Origin: Brevundimonas vesicularis NBRC 12165
GTDB taxonomy: Bacteria > Pseudomonadota > Alphaproteobacteria > Caulobacterales > Caulobacteraceae
Direction: 5' to 3'
DNA: 64,000 bases
NCBI RefSeq assembly: GCF_001592205.1
Contig: NZ_BCWM01000001.1
Span: 186,001 to 250,000 of the forward strand
The stretch's first letter is position 1. Each line of letters starts with the position of its first letter. Made by a program: the position numbers and the translations under genes. The notes under the pieces were generated by a model that made no database searches, was not told the DNA's origin, and was given only the letters and a program-made list of their open reading frames with translations. Shown here piece after piece: positions 1 to 64,000 of this stretch.

Positions 1-383
1 GCGGGCATGACCTGCCGGGCGGGGGTTTCGCGGCGGGCGTGGCCCTGTCGATTGCCTTCATCCTGCAATATATGGCTTCGGGCGCTCGCTGGGTCGAAGA
101 GCGGCTGGCGATCCGGCCCATCTTCTGGATCGGCGCCGGCCTGGTGATCGCCGCCCTCAGCGGGCTCGGATCGTGGCTGTTCGGCTATCCCTTCCTGACG
201 TCCTGGTTCCAGTATGCCGATCTGCCGATCCTGGGCCGCGTGCCGTTGGCCAGCGCCGTGCTGTTCGACTTGGGCGTGGTCGTTCTGGTCGTGGGCGCCA
301 CGGTCCTGACCCTCGTCGCCCTGGCGCACCAGTCGCTGCGCAAGCCCAAGCAAAGAGACGCCGAAGAAGGAGAGCCGTCATGA
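1..383 (+). CDS. mrpA: Mrp antiporter subunit A/B, C-terminal part (5' end outside window)
   Basis: This is the last part of the large Mrp (Pha/Mnh) Na+(K+)/H+ antiporter subunit, an inner-membrane protein. The frame is open from the window edge and reads GHDLPGGGFAAGV, the conserved motif of the MnhB domain. In alphaproteobacteria this domain is usually fused to the end of subunit A (PhaAB). At least three hydrophobic segments follow, then a charged tail. The stop overlaps the start of mrpC by four bases (ATGA), so it leads the mrpCDEFG genes of one operon. I cannot see whether it is an A-B fusion or a separate MrpB, because the 5' part lies outside. Confidence 0.85.
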   Translation, partial: GHDLPGGGFAAGVALSIAFILQYMASGARWVEERLAIRPIFWIGAGLVIAALSGLGSWLFGYPFLTSWFQYADLPILGRVPLASAVLFDLGVVVLVVGATVLTLVALAHQSLRKPKQRDAEEGEPS

Positions 384-724
384 TGGAGCTGGTTCTCGCC
401 CTCGCCATCGGCGTGCTGTCGGCCTCTGGCGTCTGGCTGCTGCTGCGCCCGCGCACCTTCCAGGTGATCATGGGGCTGTCGCTGCTGTCCTATGCGGTCA
501 ATATCTTCATCTTCGCCATGGGACGGCTGAGGTCGGGCGCGCCGCCGGTGCTGGCGGGCGAGGTCTCCGACCCCTCGCGCTACACCGACCCGACGCCGCA
601 GGCGCTGGTCCTGACCGCGATCGTCATCAGCTTCGCCCTGACCGCGCTGTTCCTGGTTGTCATTCTGGCCGCGCGCGGCATCACCGGCAGCGACCATGTC
701 GATGGCAAGGAGCCGGACGCATGA
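380..724 (+). CDS. mrpC: Na+/H+ antiporter subunit C (MrpC/MnhC)
   Basis: A 114-residue inner-membrane subunit of the Mrp cation/proton antiporter, NuoK-like. Three transmembrane segments are visible (about residues 3-22, 28-48 and 73-97). The family signature is a short polar loop with PDPTPQALVLTAIVI-type sequence, here TDPTPQALVLTAIVIS. The start is set by the ATGA overlap with the preceding subunit, and the 3' end overlaps mrpD in the same way. Length is normal for MrpC. Translational coupling across all subunits suggests stoichiometric production of one membrane complex. Confidence 0.93.
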   Translation: MMELVLALAIGVLSASGVWLLLRPRTFQVIMGLSLLSYAVNIFIFAMGRLRSGAPPVLAGEVSDPSRYTDPTPQALVLTAIVISFALTALFLVVILAARGITGSDHVDGKEPDA

Positions 725-2316
725 TCGACTGGAACGCCCATCTGATCATCGGCCCCATCGTCCTGCCGATGATCATCGCCTCAGCCATGCTGCTGCTGGA
801 CGAGCGTCGCCGAACGCTGAAGGCGGCGCTCAGCTTGAGCGCTATGGCCGCCATTCTGATCATGGCCTTGGTTCTGCTGCACGAAAGCGCAAACGGCGCC
901 GTGGGCGGCGGCGATACTGCGCGGGTCTATCGCCTGGGATCGTGGGCTGCGCCCTACGGCATCGTCCTGGTGGCCGACCGGCTGTCGACGATGATGGTCG
1001 CGCTGACCAGCGTTTTGGGCGGATGCGCCCTGATCTTCGCCCTGGCGCGATGGGACCGGGCGGGGCCGCGCTTCCACGCCCTGTTCCTGCTTCTCATCAT
1101 GGGGGTGAACGGCGCCCTGCTGACCGGCGACCTGTTCAACCTGTTCGTCTTTTTCGAGATCATGCTGGCCGCCTCATACGGACTGGCCCTGCATGGGTCG
1201 GGCGAGGCGCGTGTGCGGGCAGGCGTGATCTATATCGCCGTGAATCTGACCGCGTCCTTGCTGTTCCTGATCGGCGTCAGCCTGATCTACGGGGTGATCG
1301 GCACGCTGAACATGGCGGATGTTGCAACGCGGGTTGCGACCATCTCAGTGGATGACCTGGGACTGTTTCATATCGGAGCGGCGGTGCTGGGTACGGCCTT
1401 TCTGATCAAGTGCGCCATGTGGCCCTTGGGGTTCTGGCTGACCCCGACCTATTCGGCTGCCAGCGCGCCGGCGGCGGCGGTCTTCGCCATCCTGTCCAAG
1501 GTCGGGGTCTACGTGGTCATCCGCCTCAGTCTGCTGCTGTTCGGCGCCGACGCGGGCGCCTCCGCCGGATTTGGCCTGACCTGGCTGTTTGTCGGCGGAA
1601 TGGCGACCATAGCGTTCGGCACGTTCGGCCTGATCGCCTCTCGCGATCTGTCGCGCGCCGCCGGGTTCGGTGTGATGATTTCCTCCGGCACCGTTCTGGC
1701 CAGCCTGGGCGTCGGCGATGCGGCGACCCTCAGCGGCGCGCTCTTTTACCTGATCGGCTCAACTCTGGCCTGCGCAGCCCTGTTTCTGCTGGCCGAGATT
1801 CTCCAGCGAGGGCGAGAATCCGATGTCGGAGAGGCGCGCGCTGTTTTCGATGACGAATATCGTGATCCGTTCGACGACGAAGAGCGCAACGAGCCGGGCC
1901 TGGTCATTCCGGCGGCCGTCGCCGCCCTGGGCGGCGCCTTTCTGATCTGCACCTTGATGGTCGCCGGCCTGCCGCCCTTGGCCGGCTTCGTTGGAAAACT
2001 GTCGATGATCAGCGCCCTGGTCGGCGTTGGCGATGCGGCGGCCTGGACGCTGGTCGCCGTGCTTTCCGTATCCAGTCTTGGCGCCTTGATCGGCCTGACG
2101 CGCCTGGGCGTCGGCGCGATCTGGACACGCGACGAAGATGCGCCGGCATTCGTGGTGGGTGCGGCCGAGCTGACGGCGGTCGCAGCCCTGCTTGGCGCCT
2201 GCGTGTTCCTGGCAATCTTCGCTGGCTCTGGCCTGATCTACACCGACCACACGGCGGCCTGGCTGGCTGACCCGCAAGGCTACATCCACGCGGTGTTGGG
2301 CGGGAGCGGGCGATGA
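721..2316 (+). CDS. mrpD: Na+/H+ antiporter subunit D (MrpD/MnhD)
   Basis: A 531-residue polytopic subunit related to the NuoL/M/N proton-pumping proteins of complex I. It shows a dozen or more hydrophobic segments and the motif LTGDLFNLFVFFEIML near residue 135, with the conserved membrane Glu typical of antiporter-like subunits. An acidic cytoplasmic stretch (about residues 378-392, rich in D and E) interrupts the C-terminal third; related alphaproteobacterial PhaD proteins have a similar charged loop. It is translationally coupled to mrpC and mrpE by ATGA overlaps. Confidence 0.95.
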   Translation: MIDWNAHLIIGPIVLPMIIASAMLLLDERRRTLKAALSLSAMAAILIMALVLLHESANGAVGGGDTARVYRLGSWAAPYGIVLVADRLSTMMVALTSVLGGCALIFALARWDRAGPRFHALFLLLIMGVNGALLTGDLFNLFVFFEIMLAASYGLALHGSGEARVRAGVIYIAVNLTASLLFLIGVSLIYGVIGTLNMADVATRVATISVDDLGLFHIGAAVLGTAFLIKCAMWPLGFWLTPTYSAASAPAAAVFAILSKVGVYVVIRLSLLLFGADAGASAGFGLTWLFVGGMATIAFGTFGLIASRDLSRAAGFGVMISSGTVLASLGVGDAATLSGALFYLIGSTLACAALFLLAEILQRGRESDVGEARAVFDDEYRDPFDDEERNEPGLVIPAAVAALGGAFLICTLMVAGLPPLAGFVGKLSMISALVGVGDAAAWTLVAVLSVSSLGALIGLTRLGVGAIWTRDEDAPAFVVGAAELTAVAALLGACVFLAIFAGSGLIYTDHTAAWLADPQGYIHAVLGGSGR

Positions 2317-2801
2317 GACGCATCCTCCCCTACCCCATCCTTTCACTCGGCCTGTTCGTCGCCTCGATCCTCCTCAGCGCCTCGGTCGCACCGCCGTCTC
2401 TGGCGCTCGCGGTGCTGCTGGCCCTTCTGGCGCCGATCATCATGTTGGCGCTGGGCGTGGATCGCGTGCGGGTAAAGGCGCCGATGGCCATAATGCGCCT
2501 CGCCATCGACGTCGTCGGCGACATCGTGCGCTCCAACTGGGCGGTGTCGCACATCATTCTGGGGCGGCGACGGCATGAGCGCACATCCGGCTTCATCCAT
2601 ATCCCGCTGGATCTGCGCGACCGATATGGCCTGGCGGTCCTGGCCATCATCATCACCTCGACGCCCGGCACCCTGTGGGTCGAGTATGAGTCCGCCACCG
2701 GCCGTCTGCTGCTGCACGTGCTGGATCTCGTGGATGAAGAGACCTGGGTGCGGCTGATCAAGGATCGCTACGAGCGCCGGCTGATGGAGATTTTCGAATG
2801 A
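2313..2801 (+). CDS. mrpE: Na+/H+ antiporter subunit E (MrpE/MnhE)
   Basis: A 162-residue MNHE-family subunit. Two closely spaced N-terminal hydrophobic segments (about residues 5-50) precede a soluble domain. That domain contains the family hallmark TSTPGTLWVEY (about residues 109-119) and ends in a VRLIKDRYERRLMEIF helix. The gene overlaps mrpD and mrpF by four bases. MrpE is needed for assembly or full activity of the Mrp complex in studied species; here the role is inferred from family and operon. Confidence 0.94.
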   Translation: MRRILPYPILSLGLFVASILLSASVAPPSLALAVLLALLAPIIMLALGVDRVRVKAPMAIMRLAIDVVGDIVRSNWAVSHIILGRRRHERTSGFIHIPLDLRDRYGLAVLAIIITSTPGTLWVEYESATGRLLLHVLDLVDEETWVRLIKDRYERRLMEIFE

Positions 2802-3079
2802 CGGCGGCGGTGCTGACCTGGGGTCTGGGTCTGGCCCAGCTGATGCTGATCTGCGCCATGGGCCTGGCGGCATGGCGGATCATTCACGGTCCGCGCGCCC
2901 AGGATCGCGTCCTGGGCATGGACACCCTTTATCTCAACGGCATGCTGCTGGTGGTGGTGTTCGGCATCCGCACCAACAGCCAGCTTTATTTCGAGGCCGC
3001 CCTGGTGATCGGCATGTTGGGCTTCGCCGCCACCGTGGCCCTGGCCAAGTTCCTGATGCGCGGCGAGGTGATTGAATGA
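2798..3079 (+). CDS. mrpF: Na+/H+ antiporter subunit F (MrpF/MnhF)
   Basis: A 93-residue small membrane subunit with three hydrophobic segments. The conserved MrpF core RIIHGPRAQDRVLGMDTL lies at about residues 27-44, equivalent to the RxxxGPxxxDRxxAxD signature. Length is normal. It is coupled by ATGA overlaps to mrpE and mrpG. It acts in the inner membrane as part of the Mrp complex exporting Na+ or K+ in exchange for protons, supporting pH and salt homeostasis. Confidence 0.94.
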   Translation: MTAAVLTWGLGLAQLMLICAMGLAAWRIIHGPRAQDRVLGMDTLYLNGMLLVVVFGIRTNSQLYFEAALVIGMLGFAATVALAKFLMRGEVIE

Positions 3080-3417
3080 CCCAAGCTGACGTTCCCGCAT
3101 GGGCCGCCATCATAGTCGTCGCCCTGGCCGTCATCGGCTCGGCCCTTTCGCTACTGGGCGCGGTTGGGCTGGTTCGGCTGAAGACCTTCTATGAGCGCGT
3201 CCATGCCCCGACGCTTGGGGCCACGCTAGGCATGGTCCTGGTCCTTTTGGCGTCAATCGTCTGGTTCACGACCGTGGAGCGGCGTTTCATGCCGCGCGAA
3301 ATCCTGATCGGCCTGTTCCTGACGGTCACGACGCCGGTCACCCTGATCCTGCTCGCCCGCGCCGCCCTGTTCCGTGATCGCACCGACAGGGTCAAAGACA
3401 CGCCGAGGAAGGGCTGA
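3076..3417 (+). CDS. mrpG: Na+/H+ antiporter subunit G (MrpG/MnhG)
   Basis: A 113-residue PhaG/MnhG subunit with three predicted transmembrane helices. The characteristic loop is GLVRLKTFYERVHAPTLGAT (about residues 34-53), followed by TTPVTLILLARAAL near the C-terminus. It is the last gene of the operon and overlaps mrpF by four bases. After the stop, the only strong hairpin has its T tract on the opposite strand, so termination of the mrp transcript is not obviously intrinsic. Confidence 0.94.
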   Translation: MTQADVPAWAAIIVVALAVIGSALSLLGAVGLVRLKTFYERVHAPTLGATLGMVLVLLASIVWFTTVERRFMPREILIGLFLTVTTPVTLILLARAALFRDRTDRVKDTPRKG

Positions 3418-3424
3418 TCGACCG

Positions 3425-3456
3425 GCAAAAAAGAAGCCCGGCGGGGGCGCCGGGCT
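3425..3456 (-). terminator. Rho-independent terminator for the minus-strand lipoprotein gene
   Basis: A perfect 9-bp stem AGCCCGGCG/CGCCGGGCT with a four-base loop (3435-3456). On the minus strand the stem is followed by TTCTTTTTT, giving a good intrinsic terminator about 80 bases past the stop of the lipoprotein gene at 3534-4256. On the plus strand there is no T tract, so it is probably not an efficient terminator for mrpG, although the stem could still stop plus-strand reading partly. Confidence 0.8.
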
Positions 3457-3533
3457 GCAAGCAGGTTCGGTGATGGTGTCCCTGAGGACGGCCCATTCCT
3501 TAACCGAAATGGTTTCCAGATCGTTAAGCGCCT

Positions 3534-4256
3534 TCAGTCCGGCAGCCAGGTCGTCTGACGTCCCGCTGGATCGACGGGCCATGTGATCCGCCAGCCCGCC
3601 CCCGCCCGCTCGACGACGAAGCCCGCAGTCGCCCCCGCGCCCGGATAGTCGAAGCGCTTTCCATTCACCGTGATCGTCGCCCCACCCGACTGTCCGATGA
3701 CTGCCCGCCAGCGGCCGCGTCCGATCGCCGTCGGCGCCATATCTGCACCGTTGATATTGACCGAGGGAGCCGCCCCATTCGTCCGGCCTGACGCCATTAG
3801 AGTCGCACCGTCCGAATCCACCGCATCCAGCCCCTCGCCGCCATCGAGCCGGACAGTCGGCTGGCCTGCTGCGATCAGGGCGACGGGACCGGCTCCGCCC
3901 TGGATCACCACCAGCGTCTCAGGCGAGACGGCGGCGTCCTCGCCCACCTGCACCTCGGGCGTAAAGCGCACATCGCCGCTCAAAGGCGGCAGTCGCAGTT
4001 CGAACCGCCCCGCGCCGTCCGCCGTCGTCGCCACGGCCGCAGTATCCGGCGCACGCAGCACGACGCGCGCATTGGGCCCCGCCCCGCCGCGCAGCACCAG
4101 AACGCCGCCGTCGCGCATCACGCCATCAATCTGGGGCGGGCGAACCCAGGGCGAGGCCTCGTCGGCCCCCGTCGGCCCCGCCACGCCGCCCTGCTGATCG
4201 GAACAGGCTGCGGCAGCCAGGACCGCGACACACGCGACCATCATCTGACGTTTCAT
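3534..4256 (-). CDS. Predicted lipoprotein, function unknown
   Basis: A 240-residue exported protein. The N-terminus has a short basic region, a hydrophobic stretch and the lipobox LAAAAC, so Cys18 should be lipidated after signal peptidase II cleavage. The mature part is Gly/Ala/Val-rich with repeating beta-like strands (VLVLRGGAGPNARVVLRA, then a second GGAGPVAL), reminiscent of carboxypeptidase-regulatory or Ig-like beta domains. I do not recognise a family with certainty. It stands alone between mrpG and a divergent LOG gene and has its own terminator downstream. Possibly a periplasmic or outer-membrane structural lipoprotein. Confidence 0.7.
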   Translation of the reverse strand: MKRQMMVACVAVLAAAACSDQQGGVAGPTGADEASPWVRPPQIDGVMRDGGVLVLRGGAGPNARVVLRAPDTAAVATTADGAGRFELRLPPLSGDVRFTPEVQVGEDAAVSPETLVVIQGGAGPVALIAAGQPTVRLDGGEGLDAVDSDGATLMASGRTNGAAPSVNINGADMAPTAIGRGRWRAVIGQSGGATITVNGKRFDYPGAGATAGFVVERAGAGWRITWPVDPAGRQTTWLPD

Positions 4257-4367
4257 CCTGCGCCTCTACAATATAGGACTGGCGACCCAGCGGCTCGAGC
4301 CTGTGTTAGCTTGAGCGCCGTCGGTTTGGCCATGGCCAGGCCGCCTATTCGTTTTCTTCGAGGCTCC

Positions 4368-4973
4368 ATGTCCCTGCCCCCCGTTTCGTTCCTGCCGTTC
4401 GACGGCTCTTCCGTCTGCCTGTTCTGCGGCGCCTCCGAGACCGCCGATCCCACCTATACCGAAGCCGCCTACGCCTTCGGCAAGGTGGCGGCCGAGGCGG
4501 GCTGGCGGCTGGTCTATGGTGGCGGCGGCGTGGGCCTGATGGGGGCCTCGGCGCGTGGCGCGCATGAGGCGGGCGGCCGGGTCGTCGGCATCATGCCGGC
4601 TTTCCTGCGCAGCCGCGAACGCCTGTTCGACGACGTCGAGACTGTCGTCGTCACTTCGATGCATGAGCGCAAACAACTGATGTACGACCAGTCCGACGCC
4701 TTCGTGGTCGCGCCCGGCGGCATCGGCACCCTAGAAGAGGTCGTGGAGCTGCTGTCCTGGAAGCGGCTGGACCTGCACCACAAGCCGGTCGTCTTCCTGA
4801 ACCTGAACGGCTTCTGGAATGGCTTCTTCGACCTGATGAAGCACAGCGTCGCAGAAGGAATGACGCCGCCGTCGTTCTTGGACGCTTGGACCGTCGCTGA
4901 AACCGTCGAAGAGGCGATGGCGCAGGTTCAGGCCGGCGGCGATGCGCCGCAATTGAAACATGATCATCGATAA
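4368..4973 (+). CDS. LOG-family (TIGR00730) nucleoside-monophosphate phosphoribohydrolase-like protein
   Basis: A 201-residue Rossmann-fold protein of the LOG/YgdH family, whose studied members release cytokinin or other bases from nucleoside 5'-monophosphates. It has the N-terminal VCLFCGAS strand-loop, the GGGGVGLMG glycine loop (about residues 51-59) and the family signature PGGIGTLEE that holds the catalytic Glu (about residues 117-125). I chose the ATG at 4368, where similarity begins; an in-frame ATG at 4311 would add 19 atypical residues. True substrate here is unknown. Confidence 0.88.
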   Translation: MSLPPVSFLPFDGSSVCLFCGASETADPTYTEAAYAFGKVAAEAGWRLVYGGGGVGLMGASARGAHEAGGRVVGIMPAFLRSRERLFDDVETVVVTSMHERKQLMYDQSDAFVVAPGGIGTLEEVVELLSWKRLDLHHKPVVFLNLNGFWNGFFDLMKHSVAEGMTPPSFLDAWTVAETVEEAMAQVQAGGDAPQLKHDHR

Positions 4974-5031
4974 GTGATCATCGCTCATAATCCGCTGCGC
5001 GCGTCTTGACAGTTTTTATCGAAAACTGACA
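4961..5031 (+). promoter_or_regulatory. Candidate promoter/operator with dyad upstream of small secreted protein
   Basis: A perfect -35-like TTGACA at 5006-5011 overlaps a 10-bp inverted repeat with one mismatch, TGACAGTTTT (5007-5016) and AAAACTGACA (5022-5031). Just upstream, TGATCATCG occurs twice in direct orientation (4961-4969 and 4975-4983). This AT-rich patch stands out in GC-rich DNA and lies 48-118 bases before the gene at 5079. A repressor binding the dyad would block RNA polymerase. No clear -10 element was recognised, so the promoter call is tentative. Confidence 0.45.
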
Positions 5032-5078
5032 TGGGAGCGCAGCGGCATGACGCCGTTCTTCATTTCGGAGAGTTTTCA

Positions 5079-5372
5079 ATGCGCGCTCTGCTGATCGCCG
5101 CCGCCCTGTTCGCCGCCGCCCCTGCGGTCGCCCAAGCCCCCGCCGCCACCAGCCTGACGCTGGCCGACGCCGCCAAGGCGCCCGCACGCGCCACCATCAT
5201 CGACGGCGCTCGTTGGTCCTGCGAAGGCGCGACCTGCACCGCCGCGGGCGGCACCGAACAGCCCGCGACGCGCGCTTGCCGTCGCGTGGTTCAGAAGTTC
5301 GGTCCCGTGACCGCCTTCTCCTACAAGGGCGTCGCCCTGAGCGCAGACGAACTGGCTGTCTGCAACGCCTAG
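5079..5372 (+). CDS. Small secreted Caulobacterales protein (CC_3452-like)
   Basis: A 97-residue exported protein. A signal peptide (MRALLIAAALFAAAPAVAQ) is followed by a mature domain of about 78 residues with four cysteines, including WSCEGATC and ACRRVV, suggesting disulfides in the periplasm. The ATG at 5079 has a CGGAG ribosome site 9 bases upstream and begins exactly at the signal peptide. It resembles small proteins common in Caulobacterales that I recall being labelled CC_3452 family; that name is from memory and unverified. Function is unknown. It lies convergent with gltX and behind a palindromic candidate promoter. Confidence 0.75.
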   Translation: MRALLIAAALFAAAPAVAQAPAATSLTLADAAKAPARATIIDGARWSCEGATCTAAGGTEQPATRACRRVVQKFGPVTAFSYKGVALSADELAVCNA

Positions 5373-5387
5373 AATGCCTAAGGCGGC

Positions 5388-6722
5388 TTAGGCCGCCTCA
5401 CCTCTCAGACGCCGCTGGATGGTTTCGCGACCGATCAGCGGCGCCATGGCCGCCATGTCCGGCCCATGCTGCTGCCCCGTCAGCGCCAGACGCAGCGGCA
5501 TGAATAGCGCCTTACCCTTCGCGCCCGTCTCGGCCTTGACGGCCGAGGTCCACGCCGACCAGGCGTTCTCGTCGATCACTTCCGGCAGCAGACGCAGCGC
5601 TGTTTCAATGAAGGTCGCATCTTCGATCACCGGTTGGATCGGACCACGGACGATCTGCGCCATGTCCGCGACGTCGGCGAACTTCGTCAGATTGCCCCGC
5701 ACCGTATTCCAGAAGGCTTCGCCCAGATCGGCGCCGAGAGCCTGAAGACGCGGCTGCGCCGTCGCATAATCCATGACGTGCAGCGCCTGGGCGTTCAGCC
5801 GGTCCAGATCCGCCGTATCGTAACGCGCCGGCGAACGGCCCATCTTGGAGAAGGCGAAGCTCTGTCCCAGAGCCTCAATCGAGGCGCCGACTTCCAGCGG
5901 ATCAGAGGTGCCTATCCGGCCAAGGTGGCTGGTGATCGCGATCGGCTCATAGCCCTGGTCGCGCATGTCGCTGATCGACAGCGATCCCAGACGCTTGGAC
6001 AGGGCCGCGCCGTCGGCGCCGACAAGCAGCGGCATGTGGGCGAAGCCCGGAACCGGCGCGCCCAGCGCCTCGAAGATTTCGATCTGCGCCCCGGTGTTGG
6101 TGACGTGATCCTCGCCCCGGATGATGTGCGTGATGGCCATGTCGATGTCATCGACCACCGACGGCAGTGTGTAGAGGAACAGACCGTCCTCGCGGATCAG
6201 CACCGGGTCCGACATCGAGGCGGTGTCCACCTCCGCATGACCGCGCGCTAAGTCTTCCCAGGCGACGCGCTTGCCATCCAGCTTGAAGCGCCAATGGGGG
6301 CGGCGCCCTTCGGCTTCGTAAGCGGCCTTCTGCTCTTCGGTCAGTTCCAACGCCGCGCGGTCATAGATCGGCGGCAGGCCGCGCGACAGTTGCACCTTGC
6401 GGCGACGGTCCAGCTCGTCGGCGGTCTCATAGGCGGGATATAGCCGCCCCGACGCCTTCAGCCTGGCGGCCGCTTCTTCGTAGCGATCGAACCGCTTGGA
6501 CTGGTTGTAACGCTCGTCCCACGGCATCCCCAGCCAAGTCAGGTCGTCTTCGATCCCCTGTTCAAACTCGGGCGTGGAGCGCGCCAAGTCGGTGTCGTCG
6601 ATGCGCAACACAAACGATCCGCCCTGCCCCTTGGCGAACATCCAGTTCACCAAGGCAGTTCGGACATTGCCGACATGCAGCTTACCCGTGGGCGACGGGG
6701 CGAAACGAACCTTGACGGACAT
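5388..6722 (-). CDS. gltX: Glutamyl-tRNA synthetase
   Basis: A 444-residue class I aminoacyl-tRNA synthetase charging tRNA-Glu (and, in alphaproteobacteria, sometimes tRNA-Gln for later amidation). The HIGH-type motif APSPTGKLHVGNVRTAL is at residues 8-24, and the KMSKS-type motif is ALSKRLG near residue 240. A discriminating second half matches the shorter of the two GluRS types usual in alphaproteobacteria. It is slightly shorter than the common 470 residues. The start ATG at 6722 begins the conserved VRFAPSPTG block. A 7-bp hairpin (5381-5398) spans its stop codon. Confidence 0.95.
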   Translation of the reverse strand: MSVKVRFAPSPTGKLHVGNVRTALVNWMFAKGQGGSFVLRIDDTDLARSTPEFEQGIEDDLTWLGMPWDERYNQSKRFDRYEEAAARLKASGRLYPAYETADELDRRRKVQLSRGLPPIYDRAALELTEEQKAAYEAEGRRPHWRFKLDGKRVAWEDLARGHAEVDTASMSDPVLIREDGLFLYTLPSVVDDIDMAITHIIRGEDHVTNTGAQIEIFEALGAPVPGFAHMPLLVGADGAALSKRLGSLSISDMRDQGYEPIAITSHLGRIGTSDPLEVGASIEALGQSFAFSKMGRSPARYDTADLDRLNAQALHVMDYATAQPRLQALGADLGEAFWNTVRGNLTKFADVADMAQIVRGPIQPVIEDATFIETALRLLPEVIDENAWSAWTSAVKAETGAKGKALFMPLRLALTGQQHGPDMAAMAPLIGRETIQRRLRGEAA

Positions 6723-6798
6723 GGATAGACGACCTCGAAAGCGAGGCGGCTAGGTCGCCCCGCAACCCGGCGAAGTCAAGGCGCGGAAGGCTTAAACC

Positions 6799-7224
6799 TC
6801 AGTCGTCGCGGTGAACGCGTTCGCGGCGTTCGTGGGCTTCGACCGACAGCGTTGCCGTCGGACGGGCTTCCAGACGACCCAGGCTGATGGGTTCGCCCGT
6901 ATCCTCGCAGTAGCCGTAGGAACCATCCTCGATCCGGCGCAGCGCGTCGTCGATCTTGGAGATCAACTTGCGTTGTCGGTCGCGGGTGCGCAACTCCAGC
7001 GCGCGATCGGATTCCGAAGACGCCCGGTCCACCAGATCGGGGTGGTTTTCGGTTTCGGCCTTCAGATTGACGACCGTGCCCTTGGACTCGCGAAGGATCT
7101 CATCCTTCCAGGCCAGCAGCTTCTTCTTGAAATAGGCTTGCTGCCGTTCGTTCATGAACGGCTCGCTGTCAGACGGCCGATACGGGCCGGTTTCGTCGGA
7201 CACAACGGACGCCAAGGCGCTCAT
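6799..7224 (-). CDS. dksA: DksA/TraR-family transcription factor with C-T-S-A finger
   Basis: A 141-residue RNA polymerase secondary-channel binder that modulates initiation, normally together with ppGpp. The coiled coil carries the tip motif DLVDRAS (D63, D66, A68, the DxxDxA pattern). The C-terminal finger reads YGYCEDTGEP...RPTATLSVEA: only the first zinc-finger Cys (106) remains, with Thr109, Ser127 and Ala130 at the other positions. This non-canonical finger is known from other alphaproteobacterial DksA proteins. I chose the start at 7224; an upstream in-frame ATG at 7296 would add 24 unlikely residues. In Caulobacter dksA likewise neighbours fliX and flgI. Confidence 0.92.
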   Translation of the reverse strand: MSALASVVSDETGPYRPSDSEPFMNERQQAYFKKKLLAWKDEILRESKGTVVNLKAETENHPDLVDRASSESDRALELRTRDRQRKLISKIDDALRRIEDGSYGYCEDTGEPISLGRLEARPTATLSVEAHERRERVHRDD

Positions 7225-7268
7225 CGATCTCACGCTCTCTAACACGCCCCCCTGTGGCGTAGATGGCC

Positions 7269-7296
7269 GTATAATCAGCCCGTCGAGTCGCGGCAA
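7269..7296 (-). promoter_or_regulatory. Candidate sigma-70 promoter of dksA
   Basis: Reading the minus strand, TTGCCG (7291-7296) and TTATAC (7269-7274) are separated by 16 bases, placing a start site about 35-40 bases before the dksA ATG at 7224. The match to housekeeping consensus is fair, not perfect. The 180-base gap between fliX and dksA holds no gene, consistent with an independent promoter. Confidence 0.4.
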
Positions 7297-7403
7297 CGCG
7301 GTTCTCGATTCCGTGATGAAAATAGGGCGACTAACCGCCGGACAGTGGCAAAAGTCACTCAGTGCCGAAGCTTAGCCGCCTGATGTCAGACGATTATTTC
7401 GTG

Positions 7404-7829
7404 TCAGGGGCGGTTGCGGCGCATTTCCGCCTTCGCTAGTTCGACTGAGGCGCGCAGGTCGATCTGATCCAGCAAGGCGCCCAGGTCCTTGTCGTCGTCG
7501 GCGGCGCGCTCCTCGCGCAGGCTCCGCGCCAGACGGTCCAGAGCCCCCTCGGCGGCGTCGCCGTTCAGCAGGGCCAGCTTGATTTCGTCAAGGCGATCCA
7601 GAAGACCGCTGCCGCGCCGGATCGCGCGACGTCGCTTTTCCAGCGGCCCCTCGACCCCTTGAAGGGCCATCAAGGCCGAGACGTCAGAAACCCCGCCCGT
7701 CGCTGCGCTGGCGGTCGTTGCAGCAGGCGCAGGGGTAGCCGCAGTCTGCCCTAGCGAGAAGCCGCTGGCGGATCGCGTAGGACGTGTGCTGGCAGGCGTG
7801 CTGACGCCGTTGGGGCCGACAACCTTCAT
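7404..7829 (-). CDS. fliX: Flagellar assembly trans-acting factor FliX
   Basis: A 141-residue cytoplasmic regulator specific to Caulobacterales-type flagella. FliX links completion of the class II basal body structure to activation of FlbD and hence sigma-54 class III/IV genes. The N-terminus MKVVGPNGV is typical, followed by a variable Ala/Thr/Pro-rich stretch (about residues 10-45) and a conserved helical C-terminal half with LLDRLDEIKLALLNG and a final LAKAEMRRN. It is divergent from flgI, exactly as in Caulobacter crescentus, and lies upstream of dksA on the same strand. Confidence 0.88.
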   Translation of the reverse strand: MKVVGPNGVSTPASTRPTRSASGFSLGQTAATPAPAATTASAATGGVSDVSALMALQGVEGPLEKRRRAIRRGSGLLDRLDEIKLALLNGDAAEGALDRLARSLREERAADDDKDLGALLDQIDLRASVELAKAEMRRNRP

Positions 7830-7883
7830 GTGCAGGTGCTCCGCGTCATGAAATCATGGATGACGGGCGGCGGTGACTGTTTG

Positions 7884-7908
7884 GTTAACGCCCCGGCAAA
7901 TCCTGCCG
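7884..7908. promoter_or_regulatory. Candidate FlbD (ftr-like) palindrome and CtrA half site
   Basis: The inverted repeat CGGCA-N5-TGCCG (7894-7908) lies 53 bases upstream of the sigma-54 core of flgI, at the kind of distance used by the Caulobacter enhancer-binding protein FlbD. It is immediately preceded by GTTAAC (7884-7889), a CtrA half-site-like palindrome that could serve the divergent fliX promoter. Both assignments rest on pattern and context only. Confidence 0.35.
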
Positions 7909-7960
7909 CTTCTCTGACCGTCAAAGGCCGACCGACATTGAATTCACGTCGTTAATTCTT

Positions 7961-7976
7961 CGGCACGATCCTCGCA
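7961..7976 (+). promoter_or_regulatory. Sigma-54 promoter of flgI operon
   Basis: CGGCACGATCCTCGCA matches the sigma-54 consensus TGGCACG-N4-TTGC at most positions, with the invariant GG (7962-7963) and GC (7974-7975) twelve bases apart. The predicted start site is about 25 bases before the flgI ATG at 8013. flgI is a sigma-54-dependent class III gene in Caulobacter, so sequence and context agree. Confidence 0.75.
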
Positions 7977-8012
7977 GTGATGACGGCGTAACGTTGCGTG
8001 GACGCCTGACCG

Positions 8013-9134
8013 ATGCAAAATCTGCTTGCCCGCCTGATCGCCTCCGTCGCCGCGACGCTCGTCGTCGCCGGCGGCGCGACCTCGGCGTTGGCCCAGTCGC
8101 AGTCGCGCATCAAGGACATCGCCGCCATCGAGGGCGTGCGAGGCAACCAGTTGGTCGGCTACGGCATGGTCATGGGGCTGAACGGCACGGGCGATTCCTT
8201 ACGCAACTGCCCCTTCACCCGCCAATCGCTGGAAGGCATGACCGAGCGGCTGGGCGTCAACATTCGCGGGGCCAACGCCAACACCAAGAATATGGCCGCC
8301 GTCATGGTCACCGCCGACCTGCCCGCATTCGCCACGCCCGGCTCGCGCATCGACGTGTCGGTGGCCTCTATGTGCGACGCTAAAAGCTTGCTGGGCGGTT
8401 CGCTGGTTGTCACCAGCCTGCAAGGCGCGGACGGTCAGGTCTATGCGGTGGCGCAAGGCTCGGTCCAGACCGGCGCCGTCTCGGCGTCTGGCGGTTCGGG
8501 GTCGTCGGTGACGCGCGGCGTGCCGACCGCCGGCCGCATCGCCTCGGGCGCCCTGGTCGAGCGCGAGACCGGCTTCCAGATGGCCAATATGAACGAGGTA
8601 CGCCTGAATCTGCGCAACCCCGACTTCACCACCGCCCAGCGCGTCGCCGCCGTCGTCAACGCCGCCTATCCAGGCTCGGCTTTGGCCGAGAACGGCACGG
8701 TCGTCGCCCTGCGCGCGCCTGGTGAACTGGGCATGGCGGGCTTCATCAGCCGGATCGAAAACCTGGCCGTCAGCGTCGATACCCCCGCCAAGGTCATTAT
8801 CGACGAGGTCAACGGCGTCATCGTCATGGGGGACGCCGTGCGCATCTCTCGCGTCGCCATCGCCCAGGGCAACCTAACCATATCGGTGGACGAACAGCCG
8901 CAAGTCAGTCAGCCGGCGCCCTTCAGCCGGGGCCAGACCGCCGTCGTGCCCTCGACCCAGGTGAACGTCGAAGAGGATCTGGGCACCCAGATGCGGCTGG
9001 TCGGCGGCGGGGCCAACCTGTCCACCCTGGTCAACGGCCTGAACGCCTTGGGCGTCAGCCCGCGTGATATGATCAGCATTCTGCAGGCCATCAAGGCCGC
9101 CGGCGCCCTGCAGGCCGACATCGAAGTGATGTGA
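8013..9134 (+). CDS. flgI: Flagellar P-ring protein FlgI
   Basis: A 373-residue exported protein that polymerises in the periplasm around the rod to form the P ring. A cleavable signal peptide ends near ALAQSQ (about residue 28). Next come the conserved FlgI blocks RIKDIAAIEGVRGNQLVGYGMV, GLNGTGD and MAAVMVTADLP, and the C-terminal LVNGLNALGVSPRDMISILQAIKAAGALQAD. Two cysteines (NCPFT and MCDAK) could form the disulfide known to stabilise P-ring subunits. It is first in an operon with the cheL-like rod-binding gene and flbY. Confidence 0.96.
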   Translation: MQNLLARLIASVAATLVVAGGATSALAQSQSRIKDIAAIEGVRGNQLVGYGMVMGLNGTGDSLRNCPFTRQSLEGMTERLGVNIRGANANTKNMAAVMVTADLPAFATPGSRIDVSVASMCDAKSLLGGSLVVTSLQGADGQVYAVAQGSVQTGAVSASGGSGSSVTRGVPTAGRIASGALVERETGFQMANMNEVRLNLRNPDFTTAQRVAAVVNAAYPGSALAENGTVVALRAPGELGMAGFISRIENLAVSVDTPAKVIIDEVNGVIVMGDAVRISRVAIAQGNLTISVDEQPQVSQPAPFSRGQTAVVPSTQVNVEEDLGTQMRLVGGGANLSTLVNGLNALGVSPRDMISILQAIKAAGALQADIEVM

Positions 9135-9136
9135 GC

Positions 9137-9439
9137 ATGACCGACCTGACCGTCTCCGCCGATCTGCTGCGCCCCGCCGCGGCCGCCCCAACGGCCGTGA
9201 ACCGTGACAAAATCGCGGAAACCGCCAAGGCCTTCGAGGCCACCTTCATCTCGCAGATGCTGAAGCCGATGTTCGAAGGCCTGTCGACCGACGGCCTGTT
9301 CGGCGGCGGTCAGGGCGAGGCGACATGGCGTAGCTTCATGCTGGACGAAATGGCCAAGAGCACGGTGAAGGCCGGTGGCATCGGCCTGAGCAACACCGTC
9401 ATGGCCGAAATGCTGAAGATGCAGGAGGGCCGGCAATGA
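9137..9439 (+). CDS. cheL: Rod-binding protein (FlgJ N-terminal type), CheL
   Basis: A 100-residue protein matching only the rod-capping domain of FlgJ (FEATFISQMLKPMFEGL, FGGGQGEATWRSFMLDEMAK), without the muramidase domain present in enterobacterial FlgJ. Caulobacter has the same short form downstream of flgI, called CheL. It probably caps or chaperones rod assembly in the periplasm. I used the ATG at 9137; a GTG at 9131 overlapping the flgI stop would add two residues. The 3' end overlaps the next gene (ATGA), indicating coupling. Confidence 0.85.
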   Translation: MTDLTVSADLLRPAAAAPTAVNRDKIAETAKAFEATFISQMLKPMFEGLSTDGLFGGGQGEATWRSFMLDEMAKSTVKAGGIGLSNTVMAEMLKMQEGRQ

Positions 9440-9873
9440 GCGACACTGAACTGGCCCAGGCACGCGTTCGCCAGCTGACGACCCTGACCTTGCGCCTGAC
9501 CGAGCGGCTGAGGGCCGAAACAGCCGCTTTCGCCGATGGCCGTCCTCAGGATGTGGCGGCCGGTCTGTCGGAAACCCAGGAGATGGCCAATCTCTACCGT
9601 CGCGATTCCGCCCATGTGAAGGCCAATCCGGCGCTGCTAAGCGGCGCTCCGATGGAAGACCGCAGGACACTGATCGACGCCACGCGTGAGTTCGACGCGG
9701 CCCTGACTCGCCACAGCCGCGCCGTCGACGCCGCGCGTCAAATCTCCGAGGGTCTGGTCCGCGCCATCGCGGCGGAGGTCACCGCTGCTCGCACACCCGC
9801 CTCCGCCTATGCCGCCGACGGCCGCGCCTCGCTAGGCGACGGACGCGCTGTCGCCCTGAACCGAATGGCCTGA
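9436..9873 (+). CDS. flbY: Flagellar protein FlbY-like (FlgN-type helical protein)
   Basis: A 145-residue, mostly helical soluble protein with no signal peptide. It starts inside the stop of the cheL-like gene (ATGA). Position after flgI and cheL matches the Caulobacter gene flbY, and the long helices (VRQLTTLTLRLTERLRAETAAF, then a central ALTRHSRAVDAARQISEGLVRAI) are like small flagellar export chaperones. The FlgN-type role is an inference; only the operon context is firm. Confidence 0.65.
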   Translation: MSDTELAQARVRQLTTLTLRLTERLRAETAAFADGRPQDVAAGLSETQEMANLYRRDSAHVKANPALLSGAPMEDRRTLIDATREFDAALTRHSRAVDAARQISEGLVRAIAAEVTAARTPASAYAADGRASLGDGRAVALNRMA

Positions 9874-9976
9874 AGCGCATGGCCTGAAGGGACGGCCCTT
9901 CGCCGTTCGCAGATCACGGTTCGCGTCCTAAGGGTCATTGCCTATTTTTTAAGCGACTGTGTGCCAGCATGGCCTC

Positions 9977-11554
9977 ATGACGCTGACCACTCGCCTCCTA
10001 GGCCTGGCCTTCGCTTCCGCCGACACCCTGGTGGAGGTGGATCCGAAAGGCGTGGTCGCCTTTGCGATCGGCGCGGGCGCCGTGGCCGGCGAAGACGCAG
10101 GCGCGACCTGGACGGGCCGTCCCCTGCTCGATCTGCTGCACGACGGCGCCTCTACCCTGACCGCCCTGCAAGGCATGAAGGCCGGTGTGCGTATTCCGGC
10201 GACGTCGATCCTTGTGGCGGCCGGTCCTGACCGCGTGCGCCGCGCCTCGTTCCGCGCCTTCGTCCTGCCGCAGATGGCGCCCGCCGTCTCCTGCGCCATA
10301 TCCTACGAAGGCCCGGCCTTCGCGCTGGAGGATCTGGAAACCCGCCCGCTTCTTGAGCCGGAAGATTTCCTGGCCGACGCAGGGCGCGTGTTGGAGTCTA
10401 ATCCCGACCTGGCCCTGTCTTTCCTTGACATCACGGGGCTTGAGAACGTCACTGGCGACGCCGCCGACCGTCTGAACCGCCGCATCGAGGCCACGCTTCA
10501 GTCCGCCGCCGTCGAGGGGTCGAGCGCGTCGCAGGTCACCGGCGTCCGCTTCGCCCTGCTGCGCCCCGCCAACGACCGTCGCGACATCGCAGCCGAGATC
10601 GTGGAAGCCGGTCGGGCCGAAGGCCTATCGCTGGGCGCCGAGGCTTTCAGCTCGCCCGTGCCGCCCGGATCGGATTCCCTGTGCGTGCTGCGCGCCATGC
10701 GGTTCGCCATCGAAGGCTGTCTGAAGGGCGACGGCCTCGCCAATCCGCAGATCGCCTTCGCGGACTCGCTAAAGCGCACCTTCCGCGACGCTGAAACTTT
10801 CCGCAGCCTGGTCAAGTCGCGCGAGTTCCAGGTCCATTATCAGCCCATCGTCCATCTGGACTCCCGCGCGGTCCACCACTTCGAGGCCCTGACCCGCTTC
10901 AACGGCAACAATGGACCCGCCGAGGCCATTCGCATGGCCGAGGAGTTGGACATGATCGAGTCGTTCGACCTCGCCGTGGCGGAGAAGGTGCTGAAGCGGA
11001 TGCGCCAGCCCGGCGCCGGCCTTCTGAAGATGGCGATCAATGTTTCGGGCGCCTCGCTGGGCGATGACACCTACGTCGAGCAGTTGCTGCGCATGACCGC
11101 CGGCGCGCCCGAGGAACGCCGTCGCCTGATGGTCGAGGTGACCGAAACCTCCGCCGTTGCAGACATCGAAGCCGCCGACCGTCGCCTGGCTGCGCTGCGC
11201 GAAGCCGGTATCAAGGTCTGCATCGACGATTTCGGCGCAGGGGCCGCCGCCTTCGACTATCTGCGCAAACTGTCCGTGGATTCGGTCAAGATCGACGGAG
11301 CCATCGTGCGCGACATCCAGACCGACCAACGGTCCAAGGCCATGCTGCACAGCATCGTCGAACTGTGCCGTTCGATGAGGCTGGAAACGATTGCTGAGAT
11401 GATCGAGACCGACGGCGTCGCCGCCGAGCTCAAGGCGGCGGGCGTCGAATACGGCCAAGGCTGGCTCTTCGGCCGCGCTGAAGCCGAGCCGCGCACCCAA
11501 CTGTCCAGCCCGTCGATGGTCCGTCGCAAGGGCGCCGTCGAGGCCTGGGGTTGA
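9977..11554 (+). CDS. EAL-domain cyclic-di-GMP phosphodiesterase-like protein
   Basis: A 525-residue cytoplasmic protein. The C-terminal EAL domain (about residues 275-510) keeps the metal and catalytic set: EALTRF at 303, NVSG, EVTET, DDFGAG, VKIDG, an AEMIE variant of the usual AEGVE and GQGWLFG. It should therefore hydrolyse c-di-GMP. The N-terminal half is unlike any domain I recognise with confidence: a PAS-like start (about 10-110) and a GGDEF-sized middle without GGDEF residues (about 135-265). No membrane segment is seen. The start is the ATG at 9977; a GTG or upstream codon at 9959 is less likely. Location after flagellar genes suggests motility control. Confidence 0.85.
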   Translation: MTLTTRLLGLAFASADTLVEVDPKGVVAFAIGAGAVAGEDAGATWTGRPLLDLLHDGASTLTALQGMKAGVRIPATSILVAAGPDRVRRASFRAFVLPQMAPAVSCAISYEGPAFALEDLETRPLLEPEDFLADAGRVLESNPDLALSFLDITGLENVTGDAADRLNRRIEATLQSAAVEGSSASQVTGVRFALLRPANDRRDIAAEIVEAGRAEGLSLGAEAFSSPVPPGSDSLCVLRAMRFAIEGCLKGDGLANPQIAFADSLKRTFRDAETFRSLVKSREFQVHYQPIVHLDSRAVHHFEALTRFNGNNGPAEAIRMAEELDMIESFDLAVAEKVLKRMRQPGAGLLKMAINVSGASLGDDTYVEQLLRMTAGAPEERRRLMVEVTETSAVADIEAADRRLAALREAGIKVCIDDFGAGAAAFDYLRKLSVDSVKIDGAIVRDIQTDQRSKAMLHSIVELCRSMRLETIAEMIETDGVAAELKAAGVEYGQGWLFGRAEAEPRTQLSSPSMVRRKGAVEAWG

Positions 11555-11560
11555 CCGACT

Positions 11561-13171
11561 TCAGAGTTCGATCGGGCGCGTGATCTTCAGCGCCGCCAGG
11601 AAATCCACGTCGTGGCTCACCACGATCAACGCGCCGTCATAGGCGTTCAGCGCCTCCTCGATCGACGCGATGGCGTCCAGGTCGAGGTGGTTCGTCGGCT
11701 CGTCCAGCACCAGCAACTGCGGCGGCGTCGCGCCTGTCATGACGCAGGCCAGACCCGCCCTCAGCCGCTCCCCGCCTGACAGCTCGCCGACCCGGCGCTG
11801 CGCCGCCGTATTGCGAAACAGGAACCGCGCCAGCGCCGCCTGGGCGTCATTGACCGACCCTTGCGGGTTCAATCGCCGCCACGCCTCCACCAAGGTTTCG
11901 TCCGGGCTCAGGATCTTGACCTCCTGATCCAGCAGCACCGCACGCACAGGCCGATCGACGGCGCCCGTGGTCGGTTGCAGATCGCCGGTGATCAGCCGCA
12001 GCAAGGTCGTCTTGCCCGCGCCGTTCGGTCCCGTGATCGCGACTCGTTCCGGCCCGACCAGCTTCAGGTCGACCGGCCCGACGATCGTCCGTCCCTCAGG
12101 TGTCGCCCAACCGACTTGGTCCAATGTCAGCACTGTCCGTCCCGTTGGCAGGCCGGTCGTCGGCATCGGGATCGCCAGCGTCCGCGTTCGCTCTACGCGC
12201 GCCTGGGCTGAGGCCAAGGCGTCCTGCGCGGCCGCGGCCTGACGTTCGGCCAGCAAGCCGCCGCGCGCGCCCGTGTTTTCAGCGCGCTCGGCCCGGGCGC
12301 CCAGCAGGATTTTCGGCATATCGCCCTTGGCGGCCTTGCGACGGCCGGCGGCGTCACGGCGCGACTGAGCCTCCGCGCGCTGCTGAGCCTCCGCGCCGAC
12401 ACGCGCGAGTTCGCGCTTGGCTTCGGCCAGATCCCGCGTCGCCGCCTCGCGCTCCAGCGCCTTTCGCTCGACATAGGCGTCATAGCCGCCGCCGTAGCTG
12501 GCGACGCCCAGGCTCGACACCTCAAGGATTCGGTCCATGCGGCGCAACAGGTTGCGATCATGGCTGACCACCACGACCCCGCCGTCCCAACGCGCGATGA
12601 CATCGGCGACCAGCGCCCGCGCCTGCGCATCCAGATGATTGGTCGGCTCGTCCAGCAGGATCAGATCGGGCTGGGCCAGCCTCAAACCCGCCAGCCGCAA
12701 CCGCGTCTGCTCGCCCCCGCTGAGACTGCACGTCAGGCGGTCGTGGTCCAGGTCAGGCAGCCCGATCTCTCGCAAGGCCTCGTCAAGACGAGTCTCCAGC
12801 GTCCAGTCAGCCTCGGCCAGATCGTCAGCCGTTCCCTGCCCCGCCAAAACCCGCGCCACAACAGCCAGCGCAGATTCTACACCGAGGGTTCGCGCGACGG
12901 TTTCGTCTGGCGCCGGCTCATAACGCTGATCCAGCACGCCGATCGTTCCAGCTCGCGCGACTGCACCCTCGGCAGGCGCGGCTTCGCCCGAGATCAGGCG
13001 CAGCAGCGTGCTCTTGCCCGCGCCATTGCGACCGACGATGCCGGTTCGCTCAGGCCCGAACGTCAGGCTCAGATTGTCGAATAATGTGGCGCCGTCCGGC
13101 GTCCTAGCGGCGACCTTGTCGAGTGTCGCGAGTGCGGACGGGGACGCGTTTCGGCTTGGGCTGATTGGCAT
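11561..13171 (-). CDS. ABC-F family ATPase
   Basis: A 536-residue soluble protein with two ABC domains and no membrane segments, the ABC-F layout (Uup, EttA, YheS and ribosome-protection relatives). Domain 1 has Walker A GRNGAGKST at about 47-55, signature LSGGEQ and LILLDEPTNHLD. A charged Arg/Glu/Ala-rich linker follows, then domain 2 with GPNGAGKTT, LSGGERLRAG and LVLDEPTNHLD. ABC-F proteins act on the ribosome; whether this one confers antibiotic protection or has a housekeeping role cannot be told from sequence alone. It is convergent with the EAL gene. Confidence 0.9.
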   Translation of the reverse strand: MPISPSRNASPSALATLDKVAARTPDGATLFDNLSLTFGPERTGIVGRNGAGKSTLLRLISGEAAPAEGAVARAGTIGVLDQRYEPAPDETVARTLGVESALAVVARVLAGQGTADDLAEADWTLETRLDEALREIGLPDLDHDRLTCSLSGGEQTRLRLAGLRLAQPDLILLDEPTNHLDAQARALVADVIARWDGGVVVVSHDRNLLRRMDRILEVSSLGVASYGGGYDAYVERKALEREAATRDLAEAKRELARVGAEAQQRAEAQSRRDAAGRRKAAKGDMPKILLGARAERAENTGARGGLLAERQAAAAQDALASAQARVERTRTLAIPMPTTGLPTGRTVLTLDQVGWATPEGRTIVGPVDLKLVGPERVAITGPNGAGKTTLLRLITGDLQPTTGAVDRPVRAVLLDQEVKILSPDETLVEAWRRLNPQGSVNDAQAALARFLFRNTAAQRRVGELSGGERLRAGLACVMTGATPPQLLVLDEPTNHLDLDAIASIEEALNAYDGALIVVSHDVDFLAALKITRPIEL

Positions 13172-13229
13172 TGAGGATCACGAGCAGCATGGCGGACAGG
13201 GCGGAACCGGTGGCCAATGCGATGATCAT
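13104..13229 (-). CDS. Possible 41-residue single-span membrane protein
   Basis: A short frame beginning MIIALATGSALSAMLLVIL, one clear hydrophobic helix, followed by a Lys/Arg/Pro-rich tail. AGAAGG lies about 10 bases before the ATG. Its last 68 bases overlap the start of the ABC-F gene in another frame. Such small proteins can be real, but the overlap and short length make chance plausible. A similar candidate (hydrophobic start, Pro/Arg tail) occurs at 60097-60225. Confidence 0.3.
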   Translation of the reverse strand: MIIALATGSALSAMLLVILNANQPKPKRVPVRTRDTRQGRR

Positions 13230-13346
13230 GATCGTCAAACCTTCTGCAAAACGCGTCAGAACAAGGAGGATGGGTCGTAATCCCGCAATGCGCAAGTCTG
13301 GCGTCGAACACGGCCGCGTGAGAAGCTTGGCGTTGAGGAGACAACC

Positions 13347-13781
13347 ATGAAGACCGTCATCACCCTCGCCATCGTCTCCACACTGGCTTGCGCCGCATGC
13401 GCGACTGCGCCGGACCGGCGGCCGTCTGCCCCGAATTACAGCGCCGTGCCGACCCAGGCGCCGACGCCCAACGCACGGCTCTATGCCGCCTGCCTGGAGC
13501 AGGCTGCCGCAGCCGACGCCTATCGTCGCGCGGACAACGGGGACGGCGCAGAATATATCCTGTTCACCTGCACGGGTGCGCCGGCCGCCGCCTTCGCCAC
13601 AGCCTTGATTCCCTGGAGCGAGAAGATCGGATCGACATTCCAGCGTGACGGCCGCACCTTCCGCTCGACCGCAAAGGTCGAGGCCGACCTGTTCGGAGTC
13701 GATTCCTGCTCGACCGATGCGATGGGCGGAGACGCTGTCTGCATCCTGTCGTTCAACGCCGGCGACTTCCTCGACCAATAG
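13347..13781 (+). CDS. Small lipoprotein, function unknown
   Basis: A 144-residue predicted lipoprotein. The signal region ends in a lipobox-like ACAAC (Cys18). A Pro-rich linker follows, then a globular part of about 100 residues with further cysteines (AACLEQ, FTCTG, DSCSTD, VCILSF) and a LIPWSEKIGSTFQRDGR core. A clear GAGGAG ribosome site lies upstream. I do not recognise a family. It precedes the truncated haemoglobin gene by 25 bases on the same strand, so the two may be co-transcribed. Confidence 0.7.
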   Translation: MKTVITLAIVSTLACAACATAPDRRPSAPNYSAVPTQAPTPNARLYAACLEQAAAADAYRRADNGDGAEYILFTCTGAPAAAFATALIPWSEKIGSTFQRDGRTFRSTAKVEADLFGVDSCSTDAMGGDAVCILSFNAGDFLDQ

Positions 13782-13806
13782 GCTGGCTCCCGCTAGACCA
13801 GCCGTC

Positions 13807-14301
13807 ATGCAAACCCTTTTCCGCATCGACGACCCCGCCAGCGCCGCCGCGCGGCGCGGGGCCGCCGTCCAGCGCCTGCGAGACGAGACAGGTATCGACG
13901 AGGCCATGATCGACGCCCTGGTCGAAGGCTTCTACGCCCGCGTCCGCGACGACGCCCTGATCGGCCCGATCTTCGCGGACCGGATCACCGACTGGGCGCC
14001 GCATCTGGCGCAGATGAAGCTTTTCTGGTCGTCGGTCGCCCTGTCCACCGGCGTCTATCAAGGCAGGCCGATGCCGAAACATCTGCCCCTTCCCATCGAT
14101 GCGCGGCATTTCGATCGCTGGCTGGAGCTGTTCGTCGAAACTGCGCGCGCCCTGTGCCCGCCCATCGCCGCCGACCACTTCGTTGAACGCGCCCGTCGCA
14201 TCGCCGAAAGTCTGGAACTGGGCGTCGCAAACGCCAGCGGCGTGCGTCTGGCCATGGGCGAGCGTTTCGTGCGGCCCACGCAGGTGTGGACGCCGGATTG
14301 A
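13807..14301 (+). CDS. Group III truncated haemoglobin
   Basis: A 164-residue globin of the TrHbP class (COG2346), with the group III pattern MIDALVEGFYARVRDDALIGPIF, then MKLFWSSVALSTGVYQGRPMPKHLPLPI, whose His in PKH is the expected proximal haem ligand. A Trp in FDRWLELF is also typical. Group III globins are thought to bind O2 or NO, often in respiration or nitrosative stress; no enzymatic activity can be assigned here. The ATG at 13807 was chosen because homology begins at TLFRIDD. Confidence 0.88.
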   Translation: MQTLFRIDDPASAAARRGAAVQRLRDETGIDEAMIDALVEGFYARVRDDALIGPIFADRITDWAPHLAQMKLFWSSVALSTGVYQGRPMPKHLPLPIDARHFDRWLELFVETARALCPPIAADHFVERARRIAESLELGVANASGVRLAMGERFVRPTQVWTPD

Positions 14302-14316
14302 TGCACCGGCCGAAAT

Positions 14317-14331
14317 GTTCCTACATTGTTC
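14317..14331 (+). promoter_or_regulatory. LexA (SOS) box of uvrA
   Basis: GTTCCTACATTGTTC is an exact match to the alphaproteobacterial LexA operator GTTC-N7-GTTC. It lies 80 bases before the uvrA ATG at 14412 and in the only gap before this gene. uvrA is a standard SOS gene in Caulobacterales, which makes this assignment strong. The same motif recurs at 24767-24781. Confidence 0.88.
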
Positions 14332-14411
14332 TTGCTTCAATCACGCAATTCGTCCCCATATAGCGATGTCGCGCCGGACCCGCCGGCCCTCCTCCGCGTT
14401 CTCCGGACAGC

Positions 14412-17357
14412 ATGACCGAAAAGCATAACTTCATCCGCGTTCGCGGCGCCCGCGAGCATAACCTCAAGGGCGTGGATCTCGACATTCCGCGTGAACAGCT
14501 GGTGGTGATGACCGGCCTGTCGGGGTCTGGCAAATCCTCGCTGGCATTCGACACTATCTATGCCGAAGGCCAGCGGCGTTATGTCGAGAGCCTGTCGGCC
14601 TATGCCCGCCAGTTCCTGGAGCTGATGGGCAAGCCGGACGTGGATCTGATCGAAGGCCTGTCCCCGGCCATCTCCATCGAACAGAAGACAACGTCCAAGA
14701 ACCCGCGCTCGACCGTCGGTACGGTGACGGAAATTCACGACTATATGCGCCTGCTGTGGGCGCGGGTCGGCGTGCCCTATTCGCCGGCGACCGGCCTGCC
14801 CATTGAGAGCCAGACCGTCAGCCAGATGATCGACAAGCTGGTCGCCCTGCCCGATGGTGAGCGCATCCTGCTGCTCGCCCCCGTCGTTCGCGGCCGTAAG
14901 GGCGAGTACAGGAAGGAAATCGCCGAGTGGCAGCGGCAGGGCTTCCAGCGCCTGAAGATCGACGGCCAGTTCTATCCGATCGACGAAGCGCCCACGCTGG
15001 ACAAGAAGTTCAAGCACGACATCGACATCGTCGTGGACCGGATCGTCACCAAGCCGGATCAGGAAGCGCGCTACGCCGACAGCCTACAGACGGCGCTGGG
15101 TCTGGCCGACGGCATCGCCAATGCCGAATGGGCCTCGACGGCGGAAGGTGAAACCGCGCCGCGCTCCATCCTGTTTTCCGAACGATTCGCATGCCCGGTG
15201 TCGGGTTTCACGATCAGCGAGATAGAGCCGCGTCTGTTCTCGTTCAACAACCCCTTCGGCGCCTGCCCGGTCTGCGACGGCTTGGGTGTCAAGCTGGCAT
15301 TTGACGCCGATCTGGTGATCCCGGACCGCGACAAGACACTGCACAAGGGTGCCGTTGCGCCATGGGCGCGTGGGCCGTCGCCGCTTTACACCCAGACACT
15401 GCAGTCGCTCAGCCTCCACTATGGCTTCTCGATGGACAAGCCGTGGCGCGACCTGCCCGCCCAGGCGCACAAGGCCATCCTGCACGGCACGGGGTCGGAG
15501 AAGATCAAGTTCGTCTATGACGACAACGCCCGAAAATACGAGGTCTCCAAGCCGTTCGAAGGGGTGCTGCCGAACCTGGAACGCCGCTGGCGCGAGACCG
15601 ACAGCGCCTGGGTGCGCGAGGAACTGGCCCGCTATCAATCCGAGACGCCCTGCAACGCGTGTCACGGCAAGCGGCTGAAGCCCGAGGCCCTGGCGGTCAA
15701 GGTTGGCGGCGAGGACATCGCCGACATCTCCACCCTGTCCATCTCCAAGGCCTATCTGTGGTTCTCGACGCTGGAAGAGAACCTGACCGACAAGCAGATG
15801 GAGATCGCCCGGCGCATCCTGAAGGAAATCTGCGACCGGCTGCGATTCCTGAACAACGTCGGCCTGGATTATCTGAACCTGTCGCGATCCTCCGGCACTC
15901 TGTCGGGCGGCGAGAGCCAACGCATCCGCTTGGCGTCGCAAATCGGCTCGGGCCTCACCGGCGTCCTCTACGTGCTGGACGAGCCGTCCATCGGCCTCCA
16001 TCAACGCGACAACACCCGCCTGCTGGAAAGCCTGAAGGGGCTGCGCGATCTCGGCAACTCGGTCCTCGTGGTCGAGCATGACGAAGAAGCCATCCTGACC
16101 GCGGACTACGTCATCGACATGGGCCCGGCCGCCGGGGTTCATGGCGGCCAGGTCTGCGCCGAGGGCACGCCGGCCCAGGTCATGGCCAATCCCAAGTCCT
16201 TGACCGGCAAATACCTGACCGGCGAGCGCGAGATCGAAGTCCCCGCCGAGGGTCGCCGCCCCATCAACCGCAAGCGAATGCTGAAAATCAGCGGCGCCAG
16301 CGGCAACAATCTGAAGAGCGTCACCGGCGAAATCCCGGTCGGCGTCTTCACCTGCATCACCGGCGTCTCGGGCGGCGGCAAGTCCACTTTCACCATCGAG
16401 ACCCTGTACAAGGCCGCCGCGCGTCGCCTGAACAATGCCTCGGAGGCCCCTGCCCCCTTCGATCGGATCGAAGGCCTGGAGCATTTCGACAAGGTCATCG
16501 ACATCGACCAGTCGCCCATCGGCCGCACCCCGCGCTCGAACCCCGCGACCTATACCGGCGCCTTCGGGCCTATCCGCGACTGGTACGCCGGCCTGCCGGA
16601 ATCCAAGGCGCGCGGCTATGGCCCCGGGCGGTTCAGCTTCAACGTCAAGGGCGGGCGTTGCGAAGCCTGCCAAGGCGACGGCGTCATCAAGATCGAGATG
16701 CACTTCCTGCCGGACGTCTATGTCACCTGCGACGTCTGCAAGGGCAAACGCTACAATCGCGAGACGCTGGAGATCGTGTTCAAGGGCAAGTCCATTTCGG
16801 ACGTGCTGGACATGACGGTCGAGGAGGCGGCGACCTTCTTCAAGGCCGTGCCGCCGATCCGCGACAAGATGCTGACGCTTGAACGCGTGGGCCTGGGCTA
16901 CGTCAAGGTTGGCCAGCCCGCCACTACCCTGTCAGGCGGCGAGGCCCAGCGGGTCAAACTGTCCAAGGAGCTGTCCAAGCGCGCCACCGGCCGCACCCTG
17001 TACATCCTCGACGAGCCGACCACCGGCCTGCATTTCGAGGATACGCGCAAGCTGCTGGAAGTGCTGCAGGAACTGGTCGAGGCCGGGAACACCATCGTGG
17101 TGATCGAGCACAACCTCGATGTCATCAAGGTCGCCGACTATCTGCTCGACTTCGGTCCCGAGGGCGGCGACGGCGGCGGCGAGATCGTCGCTGTGGGCAC
17201 GCCCGAACAGGTCGCGGACAACAAGGCCAGTTGGACCGGCAAATACCTCAAGGAGGTGCTGGATCGGCACGAGGACCGCCGCAAGGCGCGTGTGGCGGCC
17301 TTGGGCGGGTCCGTCGATGCTCCGGCCAAAAAGAAAAGGGTGAAGGCGTCGGCCTGA
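14412..17357 (+). CDS. uvrA: Excinuclease ABC subunit A
   Basis: A 981-residue nucleotide excision repair damage-recognition ATPase that partners UvrB and UvrC. It has two ABC halves: Walker [10 protein letters not shown] near 35 and GVSGGGKST near 650, two signature LSGGE motifs and two LDEPS/LDEPT Walker B motifs. The zinc-binding CPVC...CNAC and CEAC...CDVC modules are present. The C-terminal tail is Lys-rich. Length is in the normal range of UvrA. It is preceded by a perfect LexA box, so it should be SOS-inducible. Confidence 0.98.
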
Positions 17358-17360
17358 TCG

Positions 17361-18263
17361 TCAGGAAAAGACGTCGGTCGACTGACCGCCTCGAAGCCCA
17401 TTCCAGGCCGCTGCGAACGGGGCATACAGCACCGCGAGTTGCAGCGCGGCGAGGAAGGCGTTGACGATCGACGACACCAGGATCGCCGGCCAGGCCTGCA
17501 TCAGGATCTGACCCAGTCCCTCGCCGTCGAAGCGCGCCAGCGTCTGGATGCCGCCGGTGGCTAGGTCTGCGGCTGCGCCGATGATCATGCCCAGGATGCT
17601 GACGATCAGGGACATGATGATGGCGATCACGGCCATGCCCAGCAGCGACCAGAAATGCCCCTTGGTGGCGGCGAACGATTCCACGATGGTGATCTTGCGG
17701 CGATCGATCGTCATCGGCACCGCAAGGCTGAACTTGATCGCCAGCCAGACGATCAGGGCGAAGACGGCGAAGATCAGCAGCACGCCGGCCAAGATCAGCA
17801 GCGCCTGACCCGACGCCGCGCCGAAACCGATGGCCGCGCCGACCACCATCATGCCGACGCCAGACGCCAGACCGACAGCCAGGCTGACGATCAGACTGAC
17901 CGCCAGAACGCGGACCTCATCCATACCGAGGCGCAGATAGCCCCACGACGACTCGGCCGGCCGCAAGACCGAGCGCGCCACGGCCGCGCTCAGCACCGCG
18001 CCGACCAGAAGGCCAATGGGCGCGGCCCAGATCAGGGCTCCGGCATAGGTCTGACCCAAGGCCTGAAACTCCGCCATCGACGGGTTGGCCGACTGTTCCA
18101 GCGCTTCACCCGCCGCCATCAGGCTGGCCCACTTGTCTGCGCCCAGGCCGAACATGGCGACATAGACGGCCAGATAGACCAGGCCCCAGGCGACCGCGAC
18201 AATCGGATGCCGACGGACGACCCGAAAGCCTTCGAAGGCCGCATCGGTGGCGGAAAAACTCAT
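17361..18263 (-). CDS. Polytopic membrane protein, function unknown
   Basis: A 300-residue inner-membrane protein with about six hydrophobic segments. It opens SFSATDAAFEGFRVVRRHP, an N-terminal amphipathic segment usual for YciC- or glycerophosphodiester-phosphodiesterase-membrane-like families. Gly/Ala-rich helices with repeated small-residue motifs (LVGAVLSAAVARS, GLASGVGMMVVGAAIGFGAA) fill the rest. The ATG at 18263 was preferred to 18293 because it starts the conserved block. It lies 94 bases downstream of the Mla-type lipoprotein on the same strand and ends four bases from uvrA, convergent. Confidence 0.7.
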   Translation of the reverse strand: MSFSATDAAFEGFRVVRRHPIVAVAWGLVYLAVYVAMFGLGADKWASLMAAGEALEQSANPSMAEFQALGQTYAGALIWAAPIGLLVGAVLSAAVARSVLRPAESSWGYLRLGMDEVRVLAVSLIVSLAVGLASGVGMMVVGAAIGFGAASGQALLILAGVLLIFAVFALIVWLAIKFSLAVPMTIDRRKITIVESFAATKGHFWSLLGMAVIAIIMSLIVSILGMIIGAAADLATGGIQTLARFDGEGLGQILMQAWPAILVSSIVNAFLAALQLAVLYAPFAAAWNGLRGGQSTDVFS

Positions 18264-18357
18264 GACAACTCCGGGAGCAGATTCGCGGCGCACCGTAGCG
18301 CATCCGCAAGCCTACGTCCCCCACCGCCGCCGTCCCGGCATCATGCGTTCGATCGCC

Positions 18358-19008
18358 TCAGTTCGCGGAGGCGATCGTCCAGTCCGCGATCTGGGTGTTG
18401 ATGTCGCGCGTCGCCGTGTCGAAAGCTGCGACGATGGCGGACACGCGGTTGTCGCCGGCAGGCTGGGTCACGGTGAACACCCGCTCGACCGAGCGCCCTT
18501 CCTCGGGACGAATGGTCCCGCCGCCAGCGCGCCGTTCCGGGGTGGAGCGCAGCTGCGCCCGCGCGGTCACGACGACATCCGGCACGGTGCCCGGCGCGGC
18601 GTATCGCGCCTCGAACGTCGTGACCGTGACCTGCAGGATCAGCGGCGGCGTCCCCGGCTCGCGGCGACCCAGCACGCGAATGCGGTCGGCGCGGTTGGCG
18701 AAGGCCGCCTTCAGGCTGTCGTCGAACAGGGTCGAGGCCGGCGACACCCAGCGTGCGCCGCCGATATAGGCCGTCTCTAGACCCGTGACGCCCAGGATCT
18801 TGTCGTCGCCGGTCGCCTGTGGGAACTCGATGCGGCGGATCGAGACCGTTAGAGGCGCAGGCGTGTCGCCCACCGCCGACGGCGCGGCCATCGGCAAGCC
18901 GAACCGATAGTTCTGGACCGGGTCCGGCGACGATAGCAGCGCGCATCCGCTCAGCGCGGCCAAGACAGCGGCGGACGCCGCCAGTCGAAGGACAGGACGA
19001 AGGATCAC
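18358..19008 (-). CDS. ABC transport auxiliary lipoprotein (PqiC/MlaD-partner type)
   Basis: A 216-residue lipoprotein with lipobox LSGC (Cys22), matching the ABC_trans_aux/PqiC-like family that accompanies MCE transporters. The mature domain begins NYRFGLPM and contains SIRRIEFPQA and LVGRREPG-like strands. Start overlaps the mlaD stop by four bases, so it is the last core gene of the mlaE-mlaF-mlaD operon. It probably anchors the MCE complex to the outer membrane, taking part of the role played by MlaA/MlaC in enterobacteria, neither of which is seen here. Confidence 0.8.
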   Translation of the reverse strand: MILRPVLRLAASAAVLAALSGCALLSSPDPVQNYRFGLPMAAPSAVGDTPAPLTVSIRRIEFPQATGDDKILGVTGLETAYIGGARWVSPASTLFDDSLKAAFANRADRIRVLGRREPGTPPLILQVTVTTFEARYAAPGTVPDVVVTARAQLRSTPERRAGGGTIRPEEGRSVERVFTVTQPAGDNRVSAIVAAFDTATRDINTQIADWTIASAN

Positions 19009-19943
19009 GGCTGCACCTCCAGCTCTTTGGATTTCGGACGACCGATGAAGTCGCGCGGGCTGGCGCGGACGTCGTCGATCAGGGATTGCAGAGACCGGGT
19101 GGCGTCTTGCAGCTCTTCAATCGTGCCGGTCAGTTGCGGCAGGCTGGTCGTCGCAAAGTCACCCAAAGGACGCTCCAGCCCAGTGATCGAACGGTTGGCC
19201 GAGGCGATCGCCGTGCGTGCTTCCGCCGTCGCCGAGTTGATATTGGCGATGGCTTGGCGACCGTCCGTATTGATGATCTGACGCGTGTCGACGGCCAGGG
19301 CCTGATATTCCTTCACCGCGGCGTTGGCGTTGGTCACGGCGTCTTCCAGTTGCTGGAAGATGGCCTTGCGGGCTTCCAGTTCCGTCGTGAGCGCTTCGAC
19401 GTTCTTCACGCTGGTGGAGAAGCTGCGGATATTGTCGTCGGACATGACGCGGTTGATCCGGTTTAGCGCATCCACGGTCTGGGCCAGCACCGTGCCCGAA
19501 CCACTCAACAGTTCAGCGATCGGCGACGGCTGGCTTTGCAGCACGGGCACGACATTATCCGGATACTGCTCTTTCAGCAGGGCGCTGTTGGGCGAGCCGG
19601 CGGTGATCTGGATGTAGTTCAGGCCGGTGATGCCTTGCGGCTCTAGCTGCGCGCGCGAGGTCACGCGCACCGGCGTCGTGCCGTCCACGCGGACACGGGC
19701 GATGACCTGGTCGCCGCGCTTGGTGTCGATGTTCAGGTCAGTGACCTCACCGACGCGGATGCCGTTGAAATGCACCTCGCCGCCTTCGGACAGGCCGTTC
19801 ACCGGCCCATAGAAGACGATGTCGTACATGTCATAGTCGCTGTTGAACTGCAGCCGGGCCAGCCAGATGGTGAACACCGCCAGAGCCGCCAGAAGGGCGA
19901 CGGTGGCGATGCCGACGGCGGCGTAATGTGCGTCTCTTTCCAT
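19005..19943 (-). CDS. mlaD: MlaD-family MCE protein
   Basis: A 312-residue periplasmic lipid-binding subunit of a phospholipid ABC transporter. One N-terminal membrane anchor (about residues 8-28) precedes a single MCE domain with FYGPVNGLSEGGEVHFNGIRVGEV and GITGLNYIQITAGSP. The long C-terminal half is helical (residues 160-290), rich in Ala, Asn and Thr, likely a coiled-coil needle. Its stop overlaps the auxiliary lipoprotein start and it follows mlaF by 12 bases. Retrograde or anterograde direction of transport cannot be decided from sequence. Confidence 0.9.
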   Translation of the reverse strand: MERDAHYAAVGIATVALLAALAVFTIWLARLQFNSDYDMYDIVFYGPVNGLSEGGEVHFNGIRVGEVTDLNIDTKRGDQVIARVRVDGTTPVRVTSRAQLEPQGITGLNYIQITAGSPNSALLKEQYPDNVVPVLQSQPSPIAELLSGSGTVLAQTVDALNRINRVMSDDNIRSFSTSVKNVEALTTELEARKAIFQQLEDAVTNANAAVKEYQALAVDTRQIINTDGRQAIANINSATAEARTAIASANRSITGLERPLGDFATTSLPQLTGTIEELQDATRSLQSLIDDVRASPRDFIGRPKSKELEVQP

Positions 19944-19955
19944 GATCCGCTCTCC

Positions 19956-20732
19956 TCAGGCGGCAGACTTGGTGGCTGCGCGTCCGCGCGGCCCCAGGAA
20001 ATATTCTTTGATCCACGGATGGTCGGAGCCTTCCAGCTCCTGCACCGTGGCCTTTTCCACGACCCGCTTGTCGGCCAGCACCGCCACCTTGTCACAGATG
20101 GCGTAGAGCGTATCGAGGTCGTGGGTGATCATGAAGACGGACAGACCCAGGTCGTCCGCCAGTTGCCGAATCAGATCGTCGAACGCGGCCGCGCCGATGG
20201 GGTCCAGACCCGCCGTCGGCTCGTCCAGAAACACCAGTTCTGGGTCCAGCGCCAGCGCACGCGCCAGGCCGGCGCGCTTCTTCATGCCGCCCGACAGTTC
20301 GGCGGGCTTCAGGTGATGATGCTCGGGTTTGAGGCCCACCATGGCGATCTTGAGTTCGGCCAGTTCATAGATGATCGCTTTGGGCAGTTTGGTGTGCTCG
20401 ACCAGGGGCGAGGCGACGTTCTCCAACACGCTCAGCGATGAGAACAGCGCACCCTGCTGAAACAGGATGCCGGTGCGGCGCTCGATGTCCGCCGACTGAT
20501 CGTCGGTCAGGGTCGCACGGTCGTAGCCCAGCACCTTCACCGACCCGCCCTCGGGCTCTTTCAGTCCGATGATGGTGTTCAGCAGCACGGTCTTGCCCGC
20601 GCCCGATCCGCCGACGACGCCCAAGACTTCGCCGCGCACCAGGTCGAGGTCGAGGTTTTCGTGGATGGTGCGCTCGCCGAACTGGCTCAACAGGCCGCGC
20701 ACCTCGATCAGGTTTTCTGGTGCTTCGGTCAT
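19956..20732 (-). CDS. mlaF: Mla ABC transporter ATP-binding protein
   Basis: A 258-residue ABC ATPase. Walker A GGSGAGKT at about 40-47, Q-loop FQQGALF, signature LSGGMKKR, Walker B LVFLDEPTAGLDP and the H-loop THDLDT are intact. GGM after LS and the KRAGLARAL sequence are typical of MlaF. The ATG at 20732 overlaps the end of mlaE (ATGA). A longer open frame extends upstream but lacks homology. It drives lipid movement across the inner membrane with MlaE and MlaD. Confidence 0.94.
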   Translation of the reverse strand: MTEAPENLIEVRGLLSQFGERTIHENLDLDLVRGEVLGVVGGSGAGKTVLLNTIIGLKEPEGGSVKVLGYDRATLTDDQSADIERRTGILFQQGALFSSLSVLENVASPLVEHTKLPKAIIYELAELKIAMVGLKPEHHHLKPAELSGGMKKRAGLARALALDPELVFLDEPTAGLDPIGAAAFDDLIRQLADDLGLSVFMITHDLDTLYAICDKVAVLADKRVVEKATVQELEGSDHPWIKEYFLGPRGRAATKSAA

Positions 20733-21844
20733 ATGTTCAGCTCCAGGAAAACCAGGGCGAACACGGCGTCCAGAAAGATGATGGCGAAGATGGCTTGCAC
20801 CACGGCGGCCGTCACGCGCCGGCCCAGGCTTTCGACATCGCCGGCGACCGACATGCCCTGACGGCAACCGATGGCGGCGATCACCAGGGCGAAGACCGGC
20901 GCCTTCACCAGACCGACCATCAGATGCTGGGCCATGGTGCCGTCCTCGACGAGCCGCTGGAAGAAGAAGGACGGACCAAGATTCAGCGAGCTCCAGCACA
21001 CGACCAGACCGCCGACCAGACCGCCGATCATGCCCATGAAGGTCAGCAGCGGCAGCATCAGCACCAGGGACGCAACGCGCGGGATCACCAGGGCCTGGAA
21101 CGGATTGACGCCCATGACCTGCATAGCGTCGACCTCCTGGTTCATCCGCATCGATCCGATCTCGGCCGCAAAGGCCGAAGCCGAACGTCCAGCCAACAAG
21201 ACCGAGGCGATCACCACGGCGAACTCGCGGAACATGGCGACGCCGATCAGCTGAACCGCAAACACTTGGGCGCCGAAGTCGGTCAGCAAATCCACGCCGA
21301 TGAAAGCGATGACGGCGCCGATGAAGAAGTTGGTGATCATGACGATCGGAATGGCGTCCAGCCCGGCGCGCTCGGCCTGACTGACCCAGGCCGGCCAACG
21401 GATGCCGCCGGGATGTTTGGCGGCTTCCACCACGGCGGCCATCAGCCGACCCAGAAAGGCCAGCGACAACATGGCCTCGCCGCCGAAATCGTAAACGCCA
21501 CGGCCGATCTTGGCGAAGGTGCGCACGAAGGCGCTGGGGCGTTTCGGCGCAGGGGCGCTCTGGCGCTCCAGCAGTTCGATCATGTGATAGATGCGACCGG
21601 CCTCCGGTCGATCCTTCCACTGGCTCTTGGCCAGGCGGCCGCTTGAAGCCTGCACCAGAGCCAGCGCGCCGGCGGTATCGAAGCGACCGAGATCGGAGGT
21701 GTCGATGCTGGCGATATCGCGGCCTTCCAGATCGCGGCTCAGCTCCGTCGGCAGACGACCGAGCGCCGTGGTCGTCCAGTCGCCGGTCAAGCGCAGACGG
21801 GCCTCGCCATCACTATCGACGATTTCATATGCAGCCGTGTTCAT
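20729..21844 (-). CDS. mlaE: MlaE-family permease with N-terminal STAS domain
   Basis: A 371-residue inner-membrane permease. The first 100 residues form a STAS-like domain (LRLTGDWTTTALGRLPTEL, SIDTSDLGRFDTAGALALVQ), fused where enterobacteria have a separate MlaB. The rest is the MlaE permease with GMSVAGDVESLGRRVTAAV near the end and the EIGSMRMNQEVDAMQVMG coupling region near 225-245. Five to six membrane helices are visible. It is the first gene of the operon and couples to mlaF. Confidence 0.92.
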   Translation of the reverse strand: MNTAAYEIVDSDGEARLRLTGDWTTTALGRLPTELSRDLEGRDIASIDTSDLGRFDTAGALALVQASSGRLAKSQWKDRPEAGRIYHMIELLERQSAPAPKRPSAFVRTFAKIGRGVYDFGGEAMLSLAFLGRLMAAVVEAAKHPGGIRWPAWVSQAERAGLDAIPIVMITNFFIGAVIAFIGVDLLTDFGAQVFAVQLIGVAMFREFAVVIASVLLAGRSASAFAAEIGSMRMNQEVDAMQVMGVNPFQALVIPRVASLVLMLPLLTFMGMIGGLVGGLVVCWSSLNLGPSFFFQRLVEDGTMAQHLMVGLVKAPVFALVIAAIGCRQGMSVAGDVESLGRRVTAAVVQAIFAIIFLDAVFALVFLELNI

Positions 21845-21942
21845 CGCGCCCCTGAAGACCGATCTGACATCGCGATTTTCCCCTGACGCTCTGAACAGAC
21901 AGCCGAAATCCCTGCCGCGCTAATGGTCAAGCCGGCATTCGA

Positions 21943-21960
21943 TGTCAACGCGCGATGACA
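21943..21960. promoter_or_regulatory. Inverted repeat upstream of the mla operon
   Basis: TGTCA-N8-TGACA (21943-21960) is a perfect 5-bp dyad with an 8-base spacer, about 100 bases before the mlaE start in the 228-base gap between udgX and mlaE. It has the size of a dimeric regulator operator. No matching regulator can be named. Confidence 0.25.
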
Positions 21961-22072
21961 TTCGCGCGGATGTTTGTCGATCGACCGTGTCGAGATCGCC
22001 TCCCCCGATGAAACGTCCAACGGTCACGCTGGCGCTGATGCCAAACGCGGCCGAACGGGATTCGTTCTCGCG

Positions 22073-23527
22073 TCACCTCATACGACGCTGCACGGCCGTC
22101 AGATCCTCAATGAACAACCGTCTCGCCTCGGACTTCGCCGCCTCGTCCGGCAGACGCAGCAGATAGGAGGGGTGGACCGTCAGTACGGCGGTCGATCCGT
22201 CGCTCAGGTCGATCGGCGCGCCGCGTTCCTGCATCACAGCCGGCTTGCGACCCAGCAACGCCAAACTCGCCGTCGCCCCCAGGGCCAGCACGACCTGCGG
22301 CTTGATCAACCTTCGCTCCGAGTCCAGCCACCAGCGGCAGGCCTGAACCTCGCCCGCATTCGGCGTCTTGTGCAGGCGACGTTTGCCGCGCGGCTCGTGT
22401 TTGAAATGTTTGACCGCGTTGGTGACATAGACGTCGGATCGATCAATGCCGGCCTCGGCCAAGGCGGCGTTCAGCACCTGTCCCGCCGGCCCGATGAAGG
22501 CGCGGCCTGCCAGATCCTCCTGATCGCCCGGCTGTTCGCCGACGATCATCAGACGCGCCGACTTCGGCCCCTCCCCGCACACGCCCTGCGTCGCGTCGCG
22601 GTAAAGCGGGCAACGGCGACACGCCTGAACGCCGCTGGCGACGTCGTCAAGATTTTGAGGCACGGCCTCGGCGTCGGGACGCGCCAAATGCACGTCTGGC
22701 GCGACGGCGCGCGCGAAACGCGAATTGGGCTGAGGCGACGGCGTAGCGACCATGGTCTCGGTCCGAACCGACGAGGCCACGACCAGTTCCGGGATCAGGG
22801 CGGCTTCCGGCAGGTTCTTCCAATAGGACTTGGCCATCTCACCCTGCATCGTCTTCACCTTGAGCCGCGCAGGATTGAAGGTCGAGGCGTAGTAAGTCTT
22901 CCAGAAATCCTCGATCTCGTCCTCGGCGGGCGCCAGGTCGCGGGTCGCTGGCCGCCCGAACCGCAGGGCTTCTCCATCCCAGACGGCCGAACCATCCGGC
23001 GTCAGGATCGACCAGCGCATAGTCGTGAACCGCCGTTGGAAAAACGGCGCGGTCTTCTCCAGAACCCGATGCGGCGGCTCGAACCACGCCACCCAGGCCT
23101 CGCCCAGATCGTCATGCACCTGGCGAAAGCGAACGAAGGCCTTCATCTTGTGCGAAGCCCGGCTGACGTTCTTGACCCGCTCCAGCGCGTCGGCGACGTC
23201 CCGGTCTGAAATGACCTTGATCAGGTCCGGCTCATCCTTCAGCCGCCACAGCAGCCGGTACATCAGATCGAAACGGTCAGCGGATCGATGCAGGATCAGG
23301 TTCTGGGCTAGGTCCACGAACTCTTTCGGGACGTTGAAAGCTCTGCGCTCATCCGGCGTCGGCGACGCCTCTTCGGCAATCGGCTGATCGAAAAGCCCGC
23401 CCTGTTCCATCGTCCCCGCCACGACGAACCGCGCCGCCGCAGGCTCCACACCCGCCAATCGAAACGCGCGCGCCGCTTTCCGCCAGCCGTCGAAGTCGGT
23501 CTCACCGTCCAGCGTCGCCACCGCCAT
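22073..23527 (-). CDS. udgX: UdgX-type uracil-DNA glycosylase fused to DUF4130 domain
   Basis: A 484-residue fusion. The N-terminal part (about 1-260) matches DUF4130 (TIGR03915-type). The C-terminal part is a UdgX uracil-DNA glycosylase: GEQPGDQEDLAGRAFIGPAG, the R-loop KRRLH (His at about 386), and HPSYLLR. UdgX uses the loop His to form a covalent bond with the uracil-containing abasic site, studied first in mycobacteria with KRRIH. C-x2-C (ACRRCP) and VCGEG cysteines suit the family's iron-sulfur cluster. Its ATG overlaps the stop of the radical SAM gene (TGATG), so the two are co-translated, and a LexA box precedes the pair. Confidence 0.92.
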   Translation of the reverse strand: MAVATLDGETDFDGWRKAARAFRLAGVEPAAARFVVAGTMEQGGLFDQPIAEEASPTPDERRAFNVPKEFVDLAQNLILHRSADRFDLMYRLLWRLKDEPDLIKVISDRDVADALERVKNVSRASHKMKAFVRFRQVHDDLGEAWVAWFEPPHRVLEKTAPFFQRRFTTMRWSILTPDGSAVWDGEALRFGRPATRDLAPAEDEIEDFWKTYYASTFNPARLKVKTMQGEMAKSYWKNLPEAALIPELVVASSVRTETMVATPSPQPNSRFARAVAPDVHLARPDAEAVPQNLDDVASGVQACRRCPLYRDATQGVCGEGPKSARLMIVGEQPGDQEDLAGRAFIGPAGQVLNAALAEAGIDRSDVYVTNAVKHFKHEPRGKRRLHKTPNAGEVQACRWWLDSERRLIKPQVVLALGATASLALLGRKPAVMQERGAPIDLSDGSTAVLTVHPSYLLRLPDEAAKSEARRLFIEDLTAVQRRMR

Positions 23528-24765
23528 CAGAACAGGCTCAACTGCTCGGGCGTTCGGCTGGTCACGCGCGCCTTGAGGTCCGCCGCGTCCGTCAGACCGC
23601 CTGGCGTCCAGTCCAGCGCCGTAATGAAGGGCCGGATCTTCGCCACCGATCGCGTCAGCCGTCCGACATCCTCCAGCCGCAGGGTCCGATAGCGGCGCAC
23701 CGAGACGATCCGGTCCACCGCCTTCACGCCCAGCCCCGGCACCCGCAGCAGCATCTCTCGCGGCGCACGGTTCACATCGACGGGAAATTGCTCGCGCTTG
23801 TTCAGCGCCCAAGCCAGTTTGGGGTCGACCGCCAGATCGAGCATGCCATTCGATGCCCCCTCGCCGATCTCCGGCGCGGAGAAGCCATAGAACCGCATCA
23901 GCCAATCGGCCTGATACAGCCGATGCTCGCGCATCAACGGCGGCTTGGACAACGGCAGGATCGAACTGGAGTCCGGGATCGGGCTGAACGCCGAATAATA
24001 GACGCGGCGCAGGCCGTAACCACCGTAGAGCGAGGCGCTGCGATCCAGGATTTCCGTATCCGGCGCGCCGTCGGCGCCGATGATCAACTGCGTGCTCTGG
24101 CCGCCCGGCGCGAACTTCGGCGGTTTGATCTTTTCACGTTTGGCCGGCTTGGCCGCCTCGACGCCAAGGCGCACCTGGCTCATCGCCTTCTTGATGACCC
24201 CAACATCCTTTTGCGGCGCCAGTCGCGCCAGCGCCTCGTCGCGCGGAAGCTCGATATTGGCTGACAGGCGGTCGGCATACAGTCCCGCCATTTCCACCAG
24301 CTTCGGATCCGCCTCCGGGATCAGCTTCAGATGAATGTAGCCCCGAAAATCGTGGACTTCCCGCAACGTCTTGGCCACCAGGACCAGCTGCTCCATCGTA
24401 TAGTCGCCGGATCGAATGATGCCCGACGACAGGAACAGACCCTCGATATAGTTGCGCTTGTAGAAGTTGAGCGTCAGGTCGACCACCTCGTCGACATCGA
24501 AGCGCGCGCGCTCCACGTTCGACGACACGCGATTGATGCAATAGGCGCAGTCGTAGATGCAGAAGTTGGTCAGCAAGATCTTGAGCAGACTGATGCATCG
24601 ACCGTCCGGCGTATAGGCATGACAGATGCCCATGCCTTCGGTCGAGCCAATACCCTTGCCGCCAACAGAGTTTCGTTTCGACGTTCCGGACGACGAACAC
24701 GAGGCGTCATACTTGGCGGCGTCAGCCAGAACGGAGAGTTTTCGACGCAGATCGAGACGGGCCAT
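23527..24765 (-). CDS. Radical SAM DNA modification/repair protein (TIGR03916 type)
   Basis: A 412-residue radical SAM enzyme. The 4Fe-4S triad is C69-x3-C73-x2-C76 (NFCIYDCAYC). A helix-hairpin-helix motif follows near the C-terminus (LLRVPGLGVKAVDRIVSVRR), implying DNA binding. It matches the family described as a putative DNA modification/repair radical SAM protein that is almost always found beside UdgX/DUF4130 genes. The reaction is unproven. It opens the operon, with a perfect LexA operator ending two bases before the ATG, so it is expected to be repressed directly by LexA. Confidence 0.9.
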   Translation of the reverse strand: MARLDLRRKLSVLADAAKYDASCSSSGTSKRNSVGGKGIGSTEGMGICHAYTPDGRCISLLKILLTNFCIYDCAYCINRVSSNVERARFDVDEVVDLTLNFYKRNYIEGLFLSSGIIRSGDYTMEQLVLVAKTLREVHDFRGYIHLKLIPEADPKLVEMAGLYADRLSANIELPRDEALARLAPQKDVGVIKKAMSQVRLGVEAAKPAKREKIKPPKFAPGGQSTQLIIGADGAPDTEILDRSASLYGGYGLRRVYYSAFSPIPDSSSILPLSKPPLMREHRLYQADWLMRFYGFSAPEIGEGASNGMLDLAVDPKLAWALNKREQFPVDVNRAPREMLLRVPGLGVKAVDRIVSVRRYRTLRLEDVGRLTRSVAKIRPFITALDWTPGGLTDAADLKARVTSRTPEQLSLF

Positions 24766-24766
24766 C

Positions 24767-24781
24767 GTTCATGATACGTTC
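24767..24781 (-). promoter_or_regulatory. LexA (SOS) box of the radical SAM-udgX operon
   Basis: On the plus strand GTTCATGATACGTTC matches GTTC-N7-GTTC exactly, and the following CAGAAC adds a palindromic GTTCCAGAAC (24778-24787). It ends only two bases before the start codon at 24765 (minus strand), so LexA here would overlap the ribosome site and probably the transcription start. The same motif controls uvrA at 14317-14331. Confidence 0.88.
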
Positions 24782-24831
24782 CAGAACGATGTTTGGTCCA
24801 GCGTTGCCGTTTTCTTTTTTGAAACGACGAC

Positions 24832-25797
24832 TTAACGTAGCAGATTGAGCAGCGACGTGCTCTTCAGCGAGTTGATGATCTGGGCCGAAGCCTCGATCGC
24901 CACCTGCGCCATCTGCAGATCGGTGATCGCCCGTGCCGGATCATAGCCGGACTTGTCCTGCATCATCTTCTGCAGGGCGGTCTTCTGATTTTCCTGGGCG
25001 TCCAGCGCCGTCTCGACGTGGTTCTGGATCAGACCGTTTTTGGCCGTCTGGTTCGTCAGTCCCGCATTCGCCTTGTCCAGTTCGCCCATCTGCGCCTTCA
25101 AAAACGCGGTGACGTTGGCGTCGGGCTGTCCCGTCAGCGTGCCCGCGCCGGCTGGCGTATAGGTCACGCCGCCGACGGTCACCGCCGTGCCGTTCTGGAA
25201 GGCCTGAATGTTGCGAAACACCTCAGTCAGCGGCCCGCCGATCTCGCTGGCCAGAAACCCGGTCTCGACCGTGGTCTTCTCGTCGATGCGCGACTTCTGC
25301 TTCAAGGTGTCGTTGGCGAAGGTCGCGGCGGTGGACGGCGCCGCCGTCAAATCGGCCATGGTCGCGGCCGTGGCGGGAGCGATGTCGCTTTGACCGCCCG
25401 CAAACAGGTACGAGCCCTGGTGTTCCGAGTTCAGCCCCCCCTGCACAGTCTGATAGTTCAGACCGAGTTCCACCATCAGATTGTCGATCCGCCCGGCGGC
25501 CAGGCTATTTGCAATGGCCTCGCGCGCCGCATTACCGCCTTCGTAGATGCGGCTCATGGCCAAATCCTGGGCGCTCAGCCGCGCCTTCACGGCCTCACCA
25601 GTAGAGATGAAGCCCTCCAGCCGTGCCTGGGTCGATGTCAGGCTTGTCAGCTGTTCGGCGCCTCGGCCGTAGCCAGACATGTCGGTGGCGATCTTCTCGC
25701 TATCGATCCGCTCCTGCGCCTGCTGCGCGCGGCCTTGCGCGTTCATCAGGCTGAGCAAGGCCGACTGGTAGTTCCCGTGGGTCGCGACGCGCGTCAT
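24832..25797 (-). CDS. flgL: Flagellar hook-associated protein 3 (FlgL)
   Basis: A 321-residue junction protein of the flagellar hook-filament joint, secreted by the flagellar type III system. N-terminal YQSALLSLMNAQGRAQQAQERIDSEK and C-terminal ALTDLQMAQ-like helices (AITDLQMAQVAIEASAQIINSLKSTSLLNLL) form the coiled-coil ends common to flagellin-like proteins. It has the low-complexity Gly/Thr/Ala centre of alphaproteobacterial FlgL. Start overlaps flgK stop by four bases, so flgK-flgL is an operon. Confidence 0.9.
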   Translation of the reverse strand: MTRVATHGNYQSALLSLMNAQGRAQQAQERIDSEKIATDMSGYGRGAEQLTSLTSTQARLEGFISTGEAVKARLSAQDLAMSRIYEGGNAAREAIANSLAAGRIDNLMVELGLNYQTVQGGLNSEHQGSYLFAGGQSDIAPATAATMADLTAAPSTAATFANDTLKQKSRIDEKTTVETGFLASEIGGPLTEVFRNIQAFQNGTAVTVGGVTYTPAGAGTLTGQPDANVTAFLKAQMGELDKANAGLTNQTAKNGLIQNHVETALDAQENQKTALQKMMQDKSGYDPARAITDLQMAQVAIEASAQIINSLKSTSLLNLLR

Positions 25798-27911
25798 TGC
25801 AGGATTCCGATCAGTACGTCGTACATGTCCTTGCTCGCCTGAATCAGGCGCGCAGAGGCGTTATAGGCTTGCTGGAAGGTGGTCATATTGACCAGCTCCT
25901 CGTCCATGTTCACGCCTTCGGCCGAGGTGCGGCGACTGTCCGCCTCCTTGGCCAGGGCGCTTGCCGTTTCGCTGCGGGTCTTGGCGGCCGAGGCCTTGCC
26001 GCCGATCTCGCCGGCAAAGTCCGCCGCATAGGACGACAGGGTCTTGGTCCCGCCGGCGTTGCCGCCGGCTGCGGCGAAGGCGATGTTCGTCTTGCCCACA
26101 TCCCCCAGCGCCAGGCCGCCGCGCCCATCGTTCTTGCTCAGCGCCGGCGTCCCCGCCGCGGCCGACAGGTTCAGTTGCGCTAGGGCCAGCTTTCCGGGGT
26201 CCTGCTGGATGTCGCTGCGCACCGTATAGGCGCCCGCCCGCGTCGACCCGGTCGCGCCCAGGCCGAAAAGTTGCGACATTGAAACGCCGGACGGATCTTG
26301 GGTCGTATTGTCCTTCACGACGCTCATCGACGTCGCAGACGGGTCGTAGGCTTTGAAGGACAGCTTGCCCGCCGCATCCAGGCTGAAGGCGCCATAGCGG
26401 CCGACGCCGGTGATGGGATCGTTCAGCGCGCCCAGCATCTCGCCCATCGTTCCCGTCCCGGCGGGCACGGACACGGTGATGTCACGAAGACGCGCCCCAG
26501 ACGGACCGGCAAAGCGCAAGGTCAAGCTCTCGCCCGGATCGAACCCATGCTGAGACGTCAGGGTCAGGCCCGTCTCGTAGAAGGTCGGCGTCGTCGTGGC
26601 GACCAGGTCGTTCAGCCCGAACCAGTGCGAAAATCCGCGCCCGCCCTTCGTGCTGGGCGATGTCGCGTCGTCGGCGATGGCCACACCGTTTCCGCCCGCC
26701 CCGTCCAGGCGCAGTTGGCCGTCCGAGAAGCTCGCCGTCGCCGTGCCGCCGAGCTGGGCGTTCAGCACGCTGAGGAAGGTGGTCGGATCCGCGGCGGCGC
26801 CGTTGATCGTCATTGTGCCGCCGGAAAAGACGATCCGGGCCGAGGCCTGCACCACGCCCGACGCATTGACCGCCGAGATGGTCGTCGTGCCGGTGAAGCC
26901 GGTCAGGGCGTTCTCCAGCGACTGGCCGGTGTTGCGCCCCGTCAAGGTGGTCGGTGCAGGAACGCTGCTGTTTGCGTTATGGGCGCGGTTCAGTTCGTCC
27001 GCGAGTTTGGCCGTCAACTCACCCAGGCGGGCGGCGGCCGCTGGCGCATCGACATCGCGCATCTCGACCAGACCCCGAATCTGACCGGACGACACGCCGT
27101 CCAACAGCGGCCAGCGCGTGCCGCTGGGCTCGGTGATCATGATGTCCGAGAAGGCCGTCATGGCGTCCACAGTGCCAGCCGCCTGGTACGACAGCGTCGC
27201 CGCCCCCTCGCCCACCAGGGTCGTGCCTGTGTTGGTGCGCAGCGTCACGCCGCCGTTCGAGCGCGCCTCGACCTTCACATCCATATATTTGGACAGTTCG
27301 TTGATCAGGCCAAGTTGGGCGTTCTGGGCGCCCGTCACATCCTCGTTCGTCACCGTGCCGGCGGCGATGGTCTTGTTCAGCTTGGCGATCTGTTCCAGCA
27401 GCGGATTGACCGTCTCGACCGCGCTCAGCAGTCGGCCGTCCGCCTCCTGACGCGCCGATTGGATCTGTGACGCGATGCCGGCGGCCTGATTGAAGATCGC
27501 CTGGGTCTTGTAGATCGTGTCCTGACGCCCGGCCGAGGACGTCGGGCTTTCGGCCAGTGTCGCATAGGTGGCGAACAACTTGTCGACCTGAGCGAAGAAG
27601 TTGGTGTCGCTGCTGGGATCGCCGAACTGGTTCTGGATCTGGTCGTACAGTTCATAGCGCACGGTCTGGCGCGCGGCGTCCGCCCCGGCGCTAAGGCTGG
27701 CGGCCTGCAGGAAACGGTCTGTCGCCAGACGCACCCGCGTGACGTCGACACCCGAACCATAGCCATTGGTGACGGCGGCCGACTGATCGGCGACCTTGCG
27801 GATGTATCCGGGCGTATCGACGTTGGCGATATTGTCGGCGGTGACACGCAACTGCGACTGGGCGGTCTTCAGCCCTGAGGTCGCAATGTTCATGATCGAG
27901 TTCAGCGACAT
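25794..27911 (-). CDS. flgK: Flagellar hook-associated protein 1 (FlgK)
   Basis: A 705-residue hook-filament junction protein. N-terminal SLNSIMNIATSGLKTAQSQLRVTADNIANVDTPGY is the rod/hook/filament signature, and the C-terminal NMTTFQQAYNASARLIQASKDMYDVLIGIL is typical of FlgK. The long middle region (about 200-600) is Gly/Thr/Ala-rich with FlgK_D1-type domains. It is the first gene of flgKL and sits downstream of a sigma-54 promoter at 28053-28068. Length is larger than enterobacterial FlgK (about 547), as usual in Caulobacterales. Confidence 0.95.
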   Translation of the reverse strand: MSLNSIMNIATSGLKTAQSQLRVTADNIANVDTPGYIRKVADQSAAVTNGYGSGVDVTRVRLATDRFLQAASLSAGADAARQTVRYELYDQIQNQFGDPSSDTNFFAQVDKLFATYATLAESPTSSAGRQDTIYKTQAIFNQAAGIASQIQSARQEADGRLLSAVETVNPLLEQIAKLNKTIAAGTVTNEDVTGAQNAQLGLINELSKYMDVKVEARSNGGVTLRTNTGTTLVGEGAATLSYQAAGTVDAMTAFSDIMITEPSGTRWPLLDGVSSGQIRGLVEMRDVDAPAAAARLGELTAKLADELNRAHNANSSVPAPTTLTGRNTGQSLENALTGFTGTTTISAVNASGVVQASARIVFSGGTMTINGAAADPTTFLSVLNAQLGGTATASFSDGQLRLDGAGGNGVAIADDATSPSTKGGRGFSHWFGLNDLVATTTPTFYETGLTLTSQHGFDPGESLTLRFAGPSGARLRDITVSVPAGTGTMGEMLGALNDPITGVGRYGAFSLDAAGKLSFKAYDPSATSMSVVKDNTTQDPSGVSMSQLFGLGATGSTRAGAYTVRSDIQQDPGKLALAQLNLSAAAGTPALSKNDGRGGLALGDVGKTNIAFAAAGGNAGGTKTLSSYAADFAGEIGGKASAAKTRSETASALAKEADSRRTSAEGVNMDEELVNMTTFQQAYNASARLIQASKDMYDVLIGILQ

Positions 27912-28052
27912 TGACGCGTCTCCCCCACCCTACCCGGCAACCGCTGCATCGCGACGCGCAGTTCTTGCCCAGCCACGCGCCGCGCCCGCTCGCATAAAGC
28001 GTTGTTTTTCCACAGGATCGTTGATCGGGCGGCCGTCATGATGGGAAAGACG

Positions 28053-28068
28053 CGCAAAGGTCGGGCCA
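28053..28068 (-). promoter_or_regulatory. Sigma-54 promoter of flgK-flgL
   Basis: Read on the minus strand, TGGCCCGACCTTTGCG matches TGGCACG-N4-TTGC with one mismatch; the invariant GG and GC are twelve bases apart. The leader to the flgK ATG at 27911 is about 130 bases. The core is nearly identical to the fliK promoter on the other strand (TGGCCCGGCCCTTGC), which supports shared control. Confidence 0.7.
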
Positions 28069-28216
28069 ATCGGATTGCGGGCATGCCGCGCGTCACTGAT
28101 CGGCAGCGTGCGAAGCCGGGCAAAAAGTGGCGAGAGCGCGGCAATAACGACCGCCGCGCCGCGGACCCGTCGACCTCGACCCTATTCTTTGCATTGTTTT
28201 TGCTCGCTTATTTTCT

Positions 28217-28231
28217 TGGCCCGGCCCTTGC
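28217..28231 (+). promoter_or_regulatory. Sigma-54 promoter of fliK-flgD-flgE
   Basis: TGGCCCGGCCCTTGC matches the sigma-54 consensus with the GG at 28218-28219 and GC at 28230-28231, the correct twelve-base spacing. The fliK ATG follows at 28301. Late hook genes are sigma-54 dependent in Caulobacter, in agreement. Confidence 0.75.
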
Positions 28232-28300
28232 GTCGAGGGCGGCGAACTCTTGGGCGCAGCAGGCGCCGTCGTCGCTCCTTACGAAAGCCGCCGCGCTTCC

Positions 28301-30181
28301 ATGTCCACCGCTTCCGCCCTGCTCGCGCCTGCCGCTCTGGTTTCGACCGGAACGTCGGCTGCCGCGCTGGGCGCAGAGTCAGCCGATGCGGGCCTGTTCT
28401 CCAGCAAGGTCGCCGATGCGCTGAATGCGGGCGTCCACGGCGCGCCTGTCGAACGGATGACGCCCGGCCGTCTGACGGGCGCTCGGTCGTTGGGCGTCAT
28501 CATGGCCCAGCCCATGACGGCCGAGCCGGGCACCGACACGCCGGCCCCGACAACCGAAAGCGTCTCTACGATCTTGGGCGAGATAGCAGACTCCGCAGCT
28601 CAGCCTTCCCTTGCCGACGAGCAGCAGATCGGCACGGACACGGCCGCGAATGATGACGATACCCCTGACCTCGTCGCCGCAACGCCGTTTACAGCCGCGC
28701 AACTGACGCCGGCCGTTCCGGTCGCTCAATCGATCGTCGTCGCGGGCTCGTCGGCCGTTTCCGAGGACGCGGCGGAAATCCCTGTCGATCCACAAGCTCC
28801 CAAAGATGTTGCGTCAGTCGCATTCATTGCGCCCGAGGCGATGAAGACGACGGTCGCCACAGATGCTCGTGCTGAAACTGACACGGCGGCCAAGACTGCG
28901 TCGGCGCCTGCCAACCAGGACATTGAAGCGAAGACGGCCCTGACGGCCGCGAGCGCTCAAGCAGTCCTTTCGGAACTCTCAGAAATCCTGACGACCGAAG
29001 CGTCGACCTCTTCTCCCGCCGCGGCGAAGCCGGCTGAAGTCAAGGCCGCCGAGGCCTCGGTCACGCCTGCCCAGCCGACGATGACTACAGACGGTCCGAA
29101 GCCGATAGTCGCGCCCAAGCCTGCCGCTACGGGAACGGGCGAAGCAGCGCCTCGTCCGACCAACGCAGCGCCGCCGGTGCCTGCGAATTTCGACGCTGCG
29201 GCCAACACGATCCAGACCGTTGTCGCCAATACCGACAAACCGGCCGCTCCCTCGCCCATAGCGCAGTCCCTGGCGGCCGCTCAGATCCCGGCCGCTCAGG
29301 TTCAGATCGCCGCCAACGCAACGACGCCCAAGCCCTCCGCCATAGCCCCCGCCGACGTCGTCGCAGCCCTCACCGAAGCGGCTTTCGGACAGTCGACAGA
29401 GGCTGCCCCGGCCGACACGCTGAAGCCGCTGACCTCCCTGCAGGCCGCTGCACCCCTGCGCGGCAACCTCCATGGCGCGCTGGACCAGACCGGGGAAACC
29501 GCCGTTGCTGCGGTTCAAAGAGCGACGACCGAAGACGCCACTCCTTCCAGCGCCGTGATCCAAGTCGCCGCCAAGCCGGCGTCCCCATCCGCAAAGGCAG
29601 CCGAGCCCGCAACCGCCGCCGTCGCCGCGCCCGATGCAGCGTCGCCTGATGCGCCGATTGCGAACCCCGCGCCGACCGATGCTCAGCCTGCTCAACAGGC
29701 CGCCGTGTCCAGCCATGCTCAGGGCCTGTCCACCCTGTCGCGCGCCACCGTCGAGACCACCGCTCAACTCGCCGCACAGATCGCTCGCAAACTGGACGGC
29801 CGTTCGACCCGGTTCGACATGGTGCTGACGCCCGAAGATCTGGGCCGCGTCGATGTCAGCCTTGAGATCGGCAAGGACGGCCAGCTGTCCGCTCGCCTGG
29901 CCTTCGACAACCCCGCCGCCGCCGCCGATCTGAAGGGTCGCGCCGACGAACTGCGTCGCCAGCTTCAGGAGGCCGGCTTCCAGGTCGCAGGCGATGCGCT
30001 CGACTTCTCGCAACGCGATCCGTCCGCGGGCGGCGGCGCCTTCGAGCGCCAGCAGCAGCGCAACGCCCTGTTCGCCGGCGGCTCTCGCCTTGCGGCCCAG
30101 GCCGACATGCCCATCGTCCCGGCGCCCGGCGCCTGGATCAATCATTCCCTGACGCCTGACCGCGTCGATCTGAAGGTCTGA
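28301..30181 (+). CDS. fliK: Flagellar hook-length control protein FliK
   Basis: A 626-residue protein that measures hook length and switches export specificity. The first 470 residues are Ala/Pro/Thr/Glu-rich and low in order, as usual for the FliK ruler region. The conserved C-terminal Flg_hook domain (about 490-600) contains KLDGRSTRFDMVLTPEDLGRVDV and GRADELRRQLQEAGFQV. I chose the ATG at 28301; a GTG further upstream at 28250 would lie inside the leader. flgD follows after four bases. FliK is typically divergent; here confidence rests mainly on the C-terminal domain and context. Confidence 0.9.
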   Translation: MSTASALLAPAALVSTGTSAAALGAESADAGLFSSKVADALNAGVHGAPVERMTPGRLTGARSLGVIMAQPMTAEPGTDTPAPTTESVSTILGEIADSAAQPSLADEQQIGTDTAANDDDTPDLVAATPFTAAQLTPAVPVAQSIVVAGSSAVSEDAAEIPVDPQAPKDVASVAFIAPEAMKTTVATDARAETDTAAKTASAPANQDIEAKTALTAASAQAVLSELSEILTTEASTSSPAAAKPAEVKAAEASVTPAQPTMTTDGPKPIVAPKPAATGTGEAAPRPTNAAPPVPANFDAAANTIQTVVANTDKPAAPSPIAQSLAAAQIPAAQVQIAANATTPKPSAIAPADVVAALTEAAFGQSTEAAPADTLKPLTSLQAAAPLRGNLHGALDQTGETAVAAVQRATTEDATPSSAVIQVAAKPASPSAKAAEPATAAVAAPDAASPDAPIANPAPTDAQPAQQAAVSSHAQGLSTLSRATVETTAQLAAQIARKLDGRSTRFDMVLTPEDLGRVDVSLEIGKDGQLSARLAFDNPAAAADLKGRADELRRQLQEAGFQVAGDALDFSQRDPSAGGGAFERQQQRNALFAGGSRLAAQADMPIVPAPGAWINHSLTPDRVDLKV

Positions 30182-30185
30182 CCCC

Positions 30186-30914
30186 ATGGTCGACGCCGTC
30201 ACCACAAGCGCAGCAGCCGGCCGGGTCACCGGCGGCACAAAGGCCCTGGCCTCGAACTTCGAGACCTTCCTGACCCTGCTGACCACGCAGATGAAGAACC
30301 AGGATCCGCTGTCGCCGCTGGATTCCAACCAATTCACCGCTCAACTGACCCAGATGGCTGGCGTGGAGCAGCAACTGCTGACGAACGACCTGCTGACCAG
30401 CCTGCTGGCCGCCCAGGCCGGCGGCGGCTTGGACAACGCCGCCAACTACATCGGCAAGAGCGTCACCGCCGCCTGGACCGCCACCGAGTTCAACGACGGC
30501 AAGGCCACCTGGGCCTACGAGCTAGGCGCCGACGCCGACAAGGCCACGCTGCAGGTCGTCGACAGCAAGGGCGTCGTGGTCTGGGAAGGCGCCGCGCCGG
30601 ACAAGAAGTCCGGCCTGCACACCTTCTCCTGGGATGGCAAGCTGAAGGACGGCGGCACGGCCGAGGACGGCGGCGTCTATACGCTGAAGGTCGCCGCTAC
30701 CGACGCTGCCGGCGCCAAGGTTGACGCCCAAGCCCTGATCCAGGGCCGGGTCACCGGCGTCGAGATGTACAACGGCGCGCCATACTTGGTGATCGGCGAC
30801 TCCATCCTTCCGCTTTCGACCGTGATCTCGCTGAACGAGATCAAGGCTCAGGCGGCCAACGATACCGACGATACGGAGAATCCGAACGTCCCCAACGAGG
30901 AGGCGGCCGCATGA
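30186..30914 (+). CDS. flgD: Flagellar hook assembly scaffold protein FlgD
   Basis: A 242-residue cap that guides hook subunit polymerisation. The N-terminal signature NFETFLTLLTTQMKNQDPLSPLDSNQFTAQLTQMAGVEQQL is at about 22-62. A FlgD Ig-like domain follows (VVDSKGVVVWEG, TFSWDGKLKDGG, GGVYTLKVAA), then a tudor-like VTGVEMYNGAPYLVIGD. The gene is 4 bases from fliK and 48 bases before flgE with an AAGGAG ribosome site for the latter. Length is normal for alphaproteobacteria. Confidence 0.96.
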   Translation: MVDAVTTSAAAGRVTGGTKALASNFETFLTLLTTQMKNQDPLSPLDSNQFTAQLTQMAGVEQQLLTNDLLTSLLAAQAGGGLDNAANYIGKSVTAAWTATEFNDGKATWAYELGADADKATLQVVDSKGVVVWEGAAPDKKSGLHTFSWDGKLKDGGTAEDGGVYTLKVAATDAAGAKVDAQALIQGRVTGVEMYNGAPYLVIGDSILPLSTVISLNEIKAQAANDTDDTENPNVPNEEAAA

Positions 30915-30962
30915 TGCGATCCGCCGCCTTCCCGATGACATCTATTTAAGGAGCGTTCTTCC

Positions 30963-32720
30963 ATGAGCCTCAACAGTGCAATGCTGGCCGGCGTGTCCGG
31001 CCTGGCCGCCAACTCCGCCGCCCTGGCGGCGATCTCCCAGAACATCGCCAACGTGAATACCGTCGGCTACAAGCGCACGGCCAGCGAGTTCCAGACCCTG
31101 GTCAACAGCCAGACCGCATCGGGCGGCAGCTACTCGGCCGGCGGCGTGACCACCAACACCCGCTCCTATGTCAGCCAGGAAGGTCAGCTTCAGCGCACGA
31201 CCTCCAGCACCGACCTCGCCGTCAACGGTCAGGGCTTCTTCGTCACCACGACCCAGGCCGAGAACGTCGGCGCGACCGACACCCGCCTGTTCACCCGCGC
31301 CGGCGCCTTCACCGTCGACAAGCAGGGCTATCTGAAGAACAGCGCCGGCCTGTATCTTCAAGGCTGGCCGGTGGACTCCAACGGCGAGATCTCGACCGAT
31401 CCTTCCGATCTGTCGCGCCTGCGCTCGATCAACATCGGCTCGGTCGGCGGCACCGCCGAACCGACCACTCGCGTCCAGATCAACGCCAACCTGCGTTCGA
31501 GCCAGGAATCGTCCTCCGCGGCCAGCGCCCAGTCCTACAAGGGCGTGTCCGATACGGCGACGCCGGCCGTGACCCACGACGTGTCGGTCCGCTACACCCG
31601 CACCGGCGCCAACAGCCATGATCTGGTGATCAAGTCCGGTTCGCAGAAGGTCGACGCCTCGGCGACCTTCGACCCGACCACCGGCGCCATCACTGGACTG
31701 ACCATCAACGGCGCGAACGCCGGCTCAGCGACCGCGATCGGCACACCGCCGACCCAGATCCAGTTCACGCCGGCCAGCGGCCCTGCCTATACGCTCAACC
31801 TTTCGGACGTCGGCCTGGGCAACGAAAACGTCGCCAAGACGAAATACGACCCGTCGGTCAACTCCATGGCGATGTACAACGCCGACGACGACAACCCCGT
31901 CGGCGTGAAGCCCGACTTCAAGATGAACATCCCGGTTTCGGACTCCAAGGGCGGCCAGCGCAACCTGGAACTCCGCTTCCTGAAGAGCGACGAACCGAAC
32001 ATCTGGTATGCGGAAATCGTGTCCGTGCCGGCCAGCGACGTGATCGCAGGCGCTCCCTACGCCAACGGCCAGATCAAGACCGGCAAGATCGCCTTCACGC
32101 CGTCGGGTCGCCTGGACGTCGACACGATGAAGGCCTGGCCCGCAGGCACGGGTCTGTTCGACGACCCCACCATGGCGACGCTGGACTTCGGCAAGTCCGA
32201 TCCGAACAATCTGACCATGCCGGCCGGCCAGGTGGCCTGGGCTGACGGCCTCGGCATCGCCGCCCAAGCCGTCACGCTGGACCTCAACACCTCGGCCGGC
32301 GGCCTCAGCCAGCTGAACACTGCCTCGGTGGTGCAATCGACGGTCACCAACGGCACGGCGTTCGGCAATCTGAGCGAGATCAAGATCGACGAAGGCGGCT
32401 TCGTCACCGCCATCTTCGACAACGGCGTCATGCGCCGCATCGCCCAGGTCGCGGTCGCCACCTTCCCCAGCCCCGACAGCCTGCGTGAAGTGTCCGGCAA
32501 CGCCTACGCCGTCAGCCTTCAGTCCGGCACCTTCAACCTGAAGGCGGCGGGAACGGGCGGCGCGGGCGAGATCGCGGCCAAGCAGCTGGAGTCCTCGACC
32601 GTTGATCTGTCGGCCGAGTTCACCGGCCTGATCACCACTCAGCGCGCCTATTCCGCCTCGTCCAAAATCATCACCACGGCCGATGAAATGCTGGCCGAGC
32701 TGATCAACATCAAACGCTGA
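30963..32720 (+). CDS. flgE: Flagellar hook protein FlgE
   Basis: A 585-residue structural hook subunit. The N-terminal SLNSAMLAGVSGLAANSAALAAISQNIANVNTVGYKRT and C-terminal LESSTVDLSAEFTGLITTQRAYSASSKIITTADEMLAELINI are the two helical ends of hook proteins, and the extended centre (about 180-450) gives the surface domains. Size is close to the Caulobacter hook protein. It is last in the fliK-flgD-flgE cluster; the next gene is the cell-cycle regulator sciP. Confidence 0.97.
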   Translation: MSLNSAMLAGVSGLAANSAALAAISQNIANVNTVGYKRTASEFQTLVNSQTASGGSYSAGGVTTNTRSYVSQEGQLQRTTSSTDLAVNGQGFFVTTTQAENVGATDTRLFTRAGAFTVDKQGYLKNSAGLYLQGWPVDSNGEISTDPSDLSRLRSINIGSVGGTAEPTTRVQINANLRSSQESSSAASAQSYKGVSDTATPAVTHDVSVRYTRTGANSHDLVIKSGSQKVDASATFDPTTGAITGLTINGANAGSATAIGTPPTQIQFTPASGPAYTLNLSDVGLGNENVAKTKYDPSVNSMAMYNADDDNPVGVKPDFKMNIPVSDSKGGQRNLELRFLKSDEPNIWYAEIVSVPASDVIAGAPYANGQIKTGKIAFTPSGRLDVDTMKAWPAGTGLFDDPTMATLDFGKSDPNNLTMPAGQVAWADGLGIAAQAVTLDLNTSAGGLSQLNTASVVQSTVTNGTAFGNLSEIKIDEGGFVTAIFDNGVMRRIAQVAVATFPSPDSLREVSGNAYAVSLQSGTFNLKAAGTGGAGEIAAKQLESSTVDLSAEFTGLITTQRAYSASSKIITTADEMLAELINIKR

Positions 32721-32823
32721 TCGGCGAGTAAGTAAGCGTTAGTCTCGATGAATCGTCGCGCAAGCAAGGTTTACAGAGTCGTTCAGGGAGGGGCGGAAGT
32801 TATCCGTTCCTTCACCACGACCC

Positions 32824-32838
32824 TTAAACGGACCTTAG
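32824..32838 (+). promoter_or_regulatory. CtrA-like box upstream of sciP
   Basis: TTAAACGGACCTTAG matches the CtrA binding pattern TTAA-N7-TTAA with seven of eight conserved bases. It lies 55 bases before the sciP ATG at 32893. In Caulobacter sciP is CtrA-activated, so this is a coherent site. A CcrM-type GAGTC methylation site occurs nearby at 32776-32780. Confidence 0.65.
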
Positions 32839-32892
32839 TCGGGGACGCCTACCTTCATGACACTACGGTGTTGGTGAAAGAGGCATAAGCCC

Positions 32893-33177
32893 ATGTTGCA
32901 AGAGCGACGCCTTAATAGCAAAGGCGAACAATACGTGGTCGGACCGACTGGCACGCCCCTGACCCTCAACGACCTGCCGCCGTCCAACACGGACCGGTGG
33001 GTGATCCGGCGCAAGGCCGAGGTCGTCGCCGCCGTTCGCGGCGGCCTGCTCAGCCTCGACGACGCCCTGGCGAAATATCGCCTGACGGCCGAAGAGTTCC
33101 TGGCCTGGCAGAAGGCCATCGACAAATGGGGCATGCAGGGTCTGCGCACGACGCGGATCCAGAGCTACCGCTCCTGA
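32893..33177 (+). CDS. sciP: SciP, DUF1153 CtrA antagonist
   Basis: A 94-residue cytoplasmic protein of the DUF1153 family. In Caulobacter SciP is a small helix-turn-helix inhibitor made late in the cell cycle that binds CtrA and prevents transcription of CtrA-activated promoters, including flagellar genes. Here the conserved KGEQYVVGPTGTPLTLNDLPP start, the DRWVIRRKAEVVAAVRGGLL helix and the LTAEEFLAWQKAIDKWG end are visible. The length equals the family's usual one. It follows the flgE gene, has a CtrA-like box upstream and a terminator downstream. Confidence 0.94.
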   Translation: MLQERRLNSKGEQYVVGPTGTPLTLNDLPPSNTDRWVIRRKAEVVAAVRGGLLSLDDALAKYRLTAEEFLAWQKAIDKWGMQGLRTTRIQSYRS

Positions 33178-33196
33178 GGGTTTCCCCGAAGACGTT

Positions 33197-33231
33197 AAGG
33201 GCCGCATCCGGCGACGGGTGCGGCCCTTTTC
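33197..33231 (+). terminator. Rho-independent terminator of sciP
   Basis: AAGGGCCGCATCC pairs with GGGTGCGGCCCTT (13 bp with one G-T pair, loop GGCGAC) and is followed by TTTTCGTTT. It lies 20 bases past the sciP stop and separates sciP from mnmA. Confidence 0.85.
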
Positions 33232-33267
33232 GTTTGGGGCCTCGAAATCGCGCCGGTTCCGCACTAA

Positions 33268-34479
33268 ATGGCCGCAATGACCTTGGTCGAAGATTTCTGC
33301 CCCGTTCCCGACATCGCCCGCACCGACATGGATGCGGCGGTCGAGAGCGCGCGGGCGGCGGTCGGCCTGCCAGTCGGCGCGCGCGTGGTGGCCGCCATGT
33401 CCGGCGGTGTGGATTCCACTGTCGTCGCGGCCCTGCTGCACAAGGCCGGCTATGACGTCGTCGGCGTGACGCTGCAGCTTTATGACCACGGCGCGGCGTT
33501 GAAGAAGAAGGGCGCCTGCTGCGCGGGCCAGGACATTCACGACGCGCGTCTGGCCGCCGACATGATCGGCATTCCGCACTACGTCCTGGACTATGAGAGC
33601 CGGTTTAAGGATGCGGTCATCGACCAGTTCGCCGACAGCTACCTAAAGGGCCAGACGCCGGTCCCCTGCATCCGCTGTAATCAGACCGTCAAGTTCCGCG
33701 ACCTGCTGGACGTGGCGCGCGACCTGGGCGCCGAGGCGATGGCCACGGGTCACTACGTCCGCCGCGCCGTCGCCGGAAACCGCTCGCAGATGCGCAAGGC
33801 GATCGACCATTCGCGAGACCAATCCTACTTCCTGTTCGCCACGACCCAAGACCAGCTGGACTATCTGCGCTTCCCCCTGGCCGATCTGGAAAAGCCACAG
33901 GTGCGCGGCGTCGCCGCCGAACTGGGCCTGAAGATCGCCGCAAAGTCGGACAGCCAGGATATCTGTTTCGTACCTTCCGGCGACTATCGCACCCTGATCG
34001 ACCGCCTGCGTCCGCAAGGGCGTGAGGCCGGCGAGATTGTGCATATGGACGGACGGGTGCTGGGCCGGCACGCGGGCATCACGGACTATACGATCGGCCA
34101 GCGCCGCGGCCTGAACATCGCCGTGGGCGAGCCGCTGTTCGTGACCCGGCTGGAGCCCGAGACCCGTCGCGTCATCGTCGGCCCGCGCGAAGCCCTGCTG
34201 ACCGCCAGTCTGACGCTGGAAGAAACCAACTGGCTGGGCGAAGAGGCGACCATCGTCGAGGCCGCCGAGGCCAATATCCCGGTCCTTGCCCGCGTCCGTT
34301 CGACCCGCCAGCCCTCGCCGGCCCGCCTGGCCTTGATCGACGGCGATATCCGCGTGGTCTTTGACGACGGCGAAGAAGGCGTCGCGCCGGGCCAGGCCTG
34401 CGCCCTGTATGATCCGACGGACCCCGAACGCGTCCTGGGCGGCGGCTTCATCCGCGACACGACGGCGGTCGTCGCCTAA
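33268..34479 (+). CDS. mnmA: tRNA-specific 2-thiouridylase MnmA
   Basis: A 403-residue enzyme making the 2-thio group of s2U34 in tRNA for Lys, Glu and Gln. The PP-loop [15 protein letters not shown] (about 43-57), the catalytic Cys in [13 protein letters not shown] and [15 protein letters not shown], and the TTGQRRGLN-type [10 protein letters not shown] are all present. The N-terminus has an extra 30 residues relative to the E. coli enzyme, as usual for alphaproteobacteria. The start may also be the second Met at 33277. It stands alone between sciP and an S9 peptidase. Confidence 0.95.
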
Positions 34480-34564
34480 CGACGATCCATTAAATCGAAG
34501 ACAGTTTGCATCCGTCGTGGTGTTCTGTCGCCTCCTACGGTCATCCCACCGATGAGAGGCTCCG

Positions 34565-36490
34565 ATGCGCACCACCGCCTGCCTGATTTCCGTAATGGCC
34601 CTGATGGCCGCCCTTCCCGCCGCAGCAATGGCGCAGGCCGCCGCACCCGCGGCGACAAGCCCGGCGGCGCCGACCTATACGGCGGCCCAGTTCTTCGACA
34701 CCGTCTCGTATGGTCTGGGCTATGGCGGGGCCAAGGCGTTCTCGCCGGACGGCAAGTCCGTGCTGATCCGGTCGGACAAGACGGGGGTCTTCAATGCCTA
34801 CGCCCTGCCCATCGCCGGCGGCGATCCGATTCCGCTGACCACCTCGACCACGAGCGCGGTCAATCCCGTCAGCTACTTCCCCTCTGATGCCCGCATCCTC
34901 TTCACTCAGGACGGCGGCGGCGACGAGCTGAGCCATCTGTTCGTGCGGACGCCGGACGACGCGATCACCGACCTGACGCCGGGCGACAAGGTCAAGGCCG
35001 ACTTCTTGAGCTGGAGCCAGGACGGCAAGACCTTCTTCGTCACGTCCAACGCACGCGACGCCTCAGCCTTCGATGTCATCGCCTATGATGCGACCACCTA
35101 TGCGCATCGGACGGTGTTCGAGAACACCGGCGGTTTCTCACCGGCCGCCCTGTCGCCGGATGGCCGGTGGCTGGTGCTGGACAAGGCGCTGACCAGCGCC
35201 AACAACGACCTTTATCTGGTCGATCTGACTGCACCGGGCGAGCCCAAGCTGCTGACCCCGCACGAAGGCAATGTCGCCTATACCGCCTTCGACTTCACGC
35301 CAGACTCGAAAGCCGTGCTGATCGGCACGGACCAGAACGGCGAGTTTCAGCAGGCCATTCGCCACGATCTGGCGAGCGGCGCGAACACGCCGCTTATCCA
35401 GGCGGATTGGGATGTCAGCTTCGTCTTCTATTCGCCCAGCGGGCGTTACCGCGTCTCGGGCCTGAACGCCGACGCCAAGACCGAATTGACCCTGCTGGAC
35501 GCTACGACCGGCCAGCCTGTCGCCATGACCGGCCTGCCTGACGGCGATATCGGCAATGTCCGGTTCAGCGAGGACGAGAAGACCATCGCCTTCACCGTTT
35601 CGTCCGACACCTCGCCGGCCGACGTCTTCGTCGCCGACCTGACCACCGGGCGGGCCACCCGTCTGACCCATGCCCTCAATCCCGCAATCGACGAAAACGC
35701 GCTCGTCGAGGCCACCATCGTGCGATACCCTGGCGAGGGCGGCGTCATGATCCCCGCTGTGCTTTACAAGCCCAAGGGCGCGTCCGCCGCAAATCTCGCC
35801 CCGGCCATCGTGCTGGTCCACGGCGGTCCCGGCGGCCAGACCCGACGCGGCTATTCGGCCATGGTCCAGCACCTGGTGAACCATGGCTATGCTGTGTTGG
35901 GCGCCAACAACCGGGGCTCCTCCGGCTACGGCAAGACCTTCTTCCATCTGGACGACAAGAAGCACGGCGAGGCGGATTTGCGCGACATCGTCGCCGGCGG
36001 CGACTGGCTGAGAGAGCAGGACTGGGTCGCCGACGATCAGGTCGCAGTGATGGGCGGATCCTATGGCGGATACATCACCGCCGCCGCCCTCGCCTTCCAT
36101 CCCGACGCCTTTGCGGCGGGGGTGGACATCTTCGGCGTAACCAACTGGGTTCGAACGCTTGAGTCCATTCCGCCCTGGTGGGGCGCCCAGCGCATCGCCC
36201 TTTATGACGAGATGGGTGATCCAGCCACCGACGCCGAGCGCCACCGCCGCATCTCGCCGCTGTTCCACACCGAAGGGATCAACAAGCCCCTCTTGGTCGT
36301 GCAGGGTGAGAACGACCCGCGCGTGCTGAAGGTCGAAAGCGACGAACTGGTCGCCGCCGTCCGCGCCAATGGCGTGCCGGTCGACTATGTCGTCTTCCCG
36401 AACGAAGGGCACGGCTTCACCCGCCGCGACAACCGCATCACAGCCCAGGACGCCTATCTGACCTTCCTCGACAAATACGTGAGGAAATAG
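34565..36490 (+). CDS. Exported S9-family prolyl-oligopeptidase-like peptidase
   Basis: A 641-residue exported protein with a signal peptide ending near AAMAQ (about 24). The middle (about 50-380) is a WD40-like beta-propeller (repeated FSPDGK, LSPDGRW, FTPDSK, YSPSGR blades). The C-terminal alpha/beta-hydrolase (about 400-641) has GGPGGQ, nucleophile motif GGSYGGY, and a terminal NEGHGF with the catalytic His, consistent with active dipeptidyl-aminopeptidase/acyl-peptide hydrolase activity. It probably degrades peptides in the periplasm. A TonB-dependent receptor gene follows after about 200 bases. Confidence 0.9.
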   Translation: MRTTACLISVMALMAALPAAAMAQAAAPAATSPAAPTYTAAQFFDTVSYGLGYGGAKAFSPDGKSVLIRSDKTGVFNAYALPIAGGDPIPLTTSTTSAVNPVSYFPSDARILFTQDGGGDELSHLFVRTPDDAITDLTPGDKVKADFLSWSQDGKTFFVTSNARDASAFDVIAYDATTYAHRTVFENTGGFSPAALSPDGRWLVLDKALTSANNDLYLVDLTAPGEPKLLTPHEGNVAYTAFDFTPDSKAVLIGTDQNGEFQQAIRHDLASGANTPLIQADWDVSFVFYSPSGRYRVSGLNADAKTELTLLDATTGQPVAMTGLPDGDIGNVRFSEDEKTIAFTVSSDTSPADVFVADLTTGRATRLTHALNPAIDENALVEATIVRYPGEGGVMIPAVLYKPKGASAANLAPAIVLVHGGPGGQTRRGYSAMVQHLVNHGYAVLGANNRGSSGYGKTFFHLDDKKHGEADLRDIVAGGDWLREQDWVADDQVAVMGGSYGGYITAAALAFHPDAFAAGVDIFGVTNWVRTLESIPPWWGAQRIALYDEMGDPATDAERHRRISPLFHTEGINKPLLVVQGENDPRVLKVESDELVAAVRANGVPVDYVVFPNEGHGFTRRDNRITAQDAYLTFLDKYVRK

Positions 36491-36500
36491 CTTTCACGAG

Positions 36501-36530
36501 GACGGAGCGCGTTACCCGACGTGCTCCGTC
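36501..36530 (+). terminator. Weak hairpin after the S9 peptidase gene
   Basis: GACGGAGC (36501-36508) pairs with GCTCCGTC (36523-36530), extended by GCGT/ACGT to about twelve pairs including one G-T. It begins 11 bases after the stop codon. No T tract follows, so it may act as a 3' stabiliser or imperfect terminator. Confidence 0.4.
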
Positions 36531-36685
36531 TGTTCGATTGTGGAGACGATGTGGAATTATCGTGGACCTGCATCGAAGATTTGACGCGTCCTCGGACATC
36601 AAAGATGCACCGGGCTGTTGCACGGCTGTAAACTGCGCATCGCAATGACGGCGTAATCCCCGCCCCGACTAAGCAGGGGATAAAA

Positions 36686-39040
36686 ATGCATCGTCAGACC
36701 AAACTGCGCCTTCAGCTGCTGCTGGGGACCGCCCTTCTCGCCGCGCCCGTTTCCGCCTTCGCCCAAACCGCGCCGGTCCAGACCGCGCCGACGGCCGCCA
36801 GCGCCGAGCCGGCCGGTCTTGACGACATCGTCGTGACCGCCACCAAGCGCGAAACCAACCTGCAGGACACGCCGATCTCGATCTCGGTCGTCAACGCCGA
36901 AGCCCTGGCCGATCGCCACGTACAGAGCCTGATGGACCTGGCCGACGGCAGCGTCCCCAGCCTGCGCATCGCCACCTTCGAGGCCCGTCAGTCCGCCCTG
37001 ACCATCGGCATCCGCGGCATCGTGCCGAACGACGCCAACCAGCCCGCCCGTGAGCAAGGCGTCGGCGTCTATGTCGACGGCGTCTATCTGGCCCGCCAGC
37101 ATGGCCTCGCCGCCGCCCTGCTCGACATCGAGCGCGTCGAAGTCCTCAAGGGGCCGCAAGGGACCCTGTTCGGCCGCAACACCGAAGGCGGCGCCCTGTC
37201 GCTGGTGACCAAGAAGCCCACGGGCGTGTTCGGCATGCGCGCCATCGCCGGCGTCGGCAATCTGGAGTCCTACAACTCCGAACTGCACGTCGACTTCCCC
37301 GCTCTGGGCGACTTCGCCTTCAAGGTCGACGGCATCATTTCCGTCCAGGGTCCGGTGACCGAGAACATCCTGCCGGGACAGACGGGCTTTGGCGAGTATG
37401 ACCGTCGCGGCCTTCGCTTCCAGACGCGCTGGACGCCGGCCGAAAACTTCACCGCCAACTTCGCAGCTGACATCAGCAAGGACAAGAACACCCCGTTCTA
37501 CAGCCAGCTGCTGAACTTCAACCCGAACGGCCTGACCGTCGTGCCGTTCACCTCGGCTACGGTTCCCTCGGGCAGCATCCGCGCCCTGTCGCCCCTGGTC
37601 CAGGTCGAAGGCTCCAAGCGCATGACGCAGGCCGACATCGGCGTGCCTCAGCAGTTCAGCGTCGACGACACGCGCGGCATGGATCTGCACCTGTCGTATC
37701 GCCCGACCGACTCGCTGGAAATCCGCTCGATCACGGCCTACCGCGATCTGGACGTCGAACAGTATGACAACATCGCCGGCGCGCACCGCCCGCCGGTTAC
37801 AGGCCCGAACGGCAAGTTCAGCCGCTACTCGCTGGCCGGCTTCTGGCAGCATCAGTTCAGCCAGGAACTGCAGGCCGTCGGTTCGCTGGGCGACAGCATC
37901 GACTACGTCGGCGGCGTCTTCTACTTCAAGGAAACGGTGTCCGACGACGCCGCCACGCCCTCGACGAACCAGTGGAACGCCGACGGCACGGGCTACACCA
38001 TCCTGGACCCCACCCCGACGATCCGCGGCTTCCGCTCGCTGGACCGCAAGTCCACCGCCCATTCGGAGTCCAAGGCCATCTACGGCCAGGCGACCTGGAC
38101 GCCGGCCAGCATGGACGCCCTGCACCTGACGGTCGGCGGGCGCTACACCTGGGACGACAAGGACGGCGTGCTGGAGTTGGTGAACAATGATCTGCCGATC
38201 GTAGATGGCGTGCGGGGCGTGCGGCGCTTCAGCTCCAAGGTCGATCGCTTCGACCCGCTGGTCACCCTGGCCTATGACGTCAGCAACAACATCAACATCT
38301 ACGGCAAGTATTCGACCGGCTACCGCGCCGGCGGCGCCTCCTCGCGCTCGCTGACCTATCGCTCGTTCGATCCCGAAGAGGTCAAGGCCTACGAAATCGG
38401 CGTAAAGAGCGACCTGTTCGACCGTCGCGTCCGCCTGAACGCCGCCGTCTACGCCATGGACCGCACCGACAGCCAGATCGACTTCAGCCTGGTCACCGTC
38501 CAGGGCGCCTCGACCCGCAACACGCTGGAAACGATCAACGCTCCGGGCACCACGAAAATCCGCGGCGTCGAGTTGGAAGGTCAGTTCCGGGCGACCGACA
38601 ACCTGACCCTGTCGGCCTCCTACGCCTATACGGACGCCAAGGTGCCGGACACGGTCAACCCGTTCAACGGCCAGGTTCAACAGGTCTTCATCGCCTATAC
38701 GCCTGAGAACGCCGGCAGCGTCGCGGCCGACTGGAACTCGCCTTTCATGGGCGCGACGCTGAAGGCGCACATCGACGCCAACTACGCCGATGCGGCCCAC
38801 AGCTTCGAGCAGTTCGCGATCAAGGCCGACTCGTCCTTCGTTGTGAACGCCCGCGTCGCCATCGCCGACATCACGACCCGCGACGGCGGTCCGCTGCTGG
38901 AAGTGGCCCTGTGGTCGCGCAACCTGCTGGACGAGACCTACGTCTATCGCCGCGATCCGTCGAACCGGAACACCCTGGGCGACTACGGCAACTTCAACAA
39001 CCCGCGCACCTTCGGCATCGAGCTGCGCGCCTCCTACTAA
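36686..39040 (+). CDS. TonB-dependent outer-membrane receptor
   Basis: A 784-residue outer-membrane beta-barrel with a signal peptide ending near SAFAQ (about 27). DDIVVTATKRETNLQDTPIS is a TonB-box/plug start, and the plug carries NAEALADRH, EVLKGPQGTLFGRNTEGGALSLVTKKP and a barrel ending in aromatic SY (LRASY). The most likely role is uptake of an iron complex or nutrient; substrate cannot be told. No adjacent TonB/ExbB or regulator was seen, but an S9 peptidase precedes it. A strong terminator follows. Confidence 0.93.
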   Translation: MHRQTKLRLQLLLGTALLAAPVSAFAQTAPVQTAPTAASAEPAGLDDIVVTATKRETNLQDTPISISVVNAEALADRHVQSLMDLADGSVPSLRIATFEARQSALTIGIRGIVPNDANQPAREQGVGVYVDGVYLARQHGLAAALLDIERVEVLKGPQGTLFGRNTEGGALSLVTKKPTGVFGMRAIAGVGNLESYNSELHVDFPALGDFAFKVDGIISVQGPVTENILPGQTGFGEYDRRGLRFQTRWTPAENFTANFAADISKDKNTPFYSQLLNFNPNGLTVVPFTSATVPSGSIRALSPLVQVEGSKRMTQADIGVPQQFSVDDTRGMDLHLSYRPTDSLEIRSITAYRDLDVEQYDNIAGAHRPPVTGPNGKFSRYSLAGFWQHQFSQELQAVGSLGDSIDYVGGVFYFKETVSDDAATPSTNQWNADGTGYTILDPTPTIRGFRSLDRKSTAHSESKAIYGQATWTPASMDALHLTVGGRYTWDDKDGVLELVNNDLPIVDGVRGVRRFSSKVDRFDPLVTLAYDVSNNINIYGKYSTGYRAGGASSRSLTYRSFDPEEVKAYEIGVKSDLFDRRVRLNAAVYAMDRTDSQIDFSLVTVQGASTRNTLETINAPGTTKIRGVELEGQFRATDNLTLSASYAYTDAKVPDTVNPFNGQVQQVFIAYTPENAGSVAADWNSPFMGATLKAHIDANYADAAHSFEQFAIKADSSFVVNARVAIADITTRDGGPLLEVALWSRNLLDETYVYRRDPSNRNTLGDYGNFNNPRTFGIELRASY

Positions 39041-39065
39041 GCGTTCCTCCCGAACGAACGACTGG

Positions 39066-39096
39066 CCCCCTTCCGCCTTGGCGGGAGGGGGTTTTT
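39066..39096 (+). terminator. Rho-independent terminator of the TonB receptor gene
   Basis: CCCCCTTCCGCC and GGCGGGAGGGGG form a ten- to twelve-pair stem, followed directly by TTTTT (39092-39096). It lies about 25 bases after the stop and gives a clear intrinsic terminator for the receptor gene. Confidence 0.88.
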
Positions 39097-39204
39097 CTTC
39101 GTCTGCGTGAAGGCTTTGCGACGGCGATATGAAACTTCACCGCAGCCGTCCGGTTTTGCTGGACGACGCGACGATCTGGCGCGATGGCGGCTTTCGGAGA
39201 CGCC

Positions 39205-39894
39205 ATGAGCAGCCTGATCCTGATCGCCGATGACGCCGCCGAGGGCGTCGAAATCTTGGACGCCGCCCTGCGTCGGGACGGCTTTCGCACCGTCGTCGCC
39301 GCCAACGGCCAGCAGGCTGCCGACCTGCATGCGTCGCTCAAACCCGATCTCGCCCTGCTCAGCGTCCGCCTGCCCGTGCGCGACGGCTGGGATGTGCTGG
39401 GCGAACTGCGTCGGCGCGGCGAAACGCCCGTCATCATGGTCGGCGAGCGGGACGAGGCCACAGACAAGCTGCAGGCGCTGCGGATCGGGGCGGACGACTA
39501 TATCGCCAAGCCGTTCAAGCCGGCCGAGGTCACGGCCTCGATCCAGACCATCCTGCGACGCAGCGGCGGCGGTCGGGCCGCCAAGACCCTGCGCGTCGGT
39601 CCCCTGGAAGTGCAGTTGGAGAACTATCTGGCGGCGATCCTGACGCCGTCGGGCAAGCGCCGTCTGGACCTGACACTGACAGAGTTCCGCATCCTGGCCC
39701 ACATGGCCCGCACGCCCCTGCGCGTCTTCAGCCGCAGTGAAATCATGCAGGCCTGCTTCCCCAATCAGTCGGTTCTGGAGCGCACGATCGACAGCCACGT
39801 CAGCCATCTGCGCCGCAAGCTGGACGCCGCCGACGCCGCCGGTCTGGTGACCAATGTCCGCGGCGTCGGATACCGGCTCGAAGCCGAGGTCTGA
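39205..39894 (+). CDS. OmpR-type response regulator without the phospho-acceptor Asp
   Basis: A 229-residue protein with an N-terminal receiver-like domain (about 1-115) and a C-terminal winged-helix DNA-binding domain (about 130-229, SRSEIMQACF, IDSHVSHLRRKLDA). The usual acidic pair (D9, D10) and Lys102 (AKPF) are retained. The usual phosphorylated Asp is Ser53 (ALLSVRLP in place of LLDVMLP), and the usual Thr is Gly80. It should not be activated by Asp phosphorylation. I chose the ATG at 39205; an upstream ATG at 39184 adds seven residues. No histidine kinase gene adjoins, so it is an orphan. DNA targets are unknown. Confidence 0.88.
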   Translation: MSSLILIADDAAEGVEILDAALRRDGFRTVVAANGQQAADLHASLKPDLALLSVRLPVRDGWDVLGELRRRGETPVIMVGERDEATDKLQALRIGADDYIAKPFKPAEVTASIQTILRRSGGGRAAKTLRVGPLEVQLENYLAAILTPSGKRRLDLTLTEFRILAHMARTPLRVFSRSEIMQACFPNQSVLERTIDSHVSHLRRKLDAADAAGLVTNVRGVGYRLEAEV

Positions 39895-40251
39895 TCACGC
39901 CCACGCCGCGACGGCATAGACCCTCAGCCGATGGCCGTCCGGATCGCCTGCCACGAAGCTGCGGACCGGCGTGGCGTTCGTGGGCGGCGTCAGAATGCGC
40001 GCGCCACGATCCCACCAGTCGATATGCGCCTGATCCACCGCCTCGGCGCCCTCCAGCGGAAAGTCGACTTCGCATACCTCGCGCCGATCGCCGGCACGCC
40101 GCAGCAGCCCCAGCGCCCGCCCCGACGTCAGCTTGAACAAGGCCCGGTCCGGTCCCGCCATCACCGGCCGACAACCCAGCAGGTTGGCATAGAAGCGCGC
40201 GCTGATTTCCGGATCCGCGACGGCCAGAATAATGTCCTCGATCTCGCTCAT
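39895..40251 (-). CDS. VOC/glyoxalase-superfamily protein
   Basis: A 118-residue single vicinal-oxygen-chelate domain protein. It begins EIEDIILAVADPEISARFYANLLGC and ends VAGDPDGHRLRVYAVAAW, the glyoxalase/bleomycin resistance fold. Metal ligands are not obvious, and the substrate is unknown. The start ATG at 40251 was chosen because homology begins there. It is convergent with the response regulator, the stops being adjacent. Confidence 0.8.
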   Translation of the reverse strand: MSEIEDIILAVADPEISARFYANLLGCRPVMAGPDRALFKLTSGRALGLLRRAGDRREVCEVDFPLEGAEAVDQAHIDWWDRGARILTPPTNATPVRSFVAGDPDGHRLRVYAVAAWA

Positions 40252-40312
40252 CAGCCCAGCCCCTTGTGTTTCCAACACGCCGAACCCTAGCCTTCGCTGC
40301 CGCCAGTTTCCG

Positions 40313-41014
40313 TCAGCAGCCGTCGCCCGATCTCGATCTTTCATGCGCCTCGCGCCAGGTCTTCATCAGCGCCTGGCGACGCGTCGGATAGCGCGCCTCC
40401 ATTACCTCCGCCTCGACGATGCGATCGGTGCGGAAACTGCGGAAATCACCGCGCAGTTCGCACCACGCGATCAGCAATCGCACCCGGTCGAAGAAGGCCA
40501 GGGCGAACGGCCAGACGACACGCTCCGACGCCGACCCCGCCTCGTCGCGGTAACACAGCTTCAGCCGTCGCTCCGTACGGATCGCCTTCCTGAGCAAGGC
40601 CGGATCGACCCGATCCGCCGGGAACGGCTCTCCCGGCACCACCAGCAGGGCCGACGTGTCCATCTCGTCGCGCAGATCGGGCGGCAACACCGCTGAAATC
40701 CTTCCCAGCGCCGCCAACGCCGCATCGCGCATCCGCGGATCGGCGCGGTCCGCCACCCAACGCGACCCCAGCACCAAGGCCTCGATCTCTTCCGGCGTGA
40801 ACATCAGCGGCGGCAGCATGAAGCCCGGCTTCAGAACATAGCCGACCCCCGCCTCCCCCTCGATCGTCGCCCCTTGCGCCTGCAGGCTGGCGATATCGCG
40901 GTAAAGCGTCCGCAGACTGACGCCCATCTCCTCGGCCAAGACCTGCCCGCTCACCGGCCGACGATGCCGCCGCAGCACATTCAGCAGATCGAGAAGGCGT
41001 TCGGAGCGTGACAC
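40313..41014 (-). CDS. YafY-type HTH/WYL-domain transcription factor
   Basis: A 233-residue regulator. The N-terminal HTH (about 1-58) reads SRSERLLDLLNVLRRHRRPVSGQVLAEEMGVSLRTLYRDIASLQ. The middle linker has the family motif LPPLMFTPEEIEALVLG. The C-terminal WYL domain (about 145-215) has LKLCYRDEAG and RLLIAWCELRGDFRSFRTDRI. WYL proteins sense nucleic acid-related ligands or regulate DNA damage and defence genes. The neighbour targets are unclear; a VOC gene lies 61 bases downstream. Confidence 0.88.
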   Translation of the reverse strand: MSRSERLLDLLNVLRRHRRPVSGQVLAEEMGVSLRTLYRDIASLQAQGATIEGEAGVGYVLKPGFMLPPLMFTPEEIEALVLGSRWVADRADPRMRDAALAALGRISAVLPPDLRDEMDTSALLVVPGEPFPADRVDPALLRKAIRTERRLKLCYRDEAGSASERVVWPFALAFFDRVRLLIAWCELRGDFRSFRTDRIVEAEVMEARYPTRRQALMKTWREAHERSRSGDGC

Positions 41015-41091
41015 CTTGCGATCCTAGCAGCCCTACTGCCAGGAAGCGTCAGCAGTGCATCCACGCGCTCGTATGTTGTTAGCTTGCCGTA

Positions 41092-41334
41092 TTACGACGC
41101 GCGATAAGCGCGATCGTCACCCTCGCAACGGCGATATCTGATATCATACAAAGGGCCGTCTAAGCGACAAGGATAGCAGATGCCCGCGCTCGTACGGCGC
41201 ACCTCGACATCACTTTGGGAACTGGTTGCCAGCAACCGCCTACAGTCGCCTTCCACCTTGTAGATCCAAGCCCCAGCAACAACCGCTGAGACGACTGCGG
41301 TAGCGATCAGCGATCTCGCCATCAGACCGTTCAT
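41092..41334 (-). CDS. Small membrane-anchored protein, function unknown
   Basis: An 80-residue protein with an N-terminal hydrophobic segment (ATAVVSAVVAGAWIY) and a short periplasmic domain of about 50 residues with four cysteines (DCRR, ICYPC, YRRC), suggesting two disulfides or a small metal site. An internal Met at residue 5 is an alternative start. Its DNA is less GC-rich than neighbours. I do not recognise a family. It lies between two regulator genes on the same strand. Confidence 0.5.
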   Translation of the reverse strand: MNGLMARSLIATAVVSAVVAGAWIYKVEGDCRRLLATSSQSDVEVRRTSAGICYPCRLDGPLYDIRYRRCEGDDRAYRAS

Positions 41335-41352
41335 GACCAGTCGCTGAGCTCC

Positions 41353-41841
41353 CTAAGCCACTTCCTTCGGCATCACGTCGCCGACCGTAGGCCGGTTCTC
41401 GGCGCGGGTCAGGACCATATCTCTGGGTTTGACGATCTCGCCGCAGCAGCCGCAGGCGATGCGCGGGCTCAGGGAGTGACCGCAGGTCTTGTGGATCATG
41501 TCGATGCCGCTGTCGGCGTCGCCATAGACGTGCTTGTTGCCCCAGCCATGCAGGGTGACCAGAACGCCGTACAAATCCTTGCCTTTGGCGGTCAGGACAT
41601 ATTCGTTACGCGGCGGGCGCTCTGAGTACAGACGCGGCTCCAGCACGCCATGCTGGACCAGGCTTTTCAGCCGGGCGGCCAGGACATTGCGCGCCACGCC
41701 CAGATTGTCTTGCCACTGTTCGAACCGGCTGACCCCGTTGAAGGCGTCGCGAATGACCAGCAGCGTCCAGGGATCGCCGATCACCTCAAGCGTGGCGGCG
41801 ATGGAGCAGCTTTGGCGGCTGTAGTCGGCGGTGCGTCCCAT
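41353..41841 (-). CDS. HxlR-family winged-helix regulator
   Basis: A 162-residue MarR/HxlR-type regulator. The N-terminal winged helix (about 10-105) has SCSIAATLEVIGDPWTLLVIRDAFNG, ARNVLAARLKSLV and YVLTAKG, the usual HxlR layout. The extra C-terminal 45 residues hold a Cys/His cluster (KTCGHSL, ACGCCGEIV), perhaps a zinc-binding knuckle. It is divergent from a thioesterase gene with about 180 bases between, so that gene is a candidate target. Confidence 0.86.
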   Translation of the reverse strand: MGRTADYSRQSCSIAATLEVIGDPWTLLVIRDAFNGVSRFEQWQDNLGVARNVLAARLKSLVQHGVLEPRLYSERPPRNEYVLTAKGKDLYGVLVTLHGWGNKHVYGDADSGIDMIHKTCGHSLSPRIACGCCGEIVKPRDMVLTRAENRPTVGDVMPKEVA

Positions 41842-42021
41842 AGGCGCGAAAGTGACGCTGCGTCAGGCATTTGGCAAGGGTTGCAAATCCGAACGCTCCA
41901 AGTCAGTCTTGTTTCGCAACGGACGTGCGAGCCTCCCGGTTCGCCGCCTTGTTCCTTGGACTTCGGCGGGAGATCGTCATCAGGCCTTCCGCCGCTTCTT
42001 CGCCTGACGCAGGATCGCGCA

Positions 42022-42870
42022 ATGACGCCGCCCATTTCCCTCGACGCCGCCCTCACCTTCCAGATCCTCGACGACGGCGGTTTGTCCGCGCCTGTGCCGG
42101 GTCATTTCTCGAATGGCCCATCGAGCATGACGCCGGAGAAGGGCTTTCCGTTCGGCGGGCTGCTGGCGGCCCTGTGCGCTCAGTCGATGCGACAGGGACT
42201 GGCGCTGACCGCGCCCCTTCGGACCCTGTCGGTCCAATATCTGTCAGCGGCAAGGTTCGGCGAACAGGTCGCCTTTCGCCCTCGCCTGCTGCGCGGCGGC
42301 CGCAACGTTCTGTATGCCGCGGTCGAGGCCGAGCAGGACGGGCGCATGACCCACCACGCCACCGGCACCTATGGGCTGGACGCCGCGCCGGCACCGCTGA
42401 CGCCGTTGCACGCGCCGCCTCCGCCGCTGGATAAACTGGACCCCAAGGCCACCATACGCGGGCCGATGTCGCCGCATTTCGCCCAGCACGTCGAATACCG
42501 CTTCGACGGCGGGCCCAACATCCTGGGCGGCAATGAGGGCAAGCCGGTGATCGAGCGCACCTGGATGCGGATGGCCGACGGCCGGCCCTTGGATGAGGTC
42601 GGCCTGTGCTACCTGCTGGACGCGCTGTACCCGCCCGCCTGGACCGCATCCAAGACGCCGGCCGCCATGACCACCGTCGATCTGCGCATCGACATCCTGG
42701 CCGATCCAACGCCGCAGACCGCGCCGGACGGCTGGGCCTTCTTCGAGTTCAGGATGCTGGACCTCGGCCTGGGCTGGACGGTGGACGAGGCGATCGCCTG
42801 GGGCGCTGATGGAACGCCGCTGGCCCTGTCGCGCCAACGCCGCAAACTGCTGCCGCAACGTCCGGCCTGA
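42022..42870 (+). CDS. Acyl-CoA thioesterase-family protein
   Basis: A 282-residue protein with a tandem hotdog-fold arrangement typical of TesB-like/4HBT_3 thioesterases: PVPGHFSNGPSSMTPEKGFPFGGLLAAL near residue 25-52, RTLSVQYLSAARFGEQV, and a C-terminal hotdog half (TVDLRIDIL...FFEFRMLDLGLGWTVDEAIAWGADG). It probably hydrolyses acyl-CoA thioesters in the cytoplasm. The ATG at 42022 was chosen where the fold begins. The divergent HxlR regulator upstream may control it. Confidence 0.8.
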   Translation: MTPPISLDAALTFQILDDGGLSAPVPGHFSNGPSSMTPEKGFPFGGLLAALCAQSMRQGLALTAPLRTLSVQYLSAARFGEQVAFRPRLLRGGRNVLYAAVEAEQDGRMTHHATGTYGLDAAPAPLTPLHAPPPPLDKLDPKATIRGPMSPHFAQHVEYRFDGGPNILGGNEGKPVIERTWMRMADGRPLDEVGLCYLLDALYPPAWTASKTPAAMTTVDLRIDILADPTPQTAPDGWAFFEFRMLDLGLGWTVDEAIAWGADGTPLALSRQRRKLLPQRPA

Positions 42871-42925
42871 AGTCAGCCCTCATTCATCATTATCGACGAC
42901 TATTCCAAATCTCTGGAGTGTCGCC

Positions 42926-43204
42926 ATGCGTCGTCGAAATCGCCTCGTTTCCGTATCCCAAGTCGTCGTCGTGCTGGGCGGTTGTCTGATGCTGCAGGGC
43001 TGCCTTGTCGGCGCCGTCGTCGGCGGGACCGCTGCGGTCGTCGGCGGGACGGCGAAAGCCACCGGCGCGGTCGTCGGCGCCGGCTTCGACGCCGTCACCA
43101 CCTCGGACGAGGAAACCAAACTGCGTCGCGAGCGTGAACAGCGCGACTATGAACGCGAACAACGGCGCTGCGAACAGCGCCAACGTCAGGGCAAACGCTG
43201 CTAG
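42926..43204 (+). CDS. Small glycine-zipper lipoprotein
   Basis: A 92-residue protein. The signal-like start ends in lipobox LQGC (Cys26). A glycine/valine-rich repeat (AVVGGTAAVVGGTAKATGAVVGAGF) follows, then a strongly charged Arg/Glu/Gln tail (REREQRDYEREQRRCEQRQRQ) that is likely an amphipathic or coiled helix. A CTGGAG ribosome site lies upstream of the ATG. The role is unknown; perhaps envelope structure. It is convergent with queD, with stops two bases apart. Confidence 0.7.
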   Translation: MRRRNRLVSVSQVVVVLGGCLMLQGCLVGAVVGGTAAVVGGTAKATGAVVGAGFDAVTTSDEETKLRREREQRDYEREQRRCEQRQRQGKRC

Positions 43205-43205
43205 G

Positions 43206-43574
43206 TCAGAGACTTAGAACGCACCGCTCGTTGATCGTCGGCCGCGCCACCTGAACCCGGCACAGGCCCGGCCATTCGGGTTTCAGCGTCTTGGCGAACC
43301 ACAGACACAGGTTTTCCAGACTGGGAAGCTCCAGTCCCTCGTGCTCGTTCAGCATGCCGTGATCCAGAGTTTCGGCCGCCGCCTTCAGCGCCCGGTCCAG
43401 CGCGCCCAAGTCCGCCACCCAGCCGTGTTCGACATCCAGCACCTCGGACCGCACCGTCGCTTCGACCGTGAAGGAATGGCCGTGAATGCGGCGATAGATG
43501 CTGCCCTCGGGCTCGTTCGGGAAGTGGTGGGCGGCGTCGAAGGTCGCCTGTTTGGTGATCTCGAAGACGGGCAT
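43206..43574 (-). CDS. queD: 6-carboxytetrahydropterin synthase homologue (QueD) with Cys27 replaced by Tyr
   Basis: A 122-residue T-fold protein. The zinc triad His16, His31 and His33 (FDAAHHF, RRIHGHS) and the catalytic Asp/His (LDHGM) and Glu (INERC) are in place. The canonical catalytic Cys27 of the E. coli enzyme aligns with Tyr27 (EGSIYRRIHGHS). The gene is the last of queC-queE-queD; its ATG overlaps the queE stop by one base (TAATG). It should make 6-carboxytetrahydropterin from dihydroneopterin triphosphate, but the Cys change questions the usual mechanism. Start at 43574 was chosen by family length. Confidence 0.88.
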   Translation of the reverse strand: MPVFEITKQATFDAAHHFPNEPEGSIYRRIHGHSFTVEATVRSEVLDVEHGWVADLGALDRALKAAAETLDHGMLNEHEGLELPSLENLCLWFAKTLKPEWPGLCRVQVARPTINERCVLSL

Positions 43575-44209
43575 TAGCGGACGCCGATGTATTTGTGGGT
43601 CTGGACGCTCAGGCGCCACTGTGGGTGGGTCAGGCAGTATTCGATGGCGGCGGCGGTGTTCTCGACCTGATCCGGCCCGTCCATCGGCTGGAGCCAGAAC
43701 CGTTCGAAATCCAGATGCTCGAACCGATCCGGCATGGCCTTGGGCTGGGGGAAGACCAGTTTCAGCTCGGCCCCGCGCGTCTGCACCACATCCGCATCGG
43801 CCTTGGGACTGATGCAGATCCAGTCGACGCCCTCGGGTGCCAACAACGTGCCGTTCGACTCGATGGCGATCTCGAAACCGCGCGCATGCAGCGCGTCGAT
43901 CAGCGGCGCATCCAACTGCAGCAAGGGCTCTCCGCCGGTGCAGACCACCAGTTTCGGATCGCCGTCACGCCCGCGCCACATCGCCGCGACGTGATCGGCC
44001 AGCAAATCCGGCGAGGCGAACTTGCCGCCCCCGTCGCCGTCGACGCCCACAAAGTCGGTGTCGCAGAAGGTGCAGACGGCGCTGGCCCGATCCTGCTCGC
44101 GCCCGCTCCACAGATTGCAGCCGGCGAACCGCAGGAAGACCGCCGGCCGCCCCGCCTGTCCGCCCTCGCCCTGAACCGTCAGGAACACTTCCTTGGCCGA
44201 ATAGGTCAT
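43574..44209 (-). CDS. queE: 7-carboxy-7-deazaguanine synthase
   Basis: A 211-residue radical SAM enzyme converting 6-carboxytetrahydropterin to 7-carboxy-7-deazaguanine in preQ0 and queuosine synthesis. The N-terminal [24 protein letters not shown] and the unusual cluster motif C-x14-C-x2-C (CNLW...VCTFC) define Que[10 protein letters not shown] and ISPKADAD follow. It starts within the queC stop (four-base overlap) and is followed by queD. I chose the ATG at 44209, where homology starts. Confidence 0.94.
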
Positions 44210-44937
44210 CGCTCCGACGCCCATTCGTCATAACCGGCCGCGCGCAGTTCGCAGGCCGGGCAAGACCCGCAGCCATAGCCCCAGACGTGTCGATGCGTCC
44301 GGTCGCCCTGATAGCAGGTGTGGCTATCCTCGATGATCAGCTCGATCAGCGTGTCGCCGCCGATCCTGTCCGCAAGTTCCCAGGTCTGGGCCTTGGTCAA
44401 CCACATCAGGGGCGTGTCGATGACGACCGGCTTGTCCAGCCCCAGCGACAGCGCCCGCGCCATCGCCTCCATCGTCTCGTGGCGGCAATCCGGATACCCA
44501 GAATAATCCGTCTCGCACATGCCGCCGACCAGGACTTCCAGTCCTCGCCGATCCGCCAGCGCCGCGGCTGCGACCAGAAAGATCAGATTGCGGCCCGGCA
44601 CAAATGTGGTCGGCAGGCCGCGCGCGTCCATTTCGATCTTGCGGTCGGCGGTCAGGGCGCTCTCAGCGATCCGGCCATATCCGGTCAGGTCCACCACATG
44701 GTCATCGCCCAGGCGATCGGCCCACTGCGGCAGGGCCGTCTTCATTCCCTCGCGCACCGCCTGACGCGCCTGCATCTCCACCAGATGGCGCTGGCCATAG
44801 TCGAACCCGACCGTCTCCACCCGCACGAACCGCTCCAGCGCCCAGGCCAGGCAGGTCGCGCTGTCCTGCCCGCCGGAGAACAGAACCAGGGCCGTCTTGC
44901 TAGCGGTGGGGGAGGTCTTTTCCAGGATGACGCTCAT
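44206..44937 (-). CDS. queC: 7-cyano-7-deazaguanine synthase
   Basis: A 243-residue ATP-dependent enzyme making preQ0 from 7-carboxy-7-deazaguanine. PP-loop [16 protein letters not shown] (about 20-35), the FVPGRN segment, [11 protein letters not shown], and a C-terminal zinc site [15 protein letters not shown] are intact. I chose the ATG at 44937; extending to 45018 would add 27 residues with no homology. The minus-strand leader carries a GGGCGGG/CCCGCCC hairpin (about 45003-45031). No preQ1 riboswitch pattern was recognised. Confidence 0.95.
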
Positions 44938-45129
44938 GACGAATCTGCGGTCGGCCGTTTGGCCGCGCGCATGCACAAAGAGATGGAGACCCAGATGGGT
45001 CGGGCGGGCCTCATACACCAGACCCCGCCCGTGAGCAAAGAAGGCGGATTTGCGTCTTGGATGACGCCGCTTAACTAATCCGCAAGCGATTCGGGCTTTT
45101 ACTCACAATGAGTAGGAGTTCCAGGCAGT

Positions 45130-46752
45130 ATGCCGACCATCGAGACCCTTTCCGAGCGTCCAAAGCCGGTTGCGCCGACGACTCTCGGCTGCGAGGTTCT
45201 GGCGCGTTTTGAATGCGAGCCGGATACGCTGGTCATTCCCGTGGTCGATGGCGACCGTCCCGTCGGCCTGGTCGAACGCACCGCCTTCCTTCAGAAAATC
45301 GCCGCCCGCTTCGGCCACGCCCTTTACGATCTGCGCCCCATCACCTTCGCCATGGACCCCGAGCCGGCCGTGGTCGAGGCCGGCGTCCGCATCGACGCCT
45401 TTTGCGACATCATGCTGAAGGGGGGGCCGGCCGCCCTGCTGCGCGGCTTCATCGTCACCAAAAACGGCGCCTATTGGGGCGTGGGTACCGCCGCCACCCT
45501 TTTGCAGGCCGTCAACACGCGTCAGCGCGAGCAGAATGCCGAACTGGCCGAACAGGCCGCGATCCTCAGCGACACCCGCGCCCAGGCCATCGCCGCCGCC
45601 CGCGCCAAGAGCCAGTTCCTGGCCATCATGAGCCACGAACTGCGCACGCCGATGAACGGCGTCCTGGCCGTCGCCGAACTGCTCCGCCGCCAGCCGTTGA
45701 ATACGGCGGCTCAGGCGCATGTCCAGACCATCGTGGATTCGTCCGAGACCCTGCTGCGCATCCTCCAGGACGCAGTGGACCTGTCCAAGGCAGAGGCCGG
45801 CGAACTGGAACTGAAGACCGAGCCTACCGCCCTGCGCGCCGTCATGGACGACATTCAGTCGATGTGGGAGCCGCGCGCCTCTCAGGACGGCGTGACCCTG
45901 CTCGTCGGCTACGAAGGCGACACCGAACTGGCGGCCGTCATCGACGGCATGCGCCTGAAGCAGGTGTTCAACAACCTGATCGGCAATGCGCTGAAGTTCG
46001 CCCGCAACGGCGTGGTCGAAGCGGGCCTCAAGGCCTGGGTCGAAGGCGACCGCATTCGTATGGAAGCCCGCATTCGCGACGACGGCCCCGGCGTCGAGCC
46101 GGAACGCGTCGATTCCATCTTCGAGCCCTTCGTTCACGGTTCCGGTCCCGACGGCGCTGGCCTGGGCCTGTCGATCTGTCGTCAGGTCATCGACCGGATG
46201 GACGGCCGGATCTGGGCCGAGAACAACAAGGGACGCGGCGCCACCTTCGCCTTCGACCTGACCGCGCCCCGCGCCGTCGTCGAGGCGGAAGCGCAATCCA
46301 ACGTGTCAGATCTGTCGGGCCTGGACCTGAAATCCGCGCCGCACATCCTGATCGTCGACGACAACGCCACCAACCGCGTCGTCGCCCAGGCGCTGTGCGA
46401 GATGTTCGGCTGCAGCTCCGAACTGGCCGAGGACGGCCTGGAGGCGCTTCAGGCCGTTCAGGAAAGCCGCTACGACCTGGTCCTGATGGACATCAAGATG
46501 CCGCGGATGGACGGGGTTCAGGCGACGCAGGCCATTCGCGCCCTGCCCGGCGCCGTCGGCCGCGTGCCAATCGTGGCCCTGACCGCGAATGCGGACCCCG
46601 AAGACGCCAAACACTATCTCTCGATCGGCATGGCCGCCGTCGTCGAAAAGCCCATCAAGCCCGAACGCCTGCGTATGGCGATGAACGCCGCCATCTCCGC
46701 CGCTCACGAAAGCGCACAAAAGCAGGATCAATCCGGTCGCGCCGTCGCTTGA
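45130..46752 (+). CDS. Hybrid sensor histidine kinase/response regulator
   Basis: A 540-residue soluble signalling protein. The N-terminal 125 residues form a CBS-like input (PVVDGDRPVGLVERTAFLQKIA). A coiled-coil linker leads to HisKA with His169 (SHELRTPMNG), HATPase_c (NNLIGNALKFARNG, DDGPGV, GAGLGLSICRQV), and a C-terminal receiver with the phospho-Asp at about 454 (LMDIKMP). All key residues are intact. No membrane segment. It is divergent from queC. Target partner unknown, perhaps a phosphotransferase. Confidence 0.92.
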   Translation: MPTIETLSERPKPVAPTTLGCEVLARFECEPDTLVIPVVDGDRPVGLVERTAFLQKIAARFGHALYDLRPITFAMDPEPAVVEAGVRIDAFCDIMLKGGPAALLRGFIVTKNGAYWGVGTAATLLQAVNTRQREQNAELAEQAAILSDTRAQAIAAARAKSQFLAIMSHELRTPMNGVLAVAELLRRQPLNTAAQAHVQTIVDSSETLLRILQDAVDLSKAEAGELELKTEPTALRAVMDDIQSMWEPRASQDGVTLLVGYEGDTELAAVIDGMRLKQVFNNLIGNALKFARNGVVEAGLKAWVEGDRIRMEARIRDDGPGVEPERVDSIFEPFVHGSGPDGAGLGLSICRQVIDRMDGRIWAENNKGRGATFAFDLTAPRAVVEAEAQSNVSDLSGLDLKSAPHILIVDDNATNRVVAQALCEMFGCSSELAEDGLEALQAVQESRYDLVLMDIKMPRMDGVQATQAIRALPGAVGRVPIVALTANADPEDAKHYLSIGMAAVVEKPIKPERLRMAMNAAISAAHESAQKQDQSGRAVA

Positions 46753-46755
46753 TCG

Positions 46756-47787
46756 TCAGTCCGGACGAACATCCAGCGCCTCTTCGTCCTCTTCGTCGTA
46801 GCCGACCAGACGCAGGGCTCTCGCTTTTTGCCCGTTGATCTCGGCCCAACGCAGCAAACCCTCCTCGCGGCCGTGAGTGATCCAGATTTCCTCCGGCTTG
46901 ATCTCGGTGAAGGTCGCGGTCAGTTCGTTCCAGTCGGCATGATCCGACACGACCAACGGCAGTTCCACGCCGCGCTGGCGCGCCCGCGCCTTCACCCCCA
47001 TCCACCCTGAAGCGAAGGCCGTGACCGGATCGGCGAACCGACGCGCCCATCGATCCTGGATGGCGGATGGCGGTGCGATGGCGACCTCGCCGCCTAGCGC
47101 ATTCTTCGGCAGATCACGGGTCGGGGCAAGCGGGCCCAGATCGACCCCTTCCCTCTCGTACAAGGCGTTCAGCCGCTCCAGCGCCCCGTGGACATAGATG
47201 GTGCGGTCCCATCCGGCCTCGCGCAGCAAGCGGATGATCCGCTGCGCCTTGCCCAGTGCATAGGCGCCGACCAGATGCGCCCGCTCGGGAAACTGCCCCA
47301 GCGACCGCACCAGCCGCCCGACTTCCTCCTCCGCCGGCGGATGGCTGAAGACCGGCAGGCCGAACGTCGCCTCCGAGATGAAGACGTGGCAGGGCACGGG
47401 GTCGAACGGCGCACAGGTCGGATCGCAGCGGCGCTTATAGTCGCCGGACACGACCATGATTAGCCCCTTCCAGCGCACCTCGACCTGGGCCGAGCCCAGC
47501 ACATGGCCGGCGGGCGCCAACCTGAGATCGACCCCATTGATCGCGGTCGCCTCGCCGTATTCCACCGATTGGGGCTGCAGCGTGAAATCCGCGCCATAAC
47601 GTTCAGCCATGATCGCCAGGGTCTGGCGCGTCGCGAGCACCGCTCCGTGACCGGCGCGCGCGTGGTCGGCGTGGCCGTGCGTGATGACGGCGCGATCCAC
47701 CGGCCGAACCGGGTCAATGTAGAAATCTCCCGGCGGACAGTAGAGGCCGGCGGGCGTGGGATGCAGCAGGTCTTCGGGGCGGATCAT
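46756..47787 (-). CDS. MBL-fold ligase-associated DNA exonuclease (TIGR04122 type)
   Basis: A 343-residue metallo-beta-lactamase/beta-CASP-like exonuclease. The metal motif is THGHADHA at about residues 35-42, with ISEATFGLP and SGDYKRRCDPTC further on, and VVSDHADWNEL near the end. In many bacteria this gene adjoins an ATP-dependent DNA ligase; here none is seen, the neighbours being a convergent histidine kinase and divergent thioesterases. I used the ATG at 47787; upstream extension to 47982 lacks homology. Likely role: 3'-end or strand-break DNA processing. Confidence 0.88.
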   Translation of the reverse strand: MIRPEDLLHPTPAGLYCPPGDFYIDPVRPVDRAVITHGHADHARAGHGAVLATRQTLAIMAERYGADFTLQPQSVEYGEATAINGVDLRLAPAGHVLGSAQVEVRWKGLIMVVSGDYKRRCDPTCAPFDPVPCHVFISEATFGLPVFSHPPAEEEVGRLVRSLGQFPERAHLVGAYALGKAQRIIRLLREAGWDRTIYVHGALERLNALYEREGVDLGPLAPTRDLPKNALGGEVAIAPPSAIQDRWARRFADPVTAFASGWMGVKARARQRGVELPLVVSDHADWNELTATFTEIKPEEIWITHGREEGLLRWAEINGQKARALRLVGYDEEDEEALDVRPD

Positions 47788-47872
47788 CTTGCGGTAACGC
47801 TCTCGACGCCGTCGGGTCGCCGCCCCATAGAGGATGACCCCGAAAATCGGCGCAACAGGTTCAGTCCGCACG

Positions 47873-48334
47873 ATGCACGAGAGTTTTCTGACCACCATCC
47901 TGCCGCAACTGGCCGCCGGCGCCGCCCACACCGGCGCCTTGGGCTTCACCTTCGACGGCCTGCACGATGGCGAGCCTCGCATCCGCGTGCCGTGGCGTGA
48001 GGATCTGGTCGGCGATCCCGACAGCGGCGTCTTCGCAGGCGGGCTTGTGACGACCTTGCTGGATCATATCGGCGGCCTGGCGGTGTGGACCGCGATGGAC
48101 GCCTTCCAGCCCATCGCCACCTTGGATCTGCGCGTCGACTACATGCGCGCGGCAAGGCCGCGTCAGGACCTGCTGGCCCAAGGCCTATGCTACCGGCTGA
48201 CGCCGAGCATCGCCTTCGTGCGCGCCTGGGCCTTCGAAGACGATCCCGCCGATCCGGTCGCCGCTGCGCAAGCCGCCTATATCCTCAACCAGACCCGCGA
48301 GCGGGCGCCCCATGCAAAAGGAGCGGCGGCATGA
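47873..48334 (+). CDS. PaaI-type hotdog thioesterase
   Basis: A 153-residue hotdog-fold protein of the PaaI/4HBT family. The catalytic helix region is DPDSGVFAGGLVTTLLDHIGGLAVW, with ATLDLRVDYMRAARPRQDL after it. The ATG at 47873 was preferred over 47834. It overlaps the next thioesterase by four bases (ATGA), so they form an operon of two unequal subunits that may act as a hetero-oligomer. Substrates are probably acyl-CoA or aromatic-CoA thioesters. Confidence 0.85.
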   Translation: MHESFLTTILPQLAAGAAHTGALGFTFDGLHDGEPRIRVPWREDLVGDPDSGVFAGGLVTTLLDHIGGLAVWTAMDAFQPIATLDLRVDYMRAARPRQDLLAQGLCYRLTPSIAFVRAWAFEDDPADPVAAAQAAYILNQTRERAPHAKGAAA

Positions 48335-48726
48335 CCGACATCCTAAACCGCATGCCCTACGCTCGCTTTCTTGGCCTTCAGACCTTGGTCAGCGGCGACG
48401 AAGTTACCGTCATCATGCCCTTCGACGACAAGCTGATCGGCAATCCAATGCTGCCCGCCCTGCATGGCGGATCGACGGCCGCCCTTCTGGAAATGACGGC
48501 GATGGCTCAGGTGGCGCTCAGCTTTCCGGGTCCCCGACTGCCCCGCCCGATCAACGTCACGGTCGCCTATCTGCGCACCGGCAGACCGATCGACGTCTTC
48601 GCGCGTGCTCGCATCAGCCGGGCGGGTCGTCGCGTCGCCCATGTGCACGCGGAGGCCTGGCAGGAAGAACGTCAACACCCGATTGCGTCTCTCACCGCCC
48701 ACTTCCTACTGGACAACCAGGACTGA
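48331..48726 (+). CDS. PaaI-type hotdog thioesterase, second copy
   Basis: A 131-residue hotdog protein. It has PALHGGSTAALLEMTAMAQVAL (catalytic helix, with Glu in the expected place), and NVTVAYLRTGRPIDVFARARISRAGRRVAHVHAEAWQ. The start is set by ATGA overlap with the first thioesterase. Sequence differs greatly from its partner, so this is not a recent duplication. Substrate unknown. Confidence 0.85.
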   Translation: MTDILNRMPYARFLGLQTLVSGDEVTVIMPFDDKLIGNPMLPALHGGSTAALLEMTAMAQVALSFPGPRLPRPINVTVAYLRTGRPIDVFARARISRAGRRVAHVHAEAWQEERQHPIASLTAHFLLDNQD

Positions 48727-48848
48727 TCACCGCGCGCTAGCGTGCTGATTCGCGCCGACTTCTTGCTCTCGTTGGGTTTCAAAGCCGTGCTTACGGCGGC
48801 GCTTCAACGCGCGATTGCCGATATGGTAAAGATTGCTCTACCAAACAA

Positions 48849-48866
48849 GGTTAAGACGTGATAACC
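48849..48866. promoter_or_regulatory. GTTA-N8-TAAC dyad upstream of orphan gene
   Basis: GGTTA-N8-TAACC (48849-48866) is a perfect 5-bp dyad 37 bases before the ATG at 48903. GGTT-N6-AACC (48871-48884) and TGGTA-N10-TACCA (48824-48843) lie close by, making the leader unusually rich in inverted repeats. The same GTTA-N8-TAAC core recurs at 49260-49277 just after this gene. These look like operators for a dimeric regulator. Confidence 0.4.
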
Positions 48867-48902
48867 ATACGGTTCTTGTAAACCTGTCTTTGAGGGGCTT
48901 TC

Positions 48903-49253
48903 ATGGACCGCACTGAAGTCGTCACCAGCGTTGCTGGCGATCTGCATGCTACCGAACTCGCGATCGACGCCGCGATCACCCAGGCGACCACGCTGGTTCA
49001 ATCCTTCATCGGCGCTCGCGCCGCTCTGTCGCTGTCGCCGGTTTCCGGCACGATGTCGCAAGCCAAGGCCATGGAAACGATCGCCGCCCTCTCGGCCGCC
49101 CGCGAATCCATCGTGGCCTGCCATGCCGAGCTGCAGAAAGATCATCGCCGCCTCGGCTTCGGCACCTACGCCGCCGGCCCGCTTGCAAAGCCCGACGACT
49201 GGCTGGACCCGAAGGTTGCCCTCGCAAAGACGCACCTGCATCGCGTCGCATGA
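48903..49253 (+). CDS. Small helical protein, function unknown
   Basis: A 116-residue soluble protein with no signal or membrane segment. Long Ala-rich helices dominate (LHATELAIDAAITQATTLVQSFIGARAAL, then METIAALSAARESIVACHAELQKDHRRL), followed by a conserved-looking GFGTYAAGPLAKPDDWLDPKVAL. A GAGGGG ribosome site precedes the ATG. I do not recognise the family. It may be a Caulobacterales-specific protein. Its leader holds several inverted repeats, which suggests tight regulation. Confidence 0.65.
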   Translation: MDRTEVVTSVAGDLHATELAIDAAITQATTLVQSFIGARAALSLSPVSGTMSQAKAMETIAALSAARESIVACHAELQKDHRRLGFGTYAAGPLAKPDDWLDPKVALAKTHLHRVA

Positions 49254-49258
49254 ATTCT

Positions 49259-49278
49259 TTGTTAGCTTAGCTTAACAA
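49259..49278. promoter_or_regulatory. TTGTTA-N8-TAACAA dyad between two orphan genes
   Basis: A perfect 6-bp inverted repeat with an 8-base spacer, sharing the GTTA-N8-TAAC core with the dyad at 48849-48866. It begins six bases after the stop of the upstream gene and 68 bases before the membrane protein start at 49346, so it could regulate the latter. It could also form a weak terminator hairpin, but there is no T tract. Confidence 0.4.
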
Positions 49279-49345
49279 GATTTCGGACTGGCTTTAATTC
49301 AGCCAATATCGCCTCCGTGCAGCGATGCATCGGGGGCGATTTGTC

Positions 49346-49786
49346 ATGTTCAACATCAGCTACGCGATTATTGGTGCCGTCTTCATGGTCGGCATGGCTC
49401 TGTTCGCCTTTTTGAAGGGGGACAGAGCGGAACAGTTTGGAGCCGGCGCGTACCTTTTCGGCTGGTTTGCGTCGCTCGTTTTGCAGCAGAATGAGGGATT
49501 TCGAAGCGTACCTTTTGGTCTGCTCGTCATCGACATATGTATGTTGCTTGCGTTTTGCGCCATAGCTTGGCGCTACAAGCATGCATGGCCGGTTTGGGCC
49601 GCAGGTCTTCAGTTGATTACTGTAATGTCTCAAGTCATGAGACTGACTAGCCAGAATGTACATGTCGCGTCTCTCTACACAGTGACCAATCTGACCAGTT
49701 ATCTCATCATAATCTCCATCGCAGTCGGTACGTTCTACGCTTGGCAAGAGCGCCGCGCGGCGGCGTTGATAGGTAGAAATTCCTAG
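49346..49786 (+). CDS. Small four-helix membrane protein, function unknown
   Basis: A 146-residue inner-membrane protein with four hydrophobic segments (about 3-23, 31-51, 57-77 and 110-132). There are few charged residues apart from RYKHAW and a terminal YAWQERRAAALIGRN. Its DNA is visibly lower in GC than neighbours (for example TAATCTCCATC, TTATCTCATC), suggesting foreign origin or relaxed codon use. I chose the ATG at 49346 over 49325. No family recognised. It lies in a small AT-rich patch between the repeat-bearing orphan gene and the S24 regulator. Confidence 0.65.
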   Translation: MFNISYAIIGAVFMVGMALFAFLKGDRAEQFGAGAYLFGWFASLVLQQNEGFRSVPFGLLVIDICMLLAFCAIAWRYKHAWPVWAAGLQLITVMSQVMRLTSQNVHVASLYTVTNLTSYLIIISIAVGTFYAWQERRAAALIGRNS

Positions 49787-49797
49787 CATTCGATCTT

Positions 49798-49812
49798 ATT
49801 CTCGCGACGAAT
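49798..49812. promoter_or_regulatory. ATTC-N7-GAAT dyad before the S24 regulator
   Basis: The inverted repeat ATTC-tcgcgac-GAAT (49798-49812) lies 16 bases upstream of the regulator ATG at 49829. A dyad at this position could be the regulator's own operator. It does not match the LexA pattern GTTC-N7-GTTC. Confidence 0.3.
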
Positions 49813-49828
49813 CGGTCGCTGGAACACC

Positions 49829-50464
49829 ATGCCGCTATCCCACACCAAGCTTTGGAAGGCCGTCGACACCTTGGCTCGGCGTGAAGGGCTGACGCCGTCG
49901 GGCTTGGCGCGACGGGCCGGTCTGGATGCGACGAGTTTCAATCCGTCAAAACGCTTCGGGCCGGGTGATCCGCCGCGTCCGCGCTGGCCCTCGACCGAGA
50001 GCATGACGCTGGTGCTTCAGGCGACAGGCCTGTCGCTTTCGGAGTTTGCGGTGTTGGCCGAAGACGCACCGGAGGCGCCGACCAGCGTGCCCTTGCTGGG
50101 TCTGGCCAAGGCGGGTCAGGACGGCTTCTTCGACGACGCTGGCCTGCCGGTCGGCGAAGGCTGGGATCAGACCGACCTGCCGCGCGCCAAGGACACCCTG
50201 TTCAGCCTTCAGATCACTGGCGATTCGATGTCGCCCCTCTATCGCGAAGGCGATCGCGTCATCGTGGATCAGGAAGCGACGCAGGTGCGGCGGGGAGACC
50301 GCGTCGTCGCCCGCCTGACCAGCGGAGAAACCGTGGCCAAGGAGGTTACCAGCCTGACCAGCCGCGCCGTCACCTTGGCCTCAATCAATCCCGACTACCC
50401 CCCAAGGATCGTGCCCCGACGCGAGATCGAATGGATGGCCCGCATCCTCTGGGTCAGCCAGTAG
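49829..50464 (+). CDS. LexA-like S24 peptidase-family repressor
   Basis: A 211-residue transcription regulator. An N-terminal helix-turn-helix (about 5-75, TPSGLARRAGLDATSF) is followed by a LexA-type S24 domain. The likely self-cleavage bond is Ala95-Gly96 (LAKAGQDG), the nucleophile Ser133 (TGDSMSP) and the general base Lys171 (VAKEV). The spacing agrees with LexA and lambda CI repressors. It should cleave itself when stimulated by RecA filaments, but cofactor and targets are unknown. It is not the main LexA (which has a different N-terminus), so a second SOS-type or stress switch is possible. A bidirectional terminator follows. Confidence 0.87.
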   Translation: MPLSHTKLWKAVDTLARREGLTPSGLARRAGLDATSFNPSKRFGPGDPPRPRWPSTESMTLVLQATGLSLSEFAVLAEDAPEAPTSVPLLGLAKAGQDGFFDDAGLPVGEGWDQTDLPRAKDTLFSLQITGDSMSPLYREGDRVIVDQEATQVRRGDRVVARLTSGETVAKEVTSLTSRAVTLASINPDYPPRIVPRREIEWMARILWVSQ

Positions 50465-50471
50465 CGCGCAG

Positions 50472-50506
50472 CAAAAACCCCGCCCGGCGTGCCGGACGGG
50501 GCTTTC
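50472..50506. terminator. Bidirectional terminator between S24 regulator and SH3 protein
   Basis: CCCCGCCCGGC and GCCGGACGGGG form a long stem (50478-50501) with one mismatch. On the minus strand it is followed by TTTTTGC, giving an intrinsic terminator for the SH3 gene; on the plus strand CTTTCG follows, a weaker tail for the regulator gene. Confidence 0.8.
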
Positions 50507-50525
50507 GATTAGCGGCGAACTGCAA

Positions 50526-50999
50526 TCAGTTGGCCGTGACGTAGTGGGCGTTCACCCAACCACCGCCTGCGATCTGCACCCACTCGCCTTGCGAACCAAT
50601 GGCGGTGAAGGGCTGACCGGCCGACAGCGTGCCGGCTTGGCGATAGTTGGTGCCAGGGCCGCTGCGGATGCGCAGGTTTGAAGAAGCGCGATACTGGGCG
50701 CCGCTAGAGGCCGAAGCAGCACGAGCGCGCTGCTGGTTGCAGCCGATATAGGAACCGGCGGCGGCGCCGGCGCCCGCACCGACGATGGTGCCGGCCGTAC
50801 GCTCATTGCGAGCGAGGTTCGAGCCCACCACGCCGCCGACCACGGCGCCGATCAGAGCGCCTGCACGTTGGCGACCGCCAGGGGCGTCACAGTTGGTCAC
50901 GCCGTTGGCCTGAGCCTGGGCGGACATCGGGGCGGCGGTCACCATGGCGGCCAAGGCGGCAGCGGTGGCCAGACCGGTCTTGAAAATCTTGTTCGACAT
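50526..50999 (-). CDS. Exported SH3-domain protein with glycine zipper
   Basis: A 157-residue exported protein. The signal peptide ends near SAQAQ (about 27). A glycine zipper follows (GALIGAVVGGVVGSN and AGTIVGAGAGAAAGSYIG), then a bacterial SH3 domain (NLRIRSGPGTNYRQAGTLSAGQPFTAIGSQGEWVQIAGGGWVNAHYV). It likely binds cell wall or inserts in the envelope. The ATG at 50999 was chosen for the signal peptide. Relatives are common in alphaproteobacteria. Confidence 0.85.
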   Translation of the reverse strand: MSNKIFKTGLATAAALAAMVTAAPMSAQAQANGVTNCDAPGGRQRAGALIGAVVGGVVGSNLARNERTAGTIVGAGAGAAAGSYIGCNQQRARAASASSGAQYRASSNLRIRSGPGTNYRQAGTLSAGQPFTAIGSQGEWVQIAGGGWVNAHYVTAN

Positions 51000-51087
51000 A
51001 ACTCTTCTCCTGTCAGCGCGTTTGCCGATGAGGGAAGAATGCACGGACGAACCTGAAGGCTCCCGGAGCTTCGCCGTTATTTTCCGT

Positions 51088-51459
51088 TCATCTTGGCTGC
51101 TTGCGATGCCGGTGAATCTGAGCGCGGGCCTCTTCGATGGAGCGCACCACGACATGGCGTCGGCGCAAAAACTGAAAATCCATCACGCGGGCCCACAAAT
51201 GCAATGACGCATCCTGACTGACGAGCATAGTCAAAACCTCAGTCTGCGGCGGCGTGTCCAGTGCGCCGGCTAGTCGAGCAATCTGCTCAAATGACGCATC
51301 CCACGGCGTCGTCTCAGCCTCGACGATCCAGTCCCAGCTCCAAAGATCAGGGCGAACCTTGATGATTGCGAGCGCCTCACCCAATGCTGTCTCAGCCGAG
51401 ACGCCGCTGTTCAGGTCGAGATGGAGAAGCTGCGCCTCCTCATCGATTCGATAACGCAC
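51088..51459 (-). CDS. STAS/SpoIIAA-like small protein, function unknown
   Basis: A 123-residue cytoplasmic protein. The sequence RYRIDEEAQLLHLDLNSGVSAETALGEALAIIKVRPDL, then WDWIVEAETTPWDASFEQIARLAG is like a SpoIIAA/STAS or SEC14-like alpha/beta fold. No active residues can be assigned. It lies on the minus strand behind the SH3 gene, from which it is separated by 88 bases. Confidence that it is coding is good; function is unknown. Confidence 0.65.
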   Translation of the reverse strand: MRYRIDEEAQLLHLDLNSGVSAETALGEALAIIKVRPDLWSWDWIVEAETTPWDASFEQIARLAGALDTPPQTEVLTMLVSQDASLHLWARVMDFQFLRRRHVVVRSIEEARAQIHRHRKQPR

Positions 51460-51523
51460 ACCCGGCTCCTTTGACGCGGGCGTCGATAGCGCGGTCTGGC
51501 TAACAGAACCTTCAGCGAAAAGG

Positions 51524-53206
51524 TTAAGCCTGCGCCAGTTCTCCGTTTGCGCCCGCCTCGATCAGGGCGATCGTCTGCGGCAGGCCGTAGATGGCTGCGA
51601 ACGAACCGAAGCGCGGCCCCTGGCTGGCGCCCAACAGCACCTCGTAGAGCGCGCCAAACCAGGCTCGCAGCGGCTCGAACGCGTGGGCCTTGCCGACCGC
51701 ATAGACCTCGTTCTGGATCAGCTCGCCGTCGGTGGTGTCGGCCGGCAGCACCTTCAGCCGTTCGGCCAGGTCCAGCAGCGCCGCCTTCTCCTTGTCGTCC
51801 GGCAGGCGATAGGACTTCGAGGGCTTCACGAAGTCCACGTAGTAGTTCAGCGCGTGGTCCATCAGCCGATCCAGCAGCGGCTCGTTCTGCGGCGTCGCGT
51901 CAGGCAGGTATTTGGCGAAGTAGGCCCACAGCTGATCCTTGGTCGAGGCATTAGCCACGCCGACCAAGTTCAGAAGCAGGGCGAAGGACACCGGCGACGT
52001 GTGGGTCGGCGGGTCGCCCGCGTGGATCGACCAGACGGCGTTGTCGATCCGCTTGGCCGGCTCCTGGGTCTTGTAGCTCTCGATGAAGGCCAGATAGTCG
52101 TCGATGGCGCGCGGAATGACGTTGAAGTGCAGGCTCTTGGCCGACTTCGGTGACTGGAACATGTACCACGACAGGCTCTCGGGCGTGCCGTAGCGCAGCC
52201 ACTCGTCCATCGTCAGGCCGTTACCCTTGGACTTGGAGATCTTCTTGCCCTCGATGTCGAGGAAGAGCTCGTAGTTGAAGCCTTCGGGCGGGGTGCCGCC
52301 CAGGGCGCGGCAGACCTTGGAGCTTTCGCGCACGCTCTCGATCAGGTCCTTGCCCGACATCTCGTAGTCGATGTCCAGCGCGACCCAGCGCATGGCCCAA
52401 TCGGGCTTCCATTGCAGCTTCACATGGCCGCCCGTGACCGGCACCTCAGTGCGATTGCCCGGCTCGCCGGCGGGGTCTTCGAAGGTAATCGTGCCCTTCT
52501 CGACGTTGCGCGCAAGGGTCGGGACCTGCAGGACATGGCCGGTGATCGGGCTGACGGGCAGGAAGGGCGAATAGGTGGCGCGGCGCTCCTCGCCCAAGGT
52601 CGGCAGCATGATGGCCTGGACCGCGTCGAACCGTTCCAGAAGCGTCAGCAGCGTCGCGTCAAACCGGCCCGACTTGTAGGTCTCGGTCGATGACATGAAC
52701 TCATAATCGAAGCCGAAGCTGTCGAGGAAGGCGCGCAGGCGGGCATTGTTGTGCGCGCCGAAGCTGTCGTGGGTGCCGAAGGGATCGCGCACCCGCGTCA
52801 GGGATAGATGCAGGTCCTCGCGCAACATCTCCGGGTTCGGCACGCCTTCCGGCACCTTGCGCAGGCCGTCCATGTCGTCGGAGAAGGCGATCAGGCGCGT
52901 GGGCCAGTGGTCGCCGGTCAGGGCGCGAAAGGCGTTGCGCACCATGGTCGTGCGGGCGACCTCGCCGAAGGTGCCCATGTGCGGCAGGCCCGACGGGCCA
53001 TAGCCGGTCTCCAGGATCACCGGGCGCTGCAAGGCGGGAAAGGCCGCCAGGGCTTCATCCGCCTTGCCGGCGTCGATCAGAGCGCGCGCTTCGGCTCGTT
53101 CGGTCTCGCCCAGCCGTTTCTTCAGAACATGGGCCAGCAGGTTGCGAGCTTGTTCGAAGGGCCAGGACTTGGCCTCGCGGGCGAGGGTTTCGAGGTTCTG
53201 AAGCAT
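51524..53206 (-). CDS. lysK: Lysyl-tRNA synthetase, class I
   Basis: A 560-residue class I LysRS, the archaeal/alphaproteobacterial type. The HIGH-type motif is GPSGLPHMGTFGE and the KMSKS-type motif is KISKSKGNG near residue 300. The C-terminal helical anticodon domain is intact. Class I LysRS occurs in alphaproteobacteria and spirochaetes in place of the class II enzyme, and this is one marker of the lineage. No second lysS is visible here. It is followed by 41 bases of gap from the RidA gene. Confidence 0.96.
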   Translation of the reverse strand: MLQNLETLAREAKSWPFEQARNLLAHVLKKRLGETERAEARALIDAGKADEALAAFPALQRPVILETGYGPSGLPHMGTFGEVARTTMVRNAFRALTGDHWPTRLIAFSDDMDGLRKVPEGVPNPEMLREDLHLSLTRVRDPFGTHDSFGAHNNARLRAFLDSFGFDYEFMSSTETYKSGRFDATLLTLLERFDAVQAIMLPTLGEERRATYSPFLPVSPITGHVLQVPTLARNVEKGTITFEDPAGEPGNRTEVPVTGGHVKLQWKPDWAMRWVALDIDYEMSGKDLIESVRESSKVCRALGGTPPEGFNYELFLDIEGKKISKSKGNGLTMDEWLRYGTPESLSWYMFQSPKSAKSLHFNVIPRAIDDYLAFIESYKTQEPAKRIDNAVWSIHAGDPPTHTSPVSFALLLNLVGVANASTKDQLWAYFAKYLPDATPQNEPLLDRLMDHALNYYVDFVKPSKSYRLPDDKEKAALLDLAERLKVLPADTTDGELIQNEVYAVGKAHAFEPLRAWFGALYEVLLGASQGPRFGSFAAIYGLPQTIALIEAGANGELAQA

Positions 53207-53247
53207 GGCGGCGGTTTGCAGTCTGCATCCCGCCCGGTCAACCGCGA

Positions 53248-53592
53248 TCAGGCTTTGGCGGCGATTACGATGATCTCGACCTTGTAGTCGGGCGACGCGA
53301 GCCGGCTTTCGCCCGTGGCGCGAGCCGGCGGGTTGGCGGTGTCGACCCAGGCGTCCCAGACGCCGTTCATCGCCTCGAAGTCGGCGATGTCGGCCAGCCA
53401 GATCTGGGCCATCAGAATCTTGGACTTGTCGCTGCCGGCCTCGACCAGCAGCGCCTCGATCTCGGCCAGCGCCGTTCGGGTCTGCGTCGCCACGTCGTCG
53501 CCGGGTTCGCCGACCTGGCCCGACAGATAGATGGTGTCGCCGTGGACGACAGCCTCGCTCATGCGGGCGCCGGGCTGGATGCGGGTGATCAT
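53248..53592 (-). CDS. RidA/YjgF-family protein
   Basis: A 114-residue trimeric-type enamine/imine deaminase relative. GDTIYLSGQVG and a late RATGESRLASPDYKVEIIVIAA with the Arg of the family active site are visible. RidA proteins hydrolyse reactive 2-aminoacrylate-like intermediates from PLP enzymes. The ATG at 53592 is chosen over 53622. It lies upstream of lysK on the same strand. Confidence 0.85.
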   Translation of the reverse strand: MITRIQPGARMSEAVVHGDTIYLSGQVGEPGDDVATQTRTALAEIEALLVEAGSDKSKILMAQIWLADIADFEAMNGVWDAWVDTANPPARATGESRLASPDYKVEIIVIAAKA

Positions 53593-53653
53593 GGGCGGGG
53601 GTCCTTCGAAAACGTCCCTCACCTATCGCTGCCGGGGCCCGGCTGTCGAGCGG

Positions 53654-54130
53654 CTAGCGGCGGTTGAACCGCGAGACGGTCAAGCCGACGACGAGGGCGC
53701 CGGCGCCGACTATCAAGGCGTCCTCGATCAGGCCGCTCTTGGTCTGGCCGATGCGGGCCATGGCCTTCTTGCGACCCGAGAGGGTCAGATAGGCCAGCGG
53801 CACGGCCGTGCCGACCGCCAGGCCGGCGCCCAACTTCTCCTTGCCGCGCGGGGCCAGGGCGGCGCCGGCGATGCCCGCGCTCATGACCCGCGCCAATAGG
53901 CCCAGGAAGACGGTGCGATCGGGCGCAGTCTTCATCTTGTCGCCCAGCAGTTCGCCGATACCCATGGCCAGGGCGCCGAACTTGAACAGCTGCCGGTTCA
54001 GCAGGAAGACGCGGCCGGGCAACGGCTTGTGCGCCAGTTCGGCAGTGGCGAGGGCCGCCATCGGGGTCATGGAACGGGCGCTGGCGACAGCGCCGATGAG
54101 GGCGGATGGGAGGAGGTCGAGGGCTTTCAT
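53654..54130 (-). CDS. Membrane protein resembling DUF4126
   Basis: A 158-residue protein with four hydrophobic segments. It opens ALDLLPSALIGAVASARSMTPMAAL, a SMTP motif seen in DUF4126-type proteins, then KFGALAMGIGELLGDKMKTAPDR, which matches that family's centre. Function is unknown. It is on the minus strand between a RidA gene and the Lrp-type regulator. The family call is from memory of motifs. Confidence 0.65.
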   Translation of the reverse strand: MKALDLLPSALIGAVASARSMTPMAALATAELAHKPLPGRVFLLNRQLFKFGALAMGIGELLGDKMKTAPDRTVFLGLLARVMSAGIAGAALAPRGKEKLGAGLAVGTAVPLAYLTLSGRKKAMARIGQTKSGLIEDALIVGAGALVVGLTVSRFNRR

Positions 54131-54171
54131 GCCGCCACAACACCCGACCGGGCCGGAAGGTTCAGCCCGTT

Positions 54172-54621
54172 TCAGCCGCGGGCCGCCAGGACGTTGCGGA
54201 TCGCCAGGCTGGAGTGGATGCGCGACACGCCCGGCAGACGCGACAGGACGTCCTTGTGGATCACCTCATAGGCGGCGATGTCGGGCGCGACGGCGCGGAC
54301 GATGTAGTCGGCCTCGCCCGCCATCAGATAGCAGTCGCGGATTTCCGGGTGGTTGCGGACGGCCGCCTCGAACCGGCGCATGTGGTCGTCGGTCTGCTTC
54401 TCCAGCGTGATCTCGACATAGGCGACAACGCCGTCGTCGCTGTCGTTGGCCAGGACGGCGGCATAGCCCCGGATCACCCCGCGCTCTTCCAGGCGACGCA
54501 CGCGCCGCAGGCAGGCGGAAGGCGACAGACCGACGGCGGAGGCCAGGTCCGCATTGCTGATGCGCCCATCGGCGCGGAGCCGTTGAAGGAGGCGCTGGTC
54601 AAGGGGATCGAGCAGGGACAC
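54172..54621 (-). CDS. Lrp/AsnC-family regulator, likely of dadA
   Basis: A 149-residue feast/famine regulator. The N-terminal HTH (LDPLDQRLLQRLRADGRISNADLASAVGLSPSACLRRVRRLEERGVI) and C-terminal RAM domain (HPEIRDCYLMAGEADYIVRAVAPDIAAYE) are intact. It is divergent from dadA with about 135 bases between, holding dyads CGCA-N6-TGCG and TTGCGCAA. By analogy with other bacteria it would sense alanine or a related amino acid and activate dadA. Confidence 0.88.
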   Translation of the reverse strand: MSLLDPLDQRLLQRLRADGRISNADLASAVGLSPSACLRRVRRLEERGVIRGYAAVLANDSDDGVVAYVEITLEKQTDDHMRRFEAAVRNHPEIRDCYLMAGEADYIVRAVAPDIAAYEVIHKDVLSRLPGVSRIHSSLAIRNVLAARG

Positions 54622-54639
54622 AAGTTTCCACCATTTAGC

Positions 54640-54686
54640 CGCAGATTATTGCGTAAGACGTCTATCAGCGACCGATCGTTGCGCAA
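54640..54686. promoter_or_regulatory. Candidate Lrp-type operators between regulator and dadA
   Basis: Two dyads lie in the divergent gap: CGCA-N6-TGCG (54640-54653) and the 8-bp palindrome TTGCGCAA (54679-54686). Their centres are 36 bases apart, about 3.5 helical turns. They are plausible sites for the adjacent Lrp/AsnC-type regulator acting on both genes. Confidence 0.45.
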
Positions 54687-54756
54687 ACAGGCAGGATCGT
54701 CGATCCATGCAGCGCTAGCTTGCGGCGAATAACAACATTGGGCTTGGGAACGTCAC

Positions 54757-56043
54757 ATGCGGGTTCTGGTGCTTGGGTCGGGCGTCATCGGCGTCACAAC
54801 CGCCTGGTATCTCAGCCAGGCCGGGCATGAGGTCACGGTGGTGGATCGGCAGGCCGGTCCGGCGCTGGAAACCAGCTTCGCCAACGCCGCGCAGATTTCG
54901 CCGGGTTATTCCGCGCCCTGGGCTGCGCCGTCGATCCCGGTCAAGGCGATGAAGTGGCTGCTGATGCGCCACGCGCCCCTGATCGTGCGGCCGCGTCTGG
55001 ACATGGCTATGGTGCGCTGGACCATCGCGATGCTGCGCAACTGCACCCACGACCGCTATGCGCTGAACAAGAGCCGGATGGTACGTCTGGCCGAATACAG
55101 CCGCGACCAGATCGACCTGCTGCGCCGCGAGACCGGCATCACCTATGACGGTCGCCAGCAGGGGACGCTGCAGCTGTTCCGCACCGAAAAGCAGCTGGCC
55201 GACGTGCACAAGGACGTCGATGTGCTGAAGGCCGCCGGCGTCCCGTGCGAGGTGCTGGACCACGCCGGCTGCATCGCCGCCGAGCCGGGCCTGGCCGCCT
55301 CCGACGTCGATTTCGTCGGGGGTCTGCGCCTGCCGCATGACGAGACCGGCGACTGCTTCCTATTCACCAACGCCTTGGCGAAGCTGGCGGCGGAGCGCGG
55401 CGTGGTTTTCCACACCGCGACCGAGATCCAGTCGATCACGATGACGGACGGTCGCGCGACCGGCGCAATGACCAGCAAGGGCGCCATGACGGCCGATCTG
55501 GTGATCCTGGCGCTCGGCTCCTATTCGCCGATGATGGCCAAGCCGCTGGGTCTGGATCTGCCGGTCTATCCGGTGAAGGGCTATTCGATCACGGCCAAGA
55601 TCGTGAACGAAGACCGCGCGCCCGTCTCCACCGTCATGGACGAAAGCTACAAGGTGGCGATCACGCGCCTGGGCGACCGTATCCGCGTGGGCGGCATGGC
55701 CGAGCTGTCGGGATACAACAACACGCTGCCCGCCCTGCGTCGCGAGACCCTGGCCCATTCGGTCGGCAGCCTGTTCCCCGGCGGCGGCGACCTGGCGGGC
55801 GCCAGTTACTGGTCGGGCCTGCGTCCAATGACGCCGGACGGCACGCCGGTGATCGGCGCGACCAAGGTTCCGGGGCTTTATCTGAACACCGGCCACGGCA
55901 CCCTGGGCTGGACCATGGCGTGCGGCTCGGCGCGGGTTCTGGCCGACATGGTCGACGGCAAGGCGCCCGAGATCGAAACCCGCGACCTGTCGCTGAACCG
56001 CTATGGCGCCTGGGCCGGGGCGTTCGCGCCGGGCTACAGCTGA
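54757..56043 (+). CDS. dadA: D-amino acid dehydrogenase small subunit
   Basis: A 428-residue FAD-dependent oxidoreductase converting D-alanine and other D-amino acids to 2-oxo acids, donating electrons to the respiratory chain. The N-terminal [40 protein letters not shown] (dinucleotide-binding motif, residues 3-42) and C-terminal [39 protein letters not shown] are typical of DadA. No dadX racemase follows; instead there is a repeat-bearing gap before queA. It is divergent from the Lrp-type regulator. Confidence 0.95.
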
Positions 56044-56067
56044 GATCAGACGTCGGCGGGAAATTTT

Positions 56068-56162
56068 ACCGTCTAAAGAGTCTAATTCGTCTAATCGCGC
56101 GGCGGCGGGTCCTTGGGCCGCGGACGGGAATTCACCGTCTAAAGTGTCTAATTCGTCTAATC
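56068..56162. repeat. Two copies of a GTCTAA triplet repeat (9-bp period)
   Basis: A 29-base element, ACCGTCTAAAG..., occurs at 56068-56096 and 56134-56162 with one base difference. Each copy holds three GTCTAA words spaced exactly nine bases apart, so six in all. The two copies start 66 bases apart. The rest of the 345-base gap between dadA and queA (56044-56388) holds no gene that I can support; it has a CCGGCC/GGCCGG hairpin at 56238-56261. The iteron-like arrangement suggests a protein-binding site; a coding origin on the minus strand (Leu-Asp repeats) would need rare TTA codons and is unlikely. Confidence 0.75.
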
Positions 56163-56388
56163 TGGCGGCATCATCCGGGTGAGGCGCGGGCGGGATTTGG
56201 TCGTCCCTTCCGCCTGAACTTACGCTGTCAAAGATCGCCGGCCAGTCTACCACACGGCCGGGGCGCGGTCGGTTGGACGCCGCTCGGAGGCGAAAACCCG
56301 TTGGAAATCAAATAGCGGGGCGCCAACGATGCGCTGGCAGGGCGCCGCGGCGTGGCGCGGCGCGTCGGAGCCCCCTATAGAGCGCGCG

Positions 56389-57474
56389 ATGAAGACCGCC
56401 GATTTCGATTTCGACTTGCCCGAAGACCGGATTGCGTTGCGCCCGGCCGATCCGCGCGATTCCGCGCGGCTGCTGGTGGTGAAAGGCGGCGCGCTGGAGG
56501 ACCGGATCGTTCGTGATCTGCCGGACTTCCTGCAGCCCGGCGACGCCCTGGTGTTCAACGATACGCGGGTCATTCCCGCCCGTCTGTCGGGCGTGCGTCA
56601 GCGGATCGGGGCCGAGGGCGAAACCCTGACGGTCGAGGTGGAGGCGACGCTGCACCACCGCGACGCGCCCGACGTCTGGTCCGCCTTCATGAAGCCGGGC
56701 AAGCGGATCAAGCCGGGGGATCGGATCCGGTTCGGAAACGCGAGCGACGCCGCCTGCGACCTTGGTCGTTTGGATGCGACGGTGACGGCAAAGGGGGAAG
56801 ACGGGCTGATCACCCTGACCTTTGACCTGGCGGGACCGGCGCTGGACGATGCGATCCGCGATGTCGGGGTCATGCCCCTGCCGCCCTATATCGCCGCCAA
56901 AAGACCCGAGGACGACCGCGACCGGTCAGACTATCAGACCGTGTTCGCCGAGCATGACGGTTCGGTTGCGGCGCCGACGGCGGGGCTGCATTTCACCCCT
57001 GCCCTGCTGGACGCCATCCGCGCCAAGGGTGTCTCGACCCATGCGGTGACGCTGCATGTCGGGGCCGGCACCTTCCTGCCGGTCAAGGCCGACGATCTTG
57101 CCGACCACAAGATGCACAGCGAATGGGGCGAGGTGTCGCCTGAAACCGCCGCCGCCCTGAACGCCGTCCATGCAAAGGGCGGGCGCGTCGTCTGCGTCGG
57201 CACCACCTCTCTGCGGCTACTGGAAAGCGCGACGTCCGAGGACGGCGAGATCAAACCCTTCCACGGCGACACGGCCATCTTCATCACGCCCGGCTATCGT
57301 TTCCGGGCGGTCGATGTGCTGATGACCAACTTCCACCTGCCGAAGTCGACGCTGTTCATGCTGGTCAGCGCCTTTGCGGGCACGGCGACGATGAAGGCGG
57401 CCTATGCCCATGCGGTCGCCGACGGCTATCGCTTCTATTCCTACGGCGACGGATCGCTGCTGTTCCGCGACTGA
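56389..57474 (+). CDS. queA: S-adenosylmethionine:tRNA ribosyltransferase-isomerase
   Basis: A 361-residue enzyme that adds the epoxycyclopentane moiety to preQ1-modified tRNA in queuosine synthesis. The N-terminal [43 protein letters not shown], the central [11 protein letters not shown], and [26 protein letters not shown] are diagnostic. The ATG at 56389 starts the homology; an upstream ATG at 56329 is in the leader. No tgt gene is seen next to it; pdxH is convergent. It completes a split queuosine set with queC-queE-queD at 43-45 kb. Confidence 0.96.
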
Positions 57475-57481
57475 TCGCGGG

Positions 57482-58156
57482 TCAGGGCCAGAGGCGGCCT
57501 GAGCGCCAGGCCTCGCCGTCGCGGTCGAAACGCAGTCGGTCATGCAGACGGAACGGGCGATCGCGCCAGAACTCGACCGAGCGCGGCACGACGCGCCAAC
57601 CGGTCCAGTGGGACGGGCGCGGCACCTCCTGACCATCGAAACGCGCGGTTTCGCGGCCCACGGCCTCTTCCAGCACGGTGCGATCCGACAGGGGGCGGGA
57701 CTGGTCCGAGGCCCAGGCGCCGATGCGGCTTTCGCGCGCGCGGCTGGCGAAATAGGCGTCGGCCTCGGCCGGCGTGACCGGCTCGACCGCGCCGCACACC
57801 CGCACTTGGCGACGAAGGGATTTCCAGTGGAAGGTCAGGGCGGCGGCTGCGCAACCGGCCAGTTCGACGCCCTTGGCGCTCTCGCTGTTCGAATAGAAGG
57901 TGAAGCCCCGCGCATCGACATCCTTCAGCAGAACGATCCGCGCATCGGGCAGGCCGTCGGCGTCGACGGTCGACAGGGTCATGGCGTTGGGATCGTTCGG
58001 CTCGTGCGCGCGCGCATCGGCCAGCCATTCGACGAACAGGCCGATGGGTTCGGGCCGGTCGAAGATGGTCTCGTCGCCATTGGCGGCCAGGGCGGCGGCG
58101 TAGTCGCGGGCGTATTCCTCACGCGACGGGCTGGGCGGGATCACGGATGCGGTCAT
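57482..58156 (-). CDS. pdxH: Pyridoxamine/pyridoxine 5'-phosphate oxidase
   Basis: A 224-residue FMN-dependent flavoenzyme making pyridoxal 5'-phosphate. [63 protein letters not shown] and the C-terminal [14 protein letters not shown]...LHDRLRF match PdxH. It is convergent with queA. The ATG at 58156 was chosen; an upstream start at 58204 adds sixteen residues. Confidence 0.94.
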
Positions 58157-58266
58157 GCGAGTGATGTAGTCGGTGCTGGCTCGGCTGGGAATGATCGAGG
58201 TCAAAAACGGGCATGTCGCCGTCAGGGTTAACCGCCCATTGACCCTGATGCGCGAACGGTGACGGC

Positions 58267-59001
58267 ATGAGCGGGCCTGTTTCGATTTCAGATGTGTCCG
58301 GCGTCCGCGAGGCCCTGTCGATCTTGGGCCTGAACGGCGATGTCGATGCGTCGACGCTGAAGGCCGCCTTCCGCACGGCGGTGAAGGCGGCGCGGCCGGA
58401 TCAGGCCGGCGGGGACGCCGAGCGGTTCCGGCGCGTGATCGCGGCCTATCGACTGATCCAGGCGCACCAGCCCCCTCGCCCCGCCCTGTCGGCGCCCACC
58501 GCGCGGCCCGCGCCGACGCCGGTTCTGGTGCTGTCGCCGATGCAGGCCCTGGCCGGGGGTCAGGTCGAGGTCCGGCTGGGCGCGCGCACGGTGCGGGTCA
58601 CGGCGCCCAGGGGCCTGCGCAGCGGCGATCATCTGCGGCTGAGACGCGAGGCGGCGGACGGGAGCGATCTCTATCTGTCGGTGTTGATCCGACCCGAGGA
58701 CGGGCTGTCGGTCGTCGGCGACGACCTGTTCATGACCTGGGCCGTCGAGCGTCGCCTGATGGCCGACGGGGGGCGGGTGGAGATCGAAACCCCTGTCGGC
58801 ACGCGCTCGGCCTGGATCACCGCCGACATGGCCGCCCCGGTGCGGGTGCGGTTGAAGAACCTGGGCCTGCCCGCGCGTGGATCGCGGCCGGCGGGGCATC
58901 TGTTCGTGACGCTGGAGCCGTCGTCCGATGTCCCCTCGGCGGCCGAAGACCTGCTGGTGCGGTTCACGCGGGTCTGGACGCAGGAGCGTCTGGCGGCCTA
59001 A
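58267..59001 (+). CDS. J-domain-like protein with DnaJ C-terminal domain and altered HPD
   Basis: A 244-residue cytoplasmic protein. An N-terminal J-like domain (about 10-65, [30 protein letters not shown]) has RPD at residues 43-45 where J proteins carry the HPD essential for Hsp70 stimulation. A Pro/Ala linker leads to a DnaJ-C-type beta domain (about 85-225) resembling DnaJ/CbpA substrate-binding regions, including [19 protein letters not shown]. It probably binds clients or partners but may not activate DnaK. It is 9 bases upstream of aroC. Confidence 0.75.
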
Positions 59002-59010
59002 GTCGGGGCC

Positions 59011-60096
59011 ATGTCGCACAATACCTTCGGCCATCTGTTTCGCGTGACCACCTGGGGCGAGAGCCACGGGCCGGCGATCGGCTGCGTCGTTGATGGATGC
59101 CCGCCGATGATCCCGCTGACCGAGGCGGACCTTCAGCCGTGGCTGGACCAGCGGAAGCCGGGCGGCAGCCGTTTCGTGACCCAGCGCAAGGAAAGCGACA
59201 CGGCGCGGATACTGTCGGGCGTGTTCGACGACGGCGACGGGCCGGTGACGACGGGCACGCCGATCTCGATCCTGATCGAGAACGAGGACCAGCGGTCAAA
59301 GGACTATGGCGAGATCGCCCGCGCCTATCGGCCGGGGCACGCCGACTATGCCTACCAGGTCAAATACGGGGTGCGCGACCATCGGGGCGGCGGTCGATCC
59401 TCGGCGCGCGAGACCGCCAGCCGGGTGGCGGCCGGGGCCGTGGCGCGCAAGGTGCTGGGCGACGGCGTTAAGATCAGGGCCGGCGTGGTGCAGATCGGCC
59501 CGCACCGGATCGCACCGGACCAGATCGACTTCGACGCCGTCCACGGCAATCCCCTGTTCGCCGCCTCGACCGAGGTCGTGGGCGACTGGGAGGCCTATCT
59601 GGACGGCATCCGCAAGGCGGGATCGTCGGTCGGGGCCATCGTCGCGCTGGAGGTCACGGGCGTTCCGGCGGGTTGGGGCGCGCCATTGTACGGCAAGCTG
59701 GACGGTGAGCTGGCGGCGGCCCTGATGTCGATCAACGCGGCCAAGGGCGTCGAGATCGGCGCCGGCTTCGAGGCCGCCGAACTGACCGGAGAACAGAACG
59801 CCGACGAGATGCGGCTGGACCTGAACAAGCAGCCGGTCTTCCTGTCGAACAAGGCTGGCGGCGTGCTGGGCGGGATTTCGACGGGCCAGCCGGTGACCGC
59901 GCGGGTCGCGTTCAAGCCGACCTCCTCCATCCTGACCCTGCGCCAGACGATCACCCGCGACGGCGAAGAGACGGACCTGCGCACCAAGGGCCGTCACGAC
60001 CCATGCGTCGCCCTGCGCGCCGTACCGGTGGTCGAGGCCATGGCCGCCTGCGTGCTGGCCGACGCGCATCTGAGGCATCGCGCCCAGGTCGGCTGA
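59011..60096 (+). CDS. aroC: Chorismate synthase
   Basis: A 361-residue FMN-dependent lyase making chorismate, the last common step to aromatic amino acids. [23 protein letters not shown] (active-site His), [52 protein letters not shown], and the terminal [20 protein letters not shown] are canonical. It follows the J-like gene closely. Length is normal. Confidence 0.97.
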
Positions 60097-60225
60097 TCAG
60101 GGCCTGGGTCGGGGCGGACGCGGGTTTGCGCGATCGGTGTCGCGCCTCGGCGGCGGCTCGACCGGACGCGCCTCGCACCGCATCAGGGCCATCAGGGCCG
60201 ACAGGCCTGTCGTCATCACGATCAT
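60097..60225 (-). CDS. Possible 42-residue single-span membrane protein
   Basis: A short frame on the minus strand, MIVMTTGLSALMALMRC, with a hydrophobic start and a Pro/Arg-rich tail, and AGGA about nine bases before the ATG. It ends against the aroC stop. Together with the 41-residue candidate at 13104-13229 it may define a class of tiny membrane proteins, but both could be chance frames. The 227-base gap from aroC to the VOC gene shows nothing else. Confidence 0.3.
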   Translation of the reverse strand: MIVMTTGLSALMALMRCEARPVEPPPRRDTDRANPRPPRPRP

Positions 60226-60323
60226 CGCTCGATTCCTGCAACTGCGAACCGTTTGCAGGTTTGCGCATGTCGAGGGCGCGTGCAAGACAAGGGACCGGTG
60301 GCGCCCAACTCAGGAGATCAACC

Positions 60324-60665
60324 GTGCGTGAAGACGGAAAGCTGGACTACCTAGAACTCCCCGCCGCCAACCTGCCCGCGACCAAGCAATTCTACAGCCA
60401 GGCATTCGGCTGGACCTTCGTGGATTACGGCCCGACCTATGCCGCCTTCGATCAGGGTCTGGACGGCGGGTTCGACGCCGATCAGGCCGATCAGACCAAG
60501 GCGCCCCTGCCCATCCTGTACGCACACGACCTCGAGGCCATGCTGGCCAAGGTCGAGGCGGCCGGCGGCCGGATCGTGAAACCGATCTACAGATTCCCCG
60601 GCGGTCGCCGCTTCCACTTCGCCGATCCGTCCGGCACCGAAATGGCGGTGTGGTCCGAGGGCTGA
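60324..60665 (+). CDS. VOC/glyoxalase-superfamily protein with GTG start
   Basis: A 113-residue single-domain VOC protein starting GTG at 60324 with a strong AGGAG ribosome site 7-12 bases before. It reads LDYLELPAANLPATKQFYSQAFGWTFVDYG and ends GRRFHFADPSGTEMAVWSE, typical of the glyoxalase/bleomycin resistance family. Substrate unknown. No other VOC-specific neighbours. Confidence 0.85.
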   Translation: MREDGKLDYLELPAANLPATKQFYSQAFGWTFVDYGPTYAAFDQGLDGGFDADQADQTKAPLPILYAHDLEAMLAKVEAAGGRIVKPIYRFPGGRRFHFADPSGTEMAVWSEG

Positions 60666-60668
60666 GCC

Positions 60669-61463
60669 CTATTTGACGTCGACGGACTGGCCGATGCGTT
60701 CGGCCAGATCCCGGTCCGCGCCCTCGACGCTGGCGATCCAGACGTGGATTTCCTTGGGGTCCGCAGCGCGCTGAAACAGATGCTCCATCGCCAGACGGCG
60801 GCTGCCTTCGGTGACGACGACCGAGGCGCGGCCGCCGGCGCGGACCGTCTCGCCGTCGTAGATCGGAAACTGCGACGACGGACCGGCGTAGATCATCAGC
60901 AGGGTCTGGTCGCCGCGCTGGACGCGATAGATGCTGGCGTTCGCGCCGGCGCGCGCCGGGGTGATGGTCAGGCCGGCGGGCTGCTGGATGCTGAACGGCA
61001 GAGCGGCGATGGCGGCGGCGTTCAAGGCCGCCGGCGCGGATGCGGCGGCCGGCGGGGTTGCGGCAGGCGCGGTCGTTGTCGGTTGAGGCGTGGTCGCCTG
61101 AGGCGCCGCTGTGGTCGGGGCTGGCGTTTGCGGACGTGTCGCGGTCGCCGGGCGCGTCGTGGTCGCCGGGCTTTGGCCGATGGGCGGCTGGGCCTGGGTC
61201 GTGCGCGGTGCGGATGACGCGGCGGGCGCCGGACGCGGCGATGCCGCGGGGGTCTGGCCGATTGGAGGCAAGGCCTGGCTCGTCGCCCGGGCCGGGGCCT
61301 GCGCCGGGACTTGGGTCGGCGCTGCGGTGGAGGCGGCGGGCGGGGTCGCGGAAGGCGGGGCGCTGTTCAAGTCTCGCGTCAGGTTGGAACCGGCGCGCTG
61401 CGGCGGAGGCGTCGTCGCCTGTCCGGAAATCACGAGGGCGGCGGCAAGGGCGATCATGGGCAT
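60669..61463 (-). CDS. Exported Pro/Ala/Thr-rich protein, function unknown
   Basis: A 264-residue exported protein with a short signal peptide (MPMIALAAALVISGQA). The middle (about 18-150) is Pro/Ala/Thr-rich and low complexity, with PPIGQ repeated (PPIGQTPA, PPIGQSPA). A C-terminal globular domain of about 100 residues follows (LPFSIQQPAGLTI, ASIYRVQRGDQTLLMIYAG, LFQRAADPKEIHVWIASV). The linker suggests an anchor extending across the cell wall. No family recognised. It lies downstream of the histidine kinase on the same strand. Confidence 0.7.
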   Translation of the reverse strand: MPMIALAAALVISGQATTPPPQRAGSNLTRDLNSAPPSATPPAASTAAPTQVPAQAPARATSQALPPIGQTPAASPRPAPAASSAPRTTQAQPPIGQSPATTTRPATATRPQTPAPTTAAPQATTPQPTTTAPAATPPAAASAPAALNAAAIAALPFSIQQPAGLTITPARAGANASIYRVQRGDQTLLMIYAGPSSQFPIYDGETVRAGGRASVVVTEGSRRLAMEHLFQRAADPKEIHVWIASVEGADRDLAERIGQSVDVK

Positions 61464-61506
61464 GGCCCGACCATCGCGCGGCCGGGGCGCGACCGCAAGC
61501 GCGACC

Positions 61507-63198
61507 TCACGCCTTGGGCAGCGCGACCCAGAAGGTGGCGCCCTCGCCCGGCGCCGAGATCACGCCGATCGAGCCGCCCTGCAACTCGACCAATCGCTTG
61601 GCCAGGGCCAGGCCGACGCCGTGCCCCTCGACCGTCGAACGCTCAAGCCCCAGGCGGTTGAAGGGTTCGAACAGCTGCGCCTGCTTCTGTGGCGACAGGC
61701 CGGGGCCGAAATCGCTGACCTCAATGCGGACGCAGTCGTCCTGACGAAGCGCACGCAGGACGACACGACCGCCGGAACCGCCGTATTTCAGCGCATTGCT
61801 GGTCAGGTTGGTGATGATCTGGGCCAGACGCTGAGAGTCCGCGACCGCGATCAAGCCATCGCCCTCGCACACCACCTCGACGGCGACCCGGTCGGCGTCG
61901 GGCCACAGCAGGCACGTGCGGCGCACGTCTTCCAGCAGCCCCGGAATGTCGGTCGGCCGCAGGTCGACCCGGACGGCCCCGGATTCGGCGCGCGCCACGT
62001 CCAGCAAATCGTGGGCCAGGGTTTCGACCTGACGCGCGGTCTTGACCAGCATGTCGGACATTTCGGCCTGCTGAGCCGAGACCCGCCCCAGGTGGCCCTG
62101 CCGCCACAGATCGCCGATGCCGATGATGCCGGCGACGGGGCTCTTGATCTCGTGGGCGACGTTGGCGAGCAGGCGGGACTTGGCCTCCGAGGCCTTTTCG
62201 GCGCGTTCGCGACCGACGCGCGCGCGCTCCGCCAGAAGATCGCGCTCTTCCAGCAGCGAGGCCACCAGCAGGACGGGCATATAGCCGATCAGCACCAGCA
62301 TCTGGGCCATCAGAACCTGGTGGGTCAGGTCGCCCTGAGCATAGGGGCCGTTTCCGATCATGGCGCTGCCGACCAGCAGCACGCTCATGACGACCAGGGT
62401 GAAGGCGGCGCCCGCGACGCCGAGCCGTACCGCAATGGCCAGCAGAAGCGGCAGCAGGACGAAGCCCATCGGCACGTCGCCCGTGAAGGCGACAAAGTAA
62501 AAGACGGGAACAAGGCCGATCAGAACGACGGCCTCGATCAGCTTCCTGGGTTTCAGCAGGCGGGCGAACATCGCAGGCGTCAGCGACATGCCCAGCGACC
62601 CCAGCACGGCGATGCCCAGGGTGTGGCCGAGCCACCAGGTCTGGAAGCCCTGCCAGACGATGTCGCCCTGGCCCATCACCGACAGGATCAGGACGCTGCA
62701 CAGGGCGGCGGGGATCGGCGCCAGGACAGCCGCGAAGAACAGGAAGCTGACCGCGCCGTTCAGGCTGGAAAGGTTGAGCGTGGGCGAGAACCGGCGGGCC
62801 AGCAGGACAGCCCCGACGATCTCGATCATGTTGGCGATCGTGAAGGCCAGCGCCAGCGGCGGTTTATTGCCGGCGATGATCTCGCCAATCAGGATGCTGA
62901 CGGTCAGGACGCCGGCGAAGGTGAGGTCGCTGGTGCGGCCACGGCTGGTGCGCAGCCAGACGGCGACGGCGACCCCGCTGGCGCCCCACAAGCCCGCCAC
63001 CAGTCCGGCCGAACGGGCATAGGCGATCGCCAGGGCGACCAAGATGGCGACGACGACGCCCGTCAGCACCGGAATAAGGGGATTGGGGCCGTCCGGACCT
63101 TCGGCGCCGACGGGGCCGGGCCGATGGCCAGCCGCCATCACGCCCTTGACGGGGGCGCTGTGGGGGGCGTCGATGTTGAGCGCGCGGCTCAGGATCAT
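61507..63198 (-). CDS. MASE1-type membrane histidine kinase
   Basis: A 563-residue sensor kinase. The N-terminal 325 residues are a polytopic membrane region (about eight segments) of MASE1 type. After a coiled-coil linker, HisKA has the phospho-His in NVAHEIKSPVAGI, and HATPase_c shows NLTSNALKYG, DFGPGL and HGVGLALAKRLV. All catalytic motifs are intact. It lacks a receiver. Its cognate regulator is not in the window. An inverted repeat hides its ribosome site. Confidence 0.9.
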   Translation of the reverse strand: MILSRALNIDAPHSAPVKGVMAAGHRPGPVGAEGPDGPNPLIPVLTGVVVAILVALAIAYARSAGLVAGLWGASGVAVAVWLRTSRGRTSDLTFAGVLTVSILIGEIIAGNKPPLALAFTIANMIEIVGAVLLARRFSPTLNLSSLNGAVSFLFFAAVLAPIPAALCSVLILSVMGQGDIVWQGFQTWWLGHTLGIAVLGSLGMSLTPAMFARLLKPRKLIEAVVLIGLVPVFYFVAFTGDVPMGFVLLPLLLAIAVRLGVAGAAFTLVVMSVLLVGSAMIGNGPYAQGDLTHQVLMAQMLVLIGYMPVLLVASLLEERDLLAERARVGRERAEKASEAKSRLLANVAHEIKSPVAGIIGIGDLWRQGHLGRVSAQQAEMSDMLVKTARQVETLAHDLLDVARAESGAVRVDLRPTDIPGLLEDVRRTCLLWPDADRVAVEVVCEGDGLIAVADSQRLAQIITNLTSNALKYGGSGGRVVLRALRQDDCVRIEVSDFGPGLSPQKQAQLFEPFNRLGLERSTVEGHGVGLALAKRLVELQGGSIGVISAPGEGATFWVALPKA

Positions 63199-63205
63199 GG
63201 ACAGG

Positions 63206-63228
63206 TTCCGACCAATCAGAGGTCGGAA
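63206..63228. promoter_or_regulatory. Perfect hairpin before the MASE1 kinase gene
   Basis: TTCCGACC (63206-63213) and GGTCGGAA (63221-63228) form a perfect 8-bp inverted repeat with a 7-base loop. On the minus strand, its right arm GGAA falls about eight bases before the kinase ATG at 63198, so the hairpin could mask the ribosome site or be a dimeric regulator operator. No T tract follows, so it is not a terminator. Confidence 0.45.
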
Positions 63229-63260
63229 TAGGACGACACGGTTCCTAATATCCCCTGAAG

Positions 63261-63923
63261 TCAGGCCTGCAATTTTTCATTGAAACGCCTGACGGCCTCG
63301 GCGGCGCCGTCGGGATGGTTCCAGACCCCGGCGCTGACCGCCACGAAGTCGGCGCCGGCCTGGGCAGGCTCTGCAGCGTTGTCGACCGTGATCCCGCCGA
63401 TGGCGACGCAGGGCGTCTCGACGGTTTCTTGCCACACCGTCAGGATATCCAGCGGCGGGCGATGCACCGTTTCCTTTGTATCGGTGGGATAGAAGGCGCC
63501 GAACGCGACGTAGTCGGCGCCGCCCTCTGCGGCGTCCCAGGCCAGGTCGCGGTCGTCGTGGCAGGTGACGCCGATCATGGCGTCTGGCCCCATGATACGC
63601 CGCGCCTCGGCCAGAGAGCCGTCTTCCTGACCGATGTGAACGCCGTCGCAGCCGGTGGCCCGCGCCAGATCGGGCCGGTCGTTCAGCAGGACCGCGACAT
63701 CATGACGCCGCGCAATGGGAGCCAACACTTCGACCGCCGTGCGGATAGCGGCCTCGTCGGCGGGCTTCAGCCGGATCTGCAAGGCCGCGACGTCGCCGGC
63801 GGCCAAGGCCTGATCGAGGGTTTGCGCAAAAGCGTTCAGGTCGGCGATCGCGGGCGGCGTGATCAGATACAGCCGGCAGGGCGGACGCTCGGGGACGGTA
63901 GGTGTTCGGGCCATGTCCGTCAT
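63261..63923 (-). CDS. thiE: Thiamine-phosphate synthase
   Basis: A 220-residue TIM-barrel enzyme joining HMP-PP and HET-P into thiamine phosphate. [62 protein letters not shown] and [11 protein letters not shown] mark ThiE. The start at 63923 is the outermost Met; the next Met at 63914 is possible. A stop on the minus strand at 63920-63922 would overlap its ATG, hinting that an upstream gene is coupled to it. No TPP riboswitch was seen. Confidence 0.93.
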
Positions 63924-64000
63924 TGCCTGCCCCCGCGACGATCCGTCAACGGCCCACCGGCAGCTGAGCCATGCGAACGACTTGCAATCGCCTTAAGGAC
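63924..64000. other. Window edge, possible 3' end of another minus-strand gene
   Basis: Two minus-strand frames are open from the window edge: one ends at 63920-63922, overlapping the thiE ATG by four bases (ATGA); the other ends near 63946 with the tail [11 protein letters not shown]. Only one, at most, is the end of an upstream gene. The overlap favours the first, but nothing decides it within the window. Confidence 0.3.

Follow-up and report, generated by a model that had tools for sequence, protein, structure and literature searches.

LexA-box conservation, LexA-motif switch and optional UdgX in a radical SAM-DUF4130 operon of the Alphaproteobacteria and other classes

Described relatives of the operon and its anatomy

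SOS regulation of uracil-glycosylase-based repair is reported, in the available text of one study, for the Verrucomicrobia, for the alphaproteobacteria (with da Rocha 2008, on C. crescentus, as the source cited) and for a COG1573-COG4277 operon that adds the Bacteroidetes to these cases (PMC8565304). In the available portions of two further sources, LexA control is proposed for a similar pair in Clostridium (PMC3828012), and Aravind and colleagues associate DUF4130 with uracil glycosylases and with radical SAM proteins that resemble SplB (PMC3765255). From these parts of the three reports, SOS control of the operon type is therefore already known. For UdgX, the accessible text of a structural paper from 2023 calls the cellular role "largely unknown", describes how the loop histidine of the Mycobacterium smegmatis enzyme bonds to the abasic sugar and proposes that UdgX shields abasic sites, the adducts being resolved by RecA pathways; by term counts, that text contains neither 'SOS' nor 'operon' (PMC10359453). 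The literature search found no paper with both 'UdgX' and 'radical SAM'.

In excerpts of the Caulobacter literature, ccna_01391 and ccna_02355 are early SOS genes, both with the box GTTCttgttatGTTC (PMC12700426), CCNA_01391 has a leaderless primary TSS (PMC4287350), and a list of four UDG-family genes of C. crescentus includes CC1333 (PMC1839093); beyond this list, literature searches by other locus tags returned nothing on the operon. A LexA-regulated radical SAM protein, its family not stated, is mentioned in excerpts of PMC7739468 and PMC9380542, and the operon goes unmentioned in those of PMC4211646, PMC6120978, PMC13384398, PMC10776899 and PMC5554334. The string GTTCttgttatGTTC occurs exactly upstream of the radical SAM gene at locus L027 (genus g6), and is also present at a Mesorhizobium locus (L219). 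Judging by tag numbering, CCNA_01391 may be the C. crescentus radical SAM gene of the operon, but the box string is non-unique and C. vibrioides lies outside the locus sample; this possible identity carries no weight in what follows.

In the window, meaning the whole stretch of 64,000 nucleotides analysed here, a radical SAM gene is followed on the reverse strand by a gene encoding a DUF4130-UdgX fusion (Table 1). The end of a FlgL-like gene lies 66 bases upstream of the radical SAM start codon, and the TGATG overlap by which the sequence-only reading had joined the radical SAM and udgX genes proves correct, with a single shared base. The radical SAM protein is 100% identical to that of Brevundimonas vesicularis copy L181, the closest named genome found, in which the gene-to-gene gap is -1. 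Among the orthologous operons, 12 loci have an intergenic gap of more than 250 bases, and the intervening genes were classified in two of them (L201 and L187).

Table 1. Coordinates of the operon, its domains and its promoter features in the window
Feature	Position	Strand	Remarks
Operon	24765-22073	-	radical SAM gene, then DUF4130-UdgX gene
Radical SAM gene	23527..24765	-	412 aa; TIGR03916 (rSAM_link_UDG)
Radical SAM start codon	24765-24763	-	ATG
DUF4130 (TIGR03915)-UdgX (TIGR03914) fusion gene	22073..23527	-	484 aa
DUF4130 part of fusion	22802..23527	-	~residues 1-242
UdgX part of fusion	22091..22657	-	~residues 291-479
KRRLH loop, residues 382-386	22370..22384	-	alignment to M. smegmatis UdgX
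TGATG gene junction	23529-23525	-	TGA of gene 1 and ATG of gene 2 have 1 base in common
LexA box GTTCATGATACGTTC (coding strand: GAACGTATCATGAAC)	24767..24781	+	exact GTTC-N7-GTTC; 1 base upstream of ATG
Presumed -10 element TATCAT	24771..24776	-	within LexA box; inferred from comparative pattern
Tentative -35 element TGGACC	24795..24800	-	18 bases upstream of presumed -10; weak

The radical SAM protein scores 550 bits against TIGR03916 (cut-off 343.5), a family that we take to be the same as COG4277, and falls just below the cut-off of Pfam PF04055 (28.4 vs 29.5). Its CX3CX2C motif at residues 69-76, together with the radical SAM fold matches of its predicted model, places it in the radical SAM superfamily. 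Across 47 diverse radical SAM sequences, six cysteines never vary: the three of the motif (C69, C73 and C76) and three more at positions 23, 48 and 57, which make a second Fe-S cluster possible. The predicted model has a mean pLDDT of 80.5, with residues 1-80 poor, and its best fold matches are tied between lipoyl synthase (Z 15.5, rmsd 3.4 over 230 residues) and HydE (Z 15.0, rmsd 2.8 over 214). A helix-hairpin-helix-like stretch occupies approximately residues 327-357, and the best sequence match in the PDB (E 0.04) covers only this helix-hairpin-helix end.

Both parts of the second protein exceed the cut-offs of their families, at 203.7 vs 112.25 bits for TIGR03915 and 128.7 vs 27 for PF13566 (DUF4130), and at 315.6 vs 189.95 bits for TIGR03914 (UdgX). 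The KRRLH sequence, read as a capture loop from the letters alone, corresponds to KRRIH in M. smegmatis UdgX, and the alignment shows the KRR(I/L)H loop with its bonding histidine as well as motif A, GEQPG; the assignment to UdgX is further upheld by UdgX crystal structures as best fold matches. These matches come from the glycosylase half, which fills the fold-match lists of the 484-residue model, and the arrangement of the two halves in that model is uncertain because its pTM is 0.55.

LexA boxes in the window and before orthologous operons

Re-reading of the sequence confirms an exact GTTC-N7-GTTC box before the radical SAM gene, an operator at the promoter of the kind that defines the alphaproteobacterial LexA (SOS) regulon, with one correction to the sequence-only reading: a single base (24766), instead of two, separates it from the start codon. 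The window contains three exact boxes against 1.85 expected, and 28 of 100 shuffles of the window reach three, so the motif count alone is not significant. Of the remaining two boxes, one lies within the FlgL-like gene and the other 80 bases upstream of uvrA (14412, +; 1576 bits), which served as an internal control and fits. In the whole genome, 125 matches to GTTC-N7-GTTC were found vs 54 to the reversed pattern, and lexA of the same genome (181.5 bits), the second internal control, likewise fits, with two boxes at its promoter. Since the window count is near chance, the box by itself is weak evidence; one exact box in 64 kb proves little, and orthologous promoters were therefore tested.

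Of 149 Caulobacteraceae genomes, 78 have a TIGR03916 match over cut-off, and the DNA of all 78 made up the promoter set of this family. An exact box was found within 120 bases of the start in 75 of these promoters, the other three being one base off, and the conservation of the motif before orthologous operons, on which the sequence-only reading had staked its claim in advance, thus withstands the comparison. Among 61 further alphaproteobacterial genomes with a match over cut-off, 60 have an exact box within the same distance; the sole exception (L081) has a 1.5-Mb genome with its best LexA match under cut-off. Named alphaproteobacterial loci, which include Caulobacteraceae, carry an exact box in 78 of 80 cases, with the other two one base off. 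Over the three sets, which may overlap in species, the exact box is present in 213 of 219 promoters, while tiles of equal size from the rest of these loci contain it in 4/2127, 5/1604 and 23/4667 cases (Caulobacteraceae, further and named sets, respectively). A scrambled control motif matches exactly in 0, 1 and 2 promoters of these three sets, and in 0-2 per set overall.

Outside the class, the operon is preceded by a different LexA motif. In 29 promoters from other classes of the phylum, GTTC-N7-GTTC has no exact match and is one base off in two, whereas the E. coli-type motif CTGT-N8-ACAG has an exact match in 19 and deviates by a single base in five. The latter motif, found in 4 of 882 tiles elsewhere in the other-class loci, is exact in none of the alphaproteobacterial promoters (0/78, 0/61 and 0/80). 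A plasmid copy of the operon in Caballeronia, a betaproteobacterium, has CTGTATAAATATACAG. Given the GTTC box in the alphaproteobacteria and CTGT-N8-ACAG in other classes, one operon would hence be SOS-controlled via two unrelated operators and, as read from these promoters, SOS control has outlasted a switch of LexA motif. The conservation of the box in one class and its replacement by an E. coli-type box in others bear out the earlier claim of direct LexA control, and the operon is, on this comparative evidence, very probably under SOS control.

A known LexA box is absent from five of the 29 other-class promoters. Two of these genomes (G591 and G846) have LexA matches under cut-off; the other three, from family f196, have a LexA over cut-off, and in place of a LexA box their radical SAM operon has the upstream palindrome TCTCAT-N3-ATGAGA, looser copies of which lie approximately 120 bases upstream of uvrA in both of the f196 genomes searched (2/2). 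The lexA promoters of this family contain TTAGTAGTAATACTACTAA, which we take to be the Xanthomonas LexA motif. For copies of the operon on a Spirosoma plasmid, on a Fusobacterium record and on a record labelled Acinetobacter phage, a search of 160 bases for five motifs gave no match. The distribution of the operon is patchy, with matches over cut-off in 25 of 385 class-sample and 84 of 398 phylum-sample genomes. Matches under the TIGR03916 cut-off (16/41 genomes in the class sample, 15/99 in the phylum sample) were excluded from the promoter counts, and a genus search (49/101 genomes over cut-off) stands outside them; loci L098 and L101 are included in these counts, and L101 is excluded from the tree.

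Two operator registers on a predicted leaderless promoter

The nearest box reads GAAC-N7-GAAC on the coding strand in all 75 Caulobacteraceae promoters with an exact match, and its start falls into one of two registers, at -15 to -20 in 41 promoters and at -28 to -30 in the other 34, with no box starting between the two among the 75. In the near register, to which the window copy belongs, the box spacer reads ATATCAT, GTATCAT, ATAGCAT or similar, and hence holds the presumed -10 element. In the far register, a TA follows two bases downstream of the box in 34/34 promoters and CTTGAC-like bases precede it, so that here the box occupies the interval between the -35 and -10 elements. The spacing of the -35 element varies between close relatives, and the one in the window (TGGACC) is tentative.

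The TA of the presumed -10 lies 10-15 bases upstream of the ATG in the near register and 11-13 in the far register, the commonest distance being 12 in both. The likeness of these distances argues for a fixed promoter on which the operator shifts by approximately 10-12 bases. With the presumed -10 so near the ATG, the transcript start is predicted at or next to the start codon, and a leaderless mRNA is, from the comparative pattern, quite likely for the Caulobacteraceae operon. When the tree of the radical SAM proteins is rooted at its midpoint, the near register is the root state and the register changes at least three times, compared to at least 18 changes with shuffled labels.

In the window strain, LexA bound at its box would cover the presumed -10 and block a promoter whose transcripts begin at the ATG or beside it. 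Upon DNA damage, RecA would trigger the self-cleavage of LexA and free the box, and a probably leaderless mRNA for the two overlapping genes would then be made.

Optional UdgX, proposed function of the core and comparison with known systems

The coupling of UdgX to the radical SAM protein is looser than put forward in the sequence-only reading, and their joint action is putative. The UdgX domain is present in 102 of 147 complete second genes, and nearly all the fused proteins have the loop KRRLH, KRRIH or a variant such as KIRLH; the remaining 45 are without a working UdgX, among them one with a broken reading frame (L124) and one with a degenerate glycosylase half in which motif A and the loop are no longer present (L143). 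UdgX was searched for elsewhere in 42 of these 45 genomes (L116, L124 and L143 were left out), and 40 of the 42 have none over cut-off; some match to the UdgX model occurs in 33, and the cut-off is reached in two only (G181 and G407). Named loci have the fusion in 73 of 80 cases, and the histidine pattern used in the promoter and locus count missed L048 and L063 (loops KRRIH and KRRLH). On the radical SAM tree, the UdgX state changes at least 11 times, compared to at least 32 (mean 39) with shuffled labels; gains and losses are not separable because the root state of the tree is ambiguous. Where UdgX is absent, the box, the radical SAM gene and DUF4130 are all kept. A few loci (2/78, 2/61, 0/29 and 2/80) yielded no DUF4130 in the stretch retrieved, partly where this DNA ended, and the pairing of radical SAM protein and DUF4130 is thus not exceptionless. 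With UdgX missing from 45/147 second genes, this pair is therefore the steadier unit, and the distribution points to a probable radical SAM-DUF4130 core to which UdgX is accessory.

The optional nature of UdgX bears directly on a UdgX-centred reading, in which the operon exists to handle DNA uracil and UdgX is assisted by the radical SAM protein and by DUF4130, for example through resolution of its adduct or formation of the base that it then removes. The frequency of the fusion (102/147 second genes, 73/80 named loci), a capture loop kept with few variants and the published proposal of abasic-site shielding with RecA-dependent adduct resolution, as worded in the available text (PMC10359453), all agree with such a role, but the LexA box persists in operons whose second gene has no working UdgX (45/147), most of them in genomes without any over cut-off (40/42 searched), and this reading is considered unlikely. 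Less likely still is a spore-photoproduct-lyase-like radical SAM protein that, helped by DUF4130, directly reverses one photo- or radical lesion. The CX3CX2C motif is present, and the associated radical SAM proteins are called SplB-like by Aravind and colleagues in the accessible part of their article (PMC3765255), but the three further invariant cysteines hint at a second cluster, and the fold matches listed comprise lipoyl synthase, HydE and others; spore photoproduct lyase (SplB) is absent from the sequence and fold matches listed, which in itself excludes nothing. Finally, a coincidental box before genes expressed with the upstream flagellar genes, although compatible with the chance-like box count of the window and with the FlgL-like gene that ends so close upstream, is rejected in view of the exact box in 213/219 alphaproteobacterial loci and the other LexA motif in other classes.

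The reading favoured here, that of a LexA-repressed SOS repair operon with a leaderless promoter, a radical SAM-DUF4130 core and UdgX as an add-on, is probable when taken as a whole. The radical SAM and DUF4130 proteins would form the steadier working core, and DNA nucleotides that are damaged or misincorporated would be their probable target, perhaps as a common substrate, any particular chemistry for them being improbable as a specific guess. In most but not all lineages, the UdgX add-on would remove uracil and, still bonded to the sugar of the abasic site, protect that site until RecA-dependent repair takes place. It can be tentatively proposed, at somewhat less than even confidence, that the core is an uncharacterised repair pair whose SOS control, wherever the pair occurs, has been preserved despite full replacement of the LexA-box sequence, that UdgX is a removable suicide module on DUF4130 capping what the pair leaves behind, and that in the Caulobacteraceae the operator has shifted at least three times, by roughly one turn of the helix (10-12 bases), on a fixed leaderless promoter, with control maintained.

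Within the literature searched, what is added here is the taxonomic breadth and the motif switch of the SOS-controlled operon, its two-register promoter with a predicted leaderless start, and the tie to UdgX biochemistry with UdgX as a dispensable part. Once the literature on UdgX is joined with that on SOS operons, the role of UdgX becomes open to direct test, and an enzyme pair SOS-controlled in several bacterial classes is a worthwhile target. The COG4277-COG1573 operon is likewise a two-gene, LexA-controlled system with a uracil-glycosylase-family gene; in its available description, the partner gene is placed in ordinary uracil repair, the glycosylase being viewed as part of base excision repair, and promoter registers are absent, whereas the operon of the window has a UdgX, and an optional one (PMC8565304). 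The CAC3343-CAC3344 pair of Clostridium acetobutylicum, likened to it by description, differs in belonging to a Firmicute. Lipoyl synthase and HydE share 14-17% identity with the radical SAM protein, with no sign of a common reaction, and are without its helix-hairpin-helix-like end. The UdgX of M. smegmatis matches the window protein closely in sequence (E 4.2e-53) and fold (Z ~31), and the two have the capture loop in common, but the M. smegmatis enzyme consists of this domain by itself (229 residues), whereas the UdgX of the window is fused behind DUF4130.

LexA sites at operons of this type and in the window

In one operon of this type from another genome (L143), the protein fused to DUF4130 has a degenerate glycosylase half that has lost both motif A and the loop. 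The LexA box there is still exact, a combination that gives UdgX the appearance of decaying in place. In three other loci (L144, L145 and L157), a CTGT-N8-ACAG box overlaps a GTG start, the final G of the box being the G of GTG, with the start codon as chosen by the script. Within the window, uvrA has its own LexA box, and the weak second match to the LexA model is perhaps another S24-type repressor.

LexA-related features of the window
Feature	Position	Strand	Detail
uvrA	14412-17357	+	NF001503, 1576 bits
Exact LexA box of uvrA, GTTCCTACATTGTTC	14317-14331		80 bases upstream of uvrA
Weak second match to LexA model	about 50072-50431	+	28.6 bits, below cut-off

Intervening genes and possible horizontal spread

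The radical SAM and DUF4130-UdgX genes are separated in a metagenome-assembled genome (L201) by a hemerythrin-domain gene (PF01814, 51.8 bits). In several loci from Sphingomonadales the two genes lie about as far apart. In a Fulvimarina MAG (L187), the gap holds a cytidine/deoxycytidylate deaminase domain gene (PF00383, 44 bits). Operons lacking UdgX in family f35 (L084, L088 and L089) cluster in the radical SAM tree with those of the Caulobacteraceae genus g14 (L001-L017), which suggests horizontal transfer. The radical SAM gene is also present in 158 plasmid records, and in a record labelled as an Acinetobacter phage (L287, CAKLQH020000003.1). There, however, it adjoins glyS and glyQ, over 240 kb, so that the record looks more like a bacterial chromosome than a phage.

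A distinct palindrome in family f196

In family f196, which belongs to another class, the operon is preceded by a TCTCAT-N3-ATGAGA palindrome (L135, L136 and L137), and looser copies lie about 120 bases ahead of uvrA (L305 and L308). This palindrome, which differs from the motif at the f196 lexA promoter, may constitute a second damage-related operator.
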